This document shows positions 1 through 52,132 of a stretch of 52,132 bases of DNA, in pieces. Within the stretch, counting starts at the first letter, position 1. Every line of letters starts with the position of its first letter. The stretch spans positions 1 to 52,132 of the forward strand of contig NZ_JAFUHT010000036.1 in NCBI RefSeq assembly GCF_017468685.1, given 5' to 3'. Source of the stretch: Methanobrevibacter sp. (lineage in GTDB: Archaea; Methanobacteriota; Methanobacteria; Methanobacteriales; Methanobacteriaceae). The translations under genes were made by a program, and so were the position numbers. The notes beneath the pieces are model-generated. The model ran no database searches and was not told where the DNA came from. It was given only the letters and a program-made list of their open reading frames with translations.

Positions 1-138
1 AGGAACTGCAGGGAATAATAGATCTGTTCCAAGATTTGTGATATATGAATAATTGCTGTCACTGCCTGTGGAGTAGGTTCCAGTTAATTTTGTTCCGTCA
101 CTTGAGTACCAATATATATCTGAAATGTATATTTCGGA
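1..138 (-). CDS. Adhesin tip module, minus strand, partial
   Basis: The minus strand is open from 138 to the left edge and encodes 46 residues starting SEIYISDIYWYSSDG and rich in Thr, Ser, Tyr and Gly, as in a beta-sandwich glycan-binding module. It resembles the last residues of the adhesin that leaves the right edge (SEIYAIEDCFFYGINTD...); both share SEIY, then an aromatic/Ser/Thr/Asn-rich beta pattern. There is no ATG start upstream and the text before SEIY does not look like protein, so this looks like a silent C-terminal cassette that would need to be joined to a fixed N-terminus. An unrelated host adhesin fragment is the alternative. Confidence 0.55.
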
Positions 139-229
139 AAATAAGATACATAAGGAAATTAAGCATGAGGAGTTTACGATTAATATTAACTTGAATTTTT
201 ATGGTCGAGATTATAATGTAACTCTTTAA
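119..229 (+). other. Possible fibre 3' end on the + strand
   Basis: The + strand reads SEMYISENKIHKEIKHEEF and continues to a TAA at 227-229 with an alternating beta-strand-like ending (INLNFYGRDYNVTL). The frame is open only from 77 and has no ribosome binding site. It overlaps the minus-strand module at 119-138, where both strands encode SE[IM]YIS[DE]. It may be the fixed end of a fibre gene exposed by recombination, or chance. T-rich runs at 233-260 could terminate transcription. Confidence 0.3.
122..135. repeat. Near-palindrome GAAATGTATATTTC, candidate crossover site
   Basis: Twelve of 14 positions are symmetric. Both strands keep an open frame across it and give nearly the same peptide (SEIYISD on minus, SEMYISE on plus). 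Its minus strand contains GAAATATAC, which recurs in frame in the adhesin at 51992-52000. This is what a site permitting in-frame inversion would look like, but exchange itself is inferred. Confidence 0.4.
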
Positions 230-263
230 TGACTTTTTTTCTTTATTATACTTTTTTTTTAAT

Positions 264-339
264 GGTTGGTTAGGCTAGCTCGGTCCACACCGCCTGTCTT
301 GTAAACAGGAAATCATGGGTTCAAATCCCATACCAACCT
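264..339 (+). tRNA. tRNA-Thr (anticodon UGU)
   Basis: The acceptor stem is GGTTGGT (264-270) with ACCAACC (332-338), discriminator T339. The anticodon stem CCTGT/ACAGG holds loop CTTGTAA with TGT at 300-302. The T arm is ATGGG-TTCAAAT-CCCAT (315-331) and the variable loop has five bases. The D arm at 273-291 pairs poorly: only the two outer G-C pairs form. No CCA is encoded. It lies between the fibre cassette and the lysis genes. It could be viral, serving ACA-rich early genes, or an integration target; the recombinase gene is 9 kb away, which weakens the second idea. Confidence 0.82.
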
Positions 340-387
340 CTTATTTTTTTTTATTAAATTTTTATTTTAGAAAAGGTGATTTTTTCC

Positions 388-624
388 ATGCCAAACGAAT
401 TAATTGATGAGATCATAAAAGTTGTCAGGGACAATTCAAATGATAACCCTGCACCGAAAAAAGGCAAAATCAATAAAATTTATGATAATAGTTTTATTGA
501 TGTCCGTTTAGATGATGGAACTGTTTTTAAGTATGTTGAATGCATCGGAACACCAATAACTGGCAATACTTGTATTATTGTTTTTATTGATGGTGATTCC
601 AGTAATATTATAGCAATAGGATAA
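388..624 (+). CDS. Small OB-fold-like baseplate/spike-type protein
   Basis: Seventy-eight residues. ATG 388 is chosen because AGGTGAT at 374-380 is an ideal ribosome binding site for it; the in-frame GTG at 376 lies inside that site. After a short helix and the PAPKKGKI turn the protein is beta-rich: two V-x-DDG-type strands, IGTPITGNT, then VFIDGDSSNIIAIG at the C-terminus. This resembles small OB-fold phage baseplate proteins (DUF2577 or gpV-like), and it follows the fibre cassette. Family assignment is from pattern only. Confidence 0.45.
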   Translation: MPNELIDEIIKVVRDNSNDNPAPKKGKINKIYDNSFIDVRLDDGTVFKYVECIGTPITGNTCIIVFIDGDSSNIIAIG

Positions 625-631
625 AAATATT

Positions 632-763
632 ATGTCAGATGAGAATATTTGTGAAGGTTGCTGTTACAGGCGAGCTTGTAAGAAAAATTATAATCATTGT
701 CCTTATCTGTCTAATGGCAGATGTACTCAGAATGAGTATCGGGATAATTATCTATTCAAATAA
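632..763 (+). CDS. Cys-rich 43-residue protein
   Basis: ATG 632 to TAA 761-763, 43 residues. It has six cysteines in its first 31 residues (CEGCCYRRACKKN, then CPYLSNGRC), suggesting metal binding. Its CPY motif recalls the Cys-rich end of the protein at 3273-3668 (CPYVKDYEQ). The ribosome binding site is weak. Function unknown. Confidence 0.5.
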   Translation: MSDENICEGCCYRRACKKNYNHCPYLSNGRCTQNEYRDNYLFK

Positions 764-786
764 AATTAAATGGGAGGAACTGGATT

Positions 787-1665
787 ATGGATAAGAAAAT
801 TATAAAGATTGCAGAAAAAACCCAAGAGTATATAACCGAAAATAAGAATGTACCGGCAAGTGTAAAGGTTGATAATGTAAAATACAATTATGGTAAATTA
901 ATCAGCATCTTTGCAGATGCCATTGTGAATAATAAAGCAAAAGTTACAAATAAAACAATCAGCAATGCACCAGCACCAACCGGTGACAAAATCAACACCG
1001 ACATTAAAAAGGAAAATTACATTACCATATGTAAAACCACAAATTCATTCATAAACAAGGAATCAAGAGCACCGAATTATGCATTATTCAAAAATACAAA
1101 AATTCACCCATTAGTATTAGTTGATGCATTCAGTAGGATAATATTATTCAGTAATAAAAATAATCGTTTACCAAATACATGCAAATTTAATAGTGGAATC
1201 ATCAAAAAGAATACTGCAAGTCCAATACAATCAAATGACAGTGTATTTAACTATTTCTGCAAAGTATTTGGTGTAGTAAAAACCATCGATGAGGCATTAG
1301 GCAAAGTCAAAGACCGAGGATATGGTAAATACTTTGATGATTATCTCAGCAACAAACAAACAATCGACCATCTGAAAAATGGTAGTCAAAAACCAAACTG
1401 TACTGATGCATGTCATGTGTTTTGGCATATTGCAAAAGCATTGGGTTATGATGTCATTGTTGAGCATGTCAGATGCCAGTCAAGTGGTGAGGGTCATGTC
1501 AGATTGAAATTAAGACATGCTAAACATACTGGTGGTAAGTGGATTCGTCGTGACCCTGCGTGTGTTGTGTCTGCGAATGGTAAGGCATTGACTGAAATCT
1601 GGTGCAGCAATGGTAAGTTACTTGCGACTAATCCATCATGGTTTATGGTTAATGTAAATAGGTAG
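787..1665 (+). CDS. Pseudomurein endoisopeptidase (PeiW/PeiP family lysin)
   Basis: A 292-residue cysteine peptidase expected to cut the isopeptide cross-link of methanogen pseudomurein and lyse the host. The C-terminal transglutaminase-like domain shows the triad Cys205 (NCTDACHVF), His237 (GEGHVRL) and Asp256 (RRDPA), the arrangement known from the lysins PeiW and PeiP of methanobacterial viruses. The N-terminal half has two pseudomurein-binding-repeat-like segments at about 5-50 and 77-128 (PNYALFKNTKIHP, LVDAFSRII). GGGAGG at 771-776 supports ATG 787. No signal peptide is seen, so release needs a holin-like partner or bursting. Confidence 0.92.
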   Translation: MDKKIIKIAEKTQEYITENKNVPASVKVDNVKYNYGKLISIFADAIVNNKAKVTNKTISNAPAPTGDKINTDIKKENYITICKTTNSFINKESRAPNYALFKNTKIHPLVLVDAFSRIILFSNKNNRLPNTCKFNSGIIKKNTASPIQSNDSVFNYFCKVFGVVKTIDEALGKVKDRGYGKYFDDYLSNKQTIDHLKNGSQKPNCTDACHVFWHIAKALGYDVIVEHVRCQSSGEGHVRLKLRHAKHTGGKWIRRDPACVVSANGKALTEIWCSNGKLLATNPSWFMVNVNR

Positions 1666-1672
1666 TTTGATT

Positions 1673-1951
1673 ATGAATTTGATTGGTGTTATTAAAGTTT
1701 TAGAGGTTAGTCTTAGTGATAATCGTCATGTCCGGAATATTAAATCTGCATTGTATGAGCAGGAGTCTATAACTTATTCCTGTGATGATGTTACGGTTAC
1801 TGTGAATACTGATGAGATTAGTAATGTGTTTCAGATTTGTTTAGTCTTGCAAAATAACTTGTTCTATCTATATTTGCAGTATCATGTTAGTGATGGTTTT
1901 GAAAGACATAGTAAATATTTAATAGATGATATAACAGATTTAGTTTTATGA
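1673..1951 (+). CDS. Hypothetical protein in lysis cassette
   Basis: Ninety-two residues from ATG 1673; an in-frame TTG at 1667 is the alternative start. Begins 8 nt after the lysin stop and overlaps the next gene by ATGA. A mixed alpha/beta protein with an acidic middle (SCDDVTVTVNTDEIS); no membrane segment or known motif. Cotranscription with the lysin suggests a role near lysis or the virion end. Confidence 0.6.
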   Translation: MNLIGVIKVLEVSLSDNRHVRNIKSALYEQESITYSCDDVTVTVNTDEISNVFQICLVLQNNLFYLYLQYHVSDGFERHSKYLIDDITDLVL

Positions 1952-2433
1952 ATAACAAGTCTGTTATTTTAATCATTCTTTTTATTTTCTGTGTTGGTAT
2001 GATTGTTGGTGCTGGTGATGTAGCTGCATCAAAGACATTCAAGTACGGAAAATATAAGGGTAAAATTTCCAACAAACAATATAAAAAATTAAAAACTGCT
2101 AAAAAACAACATAAAACCAAATCAGTTACTGTTAAAACTGGTAAGTATAAAACTGTGTCTTATTATAAGAATAAGAAAGTTACCATGTATGACATTGTGC
2201 CATCATGGGAATATTGGGATAATCAATATTATGATGGTTGGGATATTGTTGATGAGTTTGATTCAGACAATTACAGGATTAAAAAAGTTGTTAATAAAAA
2301 GGTCAAGGTCGTTAAGAAGTATCCGGTTAAAATGAAAATTTTGACAAGTCATTCATTACAGTATGGCTGTGGTGATTTTGTTGAGTTGTGGTTTGGTGGT
2401 GAGTGTTGGAAGTCTAAGCGTATTGTTTTGTAG
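1948..2433 (+). CDS. Secreted or membrane-anchored basic protein
   Basis: A 161-residue protein with an N-terminal hydrophobic stretch (residues about 5-22, VILIILFIFCVGMIVG) ending in a small-residue site GAGDVAASK that looks like a signal peptidase site. The mature part is very Lys/Tyr-rich (KYGKYKGKISNKQYKKL) and ends in a Cys-containing beta region (YGCGDFVELWFGGECW). ATGA overlap with the previous gene. Basic secreted proteins of this type occur in pseudomurein methanogens. It may act at the cell wall in lysis or exclude other viruses; no family recognised. Confidence 0.65.
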   Translation: MNNKSVILIILFIFCVGMIVGAGDVAASKTFKYGKYKGKISNKQYKKLKTAKKQHKTKSVTVKTGKYKTVSYYKNKKVTMYDIVPSWEYWDNQYYDGWDIVDEFDSDNYRIKKVVNKKVKVVKKYPVKMKILTSHSLQYGCGDFVELWFGGECWKSKRIVL

Positions 2434-2436
2434 ATC

Positions 2437-2505
2437 ATGAAAAAAATTTATGTTTTTTTCCTGGTCTTATTTTTTTTCTTTATAGTGTATGGTGTATTAT
2501 TGTAA
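2437..2505 (+). CDS. Hydrophobic 22-residue peptide, possible holin-like
   Basis: ATG 2437 sits 3 nt after the preceding stop. The product is MKKIYVFFLVL followed by FFFFIVYGVLL: a Lys-Lys N-terminus and one transmembrane helix. No clear ribosome binding site, so translation would need coupling. It lies at the end of the lysin cassette, where a membrane-permeabilising peptide would be expected. Could be chance in T-rich DNA. Confidence 0.35.
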   Translation: MKKIYVFFLVLFFFFIVYGVLL

Positions 2506-2543
2506 ATATGTATTTACAGTATTTACATATTTATTGTATTACG
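2501..2543. promoter_or_regulatory. Operator-like inverted repeat and conserved box
   Basis: TGTAAATA at 2501-2508 and TATTTACA at 2511-2518 form a perfect 8-bp inverted repeat with a TG spacer. The following 25 bp (2519-2543) match 31450-31474 in the late control region at 23 of 25 positions, and both are followed by a G-run. This suggests one regulator acts at both places. Confidence 0.5.
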
Positions 2544-2584
2544 AGGGGGTGTGTTACCGTTTATTTTATTTTTTTTAATATTTA

Positions 2585-2689
2585 TAGTATACTTTAACAT
2601 ATACTTTTATATATAATTAAAACATAAATATACTTATCATATTATTTCTTTAAAAATAATATGAATAAAATTATGGAGACCAAACAATG
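2585..2689 (+). promoter_or_regulatory. Early promoter P1, shared with 22796-22850
   Basis: Positions 2585-2639 match 22796-22850 at 47 of 55 bases. The common block has GTATACTTTAACA, a TATA box (CTTTTATATATAA, 2604-2616) and AAAACATAA. It is followed by the leader GGAGACCAAACAATG that starts the next gene. An archaeal TBP/TFB promoter with a flanking regulator site is the natural reading. Confidence 0.65.
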
Positions 2690-2875
2690 AAATTTATAGC
2701 AACAAACGATGATGGACAAACCATTTTTGAAATGAAAAACGGTGAAATAACTGGCGATTTACCATACGGTATTAATAAAGATAGAATTATTGCAACTTAC
2801 AATATGCATCTTATACTTGGTGAAAATACTGATGAGTTTATGGTCGGTGAATGTTTAATCACCGTGGTCGAATAA
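2687..2875 (+). CDS. Hypothetical, first gene of early operon
   Basis: Sixty-two residues starting at ATG 2687 directly behind GGAGACCAAACA. Short beta-hairpin protein (DDGQTIFEMKNGEITGDLPYG) with an acidic C-terminus; no known motif. Its place behind a strong-looking promoter suggests early expression. Confidence 0.6.
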   Translation: MKFIATNDDGQTIFEMKNGEITGDLPYGINKDRIIATYNMHLILGENTDEFMVGECLITVVE

Positions 2876-2913
2876 AAAAAGACTAACTTATCTTTTTTTA
2901 AAAGGTGATAATC

Positions 2914-3270
2914 ATGAGTCGTGTTACTGTTTCCAGTAAAACAATGCCTGATGGAACAAAAGCAAAAATCAAAACTGAAACCTACGGAGACTATGACATA
3001 ATATACCAAACCATCAAAAGAATATTTAACACAAGCGTTACCGTAATCAGTGGAACTGGAAAACTCTATAATGTCAGATTATCTGACCGTGTAATCTACG
3101 AGGAGGACATTGAAGTTGGTGATACAGCAGAAATCAAAACATTTGATAATGGTTGGCTTGTAACTAACATCATTAAACAAGAAAAAGAACCCGAATTAAC
3201 ACCAGAAGAAGAGCAAGCAGAACTGGAAAGGCAACTACAAGAATTTGAGGATATATATGGAGGTTATTAA
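2914..3270 (+). CDS. Hypothetical beta-rich protein with acidic tail
   Basis: 118 residues. AGGTGAT at 2903-2909 points to ATG 2914 rather than the GTG inside that site. Residues 1-85 are beta-rich (SRVTVSSKTMPDGTKAKIK; GDTAEIKTFDNGWLVTNII), followed by a Glu/Gln-rich helix (PEEEQAELERQLQEFED). A possible small OB-like domain plus interaction tail. Unknown function. Confidence 0.6.
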   Translation: MSRVTVSSKTMPDGTKAKIKTETYGDYDIIYQTIKRIFNTSVTVISGTGKLYNVRLSDRVIYEEDIEVGDTAEIKTFDNGWLVTNIIKQEKEPELTPEEEQAELERQLQEFEDIYGGY

Positions 3271-3272
3271 AA

Positions 3273-3668
3273 ATGGTTAGAATTAAAGACCTGAAAAAAT
3301 GGTGCGAAACCAAAGATGATGACGATGTAGTATTCTTATGTGAATACTCACATAATTCCGAAACATATGACCGACCGACATCAGGTTGGTTATGGGTAAG
3401 ACCACCACAAAAAATAGATTTTAAACATGAAGAGTGCAAACACTATGAATTAGTTGATGTTAAAGGTGAATTAAGAAAATTTTGTAACCGTAAAAATGAA
3501 TTTTTTAACGAGTATTATTCATATAATGCTTGCAGAAAATTTGAATCAGACAAAGAAATCAATTATTGCAGAGAATGTGCTGAGTGTAAAAAAACATATC
3601 GCAGTTGTCCTTATGTTAAAGATTATGAGCAAATTCGTGTTGATAATGGATATGTTAGAAGGTATTAA
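3273..3668 (+). CDS. Cys-rich zinc-binding-type protein
   Basis: 131 residues with nine cysteines. The last third holds CRKFESD, CRECAECKK and CPYVKD, likely a zinc site; the first part has a WLWVRPPQK motif. Begins 2 nt after the previous stop. Related in its CPY segment to the 43-residue protein at 632-763. Possibly a nucleic-acid or protein adaptor; not recognised. Confidence 0.6.
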   Translation: MVRIKDLKKWCETKDDDDVVFLCEYSHNSETYDRPTSGWLWVRPPQKIDFKHEECKHYELVDVKGELRKFCNRKNEFFNEYYSYNACRKFESDKEINYCRECAECKKTYRSCPYVKDYEQIRVDNGYVRRY

Positions 3669-3684
3669 AAGGAGTGAATATTTT

Positions 3685-3969
3685 ATGAGATTAATCAACG
3701 ATGGCATAAGACCAGGAATAGCACAACAAAACTATGATAAAATAGCTGCGGTAATAAGACATGGTCGTAATTTCAGATACCGTATAACAACAAGTAAAAA
3801 AGAGTACCGTTTTGATGATAAACCAATTTTAACATTCAGGGACAACACCTTAAAAATTGAGTATGAAGGTTCAGCAATTCCTCCGGTTATTATTGATTTT
3901 GATTTAGAAGAGTTGTTATATGTTGAAGCTATTGACTATGAAATTCTTAAAAAAATGTTGGTGGATTAA
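3685..3969 (+). CDS. Hypothetical protein
   Basis: Ninety-four residues from ATG 3685, chosen for GGAGTGA at 3671-3677. Starts MRLINDGIRPGIAQQNY and is followed by beta strands (RYRITTSKKEYRFDD) and an acidic end. The stop is directly followed by the next ATG. Unknown function. Confidence 0.6.
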   Translation: MRLINDGIRPGIAQQNYDKIAAVIRHGRNFRYRITTSKKEYRFDDKPILTFRDNTLKIEYEGSAIPPVIIDFDLEELLYVEAIDYEILKKMLVD

Positions 3970-4458
3970 ATGAAAATTGAAATGAAAAAAATAGATGATC
4001 AACCTGTGGGAATGTTAATCTGTCGAAACTTTGATGATGAAATTACGGGTTATGTTAATTTACCTTTCATGGAATATGTTATCATTAATCGTAAGTTACA
4101 TTATCTTACTTTCAGGCATAATGCTGAGGATTTAACTTTTGATGATGTCGCATATGTTGAGGTTAATGTTGATGATTGGTTCAGCAGGTATTTTGAGTTA
4201 TCTATTGAGGTTATTGGTTCTGAGGAAATCATGATTAAGTGTAACTGTCTTGAATGTTTGGATAATATTTTAAAAGAAATATCCAATAAACCTTTTTTAA
4301 AAATCATTGATGATTATTTTATCAAGTATGGTGATGAGGGTGAGTTATTTAGTATGCATAAACCATCTGACATTAGAAGTTTGATGCATATTCTTAATCG
4401 TGAAAGAGGTTATGATGAATTAACTTGTGAGTATAATGGTGAGTTAAATGTACGATAA
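3970..4458 (+). CDS. Hypothetical acidic protein
   Basis: 162 residues; the ATG immediately follows the preceding TAA. Beta-rich N-terminal half and helical C-terminal half with CNCLECLDN (three Cys) in the middle. Overlaps the next gene by 11 nt. No recognised family. Confidence 0.6.
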   Translation: MKIEMKKIDDQPVGMLICRNFDDEITGYVNLPFMEYVIINRKLHYLTFRHNAEDLTFDDVAYVEVNVDDWFSRYFELSIEVIGSEEIMIKCNCLECLDNILKEISNKPFLKIIDDYFIKYGDEGELFSMHKPSDIRSLMHILNRERGYDELTCEYNGELNVR

Positions 4459-4801
4459 TAAACAAGTTGTGAAAGAGTTAAAACAAAGCATTAGTTACAG
4501 GAGCAAACATTTAGAGTTCATTAGGAATTTTAAATGTGCTGTAATCAATTATTTTTTAGATAAATATGATTTTAGAGTTAATTTTTTAACTGGTGTTACT
4601 TGGTTTGCAGTAGAAAAAAATCTCCATTATTATTATGGTGGAAATGAAATTATTCACACTGATTTTGAATGGACATCAAAAGTGATTTATGAATTTTGTC
4701 AGGAATTTGAGTGTGAATTTGAACATACTTCCTGTGATGGTGACAGGTATATTTTCACATTTAAAGATGTTGATGTAAGTAACGCTTTTATTATAGGGTG
4801 A
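4448..4801 (+). CDS. Hypothetical protein
   Basis: 117 residues. Begins inside the end of the previous gene, implying coupled translation. Many aromatics (HYYYGGNEIIHTDFEW) and a CEFEHTSCDGDRY segment. No known motif. Unknown function. Confidence 0.6.
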   Translation: MYDNKQVVKELKQSISYRSKHLEFIRNFKCAVINYFLDKYDFRVNFLTGVTWFAVEKNLHYYYGGNEIIHTDFEWTSKVIYEFCQEFECEFEHTSCDGDRYIFTFKDVDVSNAFIIG

Positions 4802-4806
4802 TTGTA

Positions 4807-5370
4807 ATGGTTGAGGATTATTTTAAAATTCGTCCTGACATATATGGTGATTATGCAATATTCAATAAATATGGCTTATTATTCATTGCAGGATTACCGG
4901 ATAAGGAATTAGCTGAAACATTATGCGAAAAGCTAAATGGAATGCAGAATCAACATGAGTATAAATTATCAATGGCCTTGTCCTTGATGGATACTAATGA
5001 AAAATTAGTGAAAATGATTAATAATATTCAACATGGTATTGATAATTATATTAAACAATTTGAGGAGTACGATGACTGTAATCGTAATGACCCAAGACCT
5101 GAAAATCGTAATGTTAAACATTTAAGTTATAATGATATGCAGAAACAAGTTCATAGTTATGTTTTAGGTGTTTTAAGTCATCTGAAAGAATATTATTCAT
5201 GTCCTAAATGTTTAAATGATGAGAATTTTATCATTGAAGTTTGTTATCATGAGGATAAGGTTTATGAAAAAATGCATTGTCATGAATGCGGTTATCATGA
5301 AATTAAAGAAAGACCTGTTTACAGGTATGACCCTAAAAAGTATGAAAGAAAGAGGTTAAATTATGAGTAA
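4807..5370 (+). CDS. Zinc-ribbon protein
   Basis: 187 residues from ATG 4807, with GGGTGAT at 4797-4803 as ribosome binding site; the GTG at 4798 lies within that site. A helical N-terminal part with a long central helix (TNEKLVKMINNIQHGID) is followed by a C-terminal zinc ribbon: CPKC about 30 residues before CHECGYHEIKERP. Such ribbons usually bind nucleic acid or partner proteins. Overlaps the next gene by 8 nt. Confidence 0.65.
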   Translation: MVEDYFKIRPDIYGDYAIFNKYGLLFIAGLPDKELAETLCEKLNGMQNQHEYKLSMALSLMDTNEKLVKMINNIQHGIDNYIKQFEEYDDCNRNDPRPENRNVKHLSYNDMQKQVHSYVLGVLSHLKEYYSCPKCLNDENFIIEVCYHEDKVYEKMHCHECGYHEIKERPVYRYDPKKYERKRLNYE

Positions 5371-5998
5371 TTATAATATTATTAATTTAACTAAATTCCG
5401 AGAATTAATCCAATTATTACCGGAAACTCATGACTTTAAAGGTGAATATGGGACATTCACTTTTAATCAAGACAAGGCAATACTTAGAACAATAAACCGA
5501 AGTCATACAGTATACATCAAAATAACAATAGACCCTGCATATTTTCAACAGTATGAAATCAGCAAACCCAACACTATCATAGTGGATCAGAAACAATTAT
5601 CTGAAAACAATATCCATGTTGATTTTAACAAACCTGATTGGAAAGAGTACAGTCAAAGTTATTACTGGTGTGGTATGCATAACTTGGATAATGAATTAGA
5701 TAAGGCAAGGTATCTGACCATACCTTTAAAAGTTTTTGCTGATTGTTTCAAAGACGATTATCATTTTGAGCATGTACTGGTTAAGTGTTTTGCTTATGAG
5801 TCTGTTTTTACTTGTGGTTTACTGGAATCATGTTTATGTAATATGCCTTTGAAAACTATTGACCTTGGTTTAATTGGTCATGATAATCATTTATGTTTCC
5901 GTTATGGGTATGGTTTCATGATGGTTGAGGGTTTGGTAGCTTCCAAGTTAGTTGGTCATGATGATGTTGAGAGATTATTAGATGTGAATGTAGAATGA
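5363..5998 (+). CDS. Unknown; N-terminal half recalls a sliding-clamp domain
   Basis: 211 residues. Residues about 5-75 run helix, GTFTFNQDKAILRTINRSH, then beta, then PAYFQQYEI and TIIVDQKQLSE. This follows the order of the first domain of archaeal PCNA (dG-x-x-R-x-x-D-x-S-hh-v, eaFeeYe, iGvdl-x-L). The second half (YLTIPLKVFADCF, then a beta region) could be the second clamp domain, but it is short for PCNA (about 245) and no PIP-interacting loop is evident. This is a fold-level impression only; hypothetical protein is the safe label. Confidence 0.6.
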   Translation: MSNYNIINLTKFRELIQLLPETHDFKGEYGTFTFNQDKAILRTINRSHTVYIKITIDPAYFQQYEISKPNTIIVDQKQLSENNIHVDFNKPDWKEYSQSYYWCGMHNLDNELDKARYLTIPLKVFADCFKDDYHFEHVLVKCFAYESVFTCGLLESCLCNMPLKTIDLGLIGHDNHLCFRYGYGFMMVEGLVASKLVGHDDVERLLDVNVE

Positions 5999-6303
5999 CT
6001 GAAAATAGGAAAAATTGGTTGTATCCTGATGCATCAGGTTTGTATTTCCCTCATGATGGTTTTGTTATGAGGGCATTAGATGGTAAGCAGTATGATATTG
6101 ATGAGGAATGTGAGTTATTAAATGCATATCATAAAGGATATAATGAATGCCGAGATGATGTTTTAAGGTTGGAAAAAGAAAATGAGCAATTAAGGCAAGA
6201 AAACAAGGAACTCAAATCATTGTGCAAAGTTCTTATAACTCATATAGATGAGAAGAGTATTGCTTTTGTGATTGATGAGGACATAAGGAGGTTATTAGAA
6301 TGA
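5995..6303 (+). CDS. Coiled-coil protein
   Basis: 102 residues, ATGA overlap with the gene before and after. An N-terminal WLYPDASGLYFPHDGF segment precedes a leucine heptad coiled coil at about 57-80 (RLEKENEQLRQENKELKSL). Likely a dimer. Function unknown. Confidence 0.6.
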   Translation: MTENRKNWLYPDASGLYFPHDGFVMRALDGKQYDIDEECELLNAYHKGYNECRDDVLRLEKENEQLRQENKELKSLCKVLITHIDEKSIAFVIDEDIRRLLE

Positions 6304-6452
6304 CTGAAAATGTTCGAGTTTGTGTTTTAAATGCAAGAAAAAGTAAAAAAAGATTTTGTTCGTATTTGAATGATGATTTTGATTGTACTGCTCCAACATA
6401 TGAATATGATTACTGCATTGGATTTCTTAAAAGATTAAGTGGAGGATTTTGA
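6300..6452 (+). CDS. Small hypothetical protein
   Basis: Fifty residues, ATG 6300 to TGA 6450-6452. It starts with MTENVRVCVLN, close to the MTENRKNW start of the preceding gene. Basic middle (ARKSKKRF) and three further Cys. The next gene starts directly after the stop. Unknown. Confidence 0.55.
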   Translation: MTENVRVCVLNARKSKKRFCSYLNDDFDCTAPTYEYDYCIGFLKRLSGGF

Positions 6453-6782
6453 ATGAGTGAAAAAAGATTTAAGAGCAGATGTTATGAAAAACAAAAAAAT
6501 GTTGTTATTTACGATAAGAGCGATAAATTATTTGATGTTTCATATAGGGATTTTGAAGATGCTTATTATCTTAAAATGAAATTGAGTCCAGTTATTGACA
6601 AATTAAATGAATTATCAAATCAAAACAATGAACTTGAAACAGTATTACAAGAACTAATAAATCAATTATACAATGCACAAAGCAGTTTAATTCATGAATA
6701 CAGTACAGACATTGTCAATGATGAAAAAGAACTAAAAAAATACTTCCAAGACCAATATGGAAAATATGGGTGGAAAAAATGA
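6453..6782 (+). CDS. Coiled-coil hypothetical protein
   Basis: 109 residues with GGAGG at 6441-6445. Residues about 40-75 form a helical heptad region (LNELSNQNNELETVLQELI). Shares architecture with the preceding and following coiled-coil proteins, so the three may come from one duplicated family. Overlaps the next ATG by 4 nt. Confidence 0.6.
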   Translation: MSEKRFKSRCYEKQKNVVIYDKSDKLFDVSYRDFEDAYYLKMKLSPVIDKLNELSNQNNELETVLQELINQLYNAQSSLIHEYSTDIVNDEKELKKYFQDQYGKYGWKK

Positions 6783-7159
6783 ACGAAAGATGGAAATTTA
6801 TTGAAACATTAAACCGAGACTATTTCATGGACAGAGAAACATTAATACAATATCATATTTCATGTCCTGAGGATTTATACAGATTATCTGAAAAATTAAA
6901 TGATTACGAAAAAGCGTTAAACAGCAGGTCTCGTGTTGATGTGAATGAAATTGAATCATTAGTATGTGAAAACCAACAACTTAAATTATGGCAGGATAAT
7001 GTATTTAAATTAATCAAAGCTAAAATAAAAGTATACCAACATAAACCTGTATCTGCTCCGGTAAGTAATCCAGTCAGTAATACTTATGATGCTGAGCATG
7101 ACAGGTTATCCAGATTATCTGAACTTGAATCATTATTACAGGAGGTATTGTTATTATGA
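6779..7159 (+). CDS. Coiled-coil hypothetical protein
   Basis: 126 residues from ATG 6779 (ATGA overlap); a GTG at 6770 is less likely. Helical, with a Pro/Ser/Val linker (KPVSAPVSNPVSN) before a C-terminal leucine-rich helix. Four-nt overlap with the next gene. Unknown function. Confidence 0.55.
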   Translation: MNERWKFIETLNRDYFMDRETLIQYHISCPEDLYRLSEKLNDYEKALNSRSRVDVNEIESLVCENQQLKLWQDNVFKLIKAKIKVYQHKPVSAPVSNPVSNTYDAEHDRLSRLSELESLLQEVLLL

Positions 7160-7734
7160 AATTTAATGAAATTCCAAAAATAAGCTATATGCCAAAACCA
7201 GCATATCCTAATGTTACAATGGATAATATAACTTATGTATTTGACAAATTAGGAGTAGACCATTCAGATTTACTTGAAATTAGAAAACAACAAGTCTTAA
7301 AACATAGTCGCAATGTTGAAATCATGGATTATTTAGATAAACTTAGTAATTTTATTGGTTTAAGAGATACAGAGCATAATCGTACAATGATGCAGCAATT
7401 ATTTGATTACTTGACTAAAATTCATGCACCGTTTTATTTTCATATACCTATACCAGTTGAAAATGCAAAATATGTTGGTCCTGAATACTGGAAGTCCTGG
7501 GATTTCAATGATATTTACATAAATTATTTTGAATTAGTTATAAACTGTGGTTGGGACGATTGTTATTCTTTTGAAAATAAAAATGAAATAAAAAATTATA
7601 TGGTTTTGGATATGTTAAACGATTTATTGGTGCATAAAAGAATTTTACAATATGTTTGGCCTGATGTTGATTTGTTAGCTGATTGGGATATTACAAACAG
7701 TATTGATGTTAAACCTAATCCTGAAAAATGGTGA
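7156..7734 (+). CDS. Hypothetical protein
   Basis: 192 residues starting in an ATGA overlap with GGAGG nearby. Soluble alpha/beta protein with tryptophan-rich second half (EYWKSWDFNDIYI, NCGWDDCYSF, WPDVDLLADWDI). No recognised motif. Confidence 0.6.
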   Translation: MKFNEIPKISYMPKPAYPNVTMDNITYVFDKLGVDHSDLLEIRKQQVLKHSRNVEIMDYLDKLSNFIGLRDTEHNRTMMQQLFDYLTKIHAPFYFHIPIPVENAKYVGPEYWKSWDFNDIYINYFELVINCGWDDCYSFENKNEIKNYMVLDMLNDLLVHKRILQYVWPDVDLLADWDITNSIDVKPNPEKW

Positions 7735-7740
7735 TTAATT

Positions 7741-8034
7741 ATGACTGATGAGAATATTATAGTGGGCAGTCCACTACGAAGCGGTAAAACACTAATAATG
7801 GAAATTGCAAAAGAAACTGGAATTAGTCCAGAGGAAATAATAAAAATAATATTAAAAAATGCATCATACAAATATAATTATTCAATGACAGACATCACGA
7901 AGGAGGCAATGGAAATGGAACGCAGACACAGATTAAATTGCAGCGACAGACCAATCGACAGCAGTCCTGAGGCAGAAAATCAAAGAATATTAAACAACAT
8001 AAAAAGATTGAAAAAACAGAGAGGATACATATGA
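7741..8034 (+). CDS. Small HTH-like hypothetical protein
   Basis: Ninety-seven residues with GGTGATTA just before ATG 7741. The N-terminus SPLRSGKTLIMEIAKETGISPEEIIKIIL could fold as a helix-turn-helix; GSPLRSGKT resembles but does not match a P-loop. Basic C-terminus (NNIKRLKKQRGYI). Overlaps the following RHH gene by 4 nt. DNA binding is inferred. Confidence 0.5.
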   Translation: MTDENIIVGSPLRSGKTLIMEIAKETGISPEEIIKIILKNASYKYNYSMTDITKEAMEMERRHRLNCSDRPIDSSPEAENQRILNNIKRLKKQRGYI

Positions 8035-8453
8035 GTGAAATAACAACAATCAAAGTAACTCGTGAAGTAAAAGACAAACTTGACAAACTAAAAAACGATA
8101 GGCATAAAAGTTACAATGATGTCATACGGGAATTACTGCCGGAAGGCACAGAAATATCAGATGTCATCACAACACATCGTGACAGTACAGCAATCAGTCT
8201 GAAATATTTTGAATTTGAAAACTCCAAAAAAGTTGAGTCATATGACATTACATTTCAGGAACTGAAAATTGAACCAGTTGGATCATGTTTTGCTGCAAGG
8301 GATAAGGTTGATGTGAATGTTAATCATGTGAATACGACTGCTGAAATCATAGCTAAAAAAGGTGATGATGTTTTGTTATTAGTGTCTGAGGTTGCTTGTA
8401 TTGATGGTGAAAGGTCTAAGATTACTGGTGTGCATCATTTCAATGTGTTTTAA
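8031..8453 (+). CDS. Ribbon-helix-helix protein with C-terminal domain
   Basis: 140 residues. The N-terminus TTIKVTREVKDKLDKLKNDR followed by HKSYNDVIRELL is the classic strand-helix-helix of a CopG/RHH DNA-binding domain (about 1-40), followed by a 95-residue beta-rich domain that may bind a ligand or oligomerise. It ends the early operon, just before three terminator-like hairpins. Likely a transcriptional regulator. Confidence 0.7.
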   Translation: MSEITTIKVTREVKDKLDKLKNDRHKSYNDVIRELLPEGTEISDVITTHRDSTAISLKYFEFENSKKVESYDITFQELKIEPVGSCFAARDKVDVNVNHVNTTAEIIAKKGDDVLLLVSEVACIDGERSKITGVHHFNVF

Positions 8454-8570
8454 GTGGTTCATTAATTTGAACTTTAATAATAAATGGGTGCATATATTAT
8501 AATTGTAAGTAACATAAAAAAAAGGACATATAGGAAAAAAAAATTGATTTTTTCATCGCAGCTAAGAATT

Positions 8571-8624
8571 TGAAGTCTCCTTGTTTTTTTGCTATCTTTT
8601 TAAACAGGGAAACTTCATTTTTTT
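8571..8624 (+). terminator. Terminator-like hairpin 1
   Basis: TGAAGTCTCCTTGTTT (8571-8586) pairs with AAACAGGGAAACTTCA (8602-8617), 14 of 16 positions counting G-U as mismatch, and a T-run follows. Ends the early operon, or closes a small RNA. Confidence 0.55.
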
Positions 8625-8709
8625 CTCTCTCTTTTATATTTTCTGTTGTTTTTTTATAAAAAGTGCTTGATGGAAAAAGGGGACAACAATATTTTTTTCC
8701 GGAGTGTTC

Positions 8710-8748
8710 ATTGTTGTTAAGGTCCCAAAAGAGAATAACAATTTTTTT
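8710..8748 (+). terminator. Terminator-like hairpin 2
   Basis: ATTGTTGTT (8710-8718) pairs with AATAACAAT (8734-8742), with one non-Watson-Crick position, followed by seven T. Same design as hairpins 1 and 3. Confidence 0.45.
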
Positions 8749-8846
8749 AGTTACTTACAAAAAAAAGTCAATAAGTTTAGGTTCAAGTTCTCGTGTTTGT
8801 ATTAATATATTGCTATTTCTACACTCCGAAATAAAAACACGAATTA

Positions 8847-8880
8847 TTGTTCGTTCCATACGGAGCGAACAATTTTTTTT
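8847..8880 (+). terminator. Terminator-like hairpin 3
   Basis: TTGTTCGTTCC (8847-8857), loop ATAC, GGAGCGAACAA (8862-8872): ten of eleven pairs plus a G-U, then T8. The strongest intrinsic-terminator shape in the window. Confidence 0.65.
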
Positions 8881-8943
8881 ATACTATTTTTTAAATAATA
8901 CATATGATAAATATATCCATCATAAGTAGCATGAAAAATTTAC

Positions 8944-9008
8944 TGGAAAATACACGAAAATCACATCATTTCTCAATGACAAATACTTTGAAAATCATGT
9001 ATTTTCCA
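8944..9008. repeat. 11-bp inverted repeat upstream of the recombinase
   Basis: TGGAAAATACA (8944-8954) and TGTATTTTCCA (8998-9008) are perfect inverted copies separated by 43 bp, ending 83 bp before the recombinase ATG. Candidate recombinase arm sites or operator. Confidence 0.45.
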
Positions 9009-9025
9009 AAAATATTATTAGTTTT

Positions 9026-9041
9026 CAAATGCTCTCTTGCA
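9026..9041 (+). repeat. Direct repeat copy 1, left of recombinase
   Basis: CAAATGCTCTCTTGCA; recurs with one change at 10236-10251 on the other side of the recombinase gene. Candidate attachment core or binding site. Confidence 0.55.
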
Positions 9042-9091
9042 AAATTTTTGATAATTAAAAAAAAAGATAATAATATTAAGGGGACCAAACT

Positions 9092-10228
9092 ATGACATCA
9101 AATGAATATTACTTGCAAGAATATATAACAACAAGAGGACTTGGAAAAAAAACAGAAAAAAGCATGAGGTACATGTTAAATCATTACAGTACATTTCAAG
9201 GATTAAGTTTACATGAATTAATACTTGAAGCAGATACTGAGGAAGATAACGGCATCAGATGGAAACGCAGAAAACTAAAACATCGACTCATTAATTACAT
9301 GATCTACTGCAAAGACAACATGAAACTATCCAGTGCAAAATCATATGTGAAAGCAGTCAAAGGTTTTTACAGTCATCATGAAATTGAAATCGGTAAACTT
9401 CCAGCATGGAATCTTAAAAATGCAAATGTTAGTGAACCCATTACTGCTGATGATTTACCAACAAGACAGATTATCCGTGATGCTGTTGAATTATCCGAAC
9501 CAAAAATGCGAGCTTTAATATTATTCCTGGTCAGCACCGGCATGAGTCGTGTGGATTGTTTAAGTTTATCAATTCAAGATTTCATTACTGCGACTTATCC
9601 GTATCATCAATCAGATGATATGAATACTGCATTGGATATACTCAGTGAATGTAAAGATGATATTATACCGGCATTCAAGTTACGCCGGAGTAAGACTAAT
9701 AAATATTTCATTACATTTTGCAGTCCTGAGGCAGTGAATGAAATCATTAATTATCTGCGGATAAGGGATAAGCGAAATAAAAGATACCATCGACCATTGC
9801 TGAAACCATCAGACAAACTGTTTCAGATTAGTAACAGTCATTTTGATGTGAAGTTCAATGATTTAAATAATGCACTTGGACTTGGTAAAGCAGGAACTTT
9901 TAATCGGTTCCGTGGTCATATGCTCAGGAAGTTTCATGCATCGCAGTTGGAAAAATATGGTATGTCAAGGTATCTTGTTAATGTTTTGCAAGGTAAGTCA
10001 AATGGGAGTGTTGATGATGTATATTTCTTTGAAGATGAGGATACTTTAAGGAATGAGTATGTTAAAGCATTAGAAGGTGTGCTTATTCTAACTGATGTCC
10101 GTGAGATTGATGTTTATTCAGATGAGTATTTGCTTATTAAGCAAGAGAATATTGAGTTGAAAGAACGCTTTGATAAGATGCAGAAAGACATTGATGCGAT
10201 TAAAGAGTGGTATATTTTTGATGATTAA
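9092..10228 (+). CDS. int: Tyrosine recombinase / integrase
   Basis: 378 residues. The catalytic pattern is Arg153 (STGMSRVDCLSL), Lys201 (RRSKTNKYF), His276-x-x-Arg279 (RGHMLRKF), the GK of GKSNGS at 301-302 and nucleophile Tyr311 (DDVYFFED). The N-terminal 110 residues form a SAM-like core-binding domain, and a coiled coil follows the catalytic domain (about 345-368). ATG 9092 is preceded by GGGGACCAAAC. It should cut and join DNA by a 3'-phosphotyrosine intermediate, for provirus integration/excision and possibly for inversion of the adhesin cassette. It has its own leader and terminators on both sides. Confidence 0.92.
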   Translation: MTSNEYYLQEYITTRGLGKKTEKSMRYMLNHYSTFQGLSLHELILEADTEEDNGIRWKRRKLKHRLINYMIYCKDNMKLSSAKSYVKAVKGFYSHHEIEIGKLPAWNLKNANVSEPITADDLPTRQIIRDAVELSEPKMRALILFLVSTGMSRVDCLSLSIQDFITATYPYHQSDDMNTALDILSECKDDIIPAFKLRRSKTNKYFITFCSPEAVNEIINYLRIRDKRNKRYHRPLLKPSDKLFQISNSHFDVKFNDLNNALGLGKAGTFNRFRGHMLRKFHASQLEKYGMSRYLVNVLQGKSNGSVDDVYFFEDEDTLRNEYVKALEGVLILTDVREIDVYSDEYLLIKQENIELKERFDKMQKDIDAIKEWYIFDD

Positions 10229-10235
10229 TACTTTC

Positions 10236-10251
10236 CAAATGCTCTCTCGCA
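10236..10251 (+). repeat. Direct repeat copy 2, right of recombinase
   Basis: CAAATGCTCTCTCGCA, starting 8 nt after the recombinase stop codon and differing by one base from 9026-9041. The two copies bracket the gene 1.2 kb apart. Confidence 0.55.
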
Positions 10252-10339
10252 TTCAGGTTTTATATTCCTGGTGTTGAATATTATATTATATGGTGGGTGA
10301 TAAATTTTATAAAAAAAAGGGTATGTAAAAAAGAAAAAA

Positions 10340-10366
10340 AACTATTATAAAAAAATAGTTATATGT
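10340..10366 (+). terminator. Possible weak terminator after recombinase
   Basis: AACTATT (10340-10346) and AATAGTT (10354-10360) form a seven-pair A/T-rich stem; a T-rich stretch follows. Only weakly stable. Confidence 0.3.
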
Positions 10367-10376
10367 TTCTTTTTTA

Positions 10377-10395
10377 GAGCTGACAAAACATGTAA
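10377..10395 (+). promoter_or_regulatory. Leader motif in front of an ATG-TAA start-stop
   Basis: GAGCTGACAAAACATG is the same leader found before real genes at 12861, 16354, 27554 and 35335, but here the ATG is followed at once by TAA. It could be a relic of a lost gene or a ribosome-holding element. Confidence 0.35.
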
Positions 10396-10508
10396 TATCT
10401 TTTATAGTTGTTTTTTTCAAATTACATAATCCTTTCCAGATTATTAAATGTGAATATAGGTAGAATAATTTAAAAAAAGAGTAATTATATTACAGTGCGA
10501 CCAAACAA

Positions 10509-10637
10509 TGAAAATACAAATAAACCTTTTGCAAATATATTTTAACCCAATTCATAATAATAACCTTGTTAGTATTTTTAGGTTATTGTTTGTTATATAG
10601 TTTACTGTTTATTGTATTGTTTAACATAATCTGTTAG
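10509..10637 (+). CDS. Small membrane protein next to the repressor
   Basis: Forty-two residues from ATG 10509, directly behind the GTGCGACCAAACA leader used by other first genes. Residues 18-42 are almost wholly hydrophobic (NITLLVFLGYCLLYSLLFIVL), one or two membrane passes. Its 3' end overlaps the 3' end of the leftward repressor gene by 36 bp, so the transcripts would be antisense. Leader conservation is the main support. Confidence 0.5.
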
Positions 10638-10748
10638 TAACTCTTTGATTATTTCAGACATGTTGGTGTCATTTTGTATTGCAATTATTTGCAGCTCTTT
10701 TTTTAGTTCCGTTGGAACTCTTATTGTTATTTTATCTATGTCACTCAT
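10602..10748 (-). CDS. RHH (CopG/Arc-type) repressor, candidate lysogeny regulator
   Basis: Forty-eight residues on the minus strand, ATG at 10748-10746, with GGAAGTGAT upstream of it. KITIRVPTELKKELQIIAIQ is followed by NMSEIIKELLTDYVKQ: the strand-helix-helix of a ribbon-helix-helix protein with almost nothing else. The only confident leftward gene in the window. It sits next to the recombinase and divergently from the replication operon, with palindromes in between, which is the layout of a lysis-lysogeny switch. RHH proteins bind such palindromes as paired dimers. The role is inferred from position. Confidence 0.8.
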   Translation of the reverse strand: MSDIDKITIRVPTELKKELQIIAIQNDTNMSEIIKELLTDYVKQYNKQ

Positions 10749-10936
10749 AAGTAATCACTTCCATATATTAATATTTGTATATTAGTATATTTAAATGGTA
10801 TTACTATGTGAATATTCCAATATTCGAATAGTTAAATATATATACAGTAAATACAAAAATAATAATTAGATTAATATAACTCAAACGAGAAATATTAATC
10901 ATAACAACCTAAAATTTTTAGGGAGTGCGACCAATT
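10749..10936. promoter_or_regulatory. Divergent promoter-operator region
   Basis: Separates the leftward repressor from the rightward replication operon. It contains GAATATT-CC-AATATTC (10810-10825, perfect 7-bp inverted repeat), the overlapping palindrome TATTCGAATA (10821-10830), TATATTA repeats near the repressor start, a TATA-like AAATATATATA (10834-10844) and CAGTAAATAC, similar to the TGTAAATA operators at 2501 and 31338. The leader GGGAGTGCGACCA precedes ATG 10937. Confidence 0.65.
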
Positions 10937-11041
10937 ATGAAAAAGATAAACTACAAAGGTCAAAGTGGTTACTTTATCACACAAGACCAGAAAAAACAAC
11001 TGGATAGGATACTCAAACCTAAAATCCAGAAAAAAGATTGA
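10937..11041 (+). CDS. Small basic protein opposite the repressor
   Basis: Thirty-four residues (MKKINYKGQSGYFITQDQ, then KKQLDRILKPKIQ). First gene of the rightward operon, with the GTGCGACCA leader, facing the repressor across the operator region. By position it could be a Cro-like antagonist, but no DNA-binding fold is evident. Confidence 0.55.
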   Translation: MKKINYKGQSGYFITQDQKKQLDRILKPKIQKKD

Positions 11042-11054
11042 GGAGACCCGTATC

Positions 11055-11261
11055 ATGAGTGATGACTGGTATTATAGTGCTCCTCCGGAACCTCCTATTG
11101 TATATACTCCTGATGAATTCATTGAGGGAACAATAGAAGCACATTTAGATGAATTAGACTACGAAAAAACCTCAATATCTACACTTATGGATATTGAGGA
11201 TTTAGAATTTAAAGAGCTGATAAAACATGACACAAGTTGCAAAAAACAGCAACTCATTTAA
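11055..11261 (+). CDS. Small acidic hypothetical protein
   Basis: Sixty-eight residues from ATG 11055 behind AGGAGAC (11041-11047). Proline-rich start (SAPPEPPIVYTPDEF) and acidic middle (LDELDYEKTS). Its last 35 nt overlap the next gene. Unknown. Confidence 0.6.
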   Translation: MSDDWYYSAPPEPPIVYTPDEFIEGTIEAHLDELDYEKTSISTLMDIEDLEFKELIKHDTSCKKQQLI

Positions 11262-11652
11262 AGAAAACTATCATGGCATACTTGATCATGATGGCTGCAT
11301 AAGAGTTGCAAAAGGAAATACTAAACACCGTATTATTCATGTTAATCCTGATAATGATACTGTGTTAGTATATAGTAATCGTAAAAGAAAAGGATTTGTT
11401 GCACATGTGCATAAAGATTTGAAACCTTTGATGTATATGTGTGAAGAGTCTGATACTGGTTTTATTAAATGGAGAAAAGGTAAAGCATGGTTAGTTGGAT
11501 TTCAGAAATTGAAAGACAGATTTATAAGTGAACTCATGCGTACTGAGGATAATGATTTTACTGATGGAGTTGATTATGATTTTGTCAGTTACTTTCAGAG
11601 GCACAAAGAATTATCCGATTTATTTCCGGATTATGAAATGGTGAGTCCATGA
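11227..11652 (+). CDS. Hypothetical protein
   Basis: 141 residues; ATG lies 35 nt inside the previous gene. The first half is beta-rich and basic (HRIIHVNPDNDTVLVYSNRKR); the second half is helical and acidic. No known motif. Confidence 0.55.
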   Translation: MTQVAKNSNSFKENYHGILDHDGCIRVAKGNTKHRIIHVNPDNDTVLVYSNRKRKGFVAHVHKDLKPLMYMCEESDTGFIKWRKGKAWLVGFQKLKDRFISELMRTEDNDFTDGVDYDFVSYFQRHKELSDLFPDYEMVSP

Positions 11653-11711
11653 GTTTTATTGTTGATGGTAAAATGTTGTGGGTGTTATTTTATTTGGAGA
11701 TGGAATTATGA
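11649..11711 (+). CDS. Micro-gene of 20 residues, coupled at both ends
   Basis: ATG 11649 overlaps the previous TGA as ATGA, and its own TGA (11709-11711) overlaps the next ATG in the same way. Product MSFIVDGKMLWVLFYLEMEL. Double coupling argues that it is translated, if only to feed ribosomes into the next gene. Confidence 0.35.
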   Translation: MSFIVDGKMLWVLFYLEMEL

Positions 11712-11938
11712 TTTTTAAATTGATTTATCTGTTACTGATTAATTTATTCTCACCAAGGAAAATTGAACCGGTAAACTCATTGCATAAACCAAAAGAACCA
11801 ATCAACCTTGAAGGACTTAACTGGACTTTTATTTTATTATTAGCATTAGTAATTGGTTTCTTTATAGTTATATGGGTTTTCCAGTTAGGAAATAGTTATC
11901 CGAATGATTTAATGAGTGGTGATTTAAGTGGATATTGA
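11708..11938 (+). CDS. Two-pass membrane protein
   Basis: Seventy-six residues from ATG 11708 with GGAGATGG upstream. Hydrophobic segments at about 2-14 (FKLIYLLLINLF) and 40-60 (WTFILLLALVIGFFIVIWVF). A membrane protein in a replication operon may anchor replication or alter the host surface; unknown. Confidence 0.6.
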   Translation: MIFKLIYLLLINLFSPRKIEPVNSLHKPKEPINLEGLNWTFILLLALVIGFFIVIWVFQLGNSYPNDLMSGDLSGY

Positions 11939-12101
11939 AAGATTAGAATCTGTTAAAAAAGAAGTGAAAAAAGAGTTAAAAGAAACTCAATTAAAATTAA
12001 AAAGCATTAATAAACTACAAGAGGATACTGCAAGACAAGTAAATACTTTAAGAAGTTTATTACACTGTATTGATGACATTTTAGAATTACAAGGAGATTA
12101 A
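11928..12101 (+). CDS. Small coiled-coil protein
   Basis: Fifty-seven residues from GTG 11928 (GGTGAT four bases upstream), overlapping the previous stop. Entirely helical and Lys/Glu/Leu-rich (KKEVKKELKETQLKLKSIN). Probably oligomeric. Unknown function. Confidence 0.5.
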   Translation: MDIERLESVKKEVKKELKETQLKLKSINKLQEDTARQVNTLRSLLHCIDDILELQGD

Positions 12102-12105
12102 GCAT

Positions 12106-12780
12106 ATGAGTTTTAATGATGATGAGGCAGTATTTGTAACTGCCGATAAAATCGAAAAAGATGAGAAAGTTGATGTTGAAATCGTATCTGATGAGGAGTT
12201 AATTCCAAAAGATGAGGTTCCTGATGAAAATGTAACTGAAACTGCAATTGCACCAGTAACTGAAAAGAATAGTGCATTAGCAGATTATGAAATCTTAAAC
12301 CCAGAAATACCAATTAGTGAAAAAATTAGCATTACGGTAAAAGTAGCTGATACCTTGAAAACTATTGTGAAACACCAAGGTTTAGTTAAAAAGGGTTTAA
12401 ACAAGAAAGAACCTGAGAAAGAATATGTCCTTAAAGGTGGTTGGGAAATGCTTAATACTTTCATGGGTATAACCCCTATAACAAAAGTTATTGATGAAAT
12501 ACGAAATAATAAAGGTCGTATCATAGGTTATAAAGCACAATGTACTTTATTAAAAGACCCTGAATATATTAATGGTGAAATTGTTGGTGGTAAAGTAATG
12601 AGTTATGCCGAAGCATCAGCAACCCGTGAAGGTTTCCAAAAAGACACAAGCAGTATGATGAGCATGGCACAGACCAGAGCATACAATAAAGCAACTCGAA
12701 ACTGTATGGGTTGGATTATGGAGATGGCAGGTTTCCAAGGAACACCTGCTGAGGAGATGCCTTCCTTCAAAAATGACTAA
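12106..12780 (+). CDS. Candidate single-strand annealing / recombination protein
   Basis: 224 residues. An acidic, disordered N-terminus (1-60) is followed by a conserved-looking core: YVLKGGWEMLNTFMGITPI, a beta segment KAQCTLLKD, then SYAEASATREGF and a C-terminal MAQTRAYNKATRNCMGWIMEMAGF-type helix ending GTPAEEMP. Phage proteins with a WxxLxxMxG segment and a MAQTRA...AGY-TPAEEM ending occur in recombination modules. Position before MCM agrees. ERF/Rad52-like annealing function is inferred, not proven. A hairpin terminator follows. Confidence 0.5.
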   Translation: MSFNDDEAVFVTADKIEKDEKVDVEIVSDEELIPKDEVPDENVTETAIAPVTEKNSALADYEILNPEIPISEKISITVKVADTLKTIVKHQGLVKKGLNKKEPEKEYVLKGGWEMLNTFMGITPITKVIDEIRNNKGRIIGYKAQCTLLKDPEYINGEIVGGKVMSYAEASATREGFQKDTSSMMSMAQTRAYNKATRNCMGWIMEMAGFQGTPAEEMPSFKND

Positions 12781-12797
12781 ATTTTTAAGTTTATTTT

Positions 12798-12832
12798 TAG
12801 ACCATTCTTTTGGTCTATTAATAATATTTTTT
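12798..12832 (+). terminator. Hairpin with T-run (attenuator or terminator)
   Basis: TAGACCA (12798-12804) and TGGTCTA (12811-12817) form a perfect seven-pair stem with a six-base loop; a run of seven T follows. The next gene then has its own leader GGAGCTGACAAGAT. Confidence 0.5.
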
Positions 12833-12860
12833 TAATATAAAAAAATGGAGCTGACAAGAT

Positions 12861-13328
12861 ATGACAGAAAAAAAAGACCTGCAACAAGAGCCAATTGTTG
12901 TAGAAGTGGATCAGAAAAAAATGATTGTAATTCCTGAGTATGAAATCTCAGAAAGTGCAAGAGAAATGGGAATTAGTAAAAGTATTTTTAACTTATCCCT
13001 TGATGATTTAGTGTATGAAAAAATGTTCCTGATGTTTGAAAAAATCAGTCCATTGGAAAAGACTTTATTCAATACTAAACAGGACTTGAAAAATAAAAAA
13101 GATGAGTTATTAAGAACCATTGATTTTAAAAAAGAGTTAAACATTACAACTAAACCAACCATTGCAGATAAAGATGCTGTAATGAAACCACATTTACAGG
13201 AGTTTGAGGATAAAATCAATACTGCGAATGAGGATATTAAAAAATACAAAGACAAATTAGTTATCATTAATGATTTAATTGACAATAAAAGAGTACAGTT
13301 AAAAGTTGAAGGAGGATTATTAGAATGA
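12861..13328 (+). CDS. Coiled-coil protein in replication operon
   Basis: 155 residues with leader GGAGCTGACAAGATATG. After a beta-rich start (VVEVDQKKMIVIPEYEIS) two long helical stretches (60-95 and 112-150) suggest a hairpin coiled coil. Overlaps the next gene by 4 nt. Could be an adaptor for the MCM or annealing protein. Unknown. Confidence 0.6.
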   Translation: MTEKKDLQQEPIVVEVDQKKMIVIPEYEISESAREMGISKSIFNLSLDDLVYEKMFLMFEKISPLEKTLFNTKQDLKNKKDELLRTIDFKKELNITTKPTIADKDAVMKPHLQEFEDKINTANEDIKKYKDKLVIINDLIDNKRVQLKVEGGLLE

Positions 13329-13858
13329 GCTTTGAAAATGAGAGCATGTTTACATTAGACATGGATTATGAGGAAATGATTGAAATACCAGATGGATACG
13401 CAGGATACAGATTAAAAGACTTATCCAATAAAGAGGTTTTTACTGGAAAACCACAAGTTAGCGGTATTTTAACCTCAACCTTTACAGATGAAAACGAATT
13501 TGATGACCAAGGCAAACCTGTTGAAAAAACAGTCCACAAAATCAGATTAGTCCTTGTTAATGACGATGACGAAAGTTATCTTGACATTAACATCAACCTG
13601 AAAAAACCAGATTACCATGTGGACCGTATTGTTAAAGGTAGTGTACTATTCGACTTTGTACAATCTATCCTTGAATTAGAAAATGAAGGCAGCACCAAAG
13701 GTAAAAATGTATTCAGGAATGTGAATCTGAAACAATTTACTGATTTCATTGGTGGTTTAAAAGTCATGGCCATTCAAAACATTGAAAGAAACGGTACATT
13801 TAGTTTTAACAGTTTCTATGTAGTCCGTGTTAATAACAAACAAGTAAAAATAGAATAA
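13325..13858 (+). CDS. Hypothetical beta-rich replication-operon protein
   Basis: 177 residues, ATGA overlap with the previous gene, 29 nt before MCM. Mostly beta strands with FTGKPQVSGILTSTF, KIRLVLVNDDD and SYLDININLKKP, compatible with an OB-type fold. A virus-encoded ssDNA-binding protein is a reasonable guess from context, but no diagnostic motif is present. Confidence 0.55.
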   Translation: MSFENESMFTLDMDYEEMIEIPDGYAGYRLKDLSNKEVFTGKPQVSGILTSTFTDENEFDDQGKPVEKTVHKIRLVLVNDDDESYLDININLKKPDYHVDRIVKGSVLFDFVQSILELENEGSTKGKNVFRNVNLKQFTDFIGGLKVMAIQNIERNGTFSFNSFYVVRVNNKQVKIE

Positions 13859-13887
13859 AAAAGGGATTATGTGAGGTGTATATATTC

Positions 13888-15876
13888 ATGAAAAAACCAA
13901 ATGAAGTATTTCTTGAATATATAGAAAAATATCATAAAAATGACTTAATGGAATTGAAAGGACCAGCAAGGTTAGATGTGGATTATACTTTGCTAAATGA
14001 TTACTTTGTTAATTCCATTAATCTTAATTTTTTTGACATTGACAATTACAATAACATTATCCTTGATGTAGAAAAAGAAATCAACATTAAAAACAATCCT
14101 AAAACATGGATAACAATTAAAATTAAAGATGTACCACCAAATTGCATGTTGCATGAGCTTGATGCAAGTTATGCCGGAGATACTATTTCTGCAAAAGCAA
14201 TGATTAAAAACATTACTGACTCCACACCTGGTCTGAAAACTGCTACTTTTGAATGTCGTGGTTGCATGAGATTGATTCAACTTGATATTGATGACAATAT
14301 TCTCGTGGAACCTTCATTGTGTCCTGAGTGTGGTGGTCGGTCATTCCGTTTGAATCAGGAGTTAAGTGAGTTCCGTAATTACAGGTATGTTAAATTAGAG
14401 GAACCATTAGAACTAAGGTCTGGCGGAAATAGTCGTGAATTTAAAGGATACATGCAAGATTACTTGGCAAGTCCTCAGCATAAACTCAAAGCGGGTGATG
14501 TTGTGGATATACTTGGTGAATTTCAAGTGAAAAGGACTGATAAAACTAATAAGAAAAATGACTTTGAATTTTTGATTAATCTGCATAATATTAATCCTGT
14601 GAATAATGCATTTGAGGATTATCGTTTAACTGAGGAGGATAAACAAGAGATTATTAAACTCAGTCAAGAACCGAATATTTATGACAGATTAGTTAAAAGC
14701 ATTGCACCTGAAATCGTGGGTTATGAGAATGTTAAGGAAGGTTTATTATTGCAGTTATTTGAGGGTTACAGACCAGAGCATGATGTTTTTAAACATGAGA
14801 CAATGGACAGATGGACCACCCATATATTACTGATTGGTGACCCTGGTATTGGTAAATCTCAAATCATTACTGCATTAAAAAAAAGAGTTCCGAAGTTCAT
14901 TGACATTGATGGTGCGGACACCAGTAAAGCAGGATTAACCACCAGTGCAGTCAAGGACGAACTGACTGGTGCTTGGACACTTCAAGCAGGAAGTGTAGTC
15001 TTAGCAGATACGGGTCTGTTATGTATTGATGAGTTTGACAAACTCAGTAAAGGTGCTCAAAAGAGTTTGAATAAACCGATGGAGCAGCTAAGTGTAAGTC
15101 CGGCAAAAGCAGGATTAGTGAAAACTATGACTGCAAGAACCAGTATACTTGCAATTGCAAATCCAAAATATAGCAGGTTTAATAAGTTCAAAGACACCAA
15201 AGAACAAATTAACATTCCGGAATCAACATTGTCAAGGTTCGACTTAGTATTTGCTTTGAATGATAAGATTGAGGTTGAACACGATACGGAACTTGCAACA
15301 AGTTTACTGAATAAACATGATCTACTTGATGATGTTGATATTATTGAACCAGAATTGTTTAAGAAATATGTAACTTATGCAAAACTGGAAATATTCCCAC
15401 GGCTTGATGAGTCAGCTAAAAAATTATTAGTTGATTTTTATGTAAATACAAGGCAAGCGGCATTACAATCTGATGCTGCAAAACCTATTACTGCCCGTGA
15501 CCTTGGAGCATTAGAACGCTTGACAATTGAAAGAGCAAAATGTGAACTTCGAGATGTTGCGGTGAAAACTGATGCTGAATGTGCAATCCGTATTTACTGC
15601 AATGCATTAGAAACTATTGGTCTGACTCCGGAAACTGCCGGTACTTTGGAAAGTGTCATGTCTGATGCAGAGATGCAAGTTTTGAATGATGCTGAGAATA
15701 TGATTATTGCTAAAATGAAACAGTATGATTTAACCAGTGTTGATGATTTGTTATTATCTGACATTAAACATGAAATCGGTGTCATCTGTTATGGTTTAGG
15801 TTTAAAGAATAGTAAAGAGATTTTAAATACTGCATTGAGTAATGTTAAAAAAAATATTGAAAACAAGGTGATTTAG
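13888..15876 (+). CDS. mcm: MCM replicative helicase
   Basis: 662 residues from ATG 13888, with GAGGTG at 13873-13878; the upstream GTG lies in that site. The N-terminal DNA-binding part has a zinc finger of four cysteines (123, 126, 145, 148; CRGC...CPEC). The AAA+ core shows Walker A GDPGIGKSQ (317-325), Walker B LLCIDEFDK (377-385), sensor 1 AIANPKYS and arginine finger in STLSRFD (about 450). A C-terminal helical region of about 150 residues follows. It should form a hexamer and unwind DNA 3' to 5'. With no viral polymerase in the window, the virus probably loads host enzymes through it. Confidence 0.95.
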   Translation: MKKPNEVFLEYIEKYHKNDLMELKGPARLDVDYTLLNDYFVNSINLNFFDIDNYNNIILDVEKEINIKNNPKTWITIKIKDVPPNCMLHELDASYAGDTISAKAMIKNITDSTPGLKTATFECRGCMRLIQLDIDDNILVEPSLCPECGGRSFRLNQELSEFRNYRYVKLEEPLELRSGGNSREFKGYMQDYLASPQHKLKAGDVVDILGEFQVKRTDKTNKKNDFEFLINLHNINPVNNAFEDYRLTEEDKQEIIKLSQEPNIYDRLVKSIAPEIVGYENVKEGLLLQLFEGYRPEHDVFKHETMDRWTTHILLIGDPGIGKSQIITALKKRVPKFIDIDGADTSKAGLTTSAVKDELTGAWTLQAGSVVLADTGLLCIDEFDKLSKGAQKSLNKPMEQLSVSPAKAGLVKTMTARTSILAIANPKYSRFNKFKDTKEQINIPESTLSRFDLVFALNDKIEVEHDTELATSLLNKHDLLDDVDIIEPELFKKYVTYAKLEIFPRLDESAKKLLVDFYVNTRQAALQSDAAKPITARDLGALERLTIERAKCELRDVAVKTDAECAIRIYCNALETIGLTPETAGTLESVMSDAEMQVLNDAENMIIAKMKQYDLTSVDDLLLSDIKHEIGVICYGLGLKNSKEILNTALSNVKKNIENKVI

Positions 15877-15877
15877 G

Positions 15878-16336
15878 TTGAAAAAAACAACTACAATAAA
15901 GATTGAGGAAGAGTTATTGAATAGAGCGAAAGCAGAAATCCCGAATTTATCTGCTTTTGTTAGTATATGTCTTGAAAAATATCTTGGTGTTGGTGATGCT
16001 GAGTTTCCAATATCTGACATTCAGGACGAGTTAAATAATATGAAAGAATCTAATTTGAATATTCATTTACTAACTGAAAAAGATTACAGTAAAGATGTAA
16101 CTGATGAGATGATTATCAGTAAGAATAATAAGGCATGGTTGAATGTTTGGTCTCATTATCGTAACAGTAAAACTGTTTATGAACCTGCATTAGTGAAGTC
16201 TGCTAATGTCCTTGGTTGTGAACCGGAGGAGTTGCGGGAAATGATGGAAACCATATTATATTATGCTGGTAAGGATAAGATTATGTTATGTGATGAGTAT
16301 TCTTATGCAAGGGAGTTATATGAGCAATACAAATAA
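15878..16336 (+). CDS. RHH-domain protein
   Basis: 152 residues from TTG 15878, supported by AGGTGAT at 15866-15872; no ATG is available. KKTTTIKIEEELLNRAKAEI and NLSAFVSICLEKYL form a ribbon-helix-helix domain (1-36). The remaining 110 residues are helical (LREMMETILYYAGKDK). Possibly a regulator or origin-binding partner of the MCM encoded immediately upstream. Confidence 0.65.
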   Translation: MKKTTTIKIEEELLNRAKAEIPNLSAFVSICLEKYLGVGDAEFPISDIQDELNNMKESNLNIHLLTEKDYSKDVTDEMIISKNNKAWLNVWSHYRNSKTVYEPALVKSANVLGCEPEELREMMETILYYAGKDKIMLCDEYSYARELYEQYK

Positions 16337-16353
16337 AAGGGAGCTGACAAAAT

Positions 16354-17361
16354 ATGTTATTGACATCTGAGGACATTGATGAGTTTGAAAAGTTTATGAA
16401 AATATTTCAAACTGCCAATAATGGTGGTATTAGTGATGCTGAATTTGATAATTTCAGTAATGGTCTTGCGATTTTAAATGATAATGTAAAACATTTAGAA
16501 AATGAATTTACACAATTAATGAAAGACTTTGAAAGAAAAGGCAAAGGATTACACTTAGCACATAAATATATCATGGAACTGCAAGAGGACATGAAAAAAG
16601 TATTATCCAATACTCAGGAATTAACCATTATGTGTGAAAAAAACCATGATGACTTATTACTCTTGAAAGACCCTCAACACAATGAGAAAGTACAGGCAAG
16701 ATTTGATAAAATCCATGCCTCCAAAACGGATAATGAGGTTAAACCGAATAATGTTAAGAATAATCCTGATGACTTATTCACAGTTAATCCAAAACAACAG
16801 ATTTTATTCAATAATGTCAAGATTAATGAAACCGGACATATTACTCATACCACAAAACAAGGTTACAGTCTGGACTTTAAAATTTCATTACCTTGCTTAT
16901 TATATTTGAATGAGATTAAGAATGATTTAACATTTAAACAATTCAATAAGTTATATTCCGCAATCGGCAGTAACTACAATTACTTATCCAAAGTCATTTA
17001 CAATCTGCGTGTCGGTACTTTTGATGATATTATGAGCAAGTTCTGTGAAAATAGTAAGAATATTGATGTCCGTATCAAGAAGGATAATACATTGATCATT
17101 AATGATAACTTGACTGGTTTGAAAGCTAATGATGCATATATGTTATTGTTAAGTATTCAAAGTAACGGTAATCGTAAGTTATTCAGTCAAATTAGACAAG
17201 CATATAAAGGTTTTAAGCATTTGAATATTGATGAGTTCTTGTTTTACAGTTTATGTATTAACTATAATAATTCCCGTATCTCGAATGTTTTAAAACCCGA
17301 AGAAAAAGAAACACCTGTTGTTAATAGCCCAAGTAAAAGAAAAAGTTTAGGATTGATGTAG
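16354..17361 (+). CDS. Hypothetical coiled-coil DNA-transaction protein
   Basis: 335 residues with leader GGGAGCTGACAAAATATG. Residues about 30-110 are coiled coil (NDNVKHLENEFTQLMKDF). A middle linker precedes a globular half containing LDFKISLPCLLYLNEIKND and KAYMLLLSIQ-like helices. The C-terminus is basic (SPSKRKSLGLM). Cotranscribed with MCM and the following DNA-binding protein. Not recognised. Confidence 0.6.
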   Translation: MLLTSEDIDEFEKFMKIFQTANNGGISDAEFDNFSNGLAILNDNVKHLENEFTQLMKDFERKGKGLHLAHKYIMELQEDMKKVLSNTQELTIMCEKNHDDLLLLKDPQHNEKVQARFDKIHASKTDNEVKPNNVKNNPDDLFTVNPKQQILFNNVKINETGHITHTTKQGYSLDFKISLPCLLYLNEIKNDLTFKQFNKLYSAIGSNYNYLSKVIYNLRVGTFDDIMSKFCENSKNIDVRIKKDNTLIINDNLTGLKANDAYMLLLSIQSNGNRKLFSQIRQAYKGFKHLNIDEFLFYSLCINYNNSRISNVLKPEEKETPVVNSPSKRKSLGLM

Positions 17362-17362
17362 T

Positions 17363-17908
17363 ATGACTGTTTATGAGGATTTTGTAAGTGATTATAATAA
17401 TTTGAATCTGACAGCTCATGATGTCCGCCGCATACATGGTCTGAATGGTAGAGAATATAGTCATATGTGTAATCAAGCAAGGAATAATGGTGATATTCCT
17501 GATGTCAGACATATGAATTCGACTAATGCTAAATTTTACCGCCAAACTCGTGATGGTAAGTTTACTGTGCAGAAACAGACTGCTGGTATTTATCAGCATG
17601 TGGGTAAGTTTGAATCTGAGGAAGATGCTAAGTATATTGCTGCTTTGTGTTTGTCTAATGATTGGGTTATTAGTCCTGAGATTAGGTTTGAGATTAACAG
17701 GTTGAAGGTTAAACCTAAGAATTATAGTTTTGTGAATGGGCATTATATTATTCAGAAATTTATTGATGGTCGGAATAAGGTTTTTGCAAGTATTCCTGCG
17801 GATAAGGTTTCTGAGGATACGGTGCGTGAGATTGTTGATAGGTTCAGGTGTATGGGTTGGAATGAAGAGTGCAAGACTCGTATTTTGGAGGAGTTTGATA
17901 TAACTTAA
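17363..17908 (+). CDS. HTH plus AP2-like repeat DNA-binding protein
   Basis: 181 residues. The N-terminus (LTAHDVRRIHGLNGREYSHM) looks helix-turn-helix. Two similar units follow, each with basic strands, a short linker and a helix ending in W: FYRQTRDGKFTVQKQ...LCLSNDW (about 57-99) and FVNGHYIIQKF...RFRCMGW (about 117-170). This is the shape of AP2-like integrase-type DNA-binding domains. The protein at 24798-25169 has one such unit. Likely a transcription factor. Confidence 0.6.
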   Translation: MTVYEDFVSDYNNLNLTAHDVRRIHGLNGREYSHMCNQARNNGDIPDVRHMNSTNAKFYRQTRDGKFTVQKQTAGIYQHVGKFESEEDAKYIAALCLSNDWVISPEIRFEINRLKVKPKNYSFVNGHYIIQKFIDGRNKVFASIPADKVSEDTVREIVDRFRCMGWNEECKTRILEEFDIT

Positions 17909-17958
17909 CTGGTACTTTTTTAACTGTTTATTGTATTTTATCTCCTTTTTTGATATAA

Positions 17959-18010
17959 ATGGTTGATTATTTTAATAGTTGCACTTGCAACCATTATTTT
18001 AATCAGCCAT
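17959..18010. promoter_or_regulatory. 52-bp imperfect palindrome upstream of 18045 operon
   Basis: Outer arms ATGGTTGATT / AATCAGCCAT match in nine of ten positions, and the centre GTTGCA-CT-TGCAAC is a perfect inverted repeat. It lies 35 bp before ATG 18045 in a 136-bp gap. Operator for a multimeric regulator or RNA hairpin. Confidence 0.5.
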
Positions 18011-18044
18011 TAACTATTAATTTTAACAGAGGTGCGACCAGACA

Positions 18045-18179
18045 ATGAATGAAAAATATTATATTAATGTACATGAAATAATGCAGAAAAAAAACATTGA
18101 CTTACCACGACCAAAAAGGAAAATAAAAATCATAACTGTTACAGTTCCAATATGGAGTGATTTAAATGTCAATGTTTAA
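18045..18179 (+). CDS. Small basic protein
   Basis: Forty-four residues from ATG 18045 with leader GGTGCGACCAGACA. MNEKYYINVHEIMQKKN, then LPRPKRKIKIITVTVP. Highly basic, first gene of its operon, overlapping the next by 14 nt. Unknown. Confidence 0.55.
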   Translation: MNEKYYINVHEIMQKKNIDLPRPKRKIKIITVTVPIWSDLNVNV

Positions 18180-18252
18180 CCTGCAAATGATAATGGGAAT
18201 ACTGTTTATAGGAATATTAATCTACCTGATAACCGGAATGAGTGATGATTAA
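18166..18252 (+). CDS. Single-pass membrane peptide
   Basis: Twenty-eight residues from ATG 18166 with a strong ribosome binding site GGAGTGAT. One hydrophobic helix (LQMIMGILFIGILIYLI) and a short acidic end. Two nt before the next gene. Unknown role. Confidence 0.5.
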   Translation: MSMFNLQMIMGILFIGILIYLITGMSDD

Positions 18253-18254
18253 AC

Positions 18255-18515
18255 ATGAAATATTTAACTCATTATCATGTAATTGAAACCGAAAACATAG
18301 ATCCGAAATTACGGAGATGCAAATGTGGTTACACTTTCAAGTTCAGTAAACTCGGATTACTATTAATGTTTATCCGTAAGAGTTTTGTTTTCAGATGTCC
18401 AGTATGTAAAACTGTGATACGGTTTCACATAGTGTATCATGTGGTGAATAAAATGGAAAAAGATGAGAATAAATTATTATCTGATGCTGAGAGGGTATTA
18501 TGGAAACATTGTTGA
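18255..18515 (+). CDS. Zinc-ribbon protein
   Basis: Eighty-six residues. CKCGY at 23-27 and CPVC at about 50-53 form a zinc ribbon around a hydrophobic FSKLGLLLMFIRKSF segment. Overlaps the next gene by 16 nt. Possibly a nucleic-acid adaptor. Confidence 0.6.
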   Translation: MKYLTHYHVIETENIDPKLRRCKCGYTFKFSKLGLLLMFIRKSFVFRCPVCKTVIRFHIVYHVVNKMEKDENKLLSDAERVLWKHC

Positions 18516-18670
18516 AAATTAGTTTTAGTATTGTATTGTTTCAAGCTATTTTAGCAGTATGTCATTGTTGGTTTCAAGTATTTGATACTGTAACATATAG
18601 TTTAATGCAAATAGTGTGTTGTATAATGGTCACGGTGTTTAATGTTGCTAATTTAATGATAAGGGAATGA
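18500..18670 (+). CDS. Small membrane protein
   Basis: Fifty-six residues from ATG 18500, behind GAGGG in the previous gene. Hydrophobic throughout (LLKISFSIVLFQAILAVCHC; LMQIVCCIMVTVFNVANLM), two likely passes. Its stop overlaps the next ATG. Unknown. Confidence 0.5.
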   Translation: METLLKISFSIVLFQAILAVCHCWFQVFDTVTYSLMQIVCCIMVTVFNVANLMIRE

Positions 18671-19041
18671 GATTTATGTGTAAATGTATTGGGAAATTGA
18701 AAAGGGAAAAACCAGTAGTCTGCATTGACTTTGATGGTGTCCTGAATAATTACAAATTTTATGACCCTGATAATCTTTTTGATATGCGACCAGGAGCAGA
18801 TGACTTCATAATGAAATTGTCAGTAATATATCGTGTAGTTATTTTAACTGCAAGAGATATTGGGAAAGTCAAGGAATGGTTGCAAGAGAATGAGATTACT
18901 GTTGATGAGGTTACTAATGTTAAACCTCCGGCAGTGTGTTATGTTGATGACCGTGCTGTTCGTTTTGATGGTGATTTCAATAGGGCATTGTATGATGTAA
19001 GACATTTTTATACTTTTTGGGAGTTGAACTATGATGAATGA
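18667..19041 (+). CDS. HAD-superfamily phosphatase
   Basis: 124 residues. Motif I is IDFDGVLNNYK (nucleophile Asp21, acid/base Asp23), motif II VVILTARD and the final acidic motif CYVDDRAVRFDGD. It lacks a large cap, as in small phage nucleotidases and polynucleotide 3'-phosphatases. It should remove a phosphate from a nucleotide or small sugar. Substrate unknown; it sits among possible nucleotide-metabolism genes. Confidence 0.75.
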   Translation: MRFMCKCIGKLKREKPVVCIDFDGVLNNYKFYDPDNLFDMRPGADDFIMKLSVIYRVVILTARDIGKVKEWLQENEITVDEVTNVKPPAVCYVDDRAVRFDGDFNRALYDVRHFYTFWELNYDE

Positions 19042-19270
19042 TTTATTGTTAGTTAATCTGATTAGCTTACTGAAAAAATCAAGATTTGTAACATTTGAAT
19101 TGAATGGACTTGAAAATGCAGGTGAGGAGCTTCAAAATTTAAGTGATAATTTTGAAGAGTATGGTCTGACTGATATTCAGCATAACTATGAATATGGTGA
19201 TGTTACTGTTAAAGTTGGTATTCTACCTGAACCAAGACCAGAATATCGATATGTGGAGGATTATTTATGA
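19031..19270 (+). CDS. Hypothetical protein
   Basis: Seventy-nine residues overlapping the phosphatase gene by 11 nt and the next gene by 4. Alpha/beta with an acidic helix (NAGEELQNLSDNFEEYG). No known motif. Confidence 0.55.
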   Translation: MMNDLLLVNLISLLKKSRFVTFELNGLENAGEELQNLSDNFEEYGLTDIQHNYEYGDVTVKVGILPEPRPEYRYVEDYL

Positions 19271-19476
19271 AGTTTGATGTGAAAGAGTTTAAGGAAAATG
19301 CTAAAAAAGTAATGGAAGAGCAAATCAAGAATAATAACTTGTCTTTTAGTGAATTAGTGGCTAAATCTGATGCATTAGTTGAGGAACTAACTGATGTTGA
19401 GAAACGCAGAGGTGAACTAACTCATGAATTGATTGAGATTCAAGGTATGATTATTTGTATGATCTATCGGGAATAG
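19267..19476 (+). CDS. Small coiled-coil protein
   Basis: Sixty-nine residues, ATGA overlap. Helical throughout, ending in LTHELIEIQGMIICMIY. Likely oligomeric. Unknown. Confidence 0.55.
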   Translation: MKFDVKEFKENAKKVMEEQIKNNNLSFSELVAKSDALVEELTDVEKRRGELTHELIEIQGMIICMIYRE

Positions 19477-19483
19477 TGGTTCT

Positions 19484-19618
19484 ATGATTAATGACATTAG
19501 TTATTTGTTCAGGGGTTTGACAGTTATCTGTGATGATAGGTGTCAAGCACCTATTCTTATTTTGAATAAAAAGGATTATGAAAAGTTTTATGATGATTTT
19601 AAGGAGTGGAGCGAATGA
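19484..19618 (+). CDS. Small hypothetical protein
   Basis: Forty-four residues from ATG 19484 (MINDISYLFRGLTVICDD, then acidic KDYEKFYDDFKEWSE). Four-nt overlap with the following gene supports it being real. Unknown. Confidence 0.5.
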   Translation: MINDISYLFRGLTVICDDRCQAPILILNKKDYEKFYDDFKEWSE

Positions 19619-19881
19619 GTGAAGGCGTTGATTGTTTTAAGTGTAAGCATTTTTGGTATGATTATTATCCTGATGTGCCAATGATAAGACAATCCGGCTG
19701 CGGTAAAGGTCATGAAAAAACTTGCAGAAACACACCGTTTGATGAGGTTTTTACTTGCAGTGATTATAATCATAGTTATTTCACCAGTGCATATTATGGA
19801 TATTATTTTTATGGTTTCATTGGTTTGATTGTGGTTATTGCTTGTATTGTTTCATTCTTGAAAACACATGGAGGATTGTAA
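19615..19881 (+). CDS. Cys-rich membrane-anchored protein
   Basis: Eighty-eight residues from ATG 19615; GGAG at 19602-19605 fits this start. The soluble part has five cysteines (CFKCKHFWYD, SGCGKGHEKTC, CSDYNH), likely zinc binding, followed by one membrane helix (FIGLIVVIACIVSF). Such a C-tailed protein would face the cytoplasm or wall depending on topology. Unknown. Confidence 0.55.
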   Translation: MSEGVDCFKCKHFWYDYYPDVPMIRQSGCGKGHEKTCRNTPFDEVFTCSDYNHSYFTSAYYGYYFYGFIGLIVVIACIVSFLKTHGGL

Positions 19882-19929
19882 ATATGGATAAGTTGGAACA
19901 CATTTTTTAATCATAGGAGGGAATAATTT

Positions 19930-20259
19930 ATGAGTAAAATTAAAATCATGTTAAGCAGTCCAATGAAGGACAAAACAGATAAAGAAATCTCAGATGAAAG
20001 AAACGAAATGGCAAACTTATTATTCGATTATTATGATGATAATTGTGAGATAATGAGTACAGTAATTGAAAACCATAATGAAAAATCAGCATTAGAATGT
20101 TTTAGTGAATCAATCCTGTTTATGAGCATGGTCGATGTACTGGCTATGGGTTATGGTTGGGAAAATGCCAGAGGTTGTAAACTGGAACATGATATTGCAT
20201 TAGCATATGATGTGCCTGTTGTTTATTTGGATAAGATTAAAAAAGAAATGGAGTTATAA
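19930..20259 (+). CDS. Nucleoside 2-deoxyribosyltransferase-like protein
   Basis: 109 residues with AGGAGGG at 19915-19921. The start KIKIMLSSPMKDKTDKEI and later GYGWENARGCKLEHDIALAY with VPVVYLD match the small DUF4406/nucleoside deoxyribosyltransferase pattern (Ser-Pro-Met loop, Glu-x-x-x-Gly-Cys-x-x-Glu). Expected to handle deoxynucleosides or N-glycosidic bonds. Fits a nucleotide pool-modifying set with dCTP deaminase and thymidylate kinase. Confidence 0.65.
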   Translation: MSKIKIMLSSPMKDKTDKEISDERNEMANLLFDYYDDNCEIMSTVIENHNEKSALECFSESILFMSMVDVLAMGYGWENARGCKLEHDIALAYDVPVVYLDKIKKEMEL

Positions 20260-20262
20260 AGA

Positions 20263-20442
20263 GTGAGTGATGGTCCTAAGATTATATGGATTCCTAAATG
20301 CCTTAAATGTGGCAGTGAGGATATTGAAATTGAAAAGTATTATGACCCGTATGACCTTGAAAAATGTTATGTTAAATATATTTGCAAAGATTGTGGTCGA
20401 GAATGGGGTTACAATGGATTAATGGAGTTTTGGGAAAAATGA
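20263..20442 (+). CDS. Small zinc-ribbon protein
   Basis: Fifty-nine residues from GTG 20263, GGAG at 20250-20253. CLKCGS (14-19) and CKDCGREWG (about 44-52) form a zinc ribbon of the transcription-factor type. ATGA overlap with the next gene. Confidence 0.55.
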   Translation: MSDGPKIIWIPKCLKCGSEDIEIEKYYDPYDLEKCYVKYICKDCGREWGYNGLMEFWEK

Positions 20443-20684
20443 GTGAGTTTAAAGACTGTGAATACAGATACTGTGAAGATGACATATTATACTGTGAGAA
20501 TAAATTAGACAAGGACAATAGGTGTGATAACTGTAAACAGAATATCCATCTTAACTGTGATAACTACAATCCTAAAAAGGATTTATGTTTGAAATTCTTT
20601 CAGGACAATATCAGCAGTATGAAAGAATGTCAGGAAAAAACAGTATTCAACGATAAAGACTTGTCAAGAAAATGGAGTAACTAA
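20439..20684 (+). CDS. Cys-rich protein
   Basis: Eighty-one residues from ATG 20439 (ATGA overlap). Eight cysteines, with CDNCKQNIHLNC in the centre, suggest zinc binding. The third Cys-rich protein in this operon. Unknown role. Confidence 0.55.
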   Translation: MSEFKDCEYRYCEDDILYCENKLDKDNRCDNCKQNIHLNCDNYNPKKDLCLKFFQDNISSMKECQEKTVFNDKDLSRKWSN

Positions 20685-20686
20685 AT

Positions 20687-20806
20687 ATGATGATTAAAAC
20701 ACACATTGCAGGAGTATTCTTAAAATTATTTTTCAAAATAATGAAAGGATACCCTTTATTTTTATTACAGATACCACCGTACACTACATTGAGGCAATGG
20801 AAATAA
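20687..20806 (+). CDS. Small hydrophobic protein
   Basis: Thirty-nine residues from ATG 20687 with GGAG at 20674-20677. One hydrophobic stretch (HIAGVFLKLFFKIM) and basic ends. Overlaps the next gene. Marginal. Confidence 0.4.
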   Translation: MMIKTHIAGVFLKLFFKIMKGYPLFLLQIPPYTTLRQWK

Positions 20807-20904
20807 CCATTGATGAGGATTGTCATGAGATAATCATTGAACCAAGGAAAGTGTATGTGGATATAGATGATGTTGTTAAGGAGATGAGTATTAATGAGCT
20901 TTAA
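20797..20904 (+). CDS. Small acidic protein
   Basis: Thirty-five residues from ATG 20797 (MEITIDEDCHEIIIEPRKVY, then acidic). Overlaps both neighbours by about 10 nt, and GAGG precedes the ATG. Marginal but consistent with the tightly packed operon. Confidence 0.4.
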   Translation: MEITIDEDCHEIIIEPRKVYVDIDDVVKEMSINEL

Positions 20905-21187
20905 AACCCAAGTTCAAGAGGACATTATGTATACAGACATAAACATCATACAATACCATAATAACAAACCAATCAGTCATGTAAACATAACCAGTGATAA
21001 AAACTGTCTTGAAACCAACATGACAAATATTGAAAAAATCACATCATTGTTAAACAGGTATGAGGAAACCGAAGAGGAACTAAACAATATCCGTGAAACA
21101 ATCGTGAATGCATATTTATCTGAAAGAACTGACATCGGAAAAAGTGTAATCCGACAAGTAGCAGCACAAATAGGAGTACAATTATGA
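20894..21187 (+). CDS. Hypothetical protein
   Basis: Ninety-seven residues. Beta-rich start, then helices (NMTNIEKITSLLNRYEET, EELNNIRETIVNAYL). Overlaps neighbours by 11 and 4 nt. Unknown. Confidence 0.55.
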   Translation: MSFKTQVQEDIMYTDINIIQYHNNKPISHVNITSDKNCLETNMTNIEKITSLLNRYEETEEELNNIRETIVNAYLSERTDIGKSVIRQVAAQIGVQL

Positions 21188-21522
21188 AAGCATCAGATAT
21201 AACAATCAAATTACCAAACATAGACAAAATCTATTGGAAAGCATTAAAAGAATTGGAAAACTACGCACGATACATGTTAAGATGTCTGCATCGTGTAGGC
21301 ATACACCCAACACCGGCAGATATTGTACATGTTACATTTGAAAGAAATAACGGTCAAATTGCTGAGGCAGTTACTTATCCAAGGTCATCAGTTATTGATG
21401 GTCAAGGTGTTGTGAATCCAATGTTTTTTTACGGTTTCAAGATGGATTATGATTTCAAGGATTTGGATCATATCGGGATTAATGTTAGTTTCTGTGATAA
21501 TTTTGAGGATTTGAAAAAATAA
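21184..21522 (+). CDS. Hypothetical protein
   Basis: 112 residues, ATGA overlap. Helix-rich N-terminus (YWKALKELENYARYMLRCL) and a beta C-terminal half (FYGFKMDYDFKDLDHIGINV). No known motif. Confidence 0.55.
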   Translation: MKASDITIKLPNIDKIYWKALKELENYARYMLRCLHRVGIHPTPADIVHVTFERNNGQIAEAVTYPRSSVIDGQGVVNPMFFYGFKMDYDFKDLDHIGINVSFCDNFEDLKK

Positions 21523-21544
21523 TATAGAATGAGGATTTGATAAT

Positions 21545-21766
21545 ATGAGTTTGAATACTAAAAATGATTTATATGCGAAAGTGAGAAATGAGATAAACGA
21601 CCATTACCGTGATTTGCATTCCGGTGAACTGGATATTTATATTAAAACTGATACTGATTTATATCGTTTATCTGATGTTCATGTTGTGTATAATAAGAAT
21701 AAGGTAACTAAAAAAACTGATAAAGTTATTACTCTTATTTCCGGTAACTTAGAATGTAAAAAATAA
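21545..21766 (+). CDS. Hypothetical protein
   Basis: Seventy-three residues from ATG 21545 with GAGGAT upstream. Basic alpha/beta (VVYNKNKVTKKTDKVITLI). Unknown. Confidence 0.5.
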   Translation: MSLNTKNDLYAKVRNEINDHYRDLHSGELDIYIKTDTDLYRLSDVHVVYNKNKVTKKTDKVITLISGNLECKK

Positions 21767-21785
21767 TAGGGAGCTGACAAGACAT

Positions 21786-21959
21786 ATGAATTTATTAGAG
21801 GCAAAGTTAAAAGCAGTGCAGGATTCCAAAAGAGAATTGAAAAAACAAATGAAGTCTGAAAATGACCGTGCAAAGTTAATGAGCATTGCAGAGGACATCA
21901 GAGAATTGACCAAAGAGGAAACAGAAATCTTAACTGAACTGGGAGTGTTCAAGAGATGA
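21786..21959 (+). CDS. Small helical protein
   Basis: Fifty-seven residues with the leader GGGAGCTGACAAGACAT. All-helical and charged (KAVQDSKRELKKQMKSE). ATGA overlap with the nuclease gene suggests a partner protein or translational feeder for it. Confidence 0.55.
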   Translation: MNLLEAKLKAVQDSKRELKKQMKSENDRAKLMSIAEDIRELTKEETEILTELGVFKR

Positions 21960-22642
21960 TGACTGTTTTTATTGATGACCGTGAGCAATCCCGTGTTGCT
22001 CCGGCTTATCAGTATTATAAAGAGGATATGGGTTTGCAGACCTATGTCCTTGAATTACCTTATGGTGATTATGTATTTGTTGATAAAGATTCGAATATAA
22101 AAGTTGCTTTTGAGTATAAGACTGTTGATGATTATATTAGTAGTTTGAAAGATTATCGTGTATTTAACCAAGCATTGAATCAATCTAATAAGTTTGATTA
22201 TCATTTTGTCATTGTTGTTGGTACTGATGAGGATAAGAAACGAGTTACTGATAAGCAATATTGGGTTACTGGTCGTGATTTAAGTGACACTGAATTTTAC
22301 GGTGGTTTTGCAAGTCTTGTGAATTTCACCAGTATTATTCAGGTTCCAAACAGTAAAACTGCATTTGGAGTTATGGAGCAGGTGGCCCGTAAATGCACAA
22401 GCACACGACCTGTTGTGAAAAGATTTCCTAAATCAAGGGGCAGTCCGGCGTATCGTTTGTTGAATAATAATGTGCATCGTGTAGGTCATGTTACTGCTCA
22501 GAATATTTGTGATACTTTGGGTTTAGGGTCTGTTGATGATGTTTTGGGTTTGCAAAAGGCGGATTTGTTGAAAGTGAATGGTGTTGGTGAAAAAACGGCT
22601 GATACGATTTTGTTGCAGTTGCATGATGAGTTTTATGAGTAA
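21956..22642 (+). CDS. ERCC4 (XPF/Mus81-type) nuclease with HhH domain
   Basis: 228 residues. The ERCC4 nuclease core has FIDDRE (5-10), LPYGDY (34-39), FEYKTVDDYISSLKDYR (52-68) and Asn-Gln at 71-72, matching the metal-binding GD-x(n)-ERK-x3-D pattern (here E-Y-K). Residues about 170-226 form helix-hairpin-helix motifs (VNGVGEKTADTILLQL). No helicase domain, unlike Hef. It should cut branched DNA (flaps, forks, Holliday junction arms). Last gene of this operon; with the annealing protein it suggests recombination-linked replication. Confidence 0.88.
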   Translation: MMTVFIDDREQSRVAPAYQYYKEDMGLQTYVLELPYGDYVFVDKDSNIKVAFEYKTVDDYISSLKDYRVFNQALNQSNKFDYHFVIVVGTDEDKKRVTDKQYWVTGRDLSDTEFYGGFASLVNFTSIIQVPNSKTAFGVMEQVARKCTSTRPVVKRFPKSRGSPAYRLLNNNVHRVGHVTAQNICDTLGLGSVDDVLGLQKADLLKVNGVGEKTADTILLQLHDEFYE

Positions 22643-22795
22643 TTTATTTATATTGTGTAATTGCATATTATTTAATTGTATTTGTATTCTATTTGTTTTG
22701 ATTTATCTATTATTTCACCTTTGAATCTGTGGAAAAATAATGGGTGCTGAATGCTCCTGGGAGTGTTTGGTGTCCTTTATTTTTTTTAACTATTA

Positions 22796-22875
22796 TGGTA
22801 TACTTTAACAGATACCTTTATATACTATGAAAACATAAGTATAATTATCAAATTACAACGGAGACCAAACATATG
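22796..22875 (+). promoter_or_regulatory. Early promoter P2, copy of the 2585 promoter
   Basis: 47 of 55 bases match 2585-2639, including GTATACTTTAACA, TATA box TTTATATAC (22817-22825) and AAAACATAA, followed by leader GGAGACCAAACATATG. The two operons should respond to the same regulator. Confidence 0.65.
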
Positions 22876-23172
22876 AAAACAACAAAAATTTGTGAAAACA
22901 CAATTGAAAACTTGACCTTTGAAATCTATACCAACAACAACAAAAGAGCATACCAAACACTCACAATCACAGATGCTAAATGCGGCACCAAAAGAACCAC
23001 AAACATGATTGCACCAGTTGATTTTTACGACATCATTTCCGCAATATTATGCACCGACCAATTATGCGACTTCATAGATGCAGTAAGTGGAACTTGGAGT
23101 GCAAACCTGTTAGAAGACATGATTAATGAAATCATTGCCCTCAGGTATGGTGAGGTGGAATACACCTCATAA
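22873..23172 (+). CDS. Hypothetical, first gene of P2 operon
   Basis: Ninety-nine residues with the P2 leader. Beta-rich N-terminus, then helical (DFYDIISAILCTDQLCDFI). Its position behind a copy of the early promoter suggests early expression. Unknown. Confidence 0.6.
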   Translation: MKTTKICENTIENLTFEIYTNNNKRAYQTLTITDAKCGTKRTTNMIAPVDFYDIISAILCTDQLCDFIDAVSGTWSANLLEDMINEIIALRYGEVEYTS

Positions 23173-23202
23173 ATTTATATTTTTTTTGGGAGTTGATCAG
23201 AC

Positions 23203-23430
23203 ATGAAAGCACAAGAACTTATCAGTATACTTGAAAAATGCAACCCGACTGATGAAATCACATTCATCTTTGATGATGCTGAAATGTATTCCAGGAACCT
23301 CGGTCAAGGACTACATGAAGTTTCACAAGTTAATGTAACCGGACTCAAAATCGATGGTAAAATTGCATTGACTAATGGATTCTCTGCAAAGCTCTTGAAA
23401 GGTGATGAGGAATCAATATTCCTTAAATAA
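23203..23430 (+). CDS. Hypothetical protein
   Basis: Seventy-five residues with leader GGGAGTTGATCAGAC. Starts MKAQELISILEKCNPTDEI, a pattern shared by small phage proteins of unknown role. Alpha then beta strands (TFIFDDAEMYSRNL). Confidence 0.55.
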   Translation: MKAQELISILEKCNPTDEITFIFDDAEMYSRNLGQGLHEVSQVNVTGLKIDGKIALTNGFSAKLLKGDEESIFLK

Positions 23431-23461
23431 AAACTCTTTTTTTTTAATGGTGGATTACTTT

Positions 23462-23674
23462 ATGTATGTTTATTTTAACCCAAATGTCACACATGTTGAA
23501 ATTGAAAGATGTGATGAGATTGATTATACTAAAATCAGATTTTATGTGCATGATGAGGTTGTGTGTATGGAGTCTTATGTTATGACTCGTGACTGGTTCC
23601 TGAAATTGTTACCTGCAATAAAATCTACTTATGACAAGGTTACTGTTATTCCTGTCAAACCAATTGATGAATGA
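23462..23674 (+). CDS. Hypothetical protein
   Basis: Seventy residues from ATG 23462, with GGTGGATT a few bases upstream; ATG 23447 is the alternative. Beta-rich start (MYVYFNPNVTHVEIERCDEI) and helical middle (WFLKLLPAIKSTYD). Unknown. Confidence 0.5.
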   Translation: MYVYFNPNVTHVEIERCDEIDYTKIRFYVHDEVVCMESYVMTRDWFLKLLPAIKSTYDKVTVIPVKPIDE

Positions 23675-24017
23675 TTAAATCATTCATTATTTTGAACTTT
23701 ATAACCATTCACCAACATATATTATTTTACAGAATGTTAAAATTATATGAAAGATACTGATTATTTTTCTTAGACTTGATGTAAACCCTTAGTTTTAACC
23801 CAAAAACTAATAACCTAAAATTTTAACTTAACGCTGAAACTTTTAATAATCAGTCCCCCTTTCAAATCTAATTTTAGCATTCTATACTACCCCTTAATAA
23901 TCATTTTATTATTATCTCCAAAAAAAAATAAACTGCGAAAATCAATGTTTTTTTTCCTCATATGTATCCACTTTTTTTTATCTACTTACAAACATCAAAA
24001 ATAATGAGAATAAAAAC
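23675..24017. promoter_or_regulatory. 343-bp non-coding leader before dCTP deaminase
   Basis: No gene seen. TTAGTTTT (23789-23796) and AAAACTAA (23803-23810) form a hairpin without a T-run. The rest is AT-rich with short C-runs (CCCCC at 23854). It shares CAATCTAATTTTAATAATCA-like text with the late region just before 31835. Probably promoter and untranslated leader for the deaminase operon. Confidence 0.4.
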
Positions 24018-24572
24018 ATGATACTATCAGACAAAACCATAAAACAAAAACTAAAATCTGAGGAAATAATCATAAAACCATATCCTGAGGAAATACAACC
24101 ATCAAGTGTGGACCTCAGACTAGGTAATGAATTTTGGAGTCCAGTAAAAACCGAAGAGGTACTGGACATCAAAAATAACGAACCCAAGTATAATATAATC
24201 AATGCCAATGCAATTGTACTACCACCAAATGAATTTATACTTGCAACAACCAAGGAATGGGTGGAACTACCAAATAACTTATCTGCAAAAGTCGAAGGAA
24301 GGTCAAGCATCGGCAGACTTGGTGTTGCAATACATGTAACTGCCGGTTTCATAGACCCTGGTTTCAAAGGAAACATTACACTTGAAATCAAAAACCTTGC
24401 ACACCAACCAATCATGCTGCACAGCGGTATGCGTATCTGTCAGTTATGTTTTGAGCATCTGGACACTATCCCTGACCGTGTGTATGGTGAATGTGGTAAT
24501 AAATATCAGGAGCAAAAGGGTGTTGTTGGATCATTAGCTTACTGGGATTATGATAATCAACCTGTGAGGTGA
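24018..24572 (+). CDS. dcd: dCTP deaminase (possibly bifunctional dCTP deaminase/dUTPase)
   Basis: 184 residues, the trimeric dUTPase/Dcd fold. VDLRLGNEFW (31-40) and VEGRSSIGRLGV (92-103) give the phosphate-binding Ser and Arg, and GFIDPGFKGNITLEI (110-124) carries the catalytic Glu123. It would convert dCTP to dUTP, or directly to dUMP as in archaeal bifunctional enzymes. It feeds dTMP synthesis ahead of the thymidylate kinase downstream. No clear ribosome binding site is seen. Confidence 0.9.
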   Translation: MILSDKTIKQKLKSEEIIIKPYPEEIQPSSVDLRLGNEFWSPVKTEEVLDIKNNEPKYNIINANAIVLPPNEFILATTKEWVELPNNLSAKVEGRSSIGRLGVAIHVTAGFIDPGFKGNITLEIKNLAHQPIMLHSGMRICQLCFEHLDTIPDRVYGECGNKYQEQKGVVGSLAYWDYDNQPVR

Positions 24573-24578
24573 ATTGAA

Positions 24579-24791
24579 TTGACTGGTGCTGAGGGAGTTA
24601 ATTTTTGTACTGTCCGTATTGATGACAGTAAATGTACTTATTGCATGGAATGTGTTAATACTTGTCCGAATGGTGCTTTAACCTATGAAAGCAGTGTTAA
24701 GTGTTTTATGCATAATGCTTATGAATGTGCATATTGTGAAGTCTGCATTGATGTATGTAGTGAGGAATGTATTGAGATTTTAGATATGTGA
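24579..24791 (+). CDS. 2[4Fe-4S] ferredoxin-like protein
   Basis: Seventy residues from TTG 24579 (AGGTGA at 24568-24573). Two complete cluster motifs: CTYCMECVNTCP (Cys 19, 22, 25, 29) and CAYCEVCIDVC (Cys 50, 53, 56, 60), the classic bacterial-type ferredoxin spacing with the extra segment KCFMHNAYE between them. It should carry one-electron charges in the cytoplasm. A ferredoxin gene is unusual for a tailed virus. Nearby enzymes do not need one, so it may serve a host redox enzyme. Confidence 0.85.
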   Translation: MTGAEGVNFCTVRIDDSKCTYCMECVNTCPNGALTYESSVKCFMHNAYECAYCEVCIDVCSEECIEILDM

Positions 24792-24797
24792 ATTTTT

Positions 24798-25169
24798 ATG
24801 ATTAGTGTTTATGATAAGTTCCAGAGAGACATACGAGATGGTGCAACAATAAGTGAAAGTTTATCTAAATATAACTTAACTTTGAAAGATGCTTTTGATT
24901 ATTTGAACCACCCTCCAAAAAAGGATAAAAGACCTCGTAGAATTTATAATAAAGTTGCTCCATTCATATATGAAGTCAATGGTAAATATCATATTCGCCG
25001 CAGAAACAAAAAAGGCTTGGCAATGTTTTATGGAAGTTTCAACAGTTTAAGTGATGCTGAAAAAATAATCCAATGGTATAATGAAAATGCTTGGGATAAA
25101 CGCAGACTTGATTATGCTTGTGAACAATTAGGAATTGAAAGGAATAAGAGAGGAGGAAACCATAAATGA
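24798..25169 (+). CDS. AP2-like DNA-binding protein
   Basis: 123 residues. An N-terminal helical part (FQRDIRDGATISESLSKYN, HTH-like) precedes one basic three-strand/helix unit: FIYEVNGKYHIRRRNKKG, then FYGSFNSLSDAEKIIQWY and NAW. This matches the repeat units of the protein at 17363-17908. Likely a regulator. Four-nt overlap with the kinase gene. Confidence 0.6.
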   Translation: MISVYDKFQRDIRDGATISESLSKYNLTLKDAFDYLNHPPKKDKRPRRIYNKVAPFIYEVNGKYHIRRRNKKGLAMFYGSFNSLSDAEKIIQWYNENAWDKRRLDYACEQLGIERNKRGGNHK

Positions 25170-25975
25170 CATTACATATTGCCCTGGAAGGTGTTGATGG
25201 TGTTGGCAAATCAACTATGTGTAAAAAGTTAATGAAATTCCTGTCTAAAAAATCCTATAAATGCAGGTTAGCAGTGCAACCGGTTAATGCTGAAATTATT
25301 AAGATATTAAAGAATTATGAATTATTATCTCATGAGATTGCATTACTTATGGCATTTGACCGCAGTTTTAGTTTTTATGGTGAGGATTGGAGTAAATATG
25401 ATATTGTAATATGGGATAGGAGCATATTATCCAGTTATGTTTATAATACTGATAAAAACACACCAAGGACATTTATTAAACAGATTAACAAATATTTTCC
25501 GGAAATGGATTTATACATCGTCATAAGAACCGACTCATATATGGCAGAGCAGGATTATACACATCAGAAACATTATGACCTGATAAAAAAATACGACCAG
25601 TTAATAAATGAAATGGACAATGTAAAAACAGTCGATTATGTACATGATAAACCTGAGGAAGTGTTTGAAAACATAGTCAAAGTCATATTTGACAATCTGC
25701 CTAAATGTAACTGGTGCGGACGCTTATTCAAACCAAGTAAAACACATAAGAAATACTGTAAAAACAAATGCAAAGAATACAGTCTTGCAGAACAATACCG
25801 TATCAATAACCGTAACTATTATCACAGATACAAAAATGTCATGACTGAAAGACAAAAAGGAGGACTGGGAAGTAAAGGCGCAAACCTCCATGGTAAAGCA
25901 GACCCGAATCCATTAGCTGAATTGGAAAAAGTCCGAAATGCCAAAAGAGCATTGGGTTTGAAACCCATTCAATAA
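25166..25975 (+). CDS. tmk: Thymidylate kinase fused to zinc-finger tail
   Basis: 269 residues, AGGAGGAAA before ATG 25166. Residues 1-175 are a thymidylate kinase: P-loop GVDGVGKST (9-17), DRS at 84-86 (WDRSILSSYVY) and IVIRTDSY. It makes dTDP from dTMP. Residues 178-269 are extra for this family (usual length about 200-210): a zinc finger with Cys 181, 184, 198 and 202, a basic helix, then NPLAELEKVRNAKRALGLK. The tail may bind DNA or RNA or tether the enzyme to replication. Confidence 0.88.
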   Translation: MTLHIALEGVDGVGKSTMCKKLMKFLSKKSYKCRLAVQPVNAEIIKILKNYELLSHEIALLMAFDRSFSFYGEDWSKYDIVIWDRSILSSYVYNTDKNTPRTFIKQINKYFPEMDLYIVIRTDSYMAEQDYTHQKHYDLIKKYDQLINEMDNVKTVDYVHDKPEEVFENIVKVIFDNLPKCNWCGRLFKPSKTHKKYCKNKCKEYSLAEQYRINNRNYYHRYKNVMTERQKGGLGSKGANLHGKADPNPLAELEKVRNAKRALGLKPIQ

Positions 25976-26038
25976 TTATAATTAATTTTTTTTAAAGTAT
26001 TTTTATTAGAGTATAATAATGAAAGAGAGGTTAATGTC

Positions 26039-26287
26039 TTGTACAGTAAAATGCACCAGCAAAAGTATGCTTACAAACTTGAAATAGACATCACAGAAAC
26101 AAGATGTCCCATTTGTAAACGATACCATTTAAAAATGAGTCAATCCGGATTAATCACATGCCGATGTGGTTTCATATGTGATAATACTCATAATTATGTT
26201 GCAGGTGTAAGATTAGATAACGACCTTGATTTCAAAATAATCAAAACTAAGAAAGAGGAAGAGGATAAAAATGACAAAACAGAATAA
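26039..26287 (+). CDS. Small zinc-ribbon protein
   Basis: Eighty-two residues from TTG 26039 with AGAGAGG upstream; ATG 26051 is the alternative. CPICKRYH (22-29) and CRCGFIC (40-46) form a zinc ribbon; the end is Lys/Glu-rich. Overlaps the next gene by 17 nt. Confidence 0.5.
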   Translation: MYSKMHQQKYAYKLEIDITETRCPICKRYHLKMSQSGLITCRCGFICDNTHNYVAGVRLDNDLDFKIIKTKKEEEDKNDKTE

Positions 26288-26645
26288 TTTTTTAAATATT
26301 GGTAATATAACCACCATACTAAACAGTATATTCTTAATAATCCTTGGTTACATCGTACCATACCTTGTAAGTCTCGGATTCAATATTCCATGGGACATAT
26401 CAGTAATGGCAAGTTTCTTAACCGCAATAGTATTAGGAATATTCAGCTACTTTAATGCAAGCAGACATAATAATTTCTTTGATGAGGACAATGACACAGT
26501 ACACATACCAGTACCATTAACACAAGCTCAAATCGATGCAATACAAAATTTCATTAACATTCAAACTGGTGCCGAAGTTGAAATAATTGGTGATGATCAA
26601 CCTGAAAACGATGTTGATGATGATGACAGAGAAGTTAATCAATAA
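26271..26645 (+). CDS. Two-pass membrane protein, holin-like
   Basis: 124 residues. Membrane segments at about 14-35 (TILNSIFLIILGYIVPYLVS) and 43-62 (ISVMASFLTAIVLGIFSYF), then a cytoplasmic acidic tail (DDQPENDVDDDDREV). The double hairpin plus charged tail is holin-like, and another 2-TM protein follows. But the gene is far from the lysin, so a different membrane role is possible. Confidence 0.5.
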   Translation: MTKQNNFLNIGNITTILNSIFLIILGYIVPYLVSLGFNIPWDISVMASFLTAIVLGIFSYFNASRHNNFFDEDNDTVHIPVPLTQAQIDAIQNFINIQTGAEVEIIGDDQPENDVDDDDREVNQ

Positions 26646-26976
26646 AATACCATATAAGCGAACACTCTGGATATTCGGTTTCGTGAAAACATCATTGTCA
26701 GGTGCTTTATTTTCAACCGGTGTAGTCCTTATTTTTAATGGTATTACAAACCACCCTTGGTTTCAAGGTTTTAATGAAATTGCAATTGTATCAGGTTTAA
26801 TCGCATTGACTTGTGCCATTATCGTTATAGCGAGTATTGATAAGTGGAGGGAGCATCAGAAAAAAAATGAACTGGAAACCATTGATAATCATATTGATGA
26901 GCGAGCAGAGGAAATAGCTGAAAAGCTATTGTTGCAGAAACTGGAAGAGTTAGGTCAATTGCAAGATGACGAATAA
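26623..26976 (+). CDS. Two-pass membrane protein with coiled-coil tail
   Basis: 117 residues from ATG 26623, overlapping the previous gene by 23 nt. Membrane helices at about 15-34 (FGFVKTSLSGALFSTGVVLIF) and 45-65 (IAIVSGLIALTCAIIVIASI), then a coiled coil (ERAEEIAEKLLLQKLEELG). Forms a pair with the preceding 2-TM protein; a holin/antiholin pair is one reading. Confidence 0.55.
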   Translation: MTEKLINKIPYKRTLWIFGFVKTSLSGALFSTGVVLIFNGITNHPWFQGFNEIAIVSGLIALTCAIIVIASIDKWREHQKKNELETIDNHIDERAEEIAEKLLLQKLEELGQLQDDE

Positions 26977-27003
26977 AAAATAAAAATGGAGGCATAATAT
27001 TTT

Positions 27004-27273
27004 ATGAATGACAAGGAATTTGAAAAAATAAAAAAAGACCGTTTAATGCAATGGATACTTGGGATATTATCATCAAGCAGACATTATAATGAAAATATAC
27101 CAATTGAGGAAATGATAAAAGAATGTGAAGACATTGGAATGAGTAAAGTAAAAACATCATTAGAAATGTACGGCATACACTATGATTTCCAGATGGTTTT
27201 AACCCGCAATGATGATAAAAAATATGGAAATTGGAAACCGGAAGAGGCAATTAATCCGGAGTATACAGCATGA
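27004..27273 (+). CDS. Hypothetical protein
   Basis: Eighty-nine residues with GGAGG upstream. Helical start (EFEKIKKDRLMQWILGIL); PIEEMIKECEDIGMSKVKTSLEM could be a winged-helix-like element. Overlaps the next gene by 4 nt. DNA binding is only a possibility. Confidence 0.5.
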   Translation: MNDKEFEKIKKDRLMQWILGILSSSRHYNENIPIEEMIKECEDIGMSKVKTSLEMYGIHYDFQMVLTRNDDKKYGNWKPEEAINPEYTA

Positions 27274-27536
27274 TTAATCTTAAAGAATCAAGGAATTTCA
27301 TTAAAATATGGGATAATGATGTTACTGATGATACTGTCAGTAAAATTAATAAGATTAGGTCCCGTAGTGAATTAATTGATTTCTGCATTTACAGTGATGG
27401 CAAGTTACTGTATCGCAGCACATCAGATGATACTTTTGATACTTTGAAAATCCAGGTTAAAAAGTGTTTAAATAACAAGTTAATTATTAGTTTGGATTGC
27501 TTATTCCGTAAATATCCGAACTTGAAAATATACTAA
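27270..27536 (+). CDS. Hypothetical protein
   Basis: Eighty-eight residues, ATGA overlap. Alpha/beta with basic C-terminus (LKIQVKKCLNNKLIISLDC). Unknown function. Confidence 0.5.
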   Translation: MINLKESRNFIKIWDNDVTDDTVSKINKIRSRSELIDFCIYSDGKLLYRSTSDDTFDTLKIQVKKCLNNKLIISLDCLFRKYPNLKIY

Positions 27537-27553
27537 ATGTGAGCTGATAAAAC

Positions 27554-28133
27554 ATGAAATTAGAAAAAGTGAAAATCGATGATTTAATTAGTCCTGAGTA
27601 TAACCCGAGACAGATTAGTCCTGTGGAATTGGAAAAATTAAAAACCAGTCTTAATGAGTTTGGATATATAAGTCCAATCATAGTTAATGAGTATAATAAT
27701 CATATCGTTGGTGGAAATCAAAGATGCCTTGCATTAAAACAATTAGGTTACACTATGATTGATGTTATTTACATCAACGAACCGGATATTAACAAAGAAA
27801 AAGCATTAAACATCAGACTCAACAACCTGTCCGGTGAATGGGATAAAAACAAACTCCAAAACATACTCGACGACTTAAAATTACAAGAATTTGATGTAAG
27901 TCTAACAGGTTTCGACATCGAAGTACAAAAATTCGAATTTAATGATGATCCACTCATTTACGATACACCCACCTCAGACATTGTAGATATGAGGGGGGGG
28001 GGACCAAGAGGAAACAGTAGATGAAAGTTACTTTGAAATTCCAGATGACGAACCTGAATATGATGAGTCAATAGCTGACACTGTTGAATCAATCACATGT
28101 CCAAGGTGTGGATATGAACTCCCAAAAAACTAA
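27554..28133 (+). CDS. ParB-like nuclease-domain protein, frameshifted at G10
   Basis: Leader GAGCTGATAAAACATG. The ParB/Sulfiredoxin-like domain (1-80) has NPRQISPVELEKLKTSL, GYISPIIVNEY and VGGNQRCLALKQLGY. As written the frame ends at 28024 (156 residues), 22 nt past a run of ten G (27993-28002). With nine G the frame continues to 28133, giving 192 residues with an acidic tail (YFEIPDDEPEYDES) and a zinc knuckle CPRCGYELP. The downstream part is clearly protein-like, so the run is either a sequencing error or a phase-variable switch. Such ParB-domain proteins often precede phage methyltransferase and terminase genes. Confidence 0.85.
27993..28002 (+). repeat. G10 homopolymer within ParB-like gene
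   Basis: Ten G in a row in very AT-rich DNA. Length 9 restores the long reading frame. A typical substrate for slipped-strand variation, and also a typical place for read errors. Confidence 0.8.
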
Positions 28134-29079
28134 ACCACGGGTCATATCCACTTTCAGTGGTTGTGGAGGCAGTAGTTGCGGATATAAACAAGCAGGATAT
28201 GATGTGAAATTAGCTGTGGAAATGGATAATCACGCAGTTGAAACATATCATGCTAATTTCCCTGATACTCCTATTTATCATGGTGACATTCATAACTTAT
28301 CTGTGGATAAGGTATTTGAAATTACAGGCATTGATGTTGGTGAGTTGGAATTGTTTGATGGCAGTCCACCATGCCAAGGTTTCAGCATTAGTGGCAATCG
28401 TGAATTTTGCGACCCTAAAAACCAATTATACAATGAATATATCAGATTACTGCGAGGTTTAAAACCAAAAACATTTGTAATGGAAAATGTATCCGGAATG
28501 GTGAAAGGTGATATGAAACTAATCTTTAAAGACATACTAACACAACTAAAAGACTCAGGTTATGATGTTCGTGCCAAATTAATGAATGCAATGTATTATG
28601 ATTGTGCAACATCAAGGCAAAGAATGATATTCATAGGTGTGAGAAAAGATTTAGGCATACCGGCAAGTCACCCAAAACCACAAACAAGACCAAAAACAGT
28701 AAAAGAATGTCTAAAAGGATTCAAAAGCAAATACCCATATCTGAAACCAACAACAAAATGGGTTCTGAACAATCTTGATAAAGTAAAACCAGGTGAAAAT
28801 TTTGGAAAAATACACCCAAAAGGCAGCTACTTTAACAACATAAAAATCAATGAAAACAAACCATGCCCAACAATAACATTCCAAGGATATGGGAAAATGA
28901 TAATGGGAAACCGCATCATGAACTCAGATGAGGCAGCATTACTGCAATCATTCCCACCAAATTATAAATGGATTGGTAAACCATCTGCACAATGGAAACG
29001 GATTGGAAATAGTGTGCCGCCAAACCTCATGAAAGCTATTGCATTACACATCAAAGAAAACATACTAAACAAAATATAA
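28114..29079 (+). CDS. dcm: DNA (cytosine-5) methyltransferase
   Basis: 321 residues from ATG 28114 with AAGGTG upstream, overlapping the end of the long ParB frame by 20 nt. Motif I STFSGCGGSSCGYKQAG (12-28), motif II E36, motif IV GSPPCQGFS with catalytic Cys87, motif VI ENV (124-126), motif VIII SRQRMIFIGV, motif X GNSVPPNLMKAIA. It methylates cytosine C5 using S-adenosylmethionine. No partner restriction enzyme is seen, so protection from host restriction or marking for packaging is likely. Target site unknown. Confidence 0.94.
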   Translation: MNSQKTKPRVISTFSGCGGSSCGYKQAGYDVKLAVEMDNHAVETYHANFPDTPIYHGDIHNLSVDKVFEITGIDVGELELFDGSPPCQGFSISGNREFCDPKNQLYNEYIRLLRGLKPKTFVMENVSGMVKGDMKLIFKDILTQLKDSGYDVRAKLMNAMYYDCATSRQRMIFIGVRKDLGIPASHPKPQTRPKTVKECLKGFKSKYPYLKPTTKWVLNNLDKVKPGENFGKIHPKGSYFNNIKINENKPCPTITFQGYGKMIMGNRIMNSDEAALLQSFPPNYKWIGKPSAQWKRIGNSVPPNLMKAIALHIKENILNKI

Positions 29080-29084
29080 TTTAG

Positions 29085-29723
29085 ATGATTAAAATGGCAA
29101 AAGGAAAACTATCATGCTACGAACCTTTACCCAACGAAAGACAAGACAGTTTCAATAAATTTGTCCTGTACCGTGATTTAAAACCTCATGAGAGAAGTTT
29201 AGGCAAAGTTGCAGATATGTTAAATGTGAATGGAAATGCACAAAACCGGAAAAAACTATTAACTTCATTAGGGAATTTATGCACTAATTGGTGTTGGGTT
29301 GAAAGAGTCAGAATATACGATGCAGACCAACAATTAAAACTGGCAAAGAAACGAGAGGACACATTTGATGGAATGAGCGATGTACTGCTCGGAAACATTG
29401 AAGGATTAATTAAATATGCTAATAATTTATTAGGTGAGGTTATTGAAAGACCTTACAAAGACAATGGTGAGAAGTACAGTCTTGTTACACGGATTAAGAT
29501 GACCAAAGATGTCAGTAACCTATTAAAGGAAGCTCATGAACTATTATGTAACTTATGTGGCAGACCTTCCACTTATAGCAGTTTTGAATTTGATGGATTA
29601 ATTGATGTGAACGCTGAAATTGTTGAGGATATACCTTTTGAAGAGGAAATGGAAAAATATGTTGATTTCTTTAAACAGATTGAGCAACCAACAGAAAGCA
29701 TTGATAATAAAGACAGTCTGTAA
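29085..29723 (+). CDS. terS: Terminase small subunit
   Basis: 212 residues; ATG 29085 or 29094, neither with a clear ribosome binding site. An N-terminal HTH-like region (KFVLYRDLKPHERSLGKVA) is followed by a long helical middle and an acidic end. Directly upstream of, and overlapping, the large subunit gene. Its job would be to recognise the packaging site and load the large subunit. Assigned from pattern plus position. Confidence 0.75.
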   Translation: MIKMAKGKLSCYEPLPNERQDSFNKFVLYRDLKPHERSLGKVADMLNVNGNAQNRKKLLTSLGNLCTNWCWVERVRIYDADQQLKLAKKREDTFDGMSDVLLGNIEGLIKYANNLLGEVIERPYKDNGEKYSLVTRIKMTKDVSNLLKEAHELLCNLCGRPSTYSSFEFDGLIDVNAEIVEDIPFEEEMEKYVDFFKQIEQPTESIDNKDSL

Positions 29724-31080
29724 AAACCCATACATACCACACACTCCATTCAGACAGCAAGTATATTTCCTTGCCAATAATAGTGAGGAGTTATTATATG
29801 GTGGTCAAGCAGGTGGTGGAAAAAGTGATGCATTACTGATGGCAGCATTACAATATGTCACTAAGGATTTTATGGTTGAAGATGATAAAGGTAATCTCAG
29901 GAATAATTACAATGCATTAATCATAAGGCGTACACTTGAAGATTTGGATATGCCAAATGCGATAATGGACAGAGCAAAACAATGGCTATTACCCTTAGAG
30001 GATAAAGGACTTGTCAAATGGAAAGACCAAAAGAAACGATTTATCTTCGATTCCGGTGCAACATTAACATTCAGATACCTTAATCATAATAAACACTTAA
30101 ATTCATATCAAGGTGCTGAGCTGCAATTTGTAGGATTCGATGAATTAACACAATTTCCTGAGAATCAATATAATTATCTGCATTCAAGGTTAAGAAAACT
30201 TGAATATAGTCCGATACCAATCCGTATGAGAGCAGGAAGCAACCCCGGAGGACGAGGTCATGAATGGGTAAAAGCAAGGTTCATCAGTCCAAAATCAGAA
30301 CTACCCTTTATTTCATCTGCTTATACCGATAACAAATACTTGAATCAAGAAGAGTACAGTAAGCAGTTAGACAAGTTAGATGAATTAACCAAACAACAAT
30401 TAAAATATGGTAACTGGGACGCAGTCATCACATCAGGATTACTCATGAACAGATCACAATTCATGAAAAGTCTCATCAGTCAAGATGACTTCAAAGACTG
30501 GACACCTGTTTACTGCACCATTGGTGTGGACCCTGCAAGTACAGGTACTGATAAGTTTGCCATGTCATGTCTTGTTTATTTTGATAATGGTAAATTGGTT
30601 TTGGTTGATATGGACAGTACACCTTCCAGTAATCCGGAGTATAGACTGCGTGATTTTATTATTCGTAATCAACAGTATAAACCAAGAGTTATAAACTTTG
30701 AAAGGGAGCAAGGGAGTGCACCTCATTATGCTTTGAATTATTGGCAAAACTTATTTACAGACCTTGGTGCAAAAATGGGTTTCTATGTTATGGATACCAC
30801 AGCATCAAGCACCGGCAGTAAGTATAACAGGGCTTATCCTCATGCTTATCATGTCCGCAATGGCAATATGCTGATTAATCGTGATATTCCATTGTTGTAT
30901 GATGTTAGTGTTGATGGTTCGGCGTATAGTCCGGTTCGTGCTTTGCAGGACCAGTATATTTATGTGCACCCTGATAAGTCTGTGATGGAAAATTATTCAT
31001 CTCCTGATGAGTTGGATAGTGTGAGTTATGCTTTTGAGGAGATGCAGAAAACTGTTACTGGTTTGAGTTTAACGATTTAA
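29656..31080 (+). CDS. terL: Terminase large subunit
   Basis: About 474 residues if started at ATG 29656 (GAGG upstream); TTG 29701 is a shorter option. It overlaps the small subunit gene. ATPase: Walker A GGQAGGGKSD (near 29800), Walker B FVGFDELTQF, coupling motif near MRAGSNPGG. Nuclease: GVDPASTGTDKF, NFEREQGSAPHY and DELDSVSYAFE with the RNase H-like acidic residues. It packages DNA into the prohead and cuts it. Confidence 0.93.
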   Translation, partial: NMLISLNRLSNQQKALIIKTVCKNPYIPHTPFRQQVYFLANNSEELLYGGQAGGGKSDALLMAALQYVTKDFMVEDDKGNLRNNYNALIIRRTLEDLDMPNAIMDRAKQWLLPLEDKGLVKWKDQKKRFIFDSGATLTFRYLNHNKHLNSYQGAELQFVGFDELTQFPENQYNYLHSRLRKLEYSPIPIRMRAGSNPGGRGHEWVKARFISPKSELPFISSAYTDNKYLNQEEYSKQLDKLDELTKQQLKYGNWDAVITSGLLMNRSQFMKSLISQDDFKDWTPVYCTIGVDPASTGTDKFAMSCLVYFDNGKLVLVDMDSTPSSNPEYRLRDFIIRNQQYKPRVINFEREQGSAPHYALNYWQNLFTDLGAKMGFYVMDTTASSTGSKYNRAYPHAYHVRNGNMLINRDIPLLYDVSVDGSAYSPVRALQDQYIYVHPDKSVMENYSSPDELDSVSYAFEEMQKTVTGLSLTI

Positions 31081-31330
31081 TGTGTTTGTCAAGTCCATCA
31101 TTGGTATTGTTTTTTTACGAATGTCATTCAATTATTTTATTATCCATTTTTGAGAGTGTGCTTTTGCTTTCACTTGTATTTGTATATTGTATTGGTGGTG
31201 GGCTTGACTGACATTTATGTCGTGTTTGGTGTAGATGTTGGTTTTTATTTTTTTTTGTTTTTCGTGTTATTACTTTTTTATGTTTTTTTATTATTCTTTT
31301 TTTCTGGAAATTGTCATTAGTGATTATGCG
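31081..31330. other. Non-coding stretch after terminase
   Basis: T-rich, no gene. GTCAAGTCCATC (31088-31099) and GGTGGGCTTGAC (31197-31208) are inverted copies at ten of twelve positions around an approximately 97-base loop. Possibly a packaging-related or transcript-end structure. Confidence 0.4.
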
Positions 31331-31560
31331 GTAATATTGTAAATAGGTATTTATTGTATTTACTCTTGTTGTGGTATTTTTTTTGTTTATAGGATATGAT
31401 GTATATTATCGTAAATATGTAAATATTGTAAATACTTTTTGTATATATTGTATTTACATATGTATTGTATTATGGAGGGGGGATATACCCTTTATTATGA
31501 TATAAGTAATAATAGTATATACTGTAAATACTATATAGTAATAAAAATAATAATAATAAG
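31331..31560. promoter_or_regulatory. Late control region with repeated TGTAAATA/TATTTAC
   Basis: At least five copies of GTAAATA or its complement lie here (31338, 31400, 31407, 31415, 31450, 31523). The block 31450-31474 matches 2519-2543 at 23 of 25 bases and is followed by GGAGGGGGG. The region precedes the structural genes. It could be the late promoter operator cluster, or iterons of a replication origin. Confidence 0.5.
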
Positions 31561-31834
31561 TAATAATCTTAATAGTAATACTAAAATAATAAAAAGTAAT
31601 ACAAATATTCATATAAAAACACCACACACAAAAAAACACAAACATATAAGAGTATAAGATGAGAAAGGACAAAAAAAATAAATCGTCAAACAATGCACAC
31701 TGTGATAACGAATTTTAAACCTCAAACTTTTTTATAATCTTCATAATTTTAATCTTTTTTTGTCCTTAACTTCAATCTAATTTTAATAATCACAAAATAA
31801 TTTAATTTTTAACGATAATCAAAAAAAAGGGCAA
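31561..31834. other. AT-rich leader before portal gene
   Basis: No gene seen; A-rich then T-rich low-complexity DNA. It contains ATTTTAATAATCA-like text also found before the dCTP deaminase gene. AAAAAAAAGGG immediately precedes the portal start. Reading frames here are low complexity on both strands. Confidence 0.4.
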
Positions 31835-33235
31835 ATGATAAACATGGAAATAAACACACCCTCAAAAATAAACCCACAATACGAAATAAACAAAACACAA
31901 ATCCAAACACTACTCGAACCCACCACCACAAAACCCGATGACAAAAACGGAACCAGAATATACCCATACCTTAGCGTAGACCTCTGCGACAATCTCATAT
32001 ACCAAAATGTACTACTCAAAACATGCATTGAAGTATTAGCAGAGGACACAGTATTCAACGACATATCCGTAACCAACAATAACAACACAAATGAGAACAC
32101 ATCAGAAAAAATCAAACAGTTCTGGGAAAACAACCAAGACGAACTAGGAAACCAAGTCATCGATTGGTTTAGTTACGGGTTCGGTGCAAGTGAAATAGTC
32201 TACGATAAAAACAAAGAACCTGCAAGATTATACCAAATACCTGCTGACACATTATACATCAGCAAAGAAACCAAACAGAAAACAAAGGACAATCCAACAG
32301 GTATAAGTTACTATGCAGTTCAAACCGTAGCAGGTCAAAATGACATTAAAATGAAATTATCACATCTGGAATATGGACCCGAAGATGATGATCTACCAAC
32401 TTGTTTATGGTTGGGTGGTGGTCGCAAGTCAAGTTTCTTTGATTATCCAATGTGGATTTCATGTTTCAATCATGTCAGCGCATCAGTCAGTTTGGATATG
32501 TTAGATGCAAAGAAAATCAGTGATGGAAATCTCATCAGTGGTATACTGACAATTATCAGACCTCCTGGTCTTGATGGTGCAGATGAGGTTGATAGTTTAG
32601 AGGAACGCATGGAGGAAAAAGGCAATGGTTTATTCACATTAGAATTAACCACACTTAACCCGAACATTCCTTTAACTGTTGATTACATTCAAATCAGTGA
32701 GTCTAATTATGATTACTTGATTCAATTAGCTGACAAATCAGATGGTAAAATCCTTGCAACATTCAAGATACCAAAAGCAAGATTACTCATTGATGATACA
32801 ACCGAATCAATGAACTCCAATAAAACTAATACCTTATATGAAATATATACAAGGGAGTTAAGCAATCGTCAAAGACCATTGGAAAATAAAATGAATCAAT
32901 TCAACAGTAAATACTTTGAATATGATGGGAAAGTTGATATTGAAACTCCTGTATTCATTGACCGTAAAGAAATCGAGGCAGACATTACCATGAGATTATT
33001 TGATGCTGGTCTCATCACATTTGGTCAAGCTATCAATAAAATAAGCAAGACATTTCCAGAGTTTAACGATGTGGAAATTGATGAGAATAACCCAATCTAT
33101 AATGAAAGATATTTCCATGGCCAACCTTTCGGTATGATAGAGGATACACCTGAGGAAAGTAAGTTTTATAACATTGGTGATTTTATTGAGACTGCAAAAA
33201 TCAATGAAGTATTTTCAAGAGAAAGTCAGGATTGA
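31835..33235 (+). CDS. Portal protein
   Basis: 466 residues; ATG 31835 or 31844. Alpha/beta portal pattern: TCIEVLAEDTVFNDI, then a stem region (GFGASEIVYDKNKEP), a helical SASVSLDMLDAKKISDGNLISG, and a C-terminal clip/crown part. It is followed by a MuF-like gene and preceded, after the control region, by terminase: the standard packaging order. Forms the dodecameric DNA gate at one capsid vertex. Confidence 0.85.
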   Translation: MINMEINTPSKINPQYEINKTQIQTLLEPTTTKPDDKNGTRIYPYLSVDLCDNLIYQNVLLKTCIEVLAEDTVFNDISVTNNNNTNENTSEKIKQFWENNQDELGNQVIDWFSYGFGASEIVYDKNKEPARLYQIPADTLYISKETKQKTKDNPTGISYYAVQTVAGQNDIKMKLSHLEYGPEDDDLPTCLWLGGGRKSSFFDYPMWISCFNHVSASVSLDMLDAKKISDGNLISGILTIIRPPGLDGADEVDSLEERMEEKGNGLFTLELTTLNPNIPLTVDYIQISESNYDYLIQLADKSDGKILATFKIPKARLLIDDTTESMNSNKTNTLYEIYTRELSNRQRPLENKMNQFNSKYFEYDGKVDIETPVFIDRKEIEADITMRLFDAGLITFGQAINKISKTFPEFNDVEIDENNPIYNERYFHGQPFGMIEDTPEESKFYNIGDFIETAKINEVFSRESQD

Positions 33236-34028
33236 TAAGGCAAGGACTAAAAGTGTAGCTTATAAAATTCAATTCTTTAACAATGGTCAAATTGATGATT
33301 ATGTCAAGAGTTTCAATGAGGGCAATCCTGAAAAACCAACTGATGCCATGTTGTGGGCGGAATTGGCTATTTTGAATAAACCTGAGGTTTATAAAAATTA
33401 TAACCGCATCATTAATAGTAAATATACAAGTAATGATAACCTAAATAAAATGCTCATACGGAATAAGGCCAATAAGGAATTAAACCGTATTGTTGAGGCA
33501 GAGCTTGAAAGGATTGTTAAAAACTTAAATTATGTTGAGCAGGTATTAAGTAAATATGAGATACCTCAAAAAGAATACGAAAAACTAATCAGGCAACAGA
33601 AAGAATCAAGTCTTGCCAACCGCAGAAAAATATTAGAAGAGGTGGCAATACAAGCAAACAATCTGTTAGTGTCTGAGGGTTTGAATATTCCATCAAATGT
33701 TTTTAGTTATCGTGACTTGGAAGGTACAGCACGGAGCATGATAAGGTCAAGTCAGATGCAATCCAAATTGGAAGAGATAAAATCCATTAATGATAATTAC
33801 AGGAATGAAGGTAAATCAGATGTTTACACTAAAAAAGTATGGATTCATACACATGGTGGTAAGACTACAAGGCATATGAGTAATCATATGCAGACTGTGA
33901 ATATTGATGAACCTTTTATTGTTGTTAATGATGCTACTTTGGAAATTGATGAAATGATGTATCCGATGGACCCTGCGGGTTCACCTGGTAATGCTTTTTG
34001 TTGTTGGTGTGATATGGATTTCAAATAA
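33204..34028 (+). CDS. MuF-like minor head protein
   Basis: 274 residues from ATG 33204, 32 nt inside the portal gene. A long helical N-terminal half (ELERIVKNLNYVEQVLSKY) and a C-terminal Phage_Mu_F-type domain: KVWIHTHGGKTTRHMSNH, EPFIVVNDATLEID and PMDPAGSPGNAFCCWCDMDF. MuF-domain proteins sit at the portal and may be ejected with the DNA. Two hairpins follow. Confidence 0.82.
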   Translation: MKYFQEKVRIDKARTKSVAYKIQFFNNGQIDDYVKSFNEGNPEKPTDAMLWAELAILNKPEVYKNYNRIINSKYTSNDNLNKMLIRNKANKELNRIVEAELERIVKNLNYVEQVLSKYEIPQKEYEKLIRQQKESSLANRRKILEEVAIQANNLLVSEGLNIPSNVFSYRDLEGTARSMIRSSQMQSKLEEIKSINDNYRNEGKSDVYTKKVWIHTHGGKTTRHMSNHMQTVNIDEPFIVVNDATLEIDEMMYPMDPAGSPGNAFCCWCDMDFK

Positions 34029-34032
34029 GTCT

Positions 34033-34126
34033 CACCAAAATAATTTATTGGTGGGTGTCATTCATATGACCTCCATTTTTTTTAAAAGACTGAGGACTTA
34101 AAATTATTTTTTGGGTTCCTTAGTCT
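34033..34126 (+). terminator. Two hairpins after MuF-like gene
   Basis: CACCAA / TTGGTG (34033-34053) and AGACTGAGGA / TCCTTAGTCT (34087-34126, nine of ten). T-runs lie between and after them. They would separate packaging genes from the capsid operon in a 264-bp gap. Confidence 0.5.
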
Positions 34127-34292
34127 AATCTATATTTTATTTTATGTCATTCACATGGTTTAAAGCAGAAAATTAAAAAAAAAATAAATCAATTTTTTTA
34201 CATTTTATTATTTCTTAATTTTTTTTAATGTTTCTGAGATTAAAGTATTCGATTACTAAAACCATGATCCACTTTTTTGAGTTGAAATTTTT

Positions 34293-35294
34293 ATGAACGA
34301 ATTATATGTAACTGGTGTTGTAATCCCGAACGGGATACCAGACCATGAAAACGATGTCCTGAACAAACAGGACATTAAGAAAATCTTCACTAAATACATC
34401 AACCGTGATACCGATACCATGCACACCCGTATAAGAAACGAGGGTGTCGATGTATTGGCAAATTGGATTAGTGAAGCAGACACTATTATTGCAGGTAAAA
34501 TCGCACCTGCTGGTTCATGGTTAGCAACTTTTAAGATAACTAATGAGGAGATTATACAATCCATTCTTGATGGAAACATTACCGGTTTAAGTCTTGGTAG
34601 TGTTTCAGATATTGCTTTAACTCAAAAATTTTGGTTTATTAATAAATCAATAAATTACCGTGATTTAGATGACGCAGAAGAAGTAATACCCTTGTTTATT
34701 TCTTTTGTTGATAAACCAAGCAATATGTACGGTTTGGAAGTAATGGATTATAATGTCTACATTAATAAGAATGCGAAAGAGGTTGAGAATATGTCAGAGC
34801 AAAATAAAACTGAAAATGTTGGTGACGAAACCTTATCCGTTTCTGCATGGGAAAGGATAATGGATAAATTCGGCATTAATAAAAGAGCTACTGAAACCGA
34901 ACCAGTTAAAACAGAAACTGAAAATACTGTTGAAACTGAACCGGTTGAAGTGAATAAAAATGAAACTGCTGATATTAGTAATGCAGAATTGTTACAAAAA
35001 ATCCCAGAGGCAGTAGCTACTGGTATTACATCTGCATTTGAGAAAATGGGTGCTCCTAAAACTGAGGAGGTTGAAGTTAATAAAAATGAAACTCCCGAAG
35101 AAACTGAGGAAGTAGAGACTGAAACTGAACCAGTTGAAGAGCAATCAGAGGAAACCGAAGAAACCACTGAGACTGATGTTGAAATCAACAAAAGACAAAC
35201 CGTTAAAAACGAGAATGTTGAGACACCGGAAGTTTCAAGTAATTTCTATAAAAAATCTGGTAGAAACGAATTCGGTTGTAAAATTAAAAATTAA
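34293..35294 (+). CDS. Prohead protease fused to scaffold
   Basis: 333 residues. The first 155 resemble XkdF-type capsid proteases (VVIPNGIPDHENDVLNKQDI; GSWLATFKITNEEI; GNITGLSLGS; SFVDKPSN). The C-terminal half is a very acidic, repetitive Glu/Thr/Val region (KTETENTVETEPVEVNKNE), typical of a scaffold that is cut away. An internal ATG at 34791, with AGAGGTTGAG in front, could give a free 168-residue scaffold. Directly precedes the capsid gene. Confidence 0.8.
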   Translation: MNELYVTGVVIPNGIPDHENDVLNKQDIKKIFTKYINRDTDTMHTRIRNEGVDVLANWISEADTIIAGKIAPAGSWLATFKITNEEIIQSILDGNITGLSLGSVSDIALTQKFWFINKSINYRDLDDAEEVIPLFISFVDKPSNMYGLEVMDYNVYINKNAKEVENMSEQNKTENVGDETLSVSAWERIMDKFGINKRATETEPVKTETENTVETEPVEVNKNETADISNAELLQKIPEAVATGITSAFEKMGAPKTEEVEVNKNETPEETEEVETETEPVEEQSEETEETTETDVEINKRQTVKNENVETPEVSSNFYKKSGRNEFGCKIKN

Positions 35295-35334
35295 ATCTTT
35301 TATAAAAAAAATAATTAAATTGAGCTGATAAAAC

Positions 35335-36420
35335 ATGTCTACTGTTATTACAAGAGAAAACATTGTGAATGGTGACCCATTCATATTAAAATGGGCAAAT
35401 GACCCAAACAAACAAAATGGTGTATATAACCCTGGTTGGAAACAACAGACCGAAGCAGATAATTTCCTCGTTCATGTTGATAATCAAACCAGTATTATTA
35501 ATGAATGCAGATTTATTGTAATGGACGCAAAAGAGTATGATATTTCATACCTCAGAGTAAAAGCAAGATTACAATACATGGGCAGATTAACTGCATCTAC
35601 CGGTAAACCAAAAGATGCACAATTAACTGATGATTATACTACTGCCCTTGATGAGGTTGTACCTGAGTTCAGCAGAAACTCATTAATCGCTGTTCCTTTC
35701 AGTGCTTTTACATGGACTGCAAAAACATTCTTACTTGAAAACATTGAAAAAGCATCATTCTTACCAAGAATGGAAGCAATACTTGCAGAAAGAGCAGGTG
35801 TATCTGCCGAAGCAATTGGTATGTATGGAATTAAAAAAGCATCAGGTGCAACACAAGATGGTATGGACCACCTTGATGGTATTTTCCAACAATTAACTGC
35901 TGTTAAAACTGCATATGATGCGGCTGAACAAGCAGACCCAACCTCAGTCAAACAAGAACCTATGGGTTACTTTACTGACATTGATTCCACTAAACCTTTC
36001 ATTCCACAATTAAAGAAAATGCTTACTCAGTATTCCATACAAAAAGGAAACAGGTCTAATGCTAAATTCTATGTTTCCAATTTAGTTTACGGTTTACTTG
36101 TTGAAGAGGCAGATGCAAGGGAAACTGGTGAGGGTGACAGATTATACTTCCACGGTGGTGAATTATCCATTTGGAACACTCCTGTTGTTGTTGCTGATTT
36201 CCTTGACACTCCGGAAAATGATTGGGGCGAACAAATATTATTAGCAGACCCTGAATCCATTGTGTTTGGTTTCCTTGATGAAATCACTTCCGAGAACAGT
36301 TATGAGCATGACCATAAAGCATACTTGTCATCTGTTGATGTGTACTTTGACACTTTAATCTTATGGAATAAAGATGTTTTAGCTGCAAAAGTTGTTACTC
36401 CCAGCGGGAGCGGAGACTAA
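35335..36420 (+). CDS. Major capsid protein (HK97-fold type)
   Basis: 361 residues, leader GAGCTGATAAAACATG. A charged/flexible N-terminus (VNGDPFILKWANDPNKQNG) precedes alternating alpha/beta segments with a long helix (TKPFIPQLKKMLTQYSIQKG) and SNAKFYVSNLVYGLLV, in the position expected for the capsid protein after protease/scaffold. It ends SGSGD with TAA at 36418 inside a hairpin loop; a +1 slip at CCC (36400) would extend it (next entries). Confidence 0.85.
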   Translation: MSTVITRENIVNGDPFILKWANDPNKQNGVYNPGWKQQTEADNFLVHVDNQTSIINECRFIVMDAKEYDISYLRVKARLQYMGRLTASTGKPKDAQLTDDYTTALDEVVPEFSRNSLIAVPFSAFTWTAKTFLLENIEKASFLPRMEAILAERAGVSAEAIGMYGIKKASGATQDGMDHLDGIFQQLTAVKTAYDAAEQADPTSVKQEPMGYFTDIDSTKPFIPQLKKMLTQYSIQKGNRSNAKFYVSNLVYGLLVEEADARETGEGDRLYFHGGELSIWNTPVVVADFLDTPENDWGEQILLADPESIVFGFLDEITSENSYEHDHKAYLSSVDVYFDTLILWNKDVLAAKVVTPSGSGD

Positions 36421-36433
36421 TCAATCCTCCGCT
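36400..36433 (+). promoter_or_regulatory. Candidate +1 frameshift signal, CCCA plus stem-loop
   Basis: The capsid frame reads ACT CCC AGC. A +1 slip of tRNA-Pro from CCC to CCA enters the next frame. Five nt on, AGCGGAG (36409-36415) pairs perfectly with CTCCGCT (36427-36433) around the zero-frame TAA. The GC-rich stem is out of character in this AT-rich DNA. +1 slippage at CCC with a downstream structure is known from capsid and tail genes of a Listeria phage (PSA). Confidence 0.6.
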
Positions 36434-36700
36434 AATACAGAAGAAACTACTGAAACCGTAGATATTAATGTTACTGTAACTGATGGTACTAGTCCAGTTC
36501 AAGGTGCTGTTGTCACTATTGGTGGTAAATCATGTGCTAATGGTACTGGTTCAAGTGGCGGTTGTACAGTAAGTGGTGTAGCTGTTGGTACTGGTGTAGC
36601 TGTTAGTGTAACTTGTGAGGGTTATGAGGATTACACTGCTACTGAGGACATTACCACCGAAACAACTACTATGTCAATTACATTAACTGCAACTGGATAA
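36404..36700 (+). CDS. Ig-like capsid extension domain
   Basis: 98 codons open in the +1 frame from the capsid gene with no usable start codon or ribosome binding site of their own. The product is a Thr-rich linker (QSSANTEETTETVD) followed by an Ig/carboxypeptidase-regulatory-like beta domain: VTVTDGTSPVQGAVVTIGG, GGCTVSGVAVGTGV, VSVTCEGYEDYTA. Such domains decorate phage capsids and tails and bind surface glycans. Full read-through product would be about 454 residues. Confidence 0.65.
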   Translation, partial: AGAETNQSSANTEETTETVDINVTVTDGTSPVQGAVVTIGGKSCANGTGSSGGCTVSGVAVGTGVAVSVTCEGYEDYTATEDITTETTTMSITLTATG

Positions 36701-36746
36701 AAAAACATCTTTTTTTTCTTTTTTTAAAGAAATAGGTGATTTGAAA

Positions 36747-37112
36747 ATGGAAGAGTCTGAAATCATTTCACAAACCTTATTAAAATTAGATGGGTGGGTA
36801 TTAGATGATACAGAATTAGCAGCTACAAAGTATAATAAGAAAATAGCTGCTGATGAGATCATTCATTTTTACGGTACTGCCAAAGATTATGCATGTGCAT
36901 ATACTCAGTTAAATGAAACTCAACTTATGCAGTTAATGAGTGTAGATACAGCATTAATCTTATGGACTGCCGGTTTGCTTTGGCGGAAATATAATATACG
37001 CAGTAATGATAATATTGATGAGTCTGTAACTATTGGTTATGGAGATTCACTTATTATTCAAGCTAAGGAAATGTTAAAACCCTCTAAGTCTTATGGTTTC
37101 TATGCATACTGA
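36747..37112 (+). CDS. Head-tail connector protein (gp6-like)
   Basis: 121 residues from ATG 36747, with AGGTGAT at 36734-36740. All-helical with short turns (EIISQTLLKLDGWVLDD; MSVDTALILWTAGLLWRKY), matching the small helical adaptor that follows the capsid gene in many tailed viruses. Assigned by size, fold impression and position. Confidence 0.55.
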   Translation: MEESEIISQTLLKLDGWVLDDTELAATKYNKKIAADEIIHFYGTAKDYACAYTQLNETQLMQLMSVDTALILWTAGLLWRKYNIRSNDNIDESVTIGYGDSLIIQAKEMLKPSKSYGFYAY

Positions 37113-37169
37113 ATTTTAAAAAAAAATCTTACTTTATTTTTTTTATGGTGTGAAAGGAGAATCTTTTTT

Positions 37170-37703
37170 ATGGGTGCATGGGACGAACTTGACACAGAAA
37201 TTAGTGTCGAGGTCGATACAACAGAATTAGAGGATTTAAAATTCCTACTTGAAACAGAGGACATTGATGGAATCTTTGATGATGCAGTTGATTATGTTGA
37301 TAAATTAATCACAGGCATTCATGAAGGAAGTCAAGAAGGTGTTCAGGACATTGCAGAGCGAAACCGTAGTTTTCAAGACCAAATCATAAGTGAAGCATGC
37401 GACAATCCAAGTGGTATGTTAGCATCAAGCATTTATGCTGAGGAGGTTGATGAGTACACTTATCTTGTCGGTACAACCATCAATCACATTTACCCAATGG
37501 CCTTAGAATTCGGCAGAGGACCAGTTTATCCAATCCGTGCAAAAGCATTAGCATTTTATGCACCATCTGGTGAATTGGTTTTCCGTAAAAGTGCGGGTCC
37601 TGCTCGACCTCGTCCATTTGTTGCTCCTGCATTTGACCGTACAAGTCAGATTGCCGAGGAGATAATGTTAAGGAAAGTGAATATTGCTATTAATAGAAAC
37701 TGA
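37170..37703 (+). CDS. Tail completion / gp10-like protein
   Basis: 177 residues with AGGAGA upstream. The diagnostic part is YPMALEFGRGPVYPIRAKALAFY and GPARPRPFVAPAFDRT, the YP-x-x-LEFG and RPF-hP-A patterns of HK97-gp10-like neck proteins. Acidic helical N-terminus. Joins head to tail. Confidence 0.75.
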   Translation: MGAWDELDTEISVEVDTTELEDLKFLLETEDIDGIFDDAVDYVDKLITGIHEGSQEGVQDIAERNRSFQDQIISEACDNPSGMLASSIYAEEVDEYTYLVGTTINHIYPMALEFGRGPVYPIRAKALAFYAPSGELVFRKSAGPARPRPFVAPAFDRTSQIAEEIMLRKVNIAINRN

Positions 37704-37709
37704 TTTTTT

Positions 37710-38183
37710 ATGTTGTCTACTGATAATATTATTTTTGATTTATTACTTGATGAGCAAACCAATAATCCTGATAGTTTGTTATCTGATTTCCTTATTCAGT
37801 ATCCCAATAAAAGAGTTGCGGAAGAGTCTAACAGTATTTTTATTGCTTGTGTATCAAGTGAAAATAATCAGACTGGTTATGAGTTTTCACAGTTCCGTGA
37901 CCTTGTTGAAATATTAATTGTTACAAAGCAAGGGGATTATGAGGAAGCTATAACCTTGATTAAAACTGTTAGCAAGGAAATTTGCCGTGTTATCATGAAT
38001 AACATTGATAAATTCCCAAACAAACCAGTCATCAGGAATATTAATCCTGAGTTCAACCGTGATTATGTTTTAACAAGAGGTCATATCATGGTTCAATGCA
38101 CAACCGAACCTGTTGATTTTACTGTTTCTGATGAGGATTATAAAGTTTGCAGAGTGATTTTGGATAAAATGAAACTGGAATGA
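37710..38183 (+). CDS. Tail terminator-like protein
   Basis: 157 residues, 7 nt after the gp10-like gene. Alpha/beta: LDEQTNNPDSLLSDFLIQYP, FRDLVEILIVTKQGDYEEA, and YVLTRGHIMVQCTTEP. Size, order and the edge-strand followed by helix pattern fit a tail terminator (gpU-like). Family match is approximate. Confidence 0.5.
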   Translation: MLSTDNIIFDLLLDEQTNNPDSLLSDFLIQYPNKRVAEESNSIFIACVSSENNQTGYEFSQFRDLVEILIVTKQGDYEEAITLIKTVSKEICRVIMNNIDKFPNKPVIRNINPEFNRDYVLTRGHIMVQCTTEPVDFTVSDEDYKVCRVILDKMKLE

Positions 38184-38189
38184 TTTTAT

Positions 38190-38366
38190 ATGTCAAAAAA
38201 AGAGAATGATTTTGATTATATAACTGAAATTGAAAATTTAGAAGTTCCGGACATGTTAAAAGTTGGATTCAAATTTTACATTGAAAGGAATGATCTAAAA
38301 ATTCAAGATAAAAAGGAATTTGATAAAGTTCTTGATAAGTTCAAAAAAATTAAAATGGGAGATTAA
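38190..38366 (+). CDS. Small hypothetical protein before sheath gene
   Basis: Fifty-eight residues from ATG 38190 (MSKKENDFDYITEIENLEVP; then Lys-rich helix KKEFDKVLDKFKKIK). Sits where PBSX-like phages have a small gene ahead of the sheath. Unknown. Confidence 0.5.
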   Translation: MSKKENDFDYITEIENLEVPDMLKVGFKFYIERNDLKIQDKKEFDKVLDKFKKIKMGD

Positions 38367-38375
38367 AGGATTATT

Positions 38376-39422
38376 ATGACTGCTAAGGTTCCAAGTGTTA
38401 ATATTTTTTTAAAGAAAACACAATTGATTAACAGACCGGGAATGAGTGGTAAAATTGCAGTGATTGGTGCTTTTGATTCCACTGAAACTGACCCGCAATT
38501 GTTTGCTACTGTTGGTGATGCTCAGGAAGCATTTGGTACTGACACATCTTATAATGGTTGTGCGGTAGTTCCTTATTTGTTTAAAGGTGCATCTAGTCTT
38601 TTATGTGTTAATGTAACTACAAAAGAAGGTCAAACTGTACATAAAGACATTACTGTTGATAATTTAACCAGTTCTTTGGCTAAAATTAAAGGTGAGGACT
38701 GGGATATATTATTTATTGCCGCTCCTTTATCTGATACTTTTATTCCAATGATTGACCAGTATTTACAAAAATGTTTCCAGATGAAATTCCCTGCTGGTTA
38801 TATCGGTGCTTTAACTGGTGTAAGTGATGATGCGAATGTTGCAAGTGCAGCGTTAGCAGGTGATTTCTGTTATGGTTTATTAACTCAACAATTCATTATT
38901 GGTGACTCTACTTTATCTGCATTGGAAAGTGCAGCATATTATTGTGGATTAGTCGCAGGTATGAATGTTGGTAATAGTTTCACCATGAAAACTGTTGAAG
39001 GGATTACCGGTGTAACTCCTGAGTTAAGTTTTGAAACTGGTGGAAGCGGTAAAAAGTTATTGGAAGCAGGTATTACTACTGTTAAATGTCAAGACCGTGC
39101 TAATGACCGTTATGTTGTTATGAATAGTGAGCAACCAAACGGTTATGACTTGTATATTAATCGTGTAAGGGATTATGTGGTGAAACAATTTGCATTACAT
39201 GAGTTCCTTGGTGATAAAAACAAACCTAAGACTTTGAATGAAATTAAGCAAGAAGTGGACCGTGTTAAAGACTTATGCGTTAATACATTAGATTTATTAG
39301 AGGACATTAATTATAGTGTTGCTAAAACTGATGTTGATTGCGTGGAAGTTTATATTGACAGTCTCTTGTTTGCTGGTGTCATTACAACTATTAATGTGTA
39401 TGTTAGAATCGAGGTTGAATAA
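38376..39422 (+). CDS. Tail sheath protein
   Basis: 348 residues. Starts VPSVNIFLKKTQLINRPGMSG; contains GKIAVIGAFDSTETDP, ATVGDAQEAFG and a C-terminal RYVVMNSEQPNG, DLYINRVRDYVVKQF with the MKTVEGITGVTPEL motif. These are features of contractile-tail sheath proteins, and the tube gene follows 2 nt later. Presence of a sheath implies a myovirus-like contractile tail. Short for the family (often 350-480), a minimal version. Confidence 0.8.
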   Translation: MTAKVPSVNIFLKKTQLINRPGMSGKIAVIGAFDSTETDPQLFATVGDAQEAFGTDTSYNGCAVVPYLFKGASSLLCVNVTTKEGQTVHKDITVDNLTSSLAKIKGEDWDILFIAAPLSDTFIPMIDQYLQKCFQMKFPAGYIGALTGVSDDANVASAALAGDFCYGLLTQQFIIGDSTLSALESAAYYCGLVAGMNVGNSFTMKTVEGITGVTPELSFETGGSGKKLLEAGITTVKCQDRANDRYVVMNSEQPNGYDLYINRVRDYVVKQFALHEFLGDKNKPKTLNEIKQEVDRVKDLCVNTLDLLEDINYSVAKTDVDCVEVYIDSLLFAGVITTINVYVRIEVE

Positions 39423-39424
39423 GT

Positions 39425-39820
39425 ATGGCTGATAAGGAAGTTATTATTAAAGGTAAAAAGATGATGTACGGTACAGGGATTAAAGCATCTCCTGAAACTA
39501 ACTCATCAAGTACATCAACTTTTGATGGTGTCATTACTCAGGGTTCTGATAAAATACCATGGTCTATTGAGATTTCAAAGGTTAGGTATGAGGATATGGC
39601 AACTCATAAGGAATTGTCTGAAACTGTTGAGGGTATGTTAGCTAAACCTGAGATGGTTACTGTCCGTGAGACTATTCAAGCGGGTGACGAGGTTTATACT
39701 GTTGTGGATAATTTCTATGATTGTTTAACTGATGGTAATGACTATGAGATTAATCCTGATGAGCAGACTGTTGAGAATTTGAAGTTCCGTGCTGCTCGTA
39801 GGGAAAGGAAGTATGAATAA
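39425..39820 (+). CDS. Tail tube protein
   Basis: 131 residues. Mostly beta strands: KEVIIKGKKMMYGTG, GSDKIPWSIEISKVRYED, VTVRETIQAGDEVYTV. Follows the sheath directly and ends in a strong hairpin terminator, as expected for an abundant structural pair. Assigned from order and beta-rich tube-like pattern. Confidence 0.7.
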   Translation: MADKEVIIKGKKMMYGTGIKASPETNSSSTSTFDGVITQGSDKIPWSIEISKVRYEDMATHKELSETVEGMLAKPEMVTVRETIQAGDEVYTVVDNFYDCLTDGNDYEINPDEQTVENLKFRAARRERKYE

Positions 39821-39858
39821 GAAACACTTTTTTTGGTGTTTCTTAAAATATTTTTTTT
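39819..39858 (+). terminator. Terminator after tube gene
   Basis: AAGAAACAC (39819-39827) pairs perfectly with GTGTTTCTT (39836-39844); T8 at 39851-39858. The stem starts within the stop codon. A 150-bp gap with TATA-like elements (GTATACATA at 39882) follows before the next gene. Confidence 0.7.
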
Positions 39859-40007
39859 AAACTTTTTTTCTTATATGTTTAGTATACATATTTTTTTTAT
39901 TTTTATATGATTATTTAGAGTATATCAACGATAATGGAATTGTCTTTTAATTAAAACAAGACATCACGATTAACAATTAACTTTAATCAAATGGAGGATT
40001 AATATTT

Positions 40008-40418
40008 ATGGCAAAGAAAACTAAACAAGAAAAAGAATTAGAATACCTTTCACAAGAAGAGGAAATATACGATTTAGATGTATTAATACTTGAAGGCAAA
40101 GACACCAAAATCGACATCACAGTCGATTTCCCAACCAAAAATGGAATAAAAAAAGTCGGAGCACAAATAAGACCAGTTACAATAGAGGAATGGAATAAAT
40201 CAGTCTTAACATTCAAAAGAAAAAAAACTGATTTAACAAATCTCATACTCAGCAAATGCTTATTCAAAAGAGATGGATCAGAATTCCCAAAAGACCTCAT
40301 CTCATCAATGCCTGGTGGTGTGGCAGATAATATTTTCAAACTAATCTGTGAAGTATCTGGAATCAAACAAGATGAGGCAGAGCAAAAAGAACTGGTTAAA
40401 GAATTGGTGGGGTTTTAG
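40008..40418 (+). CDS. Tail assembly chaperone, short form
   Basis: 136 residues with GGAGG at 39992-39996. Charged N-terminus, then KIDITVDFPTKNGIKKVGAQIRP, IEEWNKSVLTF and a helical end with KELVKELVGF. Lies immediately before the tape measure, where chaperones sit. Ends at TAG 40416-40418 after G4T4; a -1 shift gives a longer form (next entry). Confidence 0.75.
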   Translation: MAKKTKQEKELEYLSQEEEIYDLDVLILEGKDTKIDITVDFPTKNGIKKVGAQIRPVTIEEWNKSVLTFKRKKTDLTNLILSKCLFKRDGSEFPKDLISSMPGGVADNIFKLICEVSGIKQDEAEQKELVKELVGF

Positions 40419-40591
40419 ATATTGAAAACGGACAGTATGGTTACTTGTCAGAATTATACTTGTCCGGTTACAAGCTAAACAATGGTGAAATGCGTGGTTT
40501 AACACCATTACAAGTTTCAAGTATTCATGCAATGAGAACAGTTGTTTGGAAATTTAAATCCAAACAAGATGCAATATTAACGGTAGGTTAA
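40409..40591 (+). CDS. Chaperone extension read by -1 frameshift
   Basis: The heptamer GGGGTTT (40409-40415) lies at the end of the short form. A -1 slip enters a frame open from 40415 to TAA 40589-40591, adding 58 residues: LDIENGQYGYLSELYLSGY..., VSSIHAMRTVVWKF. That frame has no start codon with a ribosome binding site near its beginning. GGG can re-pair fully after the slip; TTT re-pairs to GTT with one mismatch, so the site is not a textbook heptamer. Fused product about 194 residues, like gpG-gpGT. Confidence 0.7.
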   Translation, partial: GVLDIENGQYGYLSELYLSGYKLNNGEMRGLTPLQVSSIHAMRTVVWKFKSKQDAILTVG

Positions 40592-40596
40592 AAGTT

Positions 40597-42711
40597 ATGG
40601 CTACAAATGAGTTAAATATTCGGATTAATACGGAAGCGGATAAAACACCGATTACTGATTTGTCAAGTGCAGTTCAAGAGTTGCAAGCTAATGCTGACAG
40701 TGCAAGTGCCAGTATGTCCGAATTATCATCTGGTGTTGATGAGATAGGTACTGCATCTGATAGTGCAAGCACATCTTTGGAAGATGCGGCTACAAGTGCA
40801 GATGAGTTAAGTAGCAGTACAAGTTCAATTGACAGTTCAGGATTAGATGATGCCGGTACAAGTGCAGATGCATTAGGTGATAGTCTTGATAATGCACAAA
40901 CTGAGTCTGATGAGTTAAATCAAAGTCTTGGTGTAATTGAAGGTGCAAGTCTGCTTGGTGCTGCTGAGCAGATTAGTGGTATTGCTGCGGAGGCAGAGGG
41001 TTTAAGTCAAGAGATGAATACTGCATCAATTACCGTTGGTCAATTGGCTACTCAGACAGGTATTGCAGAACCACAACTCCGGAGTATGATTTCATATATC
41101 AGTAATGCTACATTCCCACAGGAAGAGGCAATGATGTATGTCAAGTCATTGGACCAGATTGGAGTTTCAAGTGGTAACCTTGCACAATCTGCTACTGACT
41201 TGGATAAGATTAATGATGCTTTTGGAATGGGTGCCGGTCGTGTAAATAGTCTCGGTCAAGAGTTAAGTGTTCTTGGTGTAGATATGAATAATGTTTCATC
41301 AAGTTTTAATGCACTGGCTTATGCTAATTCAAACACTGTTGGTGGAATGGACAACTATTATAATTTCCTCCGTAAATATGATGCACAATTTAAAGAATTA
41401 GGGTTCAATGTAGACCAAGCATCAGTAATCATTGCCGGTGCAACACAAAAATTCGGTGGTGGAAAAGCAGCACTGTCAGGATTAAATGAGGCATTGAAAG
41501 AATCCAACGGTGATACCAGGGCATTAGAACAAGCATTAGGATTACAAGCAGGAAGTATTGAAAATGCAACACAACTAACCGGACAATATGAAGGACAATT
41601 ACAAGAACTAGCAAATGAGGAAGCAGAACACAAAACCCTTGTGGACCAATTAGGCGCAGCATGGGAAGATATGAGCTTAACATTTGCACCAATCATTTCA
41701 CCCTTAACAAGTGTAATAGGATTATTAGGTCAAGTCGGTAGTTTCGCAGTTGGAATAAATGGTATTATCACATTACTGCAAACTTTCGGATTAACAAGTA
41801 AAATCGCAGCGGCAGGACAATGGTTATTAAATGCTGCAATGTCAGCGAATCCAGTTATGATTGTTGCATTAGCAATCGCATTTCTGATAGGATTACTTGT
41901 TTACTTATACTTTAATAATGAGCAAGTACGGAATGCTGTAAATAATCTTGGTGCAACATTTGTTATGGTTGGGCAAATCATATACACCACAGTTGCTAAT
42001 TTTGTCAATTGGATCATATCTGGTTTGCAACAAGTATGGACTTATATCACAACACTTGGTGGTTTACTACCTGCAAATGTAGAATTAACCGGAAATCAAG
42101 TAATGGATACAATTATCCGTGTATTAGCATTTATCGCAACATTACCTGCACAATTAGGAATAATATTTATTAATGTCCTTGCACGAGCATTAGGTTTCGG
42201 TAATAATTTCAGTCAAAGAATGATAAACGGAGCAGTTAATGCAGTCAATGGATTCATGTCATGGATAAGTTCATTACCTGGAAGATTATTAGGTGAGTTA
42301 AATAAGATGTTGCAAATGGCATCAGATTTCGCAATGAGAATTGCAAACATCTTAACTGCTGGTGGTGCTGGAATGGTTATCGGTTGGATTACTGGTTCAG
42401 GTGAGCATTCACCGGGTCTTATGTATGATGCATTTGAAGGCGAATTAAAAGCAATGGAAGATGCACCAAGACGATTTAATTTTGATATGGGTTCTGTTGC
42501 AAGGAATATGGTTAATAGTTTTGGAACTCCAACATTTGATTTCAATACAACTGCTAATGGTACTGGTTCTGATGATAACAGTCAAGGCACAACAGTGAAT
42601 TTAACATTAAACATTGGTAGTGTTGATAAACAGGAAAGAGTTGATGAAATAATTGGTGTTATACGGGATTATTTCATGTGGAATAATACAACTGCCGGAA
42701 GGAGTGTGTAG
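40597..42711 (+). CDS. Tail tape measure protein
   Basis: 704 residues. Ser/Asp/Ala-rich coiled N-terminal third (SADELSSSTSSIDSSGLDD), a phage-tail-related helical core (SASITVGQLATQTGIAEPQ), hydrophobic membrane-penetrating helices at about 370-440 (MSANPVMIVALAIAFLIGLL) and a glycine-rich C-terminal region with GSGEHSPGLMYDAFEGEL. At about 1.5 angstrom per residue the tail would be near 0.1 micrometre, a rule of thumb only. Confidence 0.88.
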   Translation: MATNELNIRINTEADKTPITDLSSAVQELQANADSASASMSELSSGVDEIGTASDSASTSLEDAATSADELSSSTSSIDSSGLDDAGTSADALGDSLDNAQTESDELNQSLGVIEGASLLGAAEQISGIAAEAEGLSQEMNTASITVGQLATQTGIAEPQLRSMISYISNATFPQEEAMMYVKSLDQIGVSSGNLAQSATDLDKINDAFGMGAGRVNSLGQELSVLGVDMNNVSSSFNALAYANSNTVGGMDNYYNFLRKYDAQFKELGFNVDQASVIIAGATQKFGGGKAALSGLNEALKESNGDTRALEQALGLQAGSIENATQLTGQYEGQLQELANEEAEHKTLVDQLGAAWEDMSLTFAPIISPLTSVIGLLGQVGSFAVGINGIITLLQTFGLTSKIAAAGQWLLNAAMSANPVMIVALAIAFLIGLLVYLYFNNEQVRNAVNNLGATFVMVGQIIYTTVANFVNWIISGLQQVWTYITTLGGLLPANVELTGNQVMDTIIRVLAFIATLPAQLGIIFINVLARALGFGNNFSQRMINGAVNAVNGFMSWISSLPGRLLGELNKMLQMASDFAMRIANILTAGGAGMVIGWITGSGEHSPGLMYDAFEGELKAMEDAPRRFNFDMGSVARNMVNSFGTPTFDFNTTANGTGSDDNSQGTTVNLTLNIGSVDKQERVDEIIGVIRDYFMWNNTTAGRSV

Positions 42712-42714
42712 ATT

Positions 42715-43494
42715 ATGAATTATTTTAAAATTTTAGCTAAAAACCTTGTTGTTAATAATGATGTGAGTAATGCAATTAACTTGCATGTTATTAGTGATAA
42801 TGGTTTTAATGTTAAACCTGATTTGAATATTAATATCACTGATTTAAACCGTGATGTTAATACTGGTTTACTGTATAAGCATTTTTTTAATAACGGCAGT
42901 ACAGGTATAACTTTTGAAATTGAAGTTATCATTGGTCGTGATGAGTTATGGAATAATGTTAAGGTTACTAAACAATTATCTGATTGGATTAATAATATGG
43001 AACCGATTTGGGTTGTTACTGATGCTATTGACATTCCCAATGATACTTACATTATTATTGGTAATGATTCAAGGAAACAGGTTTATGATACTCATACTGT
43101 TTGGAAATTAAAGTTTATAACTTACACTCCATTAGTGACTTATAAATATAAAAACACTAATACTAATGTTTTAAAAGCATTAAAGAAGTTTGAAACTGCA
43201 AAATTACATTCAACTCCATCATGGAAGTTAAGTCAATGTAAAACAAAAAAATTGAAATATAAATTGAAAAATAAATGTGTTGGTTATCTGAATACTGTCT
43301 TGTCAAGCAAAGGGTATTTGTCCAAAAAGAAATATAAGGCAATGATTAAAAACGGCAAGGACACCACATTCACCAAGGACACTAAAAATGCAGTTAAGAA
43401 GTTTCAAAAGGCATATAATAAGAAAAAACCTAAAAAGAAACTCAAAGTCACTGGTAAGGTTAATGCTGCAACTTTAAAAGCATTATGCAAATAA
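42715..43494 (+). CDS. Tail protein with peptidoglycan-binding-like domain
   Basis: 259 residues. The first 140 are beta-rich (INITDLNRDVNTGLLYKHFF; TFEIEVIIGRDELWN), like the XkdP-type protein next to the tape measure. The C-terminal 65 are a very basic PG_binding_1-like domain: VGYLNTVLSSKGYLSKKKY, TKDTKNAVKKFQKAYNKK, VNAATLKALCK. In a host with pseudomurein it probably binds that polymer. Upstream ribosome binding site GGAG. Confidence 0.75.
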   Translation: MNYFKILAKNLVVNNDVSNAINLHVISDNGFNVKPDLNINITDLNRDVNTGLLYKHFFNNGSTGITFEIEVIIGRDELWNNVKVTKQLSDWINNMEPIWVVTDAIDIPNDTYIIIGNDSRKQVYDTHTVWKLKFITYTPLVTYKYKNTNTNVLKALKKFETAKLHSTPSWKLSQCKTKKLKYKLKNKCVGYLNTVLSSKGYLSKKKYKAMIKNGKDTTFTKDTKNAVKKFQKAYNKKKPKKKLKVTGKVNAATLKALCK

Positions 43495-43511
43495 GGGTGG
43501 TGTAAAGGTTT

Positions 43512-45926
43512 ATGGCTTTAACAAAAACAGTTGAAAAAACTTATTATAATGTTAATCTCGTGCAAAACCAGTCTTATATTCTCATTGGTAGAATGGTAAA
43601 TGCAAATGCATTACACTTAACTAAAAATGCAATAAATGGTATGAATAATATTCATTGGAGCAAATATCAGATAAAAGAAACTGATATGCGACAAAAAACT
43701 GCAACATTCACCAGTCCACAATATCTTGACCTGACAACCGGTGTTTTCTGTGTAATGATTATTTCACCTTATCATGAAAACTTTGGAGGATTAATCCTGA
43801 AAGTCGATTATGATGAGGACACTGGTTTATATGAATATCAATGTCAAGACTGGTCCCGTAAATATCAAGGCAAGTTTGAATTAGTGAAAGGAAATGCCAA
43901 ACAGACTTATTACCAAGTATTAATCTTTTTAATGACTGGTGGACGAGTAGGCATTAACAAAGCAAGCACTAAAACAAGGAAAAATCCTGCATGGAAAGAA
44001 ACATTATCCGGTCTGAAACCATTGACAATGTATGATCAAGGGTTCTGGAATAATGGTATTAAAGGCAATGTAATGAAAAATACCAGTAGGTTAATTATCC
44101 GTAACACTACCTATATTGAAGCTATAAGGGATATTATCTTTGCAAGTGGCCATTACATTGATGTTTATTTTGACCAGTATGGAATATTACATATTGAACC
44201 ATTCAGCAAGGCAGATTGGTTAAGTGGTGGATTATACTTAACAACCGCAGAGGTTGCTAATAGGAAATTCACATTTGACACAACAAACATCATAACTGGT
44301 GTGCAGGTAAACCGCAATGATGATTTGAAAGTTAATAAGTTCTATTCCAGTCAAACATTACTTAAATTAGATTTATCTGCATTCTTTGGTGACATATCAA
44401 CCAGTATTAATAACCCAAATGAAACCACTAAGATTAAAAAAACGGTTACTTCAACAAAAACCGTGGGAAAAGAAGGGTCAGGCATTCATGTATACATGAA
44501 TACTGATAATATTAATAGCAAAAGTGCTGATAAAAAACTCATGAATGACATTGCCAAACTCCTCAGGAAAAGAGGATATAAGGTAACTGTCGGTGGAATA
44601 GGACCAAGTACACATTACAATGACATTACCAAAGTTAAAAAGAACGGTATTTATTTCACATTATATGGCGGATTATGTGCCGGAACACTTAAAGAGCAAT
44701 GTTACAGCAGTCATTATCATAACATCTTAAAGAAACGAAATGCCAGTATGGTTATCGGACATTTAGAAAGACCCGGTGGTGCTAAACTAAACGATAAATT
44801 AACATGGCTTGTCCGTGCTCATGATGACAATTTTTCACCTTCAAGTTTTAAAGGTTGGAGTAATCCTCGTAAAAAACTATTAAATGCAGGTATAGGTATT
44901 GCTAATGGTAAGAATGCAAAAGAAATTGCAGCTCATTTCCCTGGTTTCAAAAAGAATAATCCAACTGCAAAAACTAAAACAACTAAAACTGTTGTTTCCA
45001 GTAATGTTGCAAATAATGTTGCTTTGGAAAAAGCTAAGGCATCTGAGCAGATTCAAGATAGTGTCCGTGACTTGCTGAAATTAAGCATTACTGTTCCGTT
45101 GGGAAATCCGGTTTTAAAGAATGTGCATACCAACATGTTTTTATGGACTGAATTGCCACAAGAGTTTGATTTAAGTAATTTCACAACTATTGCAAGTGTT
45201 TTAAACAGTAGTTATTCTAGATTTAGCGGTTATCAATTAAACAGATGGTATATTGAAGGCACAACCATTAACAATGATGGTAATAAATTCACAATGGATT
45301 TAGAGTTAAACCCGTTCGGAAGTTCAATCAGTAAGTATAAGGATAATTACAGGGCATTTCTGAAAGCATATGATGATGCAGTGAATAAGAATAATAAATC
45401 TAATAAAACTACATCACAGAGTAAGAAAACTAAGGTTAAAAAAGATAATGGTCTAAGCAAAAGAAGTGATGGTAAAGGACATTGTCATGACAGTTATTAT
45501 CTTGCGACAAAATCCGGTAGAATTAACATTAGTAAATTACTGAATAAATCAGAATCTAAACTTGCTCAGGGAACCATTGGTAAAACCGGAACCAATTATC
45601 ATAAGTTTGTTAAGAAATGCAAAACTGCAAAGGAAGTTTATAAAAAATTATGCACTATTATTCCAACAACAGTTCCATCTTATAATGATTGCAAGTACAA
45701 ATGTGCATCTGATGCTTTCAAACACCCAAAGAGTTTAAATTGTGCTGAAAGAGCAAGATTGTTCAAGGCATGTTGTGATGTGCAGAATATACCTTGTGTT
45801 ATTTACCATGTTGAAGGTCATTATCTAAATGGTGTTAAAATAGGTGGTAAATGGAAAACTGCCGACTTGTGTTATAGATCAGGAATTCGTCATAAGGAAT
45901 ACAACGGTGCAAAATTTAATAAATAA
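43512..45926 (+). CDS. Baseplate hub with fused pseudomurein peptidase
   Basis: 804 residues. Hub (XkdQ-like) segments flank an insertion: about 1-310 and 500-640 (YIEAIRDIIFASGHYIDVYF; GYQLNRWYIEGTTIN, FTMDLELNPFGSS). The insert, about 320-485, begins SGIHVYMNTDNINSKSADKK and includes GGLCAGTLKEQCYSSHY. The C-terminal approximately 140 residues form a transglutaminase-like cysteine peptidase with Cys744 (NCAERARL), His770 (EGHYLNG) and Asp785 (KTADLCY), the triad of PeiW/PeiP-type enzymes. It probably opens the wall at the tail tip during entry, independently of the lysin at 787. Confidence 0.82.
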   Translation: MALTKTVEKTYYNVNLVQNQSYILIGRMVNANALHLTKNAINGMNNIHWSKYQIKETDMRQKTATFTSPQYLDLTTGVFCVMIISPYHENFGGLILKVDYDEDTGLYEYQCQDWSRKYQGKFELVKGNAKQTYYQVLIFLMTGGRVGINKASTKTRKNPAWKETLSGLKPLTMYDQGFWNNGIKGNVMKNTSRLIIRNTTYIEAIRDIIFASGHYIDVYFDQYGILHIEPFSKADWLSGGLYLTTAEVANRKFTFDTTNIITGVQVNRNDDLKVNKFYSSQTLLKLDLSAFFGDISTSINNPNETTKIKKTVTSTKTVGKEGSGIHVYMNTDNINSKSADKKLMNDIAKLLRKRGYKVTVGGIGPSTHYNDITKVKKNGIYFTLYGGLCAGTLKEQCYSSHYHNILKKRNASMVIGHLERPGGAKLNDKLTWLVRAHDDNFSPSSFKGWSNPRKKLLNAGIGIANGKNAKEIAAHFPGFKKNNPTAKTKTTKTVVSSNVANNVALEKAKASEQIQDSVRDLLKLSITVPLGNPVLKNVHTNMFLWTELPQEFDLSNFTTIASVLNSSYSRFSGYQLNRWYIEGTTINNDGNKFTMDLELNPFGSSISKYKDNYRAFLKAYDDAVNKNNKSNKTTSQSKKTKVKKDNGLSKRSDGKGHCHDSYYLATKSGRINISKLLNKSESKLAQGTIGKTGTNYHKFVKKCKTAKEVYKKLCTIIPTTVPSYNDCKYKCASDAFKHPKSLNCAERARLFKACCDVQNIPCVIYHVEGHYLNGVKIGGKWKTADLCYRSGIRHKEYNGAKFNK

Positions 45927-45949
45927 TGAAAAGTGAGGTTGCATAGTAT

Positions 45950-46174
45950 ATGTTTGATAAAGATGTTGTTAAAAGGGAACTTAGAGACAAAGTTATTGTT
46001 AAAGAAACTGGTTCTGTTGATTTAGATGAGGTTGTTGAAAACTATGAGGTTGTTGATGGTTTTTATGTATTCCGCATTGGTGAGGACGGACATATTTTCC
46101 AAAACAATAATTTTGTTGAGTCTTGCCCTGGTTTATATGCCAGTGAACGAGGTGAGAATAGTGGAGGACATTGA
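45950..46174 (+). CDS. Small acidic tail-module protein
   Basis: Seventy-four residues (MFDKDVVKRELRDKVIVKE...). Acidic, beta-leaning. Lies between hub and gp25-like genes, the slot of XkdR-type proteins in PBSX-like tails, but no match is evident. Overlaps the next gene by 14 nt. Confidence 0.5.
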   Translation: MFDKDVVKRELRDKVIVKETGSVDLDEVVENYEVVDGFYVFRIGEDGHIFQNNNFVESCPGLYASERGENSGGH

Positions 46175-46562
46175 TGATTTAGGTACTGATTTCAACAATA
46201 ACTGGGAATTTAAAGATGGAGATTTAGTGTTGATTTCTGATGAGGATAATCTCGTTCAAAGTATTCTTAATCGTTTGAATAATAATCTGAATAGTCTTGG
46301 TTTATACTATATGGATTATGGGAGTGTTTTAACCGGTTTCATTGGTTGGAAACATGATAAAGATACTTTGGATTTCATGAAATTAGAAATTAGTAACTGT
46401 TTAGATGCAGAACCAAGGATTTTAAATTATGATATAGAGTTACAATATAATAGTGTTGGTGAAATCAACACCTATTTAACTTTATATTATGATGAGGACT
46501 CCGAATTTAATTTAAATCTTGTTATAAGTGAAGATGGTGGTGTGGACATTGCCAATAACTGA
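46161..46562 (+). CDS. Baseplate wedge protein (gp25/XkdS-like)
   Basis: 133 residues from GTG 46161, supported by GAGGTGA at 46149-46155. LGTDFNNNWEFKDGDLVLIS, SILNRLNNNLNSLG, DYGSVLTGFIGWKHD and ELQYNSVGEINTYLTLYY follow the gp25/gpW wedge layout. Overlaps the baseplate J gene. Confidence 0.72.
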   Translation: MEDIDDLGTDFNNNWEFKDGDLVLISDEDNLVQSILNRLNNNLNSLGLYYMDYGSVLTGFIGWKHDKDTLDFMKLEISNCLDAEPRILNYDIELQYNSVGEINTYLTLYYDEDSEFNLNLVISEDGGVDIANN

Positions 46563-47733
46563 TGAAAGTTTTTATAATATTGTCGGAAATGAAATAAGCA
46601 GAACTATTTTAGTTCAACAGATGATTGATTATTATAATGAAAAATTAGAAATCGGAGAAACTAAGGTAACTGATTTCAATGAGGGTTCTGAAATAAGAAA
46701 TCTTTTAGAATCCATAGCTGTTGATTTATATACTTTAATGGAAGACCAATATGAGTTATCTAAGATTGCATTCATAACAACCAGTTATGGTGAATGGTTA
46801 GATTTACACGGTGCTAATCCATTAATTAACTTGCCTCGTGATGAGGGTCAAGAGGCAATAGGTTTAGTGACATTCAGCATACCGGAAGCGGTAACTGAGG
46901 ATATTGTAATTCCTGAGGAAACTGTAATTGTTGATTCAGAACTCGGATTAGAATTTGAAACAGATACTGAATGCACAATTATCGCAGGTGACACATCAAG
47001 TGAAGTGTATTGTACTTGTTTAACTGTGGGAACCGAAGGGAATATCCCTGCTAATACTTTAACAGTTCTTGATGATGAGAATGTTGATGAAAGTGTAACA
47101 TGTACTAATCTTGAAGATTTTACGGGTGGAACTGATTATGAAGAGGACGATGTTTATCGTGAGAGATTATTAGGTTTCATTCGTCAGGACACTTTCGGCA
47201 GTCTTGGATATTATGAGAACCTTGCTGAGTCTGTTGATGGTGTGCATGATGTAAAACTCATTGATGATACAGATAACCAGGAACCGAAGTATACTAAAAT
47301 CGTATTGGTGAATGGTAATGTAAAAGAAACTCCTGAGGACATACTTATGCAGGTTCTTGTGCAGTTCACTATGGCTGAGAATATTGTACTTGATCATAAA
47401 TTTAGTGTTGATAAACCAACATATACGATGGTGAATTTAACTGTTAATCTTGATGTTGAAAACTTAATTGATAATAATCTTATTAAGGAATTATTAGGTT
47501 GTTATTTTGATGGTGGAACCACAAGTGATGGACTTGAATATACTGGTTTGTATATTGATGAGAGTTTAACTCGTAATGGTTTGTATTCAGCATTGCAGGA
47601 TTTGAATTTTGTTGAAGGTGTGCAATGTTTTGTTACTGGTGATACTGATGAGATTACAACAGTTAGTCCGGCAGCTAATGGTGTTTTAAGGTTAGGTACT
47701 GTTTTAATTAATCAAAATATTGTAGGAGCATAG
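46549..47733 (+). CDS. Baseplate J protein
   Basis: 394 residues from TTG 46549 (GGTGGTG at 46536-46542); ATG 46534 is the alternative. Helical start (SRTILVQQMIDYYNEKLEIG; EGSEIRNLLESIAVDLYTL), SYGEWLDLHGAN, then the Baseplate_J core (VGTEGNIPANTLTVLDDEN, GGTDYEEDDVYRERLLGFI, GYYENLAESVDGVHDVKL). Builds the wedge that connects hub to fibres. Another marker of a contractile tail. Confidence 0.85.
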   Translation: MPITDESFYNIVGNEISRTILVQQMIDYYNEKLEIGETKVTDFNEGSEIRNLLESIAVDLYTLMEDQYELSKIAFITTSYGEWLDLHGANPLINLPRDEGQEAIGLVTFSIPEAVTEDIVIPEETVIVDSELGLEFETDTECTIIAGDTSSEVYCTCLTVGTEGNIPANTLTVLDDENVDESVTCTNLEDFTGGTDYEEDDVYRERLLGFIRQDTFGSLGYYENLAESVDGVHDVKLIDDTDNQEPKYTKIVLVNGNVKETPEDILMQVLVQFTMAENIVLDHKFSVDKPTYTMVNLTVNLDVENLIDNNLIKELLGCYFDGGTTSDGLEYTGLYIDESLTRNGLYSALQDLNFVEGVQCFVTGDTDEITTVSPAANGVLRLGTVLINQNIVGA

Positions 47734-47740
47734 GGATATT

Positions 47741-48205
47741 ATGTCTGATTTTGGTGAGGGCATTATTAATCGTTTGGCTGATAATTGTAGTTTAAAGGAT
47801 ATGAATAATCCGGCAAGTAAGGTTATTGATAAAACGGTTGGTGCTTGGTTAGATGAATATTATAATAATGATTTTTTCAGTAATGTGTTTCTTAGTGAGG
47901 CAGAAGGTGCTTATCTTGATGTTATAGGTACTGATTATAGTGTTTATAGGCAGATTGATGAGTCTGATACTGATTATCGTGAGAGAATTGTTTATGAACG
48001 ATTGGGTCATTTAACTACAAGGTATTTAATTGATGTTTATGGTTTAACATTATTTAAGAATGTTGCTAATTTTAATCCTCATAATAATACTTTAACTTCG
48101 GATAATGAGTATTTGCATGAGGGTTTTATGTGTATTGCTGATGAGCAGACAAAGAATATTTTAAGTAAAAAATTTGCCCTTGGGAGTGGTTTAACATGGT
48201 TGTGA
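47741..48205 (+). CDS. Tail protein I / XkdU-like
   Basis: 154 residues, 7 nt after baseplate J. LDEYYNNDFFSNVFLSEAEGAYLDVIG and DESDTDYRERIVYERLGH match the layout of gpI/XkdU-type baseplate proteins that follow gpJ. Overlaps the next gene by 10 nt. Confidence 0.6.
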   Translation: MSDFGEGIINRLADNCSLKDMNNPASKVIDKTVGAWLDEYYNNDFFSNVFLSEAEGAYLDVIGTDYSVYRQIDESDTDYRERIVYERLGHLTTRYLIDVYGLTLFKNVANFNPHNNTLTSDNEYLHEGFMCIADEQTKNILSKKFALGSGLTWL

Positions 48206-48396
48206 GTCCTTTGTTTACTGATGAGGATTTAGTGACTCAACTCCGTTTACAATTTGATTATGAGGAGCAATTTGATATTGATTTCATTAGCATTCTTAGT
48301 CAAGTTGTGGAAAGGAGTAATGATTTTTATCTGGAATTGAAAGGTCGATGTTTCAGCATTGACAAGATTACTGGAATTGTTACAGAGGTGGAATAA
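48196..48396 (+). CDS. Small tail-module protein
   Basis: Sixty-six residues from ATG 48196 (SPLFTDEDLVTQLRLQFDYE...). Helical then beta (RCFSIDKITGIVTEVE). Between gpI-like and fibre genes; likely a baseplate-fibre linker. Unknown family. Confidence 0.5.
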   Translation: MVVSPLFTDEDLVTQLRLQFDYEEQFDIDFISILSQVVERSNDFYLELKGRCFSIDKITGIVTEVE

Positions 48397-48399
48397 AAT

Positions 48400-50124
48400 A
48401 TGACTGGTTTTTTAACTGTTGAAGATATTAATACAATAGATATTAATACTTTTGTTAATGAGTTTTTTGTTGTTGATACAAGTTTGATTGGTACTGATGA
48501 GTTTTCGGAAGTGCAGTATGATTTTGTGAAAGTTTCACATACTGTTAGTGGTGATAATCATTATTTTAGTTTTGATATTAGTAATAGTCTTTGGACTGGC
48601 AGGTTTTCATGGTTTAATGGAGATGTTGTGTACCCTGGTTCTGTTGAGATTGTCAATAATAAATTAATTATTACTACAACTTATGATAATATTCAGTTGT
48701 ATTTGTATTTGTGCAGTTATCATGATAATTTTAGTATATTAAAATGCACTGGATTTTTTATTCCAATTGATAAATATATTTTAGTTACAAAAGATGAGTT
48801 GGGTACAAGAAAAAGTATTAAAAAGATAAATCCAATGGGACAAAGGGCAAGTAGTTATACTATAATGAATTTAGGTCTTTATAGAGGTGACAATAGTTTT
48901 TTAATGATTTTATTAAAGAAAACTGATTTAGTATTTAACTTTAATAATAATTGTCTTGCCGGTAAAATTAATCACATTCCGTTAGGAGTTGATCAGAAAT
49001 ATTTACCTGGTGGTAGTATGGTTGATGATACTCCTTTGAATATGGAAATAGTATATGGTGATGCTGTATTGCCGGTTACTTATGATGATGATATTGAGGA
49101 TTATTGTTTTGATTTGGATTTAACTAATAAATTGGATACTAATAGTGTTAAAGTTAGTTTAAAAGTTACATCTAATACTTATGTGAATAATGGTGTGTTT
49201 GATATTATTATTCCTTGTGAGTATGTTACTATTGGTAATGAAGTTGATTTGATGACTCAATTGGCTTTGGGTATTAAGGTTTTGAAACTTGATGCAGACC
49301 TTGGTTTAACTTCAAATATTCAGATTAGTAGTGATGTAATAGTGTATGGTGAGGATAACAAATTAACTTTAAACAATCATTCAATCATTTTAAATGAAGG
49401 GGTTAAATTAATCCTTGAAAATGCAGAACTTAATATAGGTAGTCCTGCAATAATACAAAAAGAAAACTCAATATTAGAACTGACAAAAGTAAAATTCACA
49501 AACAACATTGCAGCAGACTATAACAATCTCGGTTCCTGCATCTTTTGTGATGTAGACTTGGAAAGTTTAAGCGTAGACTCAGATTTCACAACCAGAATAA
49601 ACGATTGCACATTCATTAACAACCATAGTGCAATATTCCATGGTGGACAATTAACCGTGGATAACTGCAAATACTTGAATAATGATTTAACTTATGTTGA
49701 TAAAGACAATCCAGCATTCCTTTATCAGACAGATGGTGATGCTGAAATCACAAACAGTATCTTTGACATAGATTATCAAGACAATACATTATGTGAAAAT
49801 CAAATCAACATAGGATTTGCACAAGCATTAATCCGATGTGGATTAACAGCAACAATCAACACAGCAACACATGAAAGTCTGCAAGAGGATAATAAATTAC
49901 CATTCTTTGAAAATTACAGAAATCAAAGTCATGTCTTTGCTAAATATTATTATCCGCAAATTGAAACTTGTGTCTTTACAAGTCCAGTTGAAGATAAAGA
50001 AAATGAAAGCATCTGTTATTGTGTAACCGGTACAGACTGGGTGTATAAGACAAATGCTGTTGTAACTCGTGCAGACTGGCAAAGCGAAAATACAATTAAC
50101 AAGATTGATTGGGAGGGAATATAA
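48400..50124 (+). CDS. Beta-helix tail fibre / adhesin-like protein
   Basis: 574 residues. The first 290 are beta-rich (HYFSFDISNSLWTGRFSWFN; VKVSLKVTSNTYVNNGVFDI). From about 300 to 470 rungs of a right-handed parallel beta-helix appear: LTSNIQISSDVIVYGEDN, LTLNNHSIILNEGVKLIL, INDCTFINNHSAIFHGG, LTVDNCKYLNND. This repeat is common in methanogen adhesin-like proteins and phage fibres. C-terminus WVYKTNAVVTRADWQ. Base composition changes near codon 345 (see findings). Next gene starts 1 nt later. Confidence 0.72.
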   Translation: MTGFLTVEDINTIDINTFVNEFFVVDTSLIGTDEFSEVQYDFVKVSHTVSGDNHYFSFDISNSLWTGRFSWFNGDVVYPGSVEIVNNKLIITTTYDNIQLYLYLCSYHDNFSILKCTGFFIPIDKYILVTKDELGTRKSIKKINPMGQRASSYTIMNLGLYRGDNSFLMILLKKTDLVFNFNNNCLAGKINHIPLGVDQKYLPGGSMVDDTPLNMEIVYGDAVLPVTYDDDIEDYCFDLDLTNKLDTNSVKVSLKVTSNTYVNNGVFDIIIPCEYVTIGNEVDLMTQLALGIKVLKLDADLGLTSNIQISSDVIVYGEDNKLTLNNHSIILNEGVKLILENAELNIGSPAIIQKENSILELTKVKFTNNIAADYNNLGSCIFCDVDLESLSVDSDFTTRINDCTFINNHSAIFHGGQLTVDNCKYLNNDLTYVDKDNPAFLYQTDGDAEITNSIFDIDYQDNTLCENQINIGFAQALIRCGLTATINTATHESLQEDNKLPFFENYRNQSHVFAKYYYPQIETCVFTSPVEDKENESICYCVTGTDWVYKTNAVVTRADWQSENTINKIDWEGI

Positions 50125-50125
50125 A

Positions 50126-52132
50126 ATGTATTTTACAGACATAACCAATCCTGAATTACAATACTTCCACGGATTAAATATAAAAAACATAAGTTTAAGT
50201 TTAACAGAAATACTATCCAGTGATTTATTCATAGTTGAAACAATCATTACAGACAGTATTTACAGGATATATCCATTATTCTATTGTAAAGAAATCACAT
50301 CAAGCAACAATAATGATAAAATCCTTGAAAACAAATGCATAATCGCAAATAAAAATACTGAGGAAACTTATTATGATTTCGTTTCAGACGATGATGAGTT
50401 TAGCAGACTAATAAAATTAACTGGTTACAAACAAATCAATGATGCATTAAACATGCAAGAATTTAACGCATTAGTATACAGATTAAAACAAAATTACCCA
50501 TTCCAAGAGGAAATCCAAATTAAAAATTCCACCGTGCATGGAAAATACGCAGATTACCTCTTTAACTTAGAAAGTACAACAATCGTTGATAACGGAATAC
50601 TAATCACAAATGAAACATTAACCAACATCGGAACAATAACATTAATCAATCCACGGTTCAGAAACAGTACATACACCATAAAAATGAAAGTATACAGCAT
50701 AAGTGATGTTAATGTCTGCACAGATGCCAGTACAGACAACATAACAGTAACACCATTAACAATTACATTACAATATGGAACACCTGTAAACATACCATTT
50801 GAAACATTGGATTTGGATCATGTTATTGGTTTTGATGCAACAGTCAATATAGTTCATGATCAACACATCATCAAAGTAAATGAAAGTCTGATATTATCCA
50901 GTAACATTTCAAGTTTAACAATTGGTGAAACTGCAATTTTAACAGCAACATATCTTGATGAGACTGGAATACCAATGAGTAATCAGGAAATTCGTTTCTA
51001 TGATGGTGAAACATTACTTGGTTCCAGTAACACAAATGAGTACGGTGTTGCGACATTCAATTTCACTCCAAGTGTTTCAGGAACTCATAGTATTACTTGT
51101 AAGAATCCAAATGATTTAACTTCAAATACTGTTAATCTGATTGTTTCAAAGAAAATACCTGTATTAGCATTATCTGCAAGTCGCAGAGTTGCTGGTCTTG
51201 ACATTATTGACATTGAAGCATCAATAAAATATGAAGGTGTGGGATTATCTGGTGTTACTTTACAAGTCCTTGATTCATCAGATAATGTTATCGTATCAAC
51301 TTTAACAAATAGTGATGGTGAAATATCTGAGTTAGTGAGAAGTTATGCAGGTTACACACTTCGAGCTTATTATGCAGGTGATGCAACATATAACAGTGCT
51401 TATTCAAGTCCGGTTACTGTTAATGCCGCATACACAAAATGCAGTATTACTGAGGTTGATGGAAAAACAATTCTTTCACATAAAGATGCTGATACTGCAA
51501 CTTTAAGAGTGCAATTACTTGATAGCAACGATAATCCTGTTGCAGCAAGTGATGAACCTGTGCAGTTTTGGACCAGTCAGGACTCACATTATCCGAGTGT
51601 AGTGGGTGATGCTTTTGCGATTTCTCGTGAGTCTGGGTCAGTTATGAGTGTTAAAGTAGGTGACAATGCAAGTTATCTTAAATTGAGTGATGCCGGTCTT
51701 ACTGTTTATGATAATGGTACTTATGTTATTGATGGTGCTGGTGATTATGTTGATGTTAGGTTTCAGGATAATCTTTTGATGTATACTGATGTTTATGATA
51801 ATACTCATTATGAGGATTTATCCTCATATGATTTTGATTTTTCAAGTGTTTTTTCTGCATCTGGAACTTATGTCTTTCATAATTTGATTGATATTGTTAA
51901 TACTGATGGTACTGGTAAGGCGGATAAATTGTATAATTCCATGGGTGTTGGTGATATTGAGTTTAAGGCTGAGGTTGGTACTTTTTCATCAGAAATATAC
52001 GCTATTGAAGATTGTTTCTTCTATGGGATTAATACTGATGCTTTCACTATTCCATCAAGCACTACATTCAGTAGCAATGGAGAGTATATTACCGTTACAA
52101 CCACTACAAGTAGTGAAAAACTTGTTTATCTC
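50126..52132 (+). CDS. Ig-domain adhesin / receptor-binding protein, runs off right edge
   Basis: 669 residues to the window end, from ATG 50126 with GGGAGGG upstream. About 1-235: fibre attachment region. Then three Ig/Big-type beta domains: about 245-342 (SSLTIGETAILTATYLDETG...TNEYGVATFNFTPS), 346-432 (SASRRVAGLDIIDIEASIKY...RAYYAGDATYNSAY) and 433-500 (SILSHKD-like start, VQLLDSNDNPV). Residues about 505-669 look like a concanavalin-type glycan-binding sandwich (AGLTVYDNGTYVIDGAG; TYVFHNLIDIVNTDG). It likely binds host surface polysaccharide. SEIY near residue 623 is shared with the minus-strand module at 1-138. Confidence 0.8.
   Translation, partial: MYFTDITNPELQYFHGLNIKNISLSLTEILSSDLFIVETIITDSIYRIYPLFYCKEITSSNNNDKILENKCIIANKNTEETYYDFVSDDDEFSRLIKLTGYKQINDALNMQEFNALVYRLKQNYPFQEEIQIKNSTVHGKYADYLFNLESTTIVDNGILITNETLTNIGTITLINPRFRNSTYTIKMKVYSISDVNVCTDASTDNITVTPLTITLQYGTPVNIPFETLDLDHVIGFDATVNIVHDQHIIKVNESLILSSNISSLTIGETAILTATYLDETGIPMSNQEIRFYDGETLLGSSNTNEYGVATFNFTPSVSGTHSITCKNPNDLTSNTVNLIVSKKIPVLALSASRRVAGLDIIDIEASIKYEGVGLSGVTLQVLDSSDNVIVSTLTNSDGEISELVRSYAGYTLRAYYAGDATYNSAYSSPVTVNAAYTKCSITEVDGKTILSHKDADTATLRVQLLDSNDNPVAASDEPVQFWTSQDSHYPSVVGDAFAISRESGSVMSVKVGDNASYLKLSDAGLTVYDNGTYVIDGAGDYVDVRFQDNLLMYTDVYDNTHYEDLSSYDFDFSSVFSASGTYVFHNLIDIVNTDGTGKADKLYNSMGVGDIEFKAEVGTFSSEIYAIEDCFFYGINTDAFTIPSSTTFSSNGEYITVTTTTSSEKLVYL
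51992..52000 (+). repeat. GAAATATAC, match to left-edge crossover site
   Basis: In-frame GAA ATA TAC (Glu-Ile-Tyr) in the adhesin. The same nine bases occur in the same codon phase on the minus strand at 135-127. Protein similarity between the two cassettes starts here. Nine bases alone could be chance. Confidence 0.35.

Follow-up and report, generated by a model that had tools for sequence, protein, structure and literature searches.

Ig-like domains added by frameshifting and +1 shifts at CCC codons are both known from bacterial phages. In the Listeria phage PSA, phage proteome work revealed +1 frameshifting in both cps (capsid) and tsh (tail), at ACA_CCC_(UCC) followed by a downstream pseudoknot in the former and at CCC_UGA in the latter (PMC5009743). 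In phage T3 and the Lactobacillus phage A2, Ig-like domains are added by a -1 frameshift; such domains are modular and are variously attached in frame or via a -1 or +1 shift (PMC5009743). Among archaeal viruses, a +1 frameshift has been predicted in the tail gene g-t of the haloarchaeal myovirus HSTV-2 (PMC5009743, PMC8211752), and in a 2021 review, the -1 frameshift of fucA is the only archaeal case listed as demonstrated, +1 shifting being merely apparent in one halovirus (PMC8211752). Here, we describe a methanogen virus locus in which programmed +1 frameshifting at a CCC codon is predicted to yield a minor, 454-residue form of the capsid protein bearing an Ig-like domain, a reading to which we assign a probability of about 0.88. 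An archaeal capsid case would be new, with its priority uncertain.

A tailed-virus gene set in a Methanobrevibacter genome

The window analyzed here is a 52,132-nucleotide stretch of a Methanobrevibacter contig (C36; NZ_JAFUHT010000036.1) from a 2.28-Mb archaeal genome. It codes for what we take, from reading the translations, to be an integrase, an MCM-like helicase, and a terminase, and profile matches identify a portal, an XkdF-like protease, a capsid protein, and a tail sheath, which together constitute a tailed-virus gene set. A scan of genome contigs returned no match. The capsid gene present in a second genome of the genus (G007) is identical to its counterpart in MSTV1, which infects Methanobrevibacter smithii. 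Farther downstream in the window, a probable -1 frameshift is seen in the tail assembly chaperone (40008 to 40588) that precedes the tape measure gene: the upstream ORF (40008 to 40418) ends in GTG GGG TTT TAG, and the -1 frame continues to about 40588, a layout also found in three relatives (L001, L002, and L004). The virus would thus employ -1 shifting in its tail chaperone as well as +1 shifting in its capsid gene.

A capsid gene with an out-of-frame extension

The portal and protease genes lie upstream of the capsid ORF (35335 to 36420, forward strand), whose zero-frame product is a 361-aa major capsid protein. Its assignment is based on gene order, a match to PHROG 1623 (head and packaging; E value, 7.9e-26), and Foldseek searches with an AlphaFold2 model, which retrieved HK97-fold capsid and encapsulin shells as top matches, the model itself being poor (pLDDT, 49). 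A PDB sequence search with the capsid profile gave no match. Direct reading confirms the zero-frame end reported in the first-pass annotation, ACT CCC AGC GGG AGC GGA GAC TAA, with the stop at 36418 to 36420. Past a TAG (36380 to 36382), the +1 frame stays open up to a TAA at 36698 to 36700, so that the two frames are both open between 36383 and 36420 (forward strand), and any shift must fall within this overlap. The +1-frame extension (36404 to 36700, forward strand) consists of 98 aa plus the stop, and computed decoding of CCCA in one step gives a product of the 454 residues previously proposed, including the peptide VVTPAGAETNQ. The coding region is bounded downstream by the next gene (36747 to 37112, forward strand), the probable start of which is an ATG at 36747 with strong Shine-Dalgarno (SD) pairing (energy, -10.0 kcal/mol).

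The extension frame has no usable start in the window, in agreement with the earlier description of a complete domain devoid of its own start signals. It lacks an ATG, and its sole start-like codon, a TTG at 36392, has an SD pairing energy of only -1.6 kcal/mol, compared with medians of -7.0 for the genes of the window and -2.6 for random positions.

A conserved CCC codon at the junction

Through searches of the genus and family and a profile scan of IMG/VR, we collected 21 distinct junctions, including that of the window. The other 20 come from IMG/VR contigs and Methanobacteriaceae proviruses, with capsid identities ranging from 35 to 99%. In all 21, the domain lies in the +1 frame, out of frame with the capsid, and the overlap contains a CCC followed by A or T, a shift-prone configuration that would permit re-pairing in the ribosomal P site. 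The retention of both the frame break and the CCC across these junctions places the layout beyond chance. Many of the sequences share ancestry, and the counts are not independent events. Conservation in relatives had been proposed in the first-pass annotation as a way of checking the frameshift reading, and 20 junctions besides that of the window now provide it.

Several features single out the CCC as the shift codon. In the window, it occupies 36400 to 36402 (forward strand), with predicted +1 re-pairing on the CCA at 36401 to 36403; it is the only CCC of the capsid gene, and CCC accounts for 5.8% of proline codons across the window. The 21 capsid genes together have 294 proline codons; CCC makes up 23 of these, 21 of which are at the junction. 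Either a -2 shift or a +1 shift at another point, whether AAA G to AAG or GGG A to GGA, would also join the two frames, and the overlap of the window does contain both AAA G and GGG A; however, no trinucleotide other than CCC is shared by all 21 overlaps, whichever frame is considered, and the base 3' of GGG varies within the clade, making a different shift site highly improbable. Equally, transcriptional slippage is known to bring about frame changes and would do so by producing a second mRNA, and we found nothing specific in its favor; the longest A/T run in the overlap is four A's rather than a long homopolymeric run, and we rejected this explanation as having a negligible chance of being correct.

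The context of the CCC codon follows two patterns. In 12 junctions, a stop (TGA, TAA, or TAG) comes directly after it, and in the remaining nine, it is followed by A, with the stop located two to five sense codons further on. The terminal CCC also tracks the out-of-frame domain: among 10 capsid relatives without such a domain, it is absent from seven (L006, L042, L043, L048, L049, L053, and L054) and present in three (L056, L057, and L059), a difference from the 21 junctions with a Fisher P value of 5e-5 in a test that ignores shared ancestry. The three exceptions have capsid genes ending in CCC TGA, where a +1 shift would add only about eight residues (e.g., DITIIVGG), and their Ig-like domain is encoded by a separate downstream gene; the site is either a remnant or put to some other use.

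The same comparisons bear on the possibility that the frame break reflects a sequencing or assembly error, with capsid and domain truly in one frame, or that the domain is dead. Two members of the family (L053 and L080) do have the domain fused in frame, as such an error would predict. Against this, the break recurs at 21 distinct junctions from different assemblies; close IMG/VR relatives with 99% capsid identity retain CCC AGC GGG, the TAA, and the +1-frame domain; and near relatives from independent metagenomes are uniformly out of frame with CCC. The first-pass annotation had named fusion in related genomes, as a sign of sequencing error, among the outcomes that would refute it, and the comparison gave the opposite result. 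In light of this conserved layout and the purifying selection on the domain (see below), error and decay can be ruled out, with at most a trace of probability left to them.

The Ig-like domain and its evolution

The extension comprises an acidic, Ser/Thr linker followed by a domain, which an AlphaFold2 model computed from 19 related sequences predicts to be a β-sandwich (pLDDT, 90). The PDB structures nearest to this model are CnaB2, the NTE domain of SusC, and the transthyretin-like/regulatory domains of carboxypeptidases, and the Pfam PEGA and CarbopepD_reg_2 profiles give weak matches below the cut-off. Accordingly, the label "Ig-like" applied to it from the sequence holds in the broad sense: the predicted domain is of the CnaB/transthyretin/PEGA type, prealbumin-like rather than a member of the strict Ig family. 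The dN/dS of the +1 frame is 0.08 to 0.57 among relatives and 0.18 to 0.46 within the clade of the window, where changes fall mostly at third positions. These values, together with the third-position excess, point to purifying selection and argue that the +1 frame is translated.

The extensions vary in length and architecture. One relative has a 168-aa extension (L064:5052-5555) in which an extra stretch of about 90 residues precedes the Ig-like domain, and two others have extensions of 172 and 178 aa (L037:960-1475 and L038:921-1454, both on the reverse strand) with apparently two tandem domains. The linkers of two matching extensions (L065:5097-5360 versus L069:5059-5349) differ in the number of ETP/PET repeats, constituting an in-frame length polymorphism.

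Separate initiation, in-frame fusions, and the sister capsid family

The only serious rival explanation is that the Ig-like ORF codes for a separate small protein, which would be translated from the capsid mRNA through internal initiation or termination-reinitiation and would attach to the head as a decoration protein. Some relatives have features that such a protein would require: an ATG or GTG is present near the CCC in the +1 frame of seven (L037, L038, L040, L041, L052, L065, and L078), two others show strong SD-like pairing (L064, TTG, -12.6; L055, GTG, -11.0), and in six, the domain is encoded by an ORF of its own 3' of the capsid gene (L048, L049, L054, L056, L057, and L059). However, the clade of the window offers only the TTG noted above, with pairing weaker than the random median, and initiation leaves the universal CCC unexplained. 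Further, the domain is fused in frame not only in L053 and L080 but also in two members of a sister capsid family (L138 and L139), which shows that the two parts belong to a single chain. These fusions are few and confined to divergent lineages, as is to be expected for a mobile domain.

The sister family offers a parallel that bears on the same question. Here, the domain is open in the -1 frame, with a conserved AAG GAA GC(A/T) TAA at the junction, and MSTV1 (PP537965) is a member with 100% capsid identity. Its -1-frame Ig-like domain lies 3' of the major capsid gene at about 20432 to 20722 of PP537965 (L162), with ATA AAG GAA GCA TAA as the probable slip site; for a slip at AAG, the sequence predicted across the junction is ...AYIKGSINSSTTTSTK. 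No ATG, GTG, or TTG occurs in the extension frame before the domain in MSTV1 (L162/L135) or in L140, L165, and L168, and ordinary internal initiation therefore fails to account for the MSTV1 extension. Standard annotation overlooks such extensions: that of MSTV1 is wholly unannotated in the deposited record, and the vir075 record gives it as a separate "hypothetical protein."

On the strength of these observations, we consider separate initiation improbable and favor frameshifting. The first-pass proposal of a frameshift-made extension gains support from the 21 junctions, the conservation of CCC, and the purifying selection on the domain. Comparison supports two points, namely, that the domain is expressed as an extension of the capsid protein and that the CCC is the site, which has very good support as a candidate for programmed +1 frameshifting in archaea. 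The use of +1 recoding by archaeal ribosomes is, in turn, a candidate that draws on comparative evidence.

Decoding of CCC and candidate stimulatory elements

The complement of proline tRNAs in the host genus suggests why this codon might slip. A tRNA scan of the genome containing the window and of one single-contig genome of the genus detected only tRNA-Pro(UGG), the scan being a first look that an atypical gene could escape. The gene for this tRNA is present in all five genomes surveyed, and a pattern for a GGG-anticodon tRNA found matches in these five only in, or corresponding by sequence to, other tRNA genes, namely, a 110-nt gene (probably an intron-bearing Trp tRNA) and a long-armed, Ser-type tRNA. 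With tRNA-Pro(UGG) as the only one found, CCC would be decoded via wobble at U34, and a slip to CCA or CCU would keep or improve the pairing, which strengthens the earlier suggestion of slippage from CCC to CCA.

Downstream of the site, the window has a stem-loop (36409 to 36433, forward strand) formed by AGCGGAG (36409 to 36415) and CTCCGCT (36427 to 36433). As first described, it is a perfect 7-bp stem that holds the TAA in its loop; its distance, given there as five bases, is six from the CCC and five only if counted from CCCA. Five of the pairs are G-C, the loop is 11 nt long, and the fold has a minimum free energy z-score of -2.9, with equally good folds in 1 of 200 shuffled sequences. 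In two relatives (L001 and L062), a stem of different sequence (GTCAGGA/TCCTGAT) occupies the same position, and in a third (L002), it is weaker. The stem is a probable stimulator within this clade. Folding of the CCC-A relatives L055, L064, and L077 to L079 gave no evident stem and hence no clear stimulator there. We rejected the stem as a universal element, since it is clade specific and, in most relatives, the CCC is immediately followed by a stop.

We also weighed an internal GGTGA that resembles an SD and lies 5' of the CCC in relatives of the CCC-stop type. It lies about 10 nt from the CCC, and its codons are common Gly-Asp codons. The SD spacing in bacterial prfB is short, shorter than this distance, and for both reasons, we gave the motif no weight.

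For the slip mechanics, the majority form, the efficiency, the role of the stem, and a role in adhesion, we infer the following picture. Most ribosomes would stop at the TAA and release the 361-residue HK97-fold protein. A minority would pause at the rare CCC (36400 to 36402) while it is paired with peptidyl-tRNA-Pro (anticodon UGG) and would slip one base forward onto CCA, after which decoding would continue in the +1 frame. The downstream stem in the window, or the stop directly after CCC in most relatives, might slow A-site decoding and thereby raise the rate of slippage. The resulting 454-residue capsid protein would carry the linker and a C-terminal Ig-like domain exposed at the head surface, where the domain would probably mediate adhesion to glycans or mucus, and frameshifting would determine the number of copies of the extension per head. 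More broadly, it appears reasonably probable, if clearly less so than the frameshift at this locus, that CCC is intrinsically prone to +1 shifting in methanogens in which tRNA-Pro(UGG) is the sole proline tRNA, and that it serves their viruses as a general capsid recoding signal, either alone before a stop or with a hairpin, with sister viruses instead arriving at the same extended capsid through a -1 slip at AAG, a codon decoded by the lysine tRNA with anticodon UUU.

Comparison with known recoding systems

Should this broader reading hold, it would give archaea their first conserved case of programmed +1 frameshifting, and a single virus group would make use of both directions of shifting. 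The locus also provides a conserved and readily testable +1 site in a structural protein that methanogen viruses make in abundance, with a -1 counterpart in the isolated virus MSTV1. PSA is similar in that a low-GC virus makes a +1 shift on a CCC proline codon within a structural gene. Its cps site, with CCC and a downstream structure, resembles that of the window, and its tsh site, CCC_UGA, resembles those of most relatives. However, PSA has a bacterial host and its shifts were reported from proteome work, whereas the site described here is archaeal, conserved across a capsid family, and predicted from sequence comparison. T3 and A2 likewise place a C-terminal Ig-like domain on a fraction of their subunits, as is predicted here, but do so by a -1 shift in bacteria; the archaeal viruses appear to shift by +1 in one capsid family and by -1 in the sister family, and the domain that they add is of the CnaB/transthyretin/PEGA type. 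HSTV-2 shares with the window a predicted +1 shift in an archaeal tailed virus, but in a tail chaperone gene rather than a capsid gene and in a single virus. MSTV1 and vir075 (Usuviridae) are comparable in having a related capsid with the same type of domain at its end in another frame, and they differ in that this is the -1 frame, entered at AAG GAA GC(A/T) TAA, versus the +1 frame entered at CCC.
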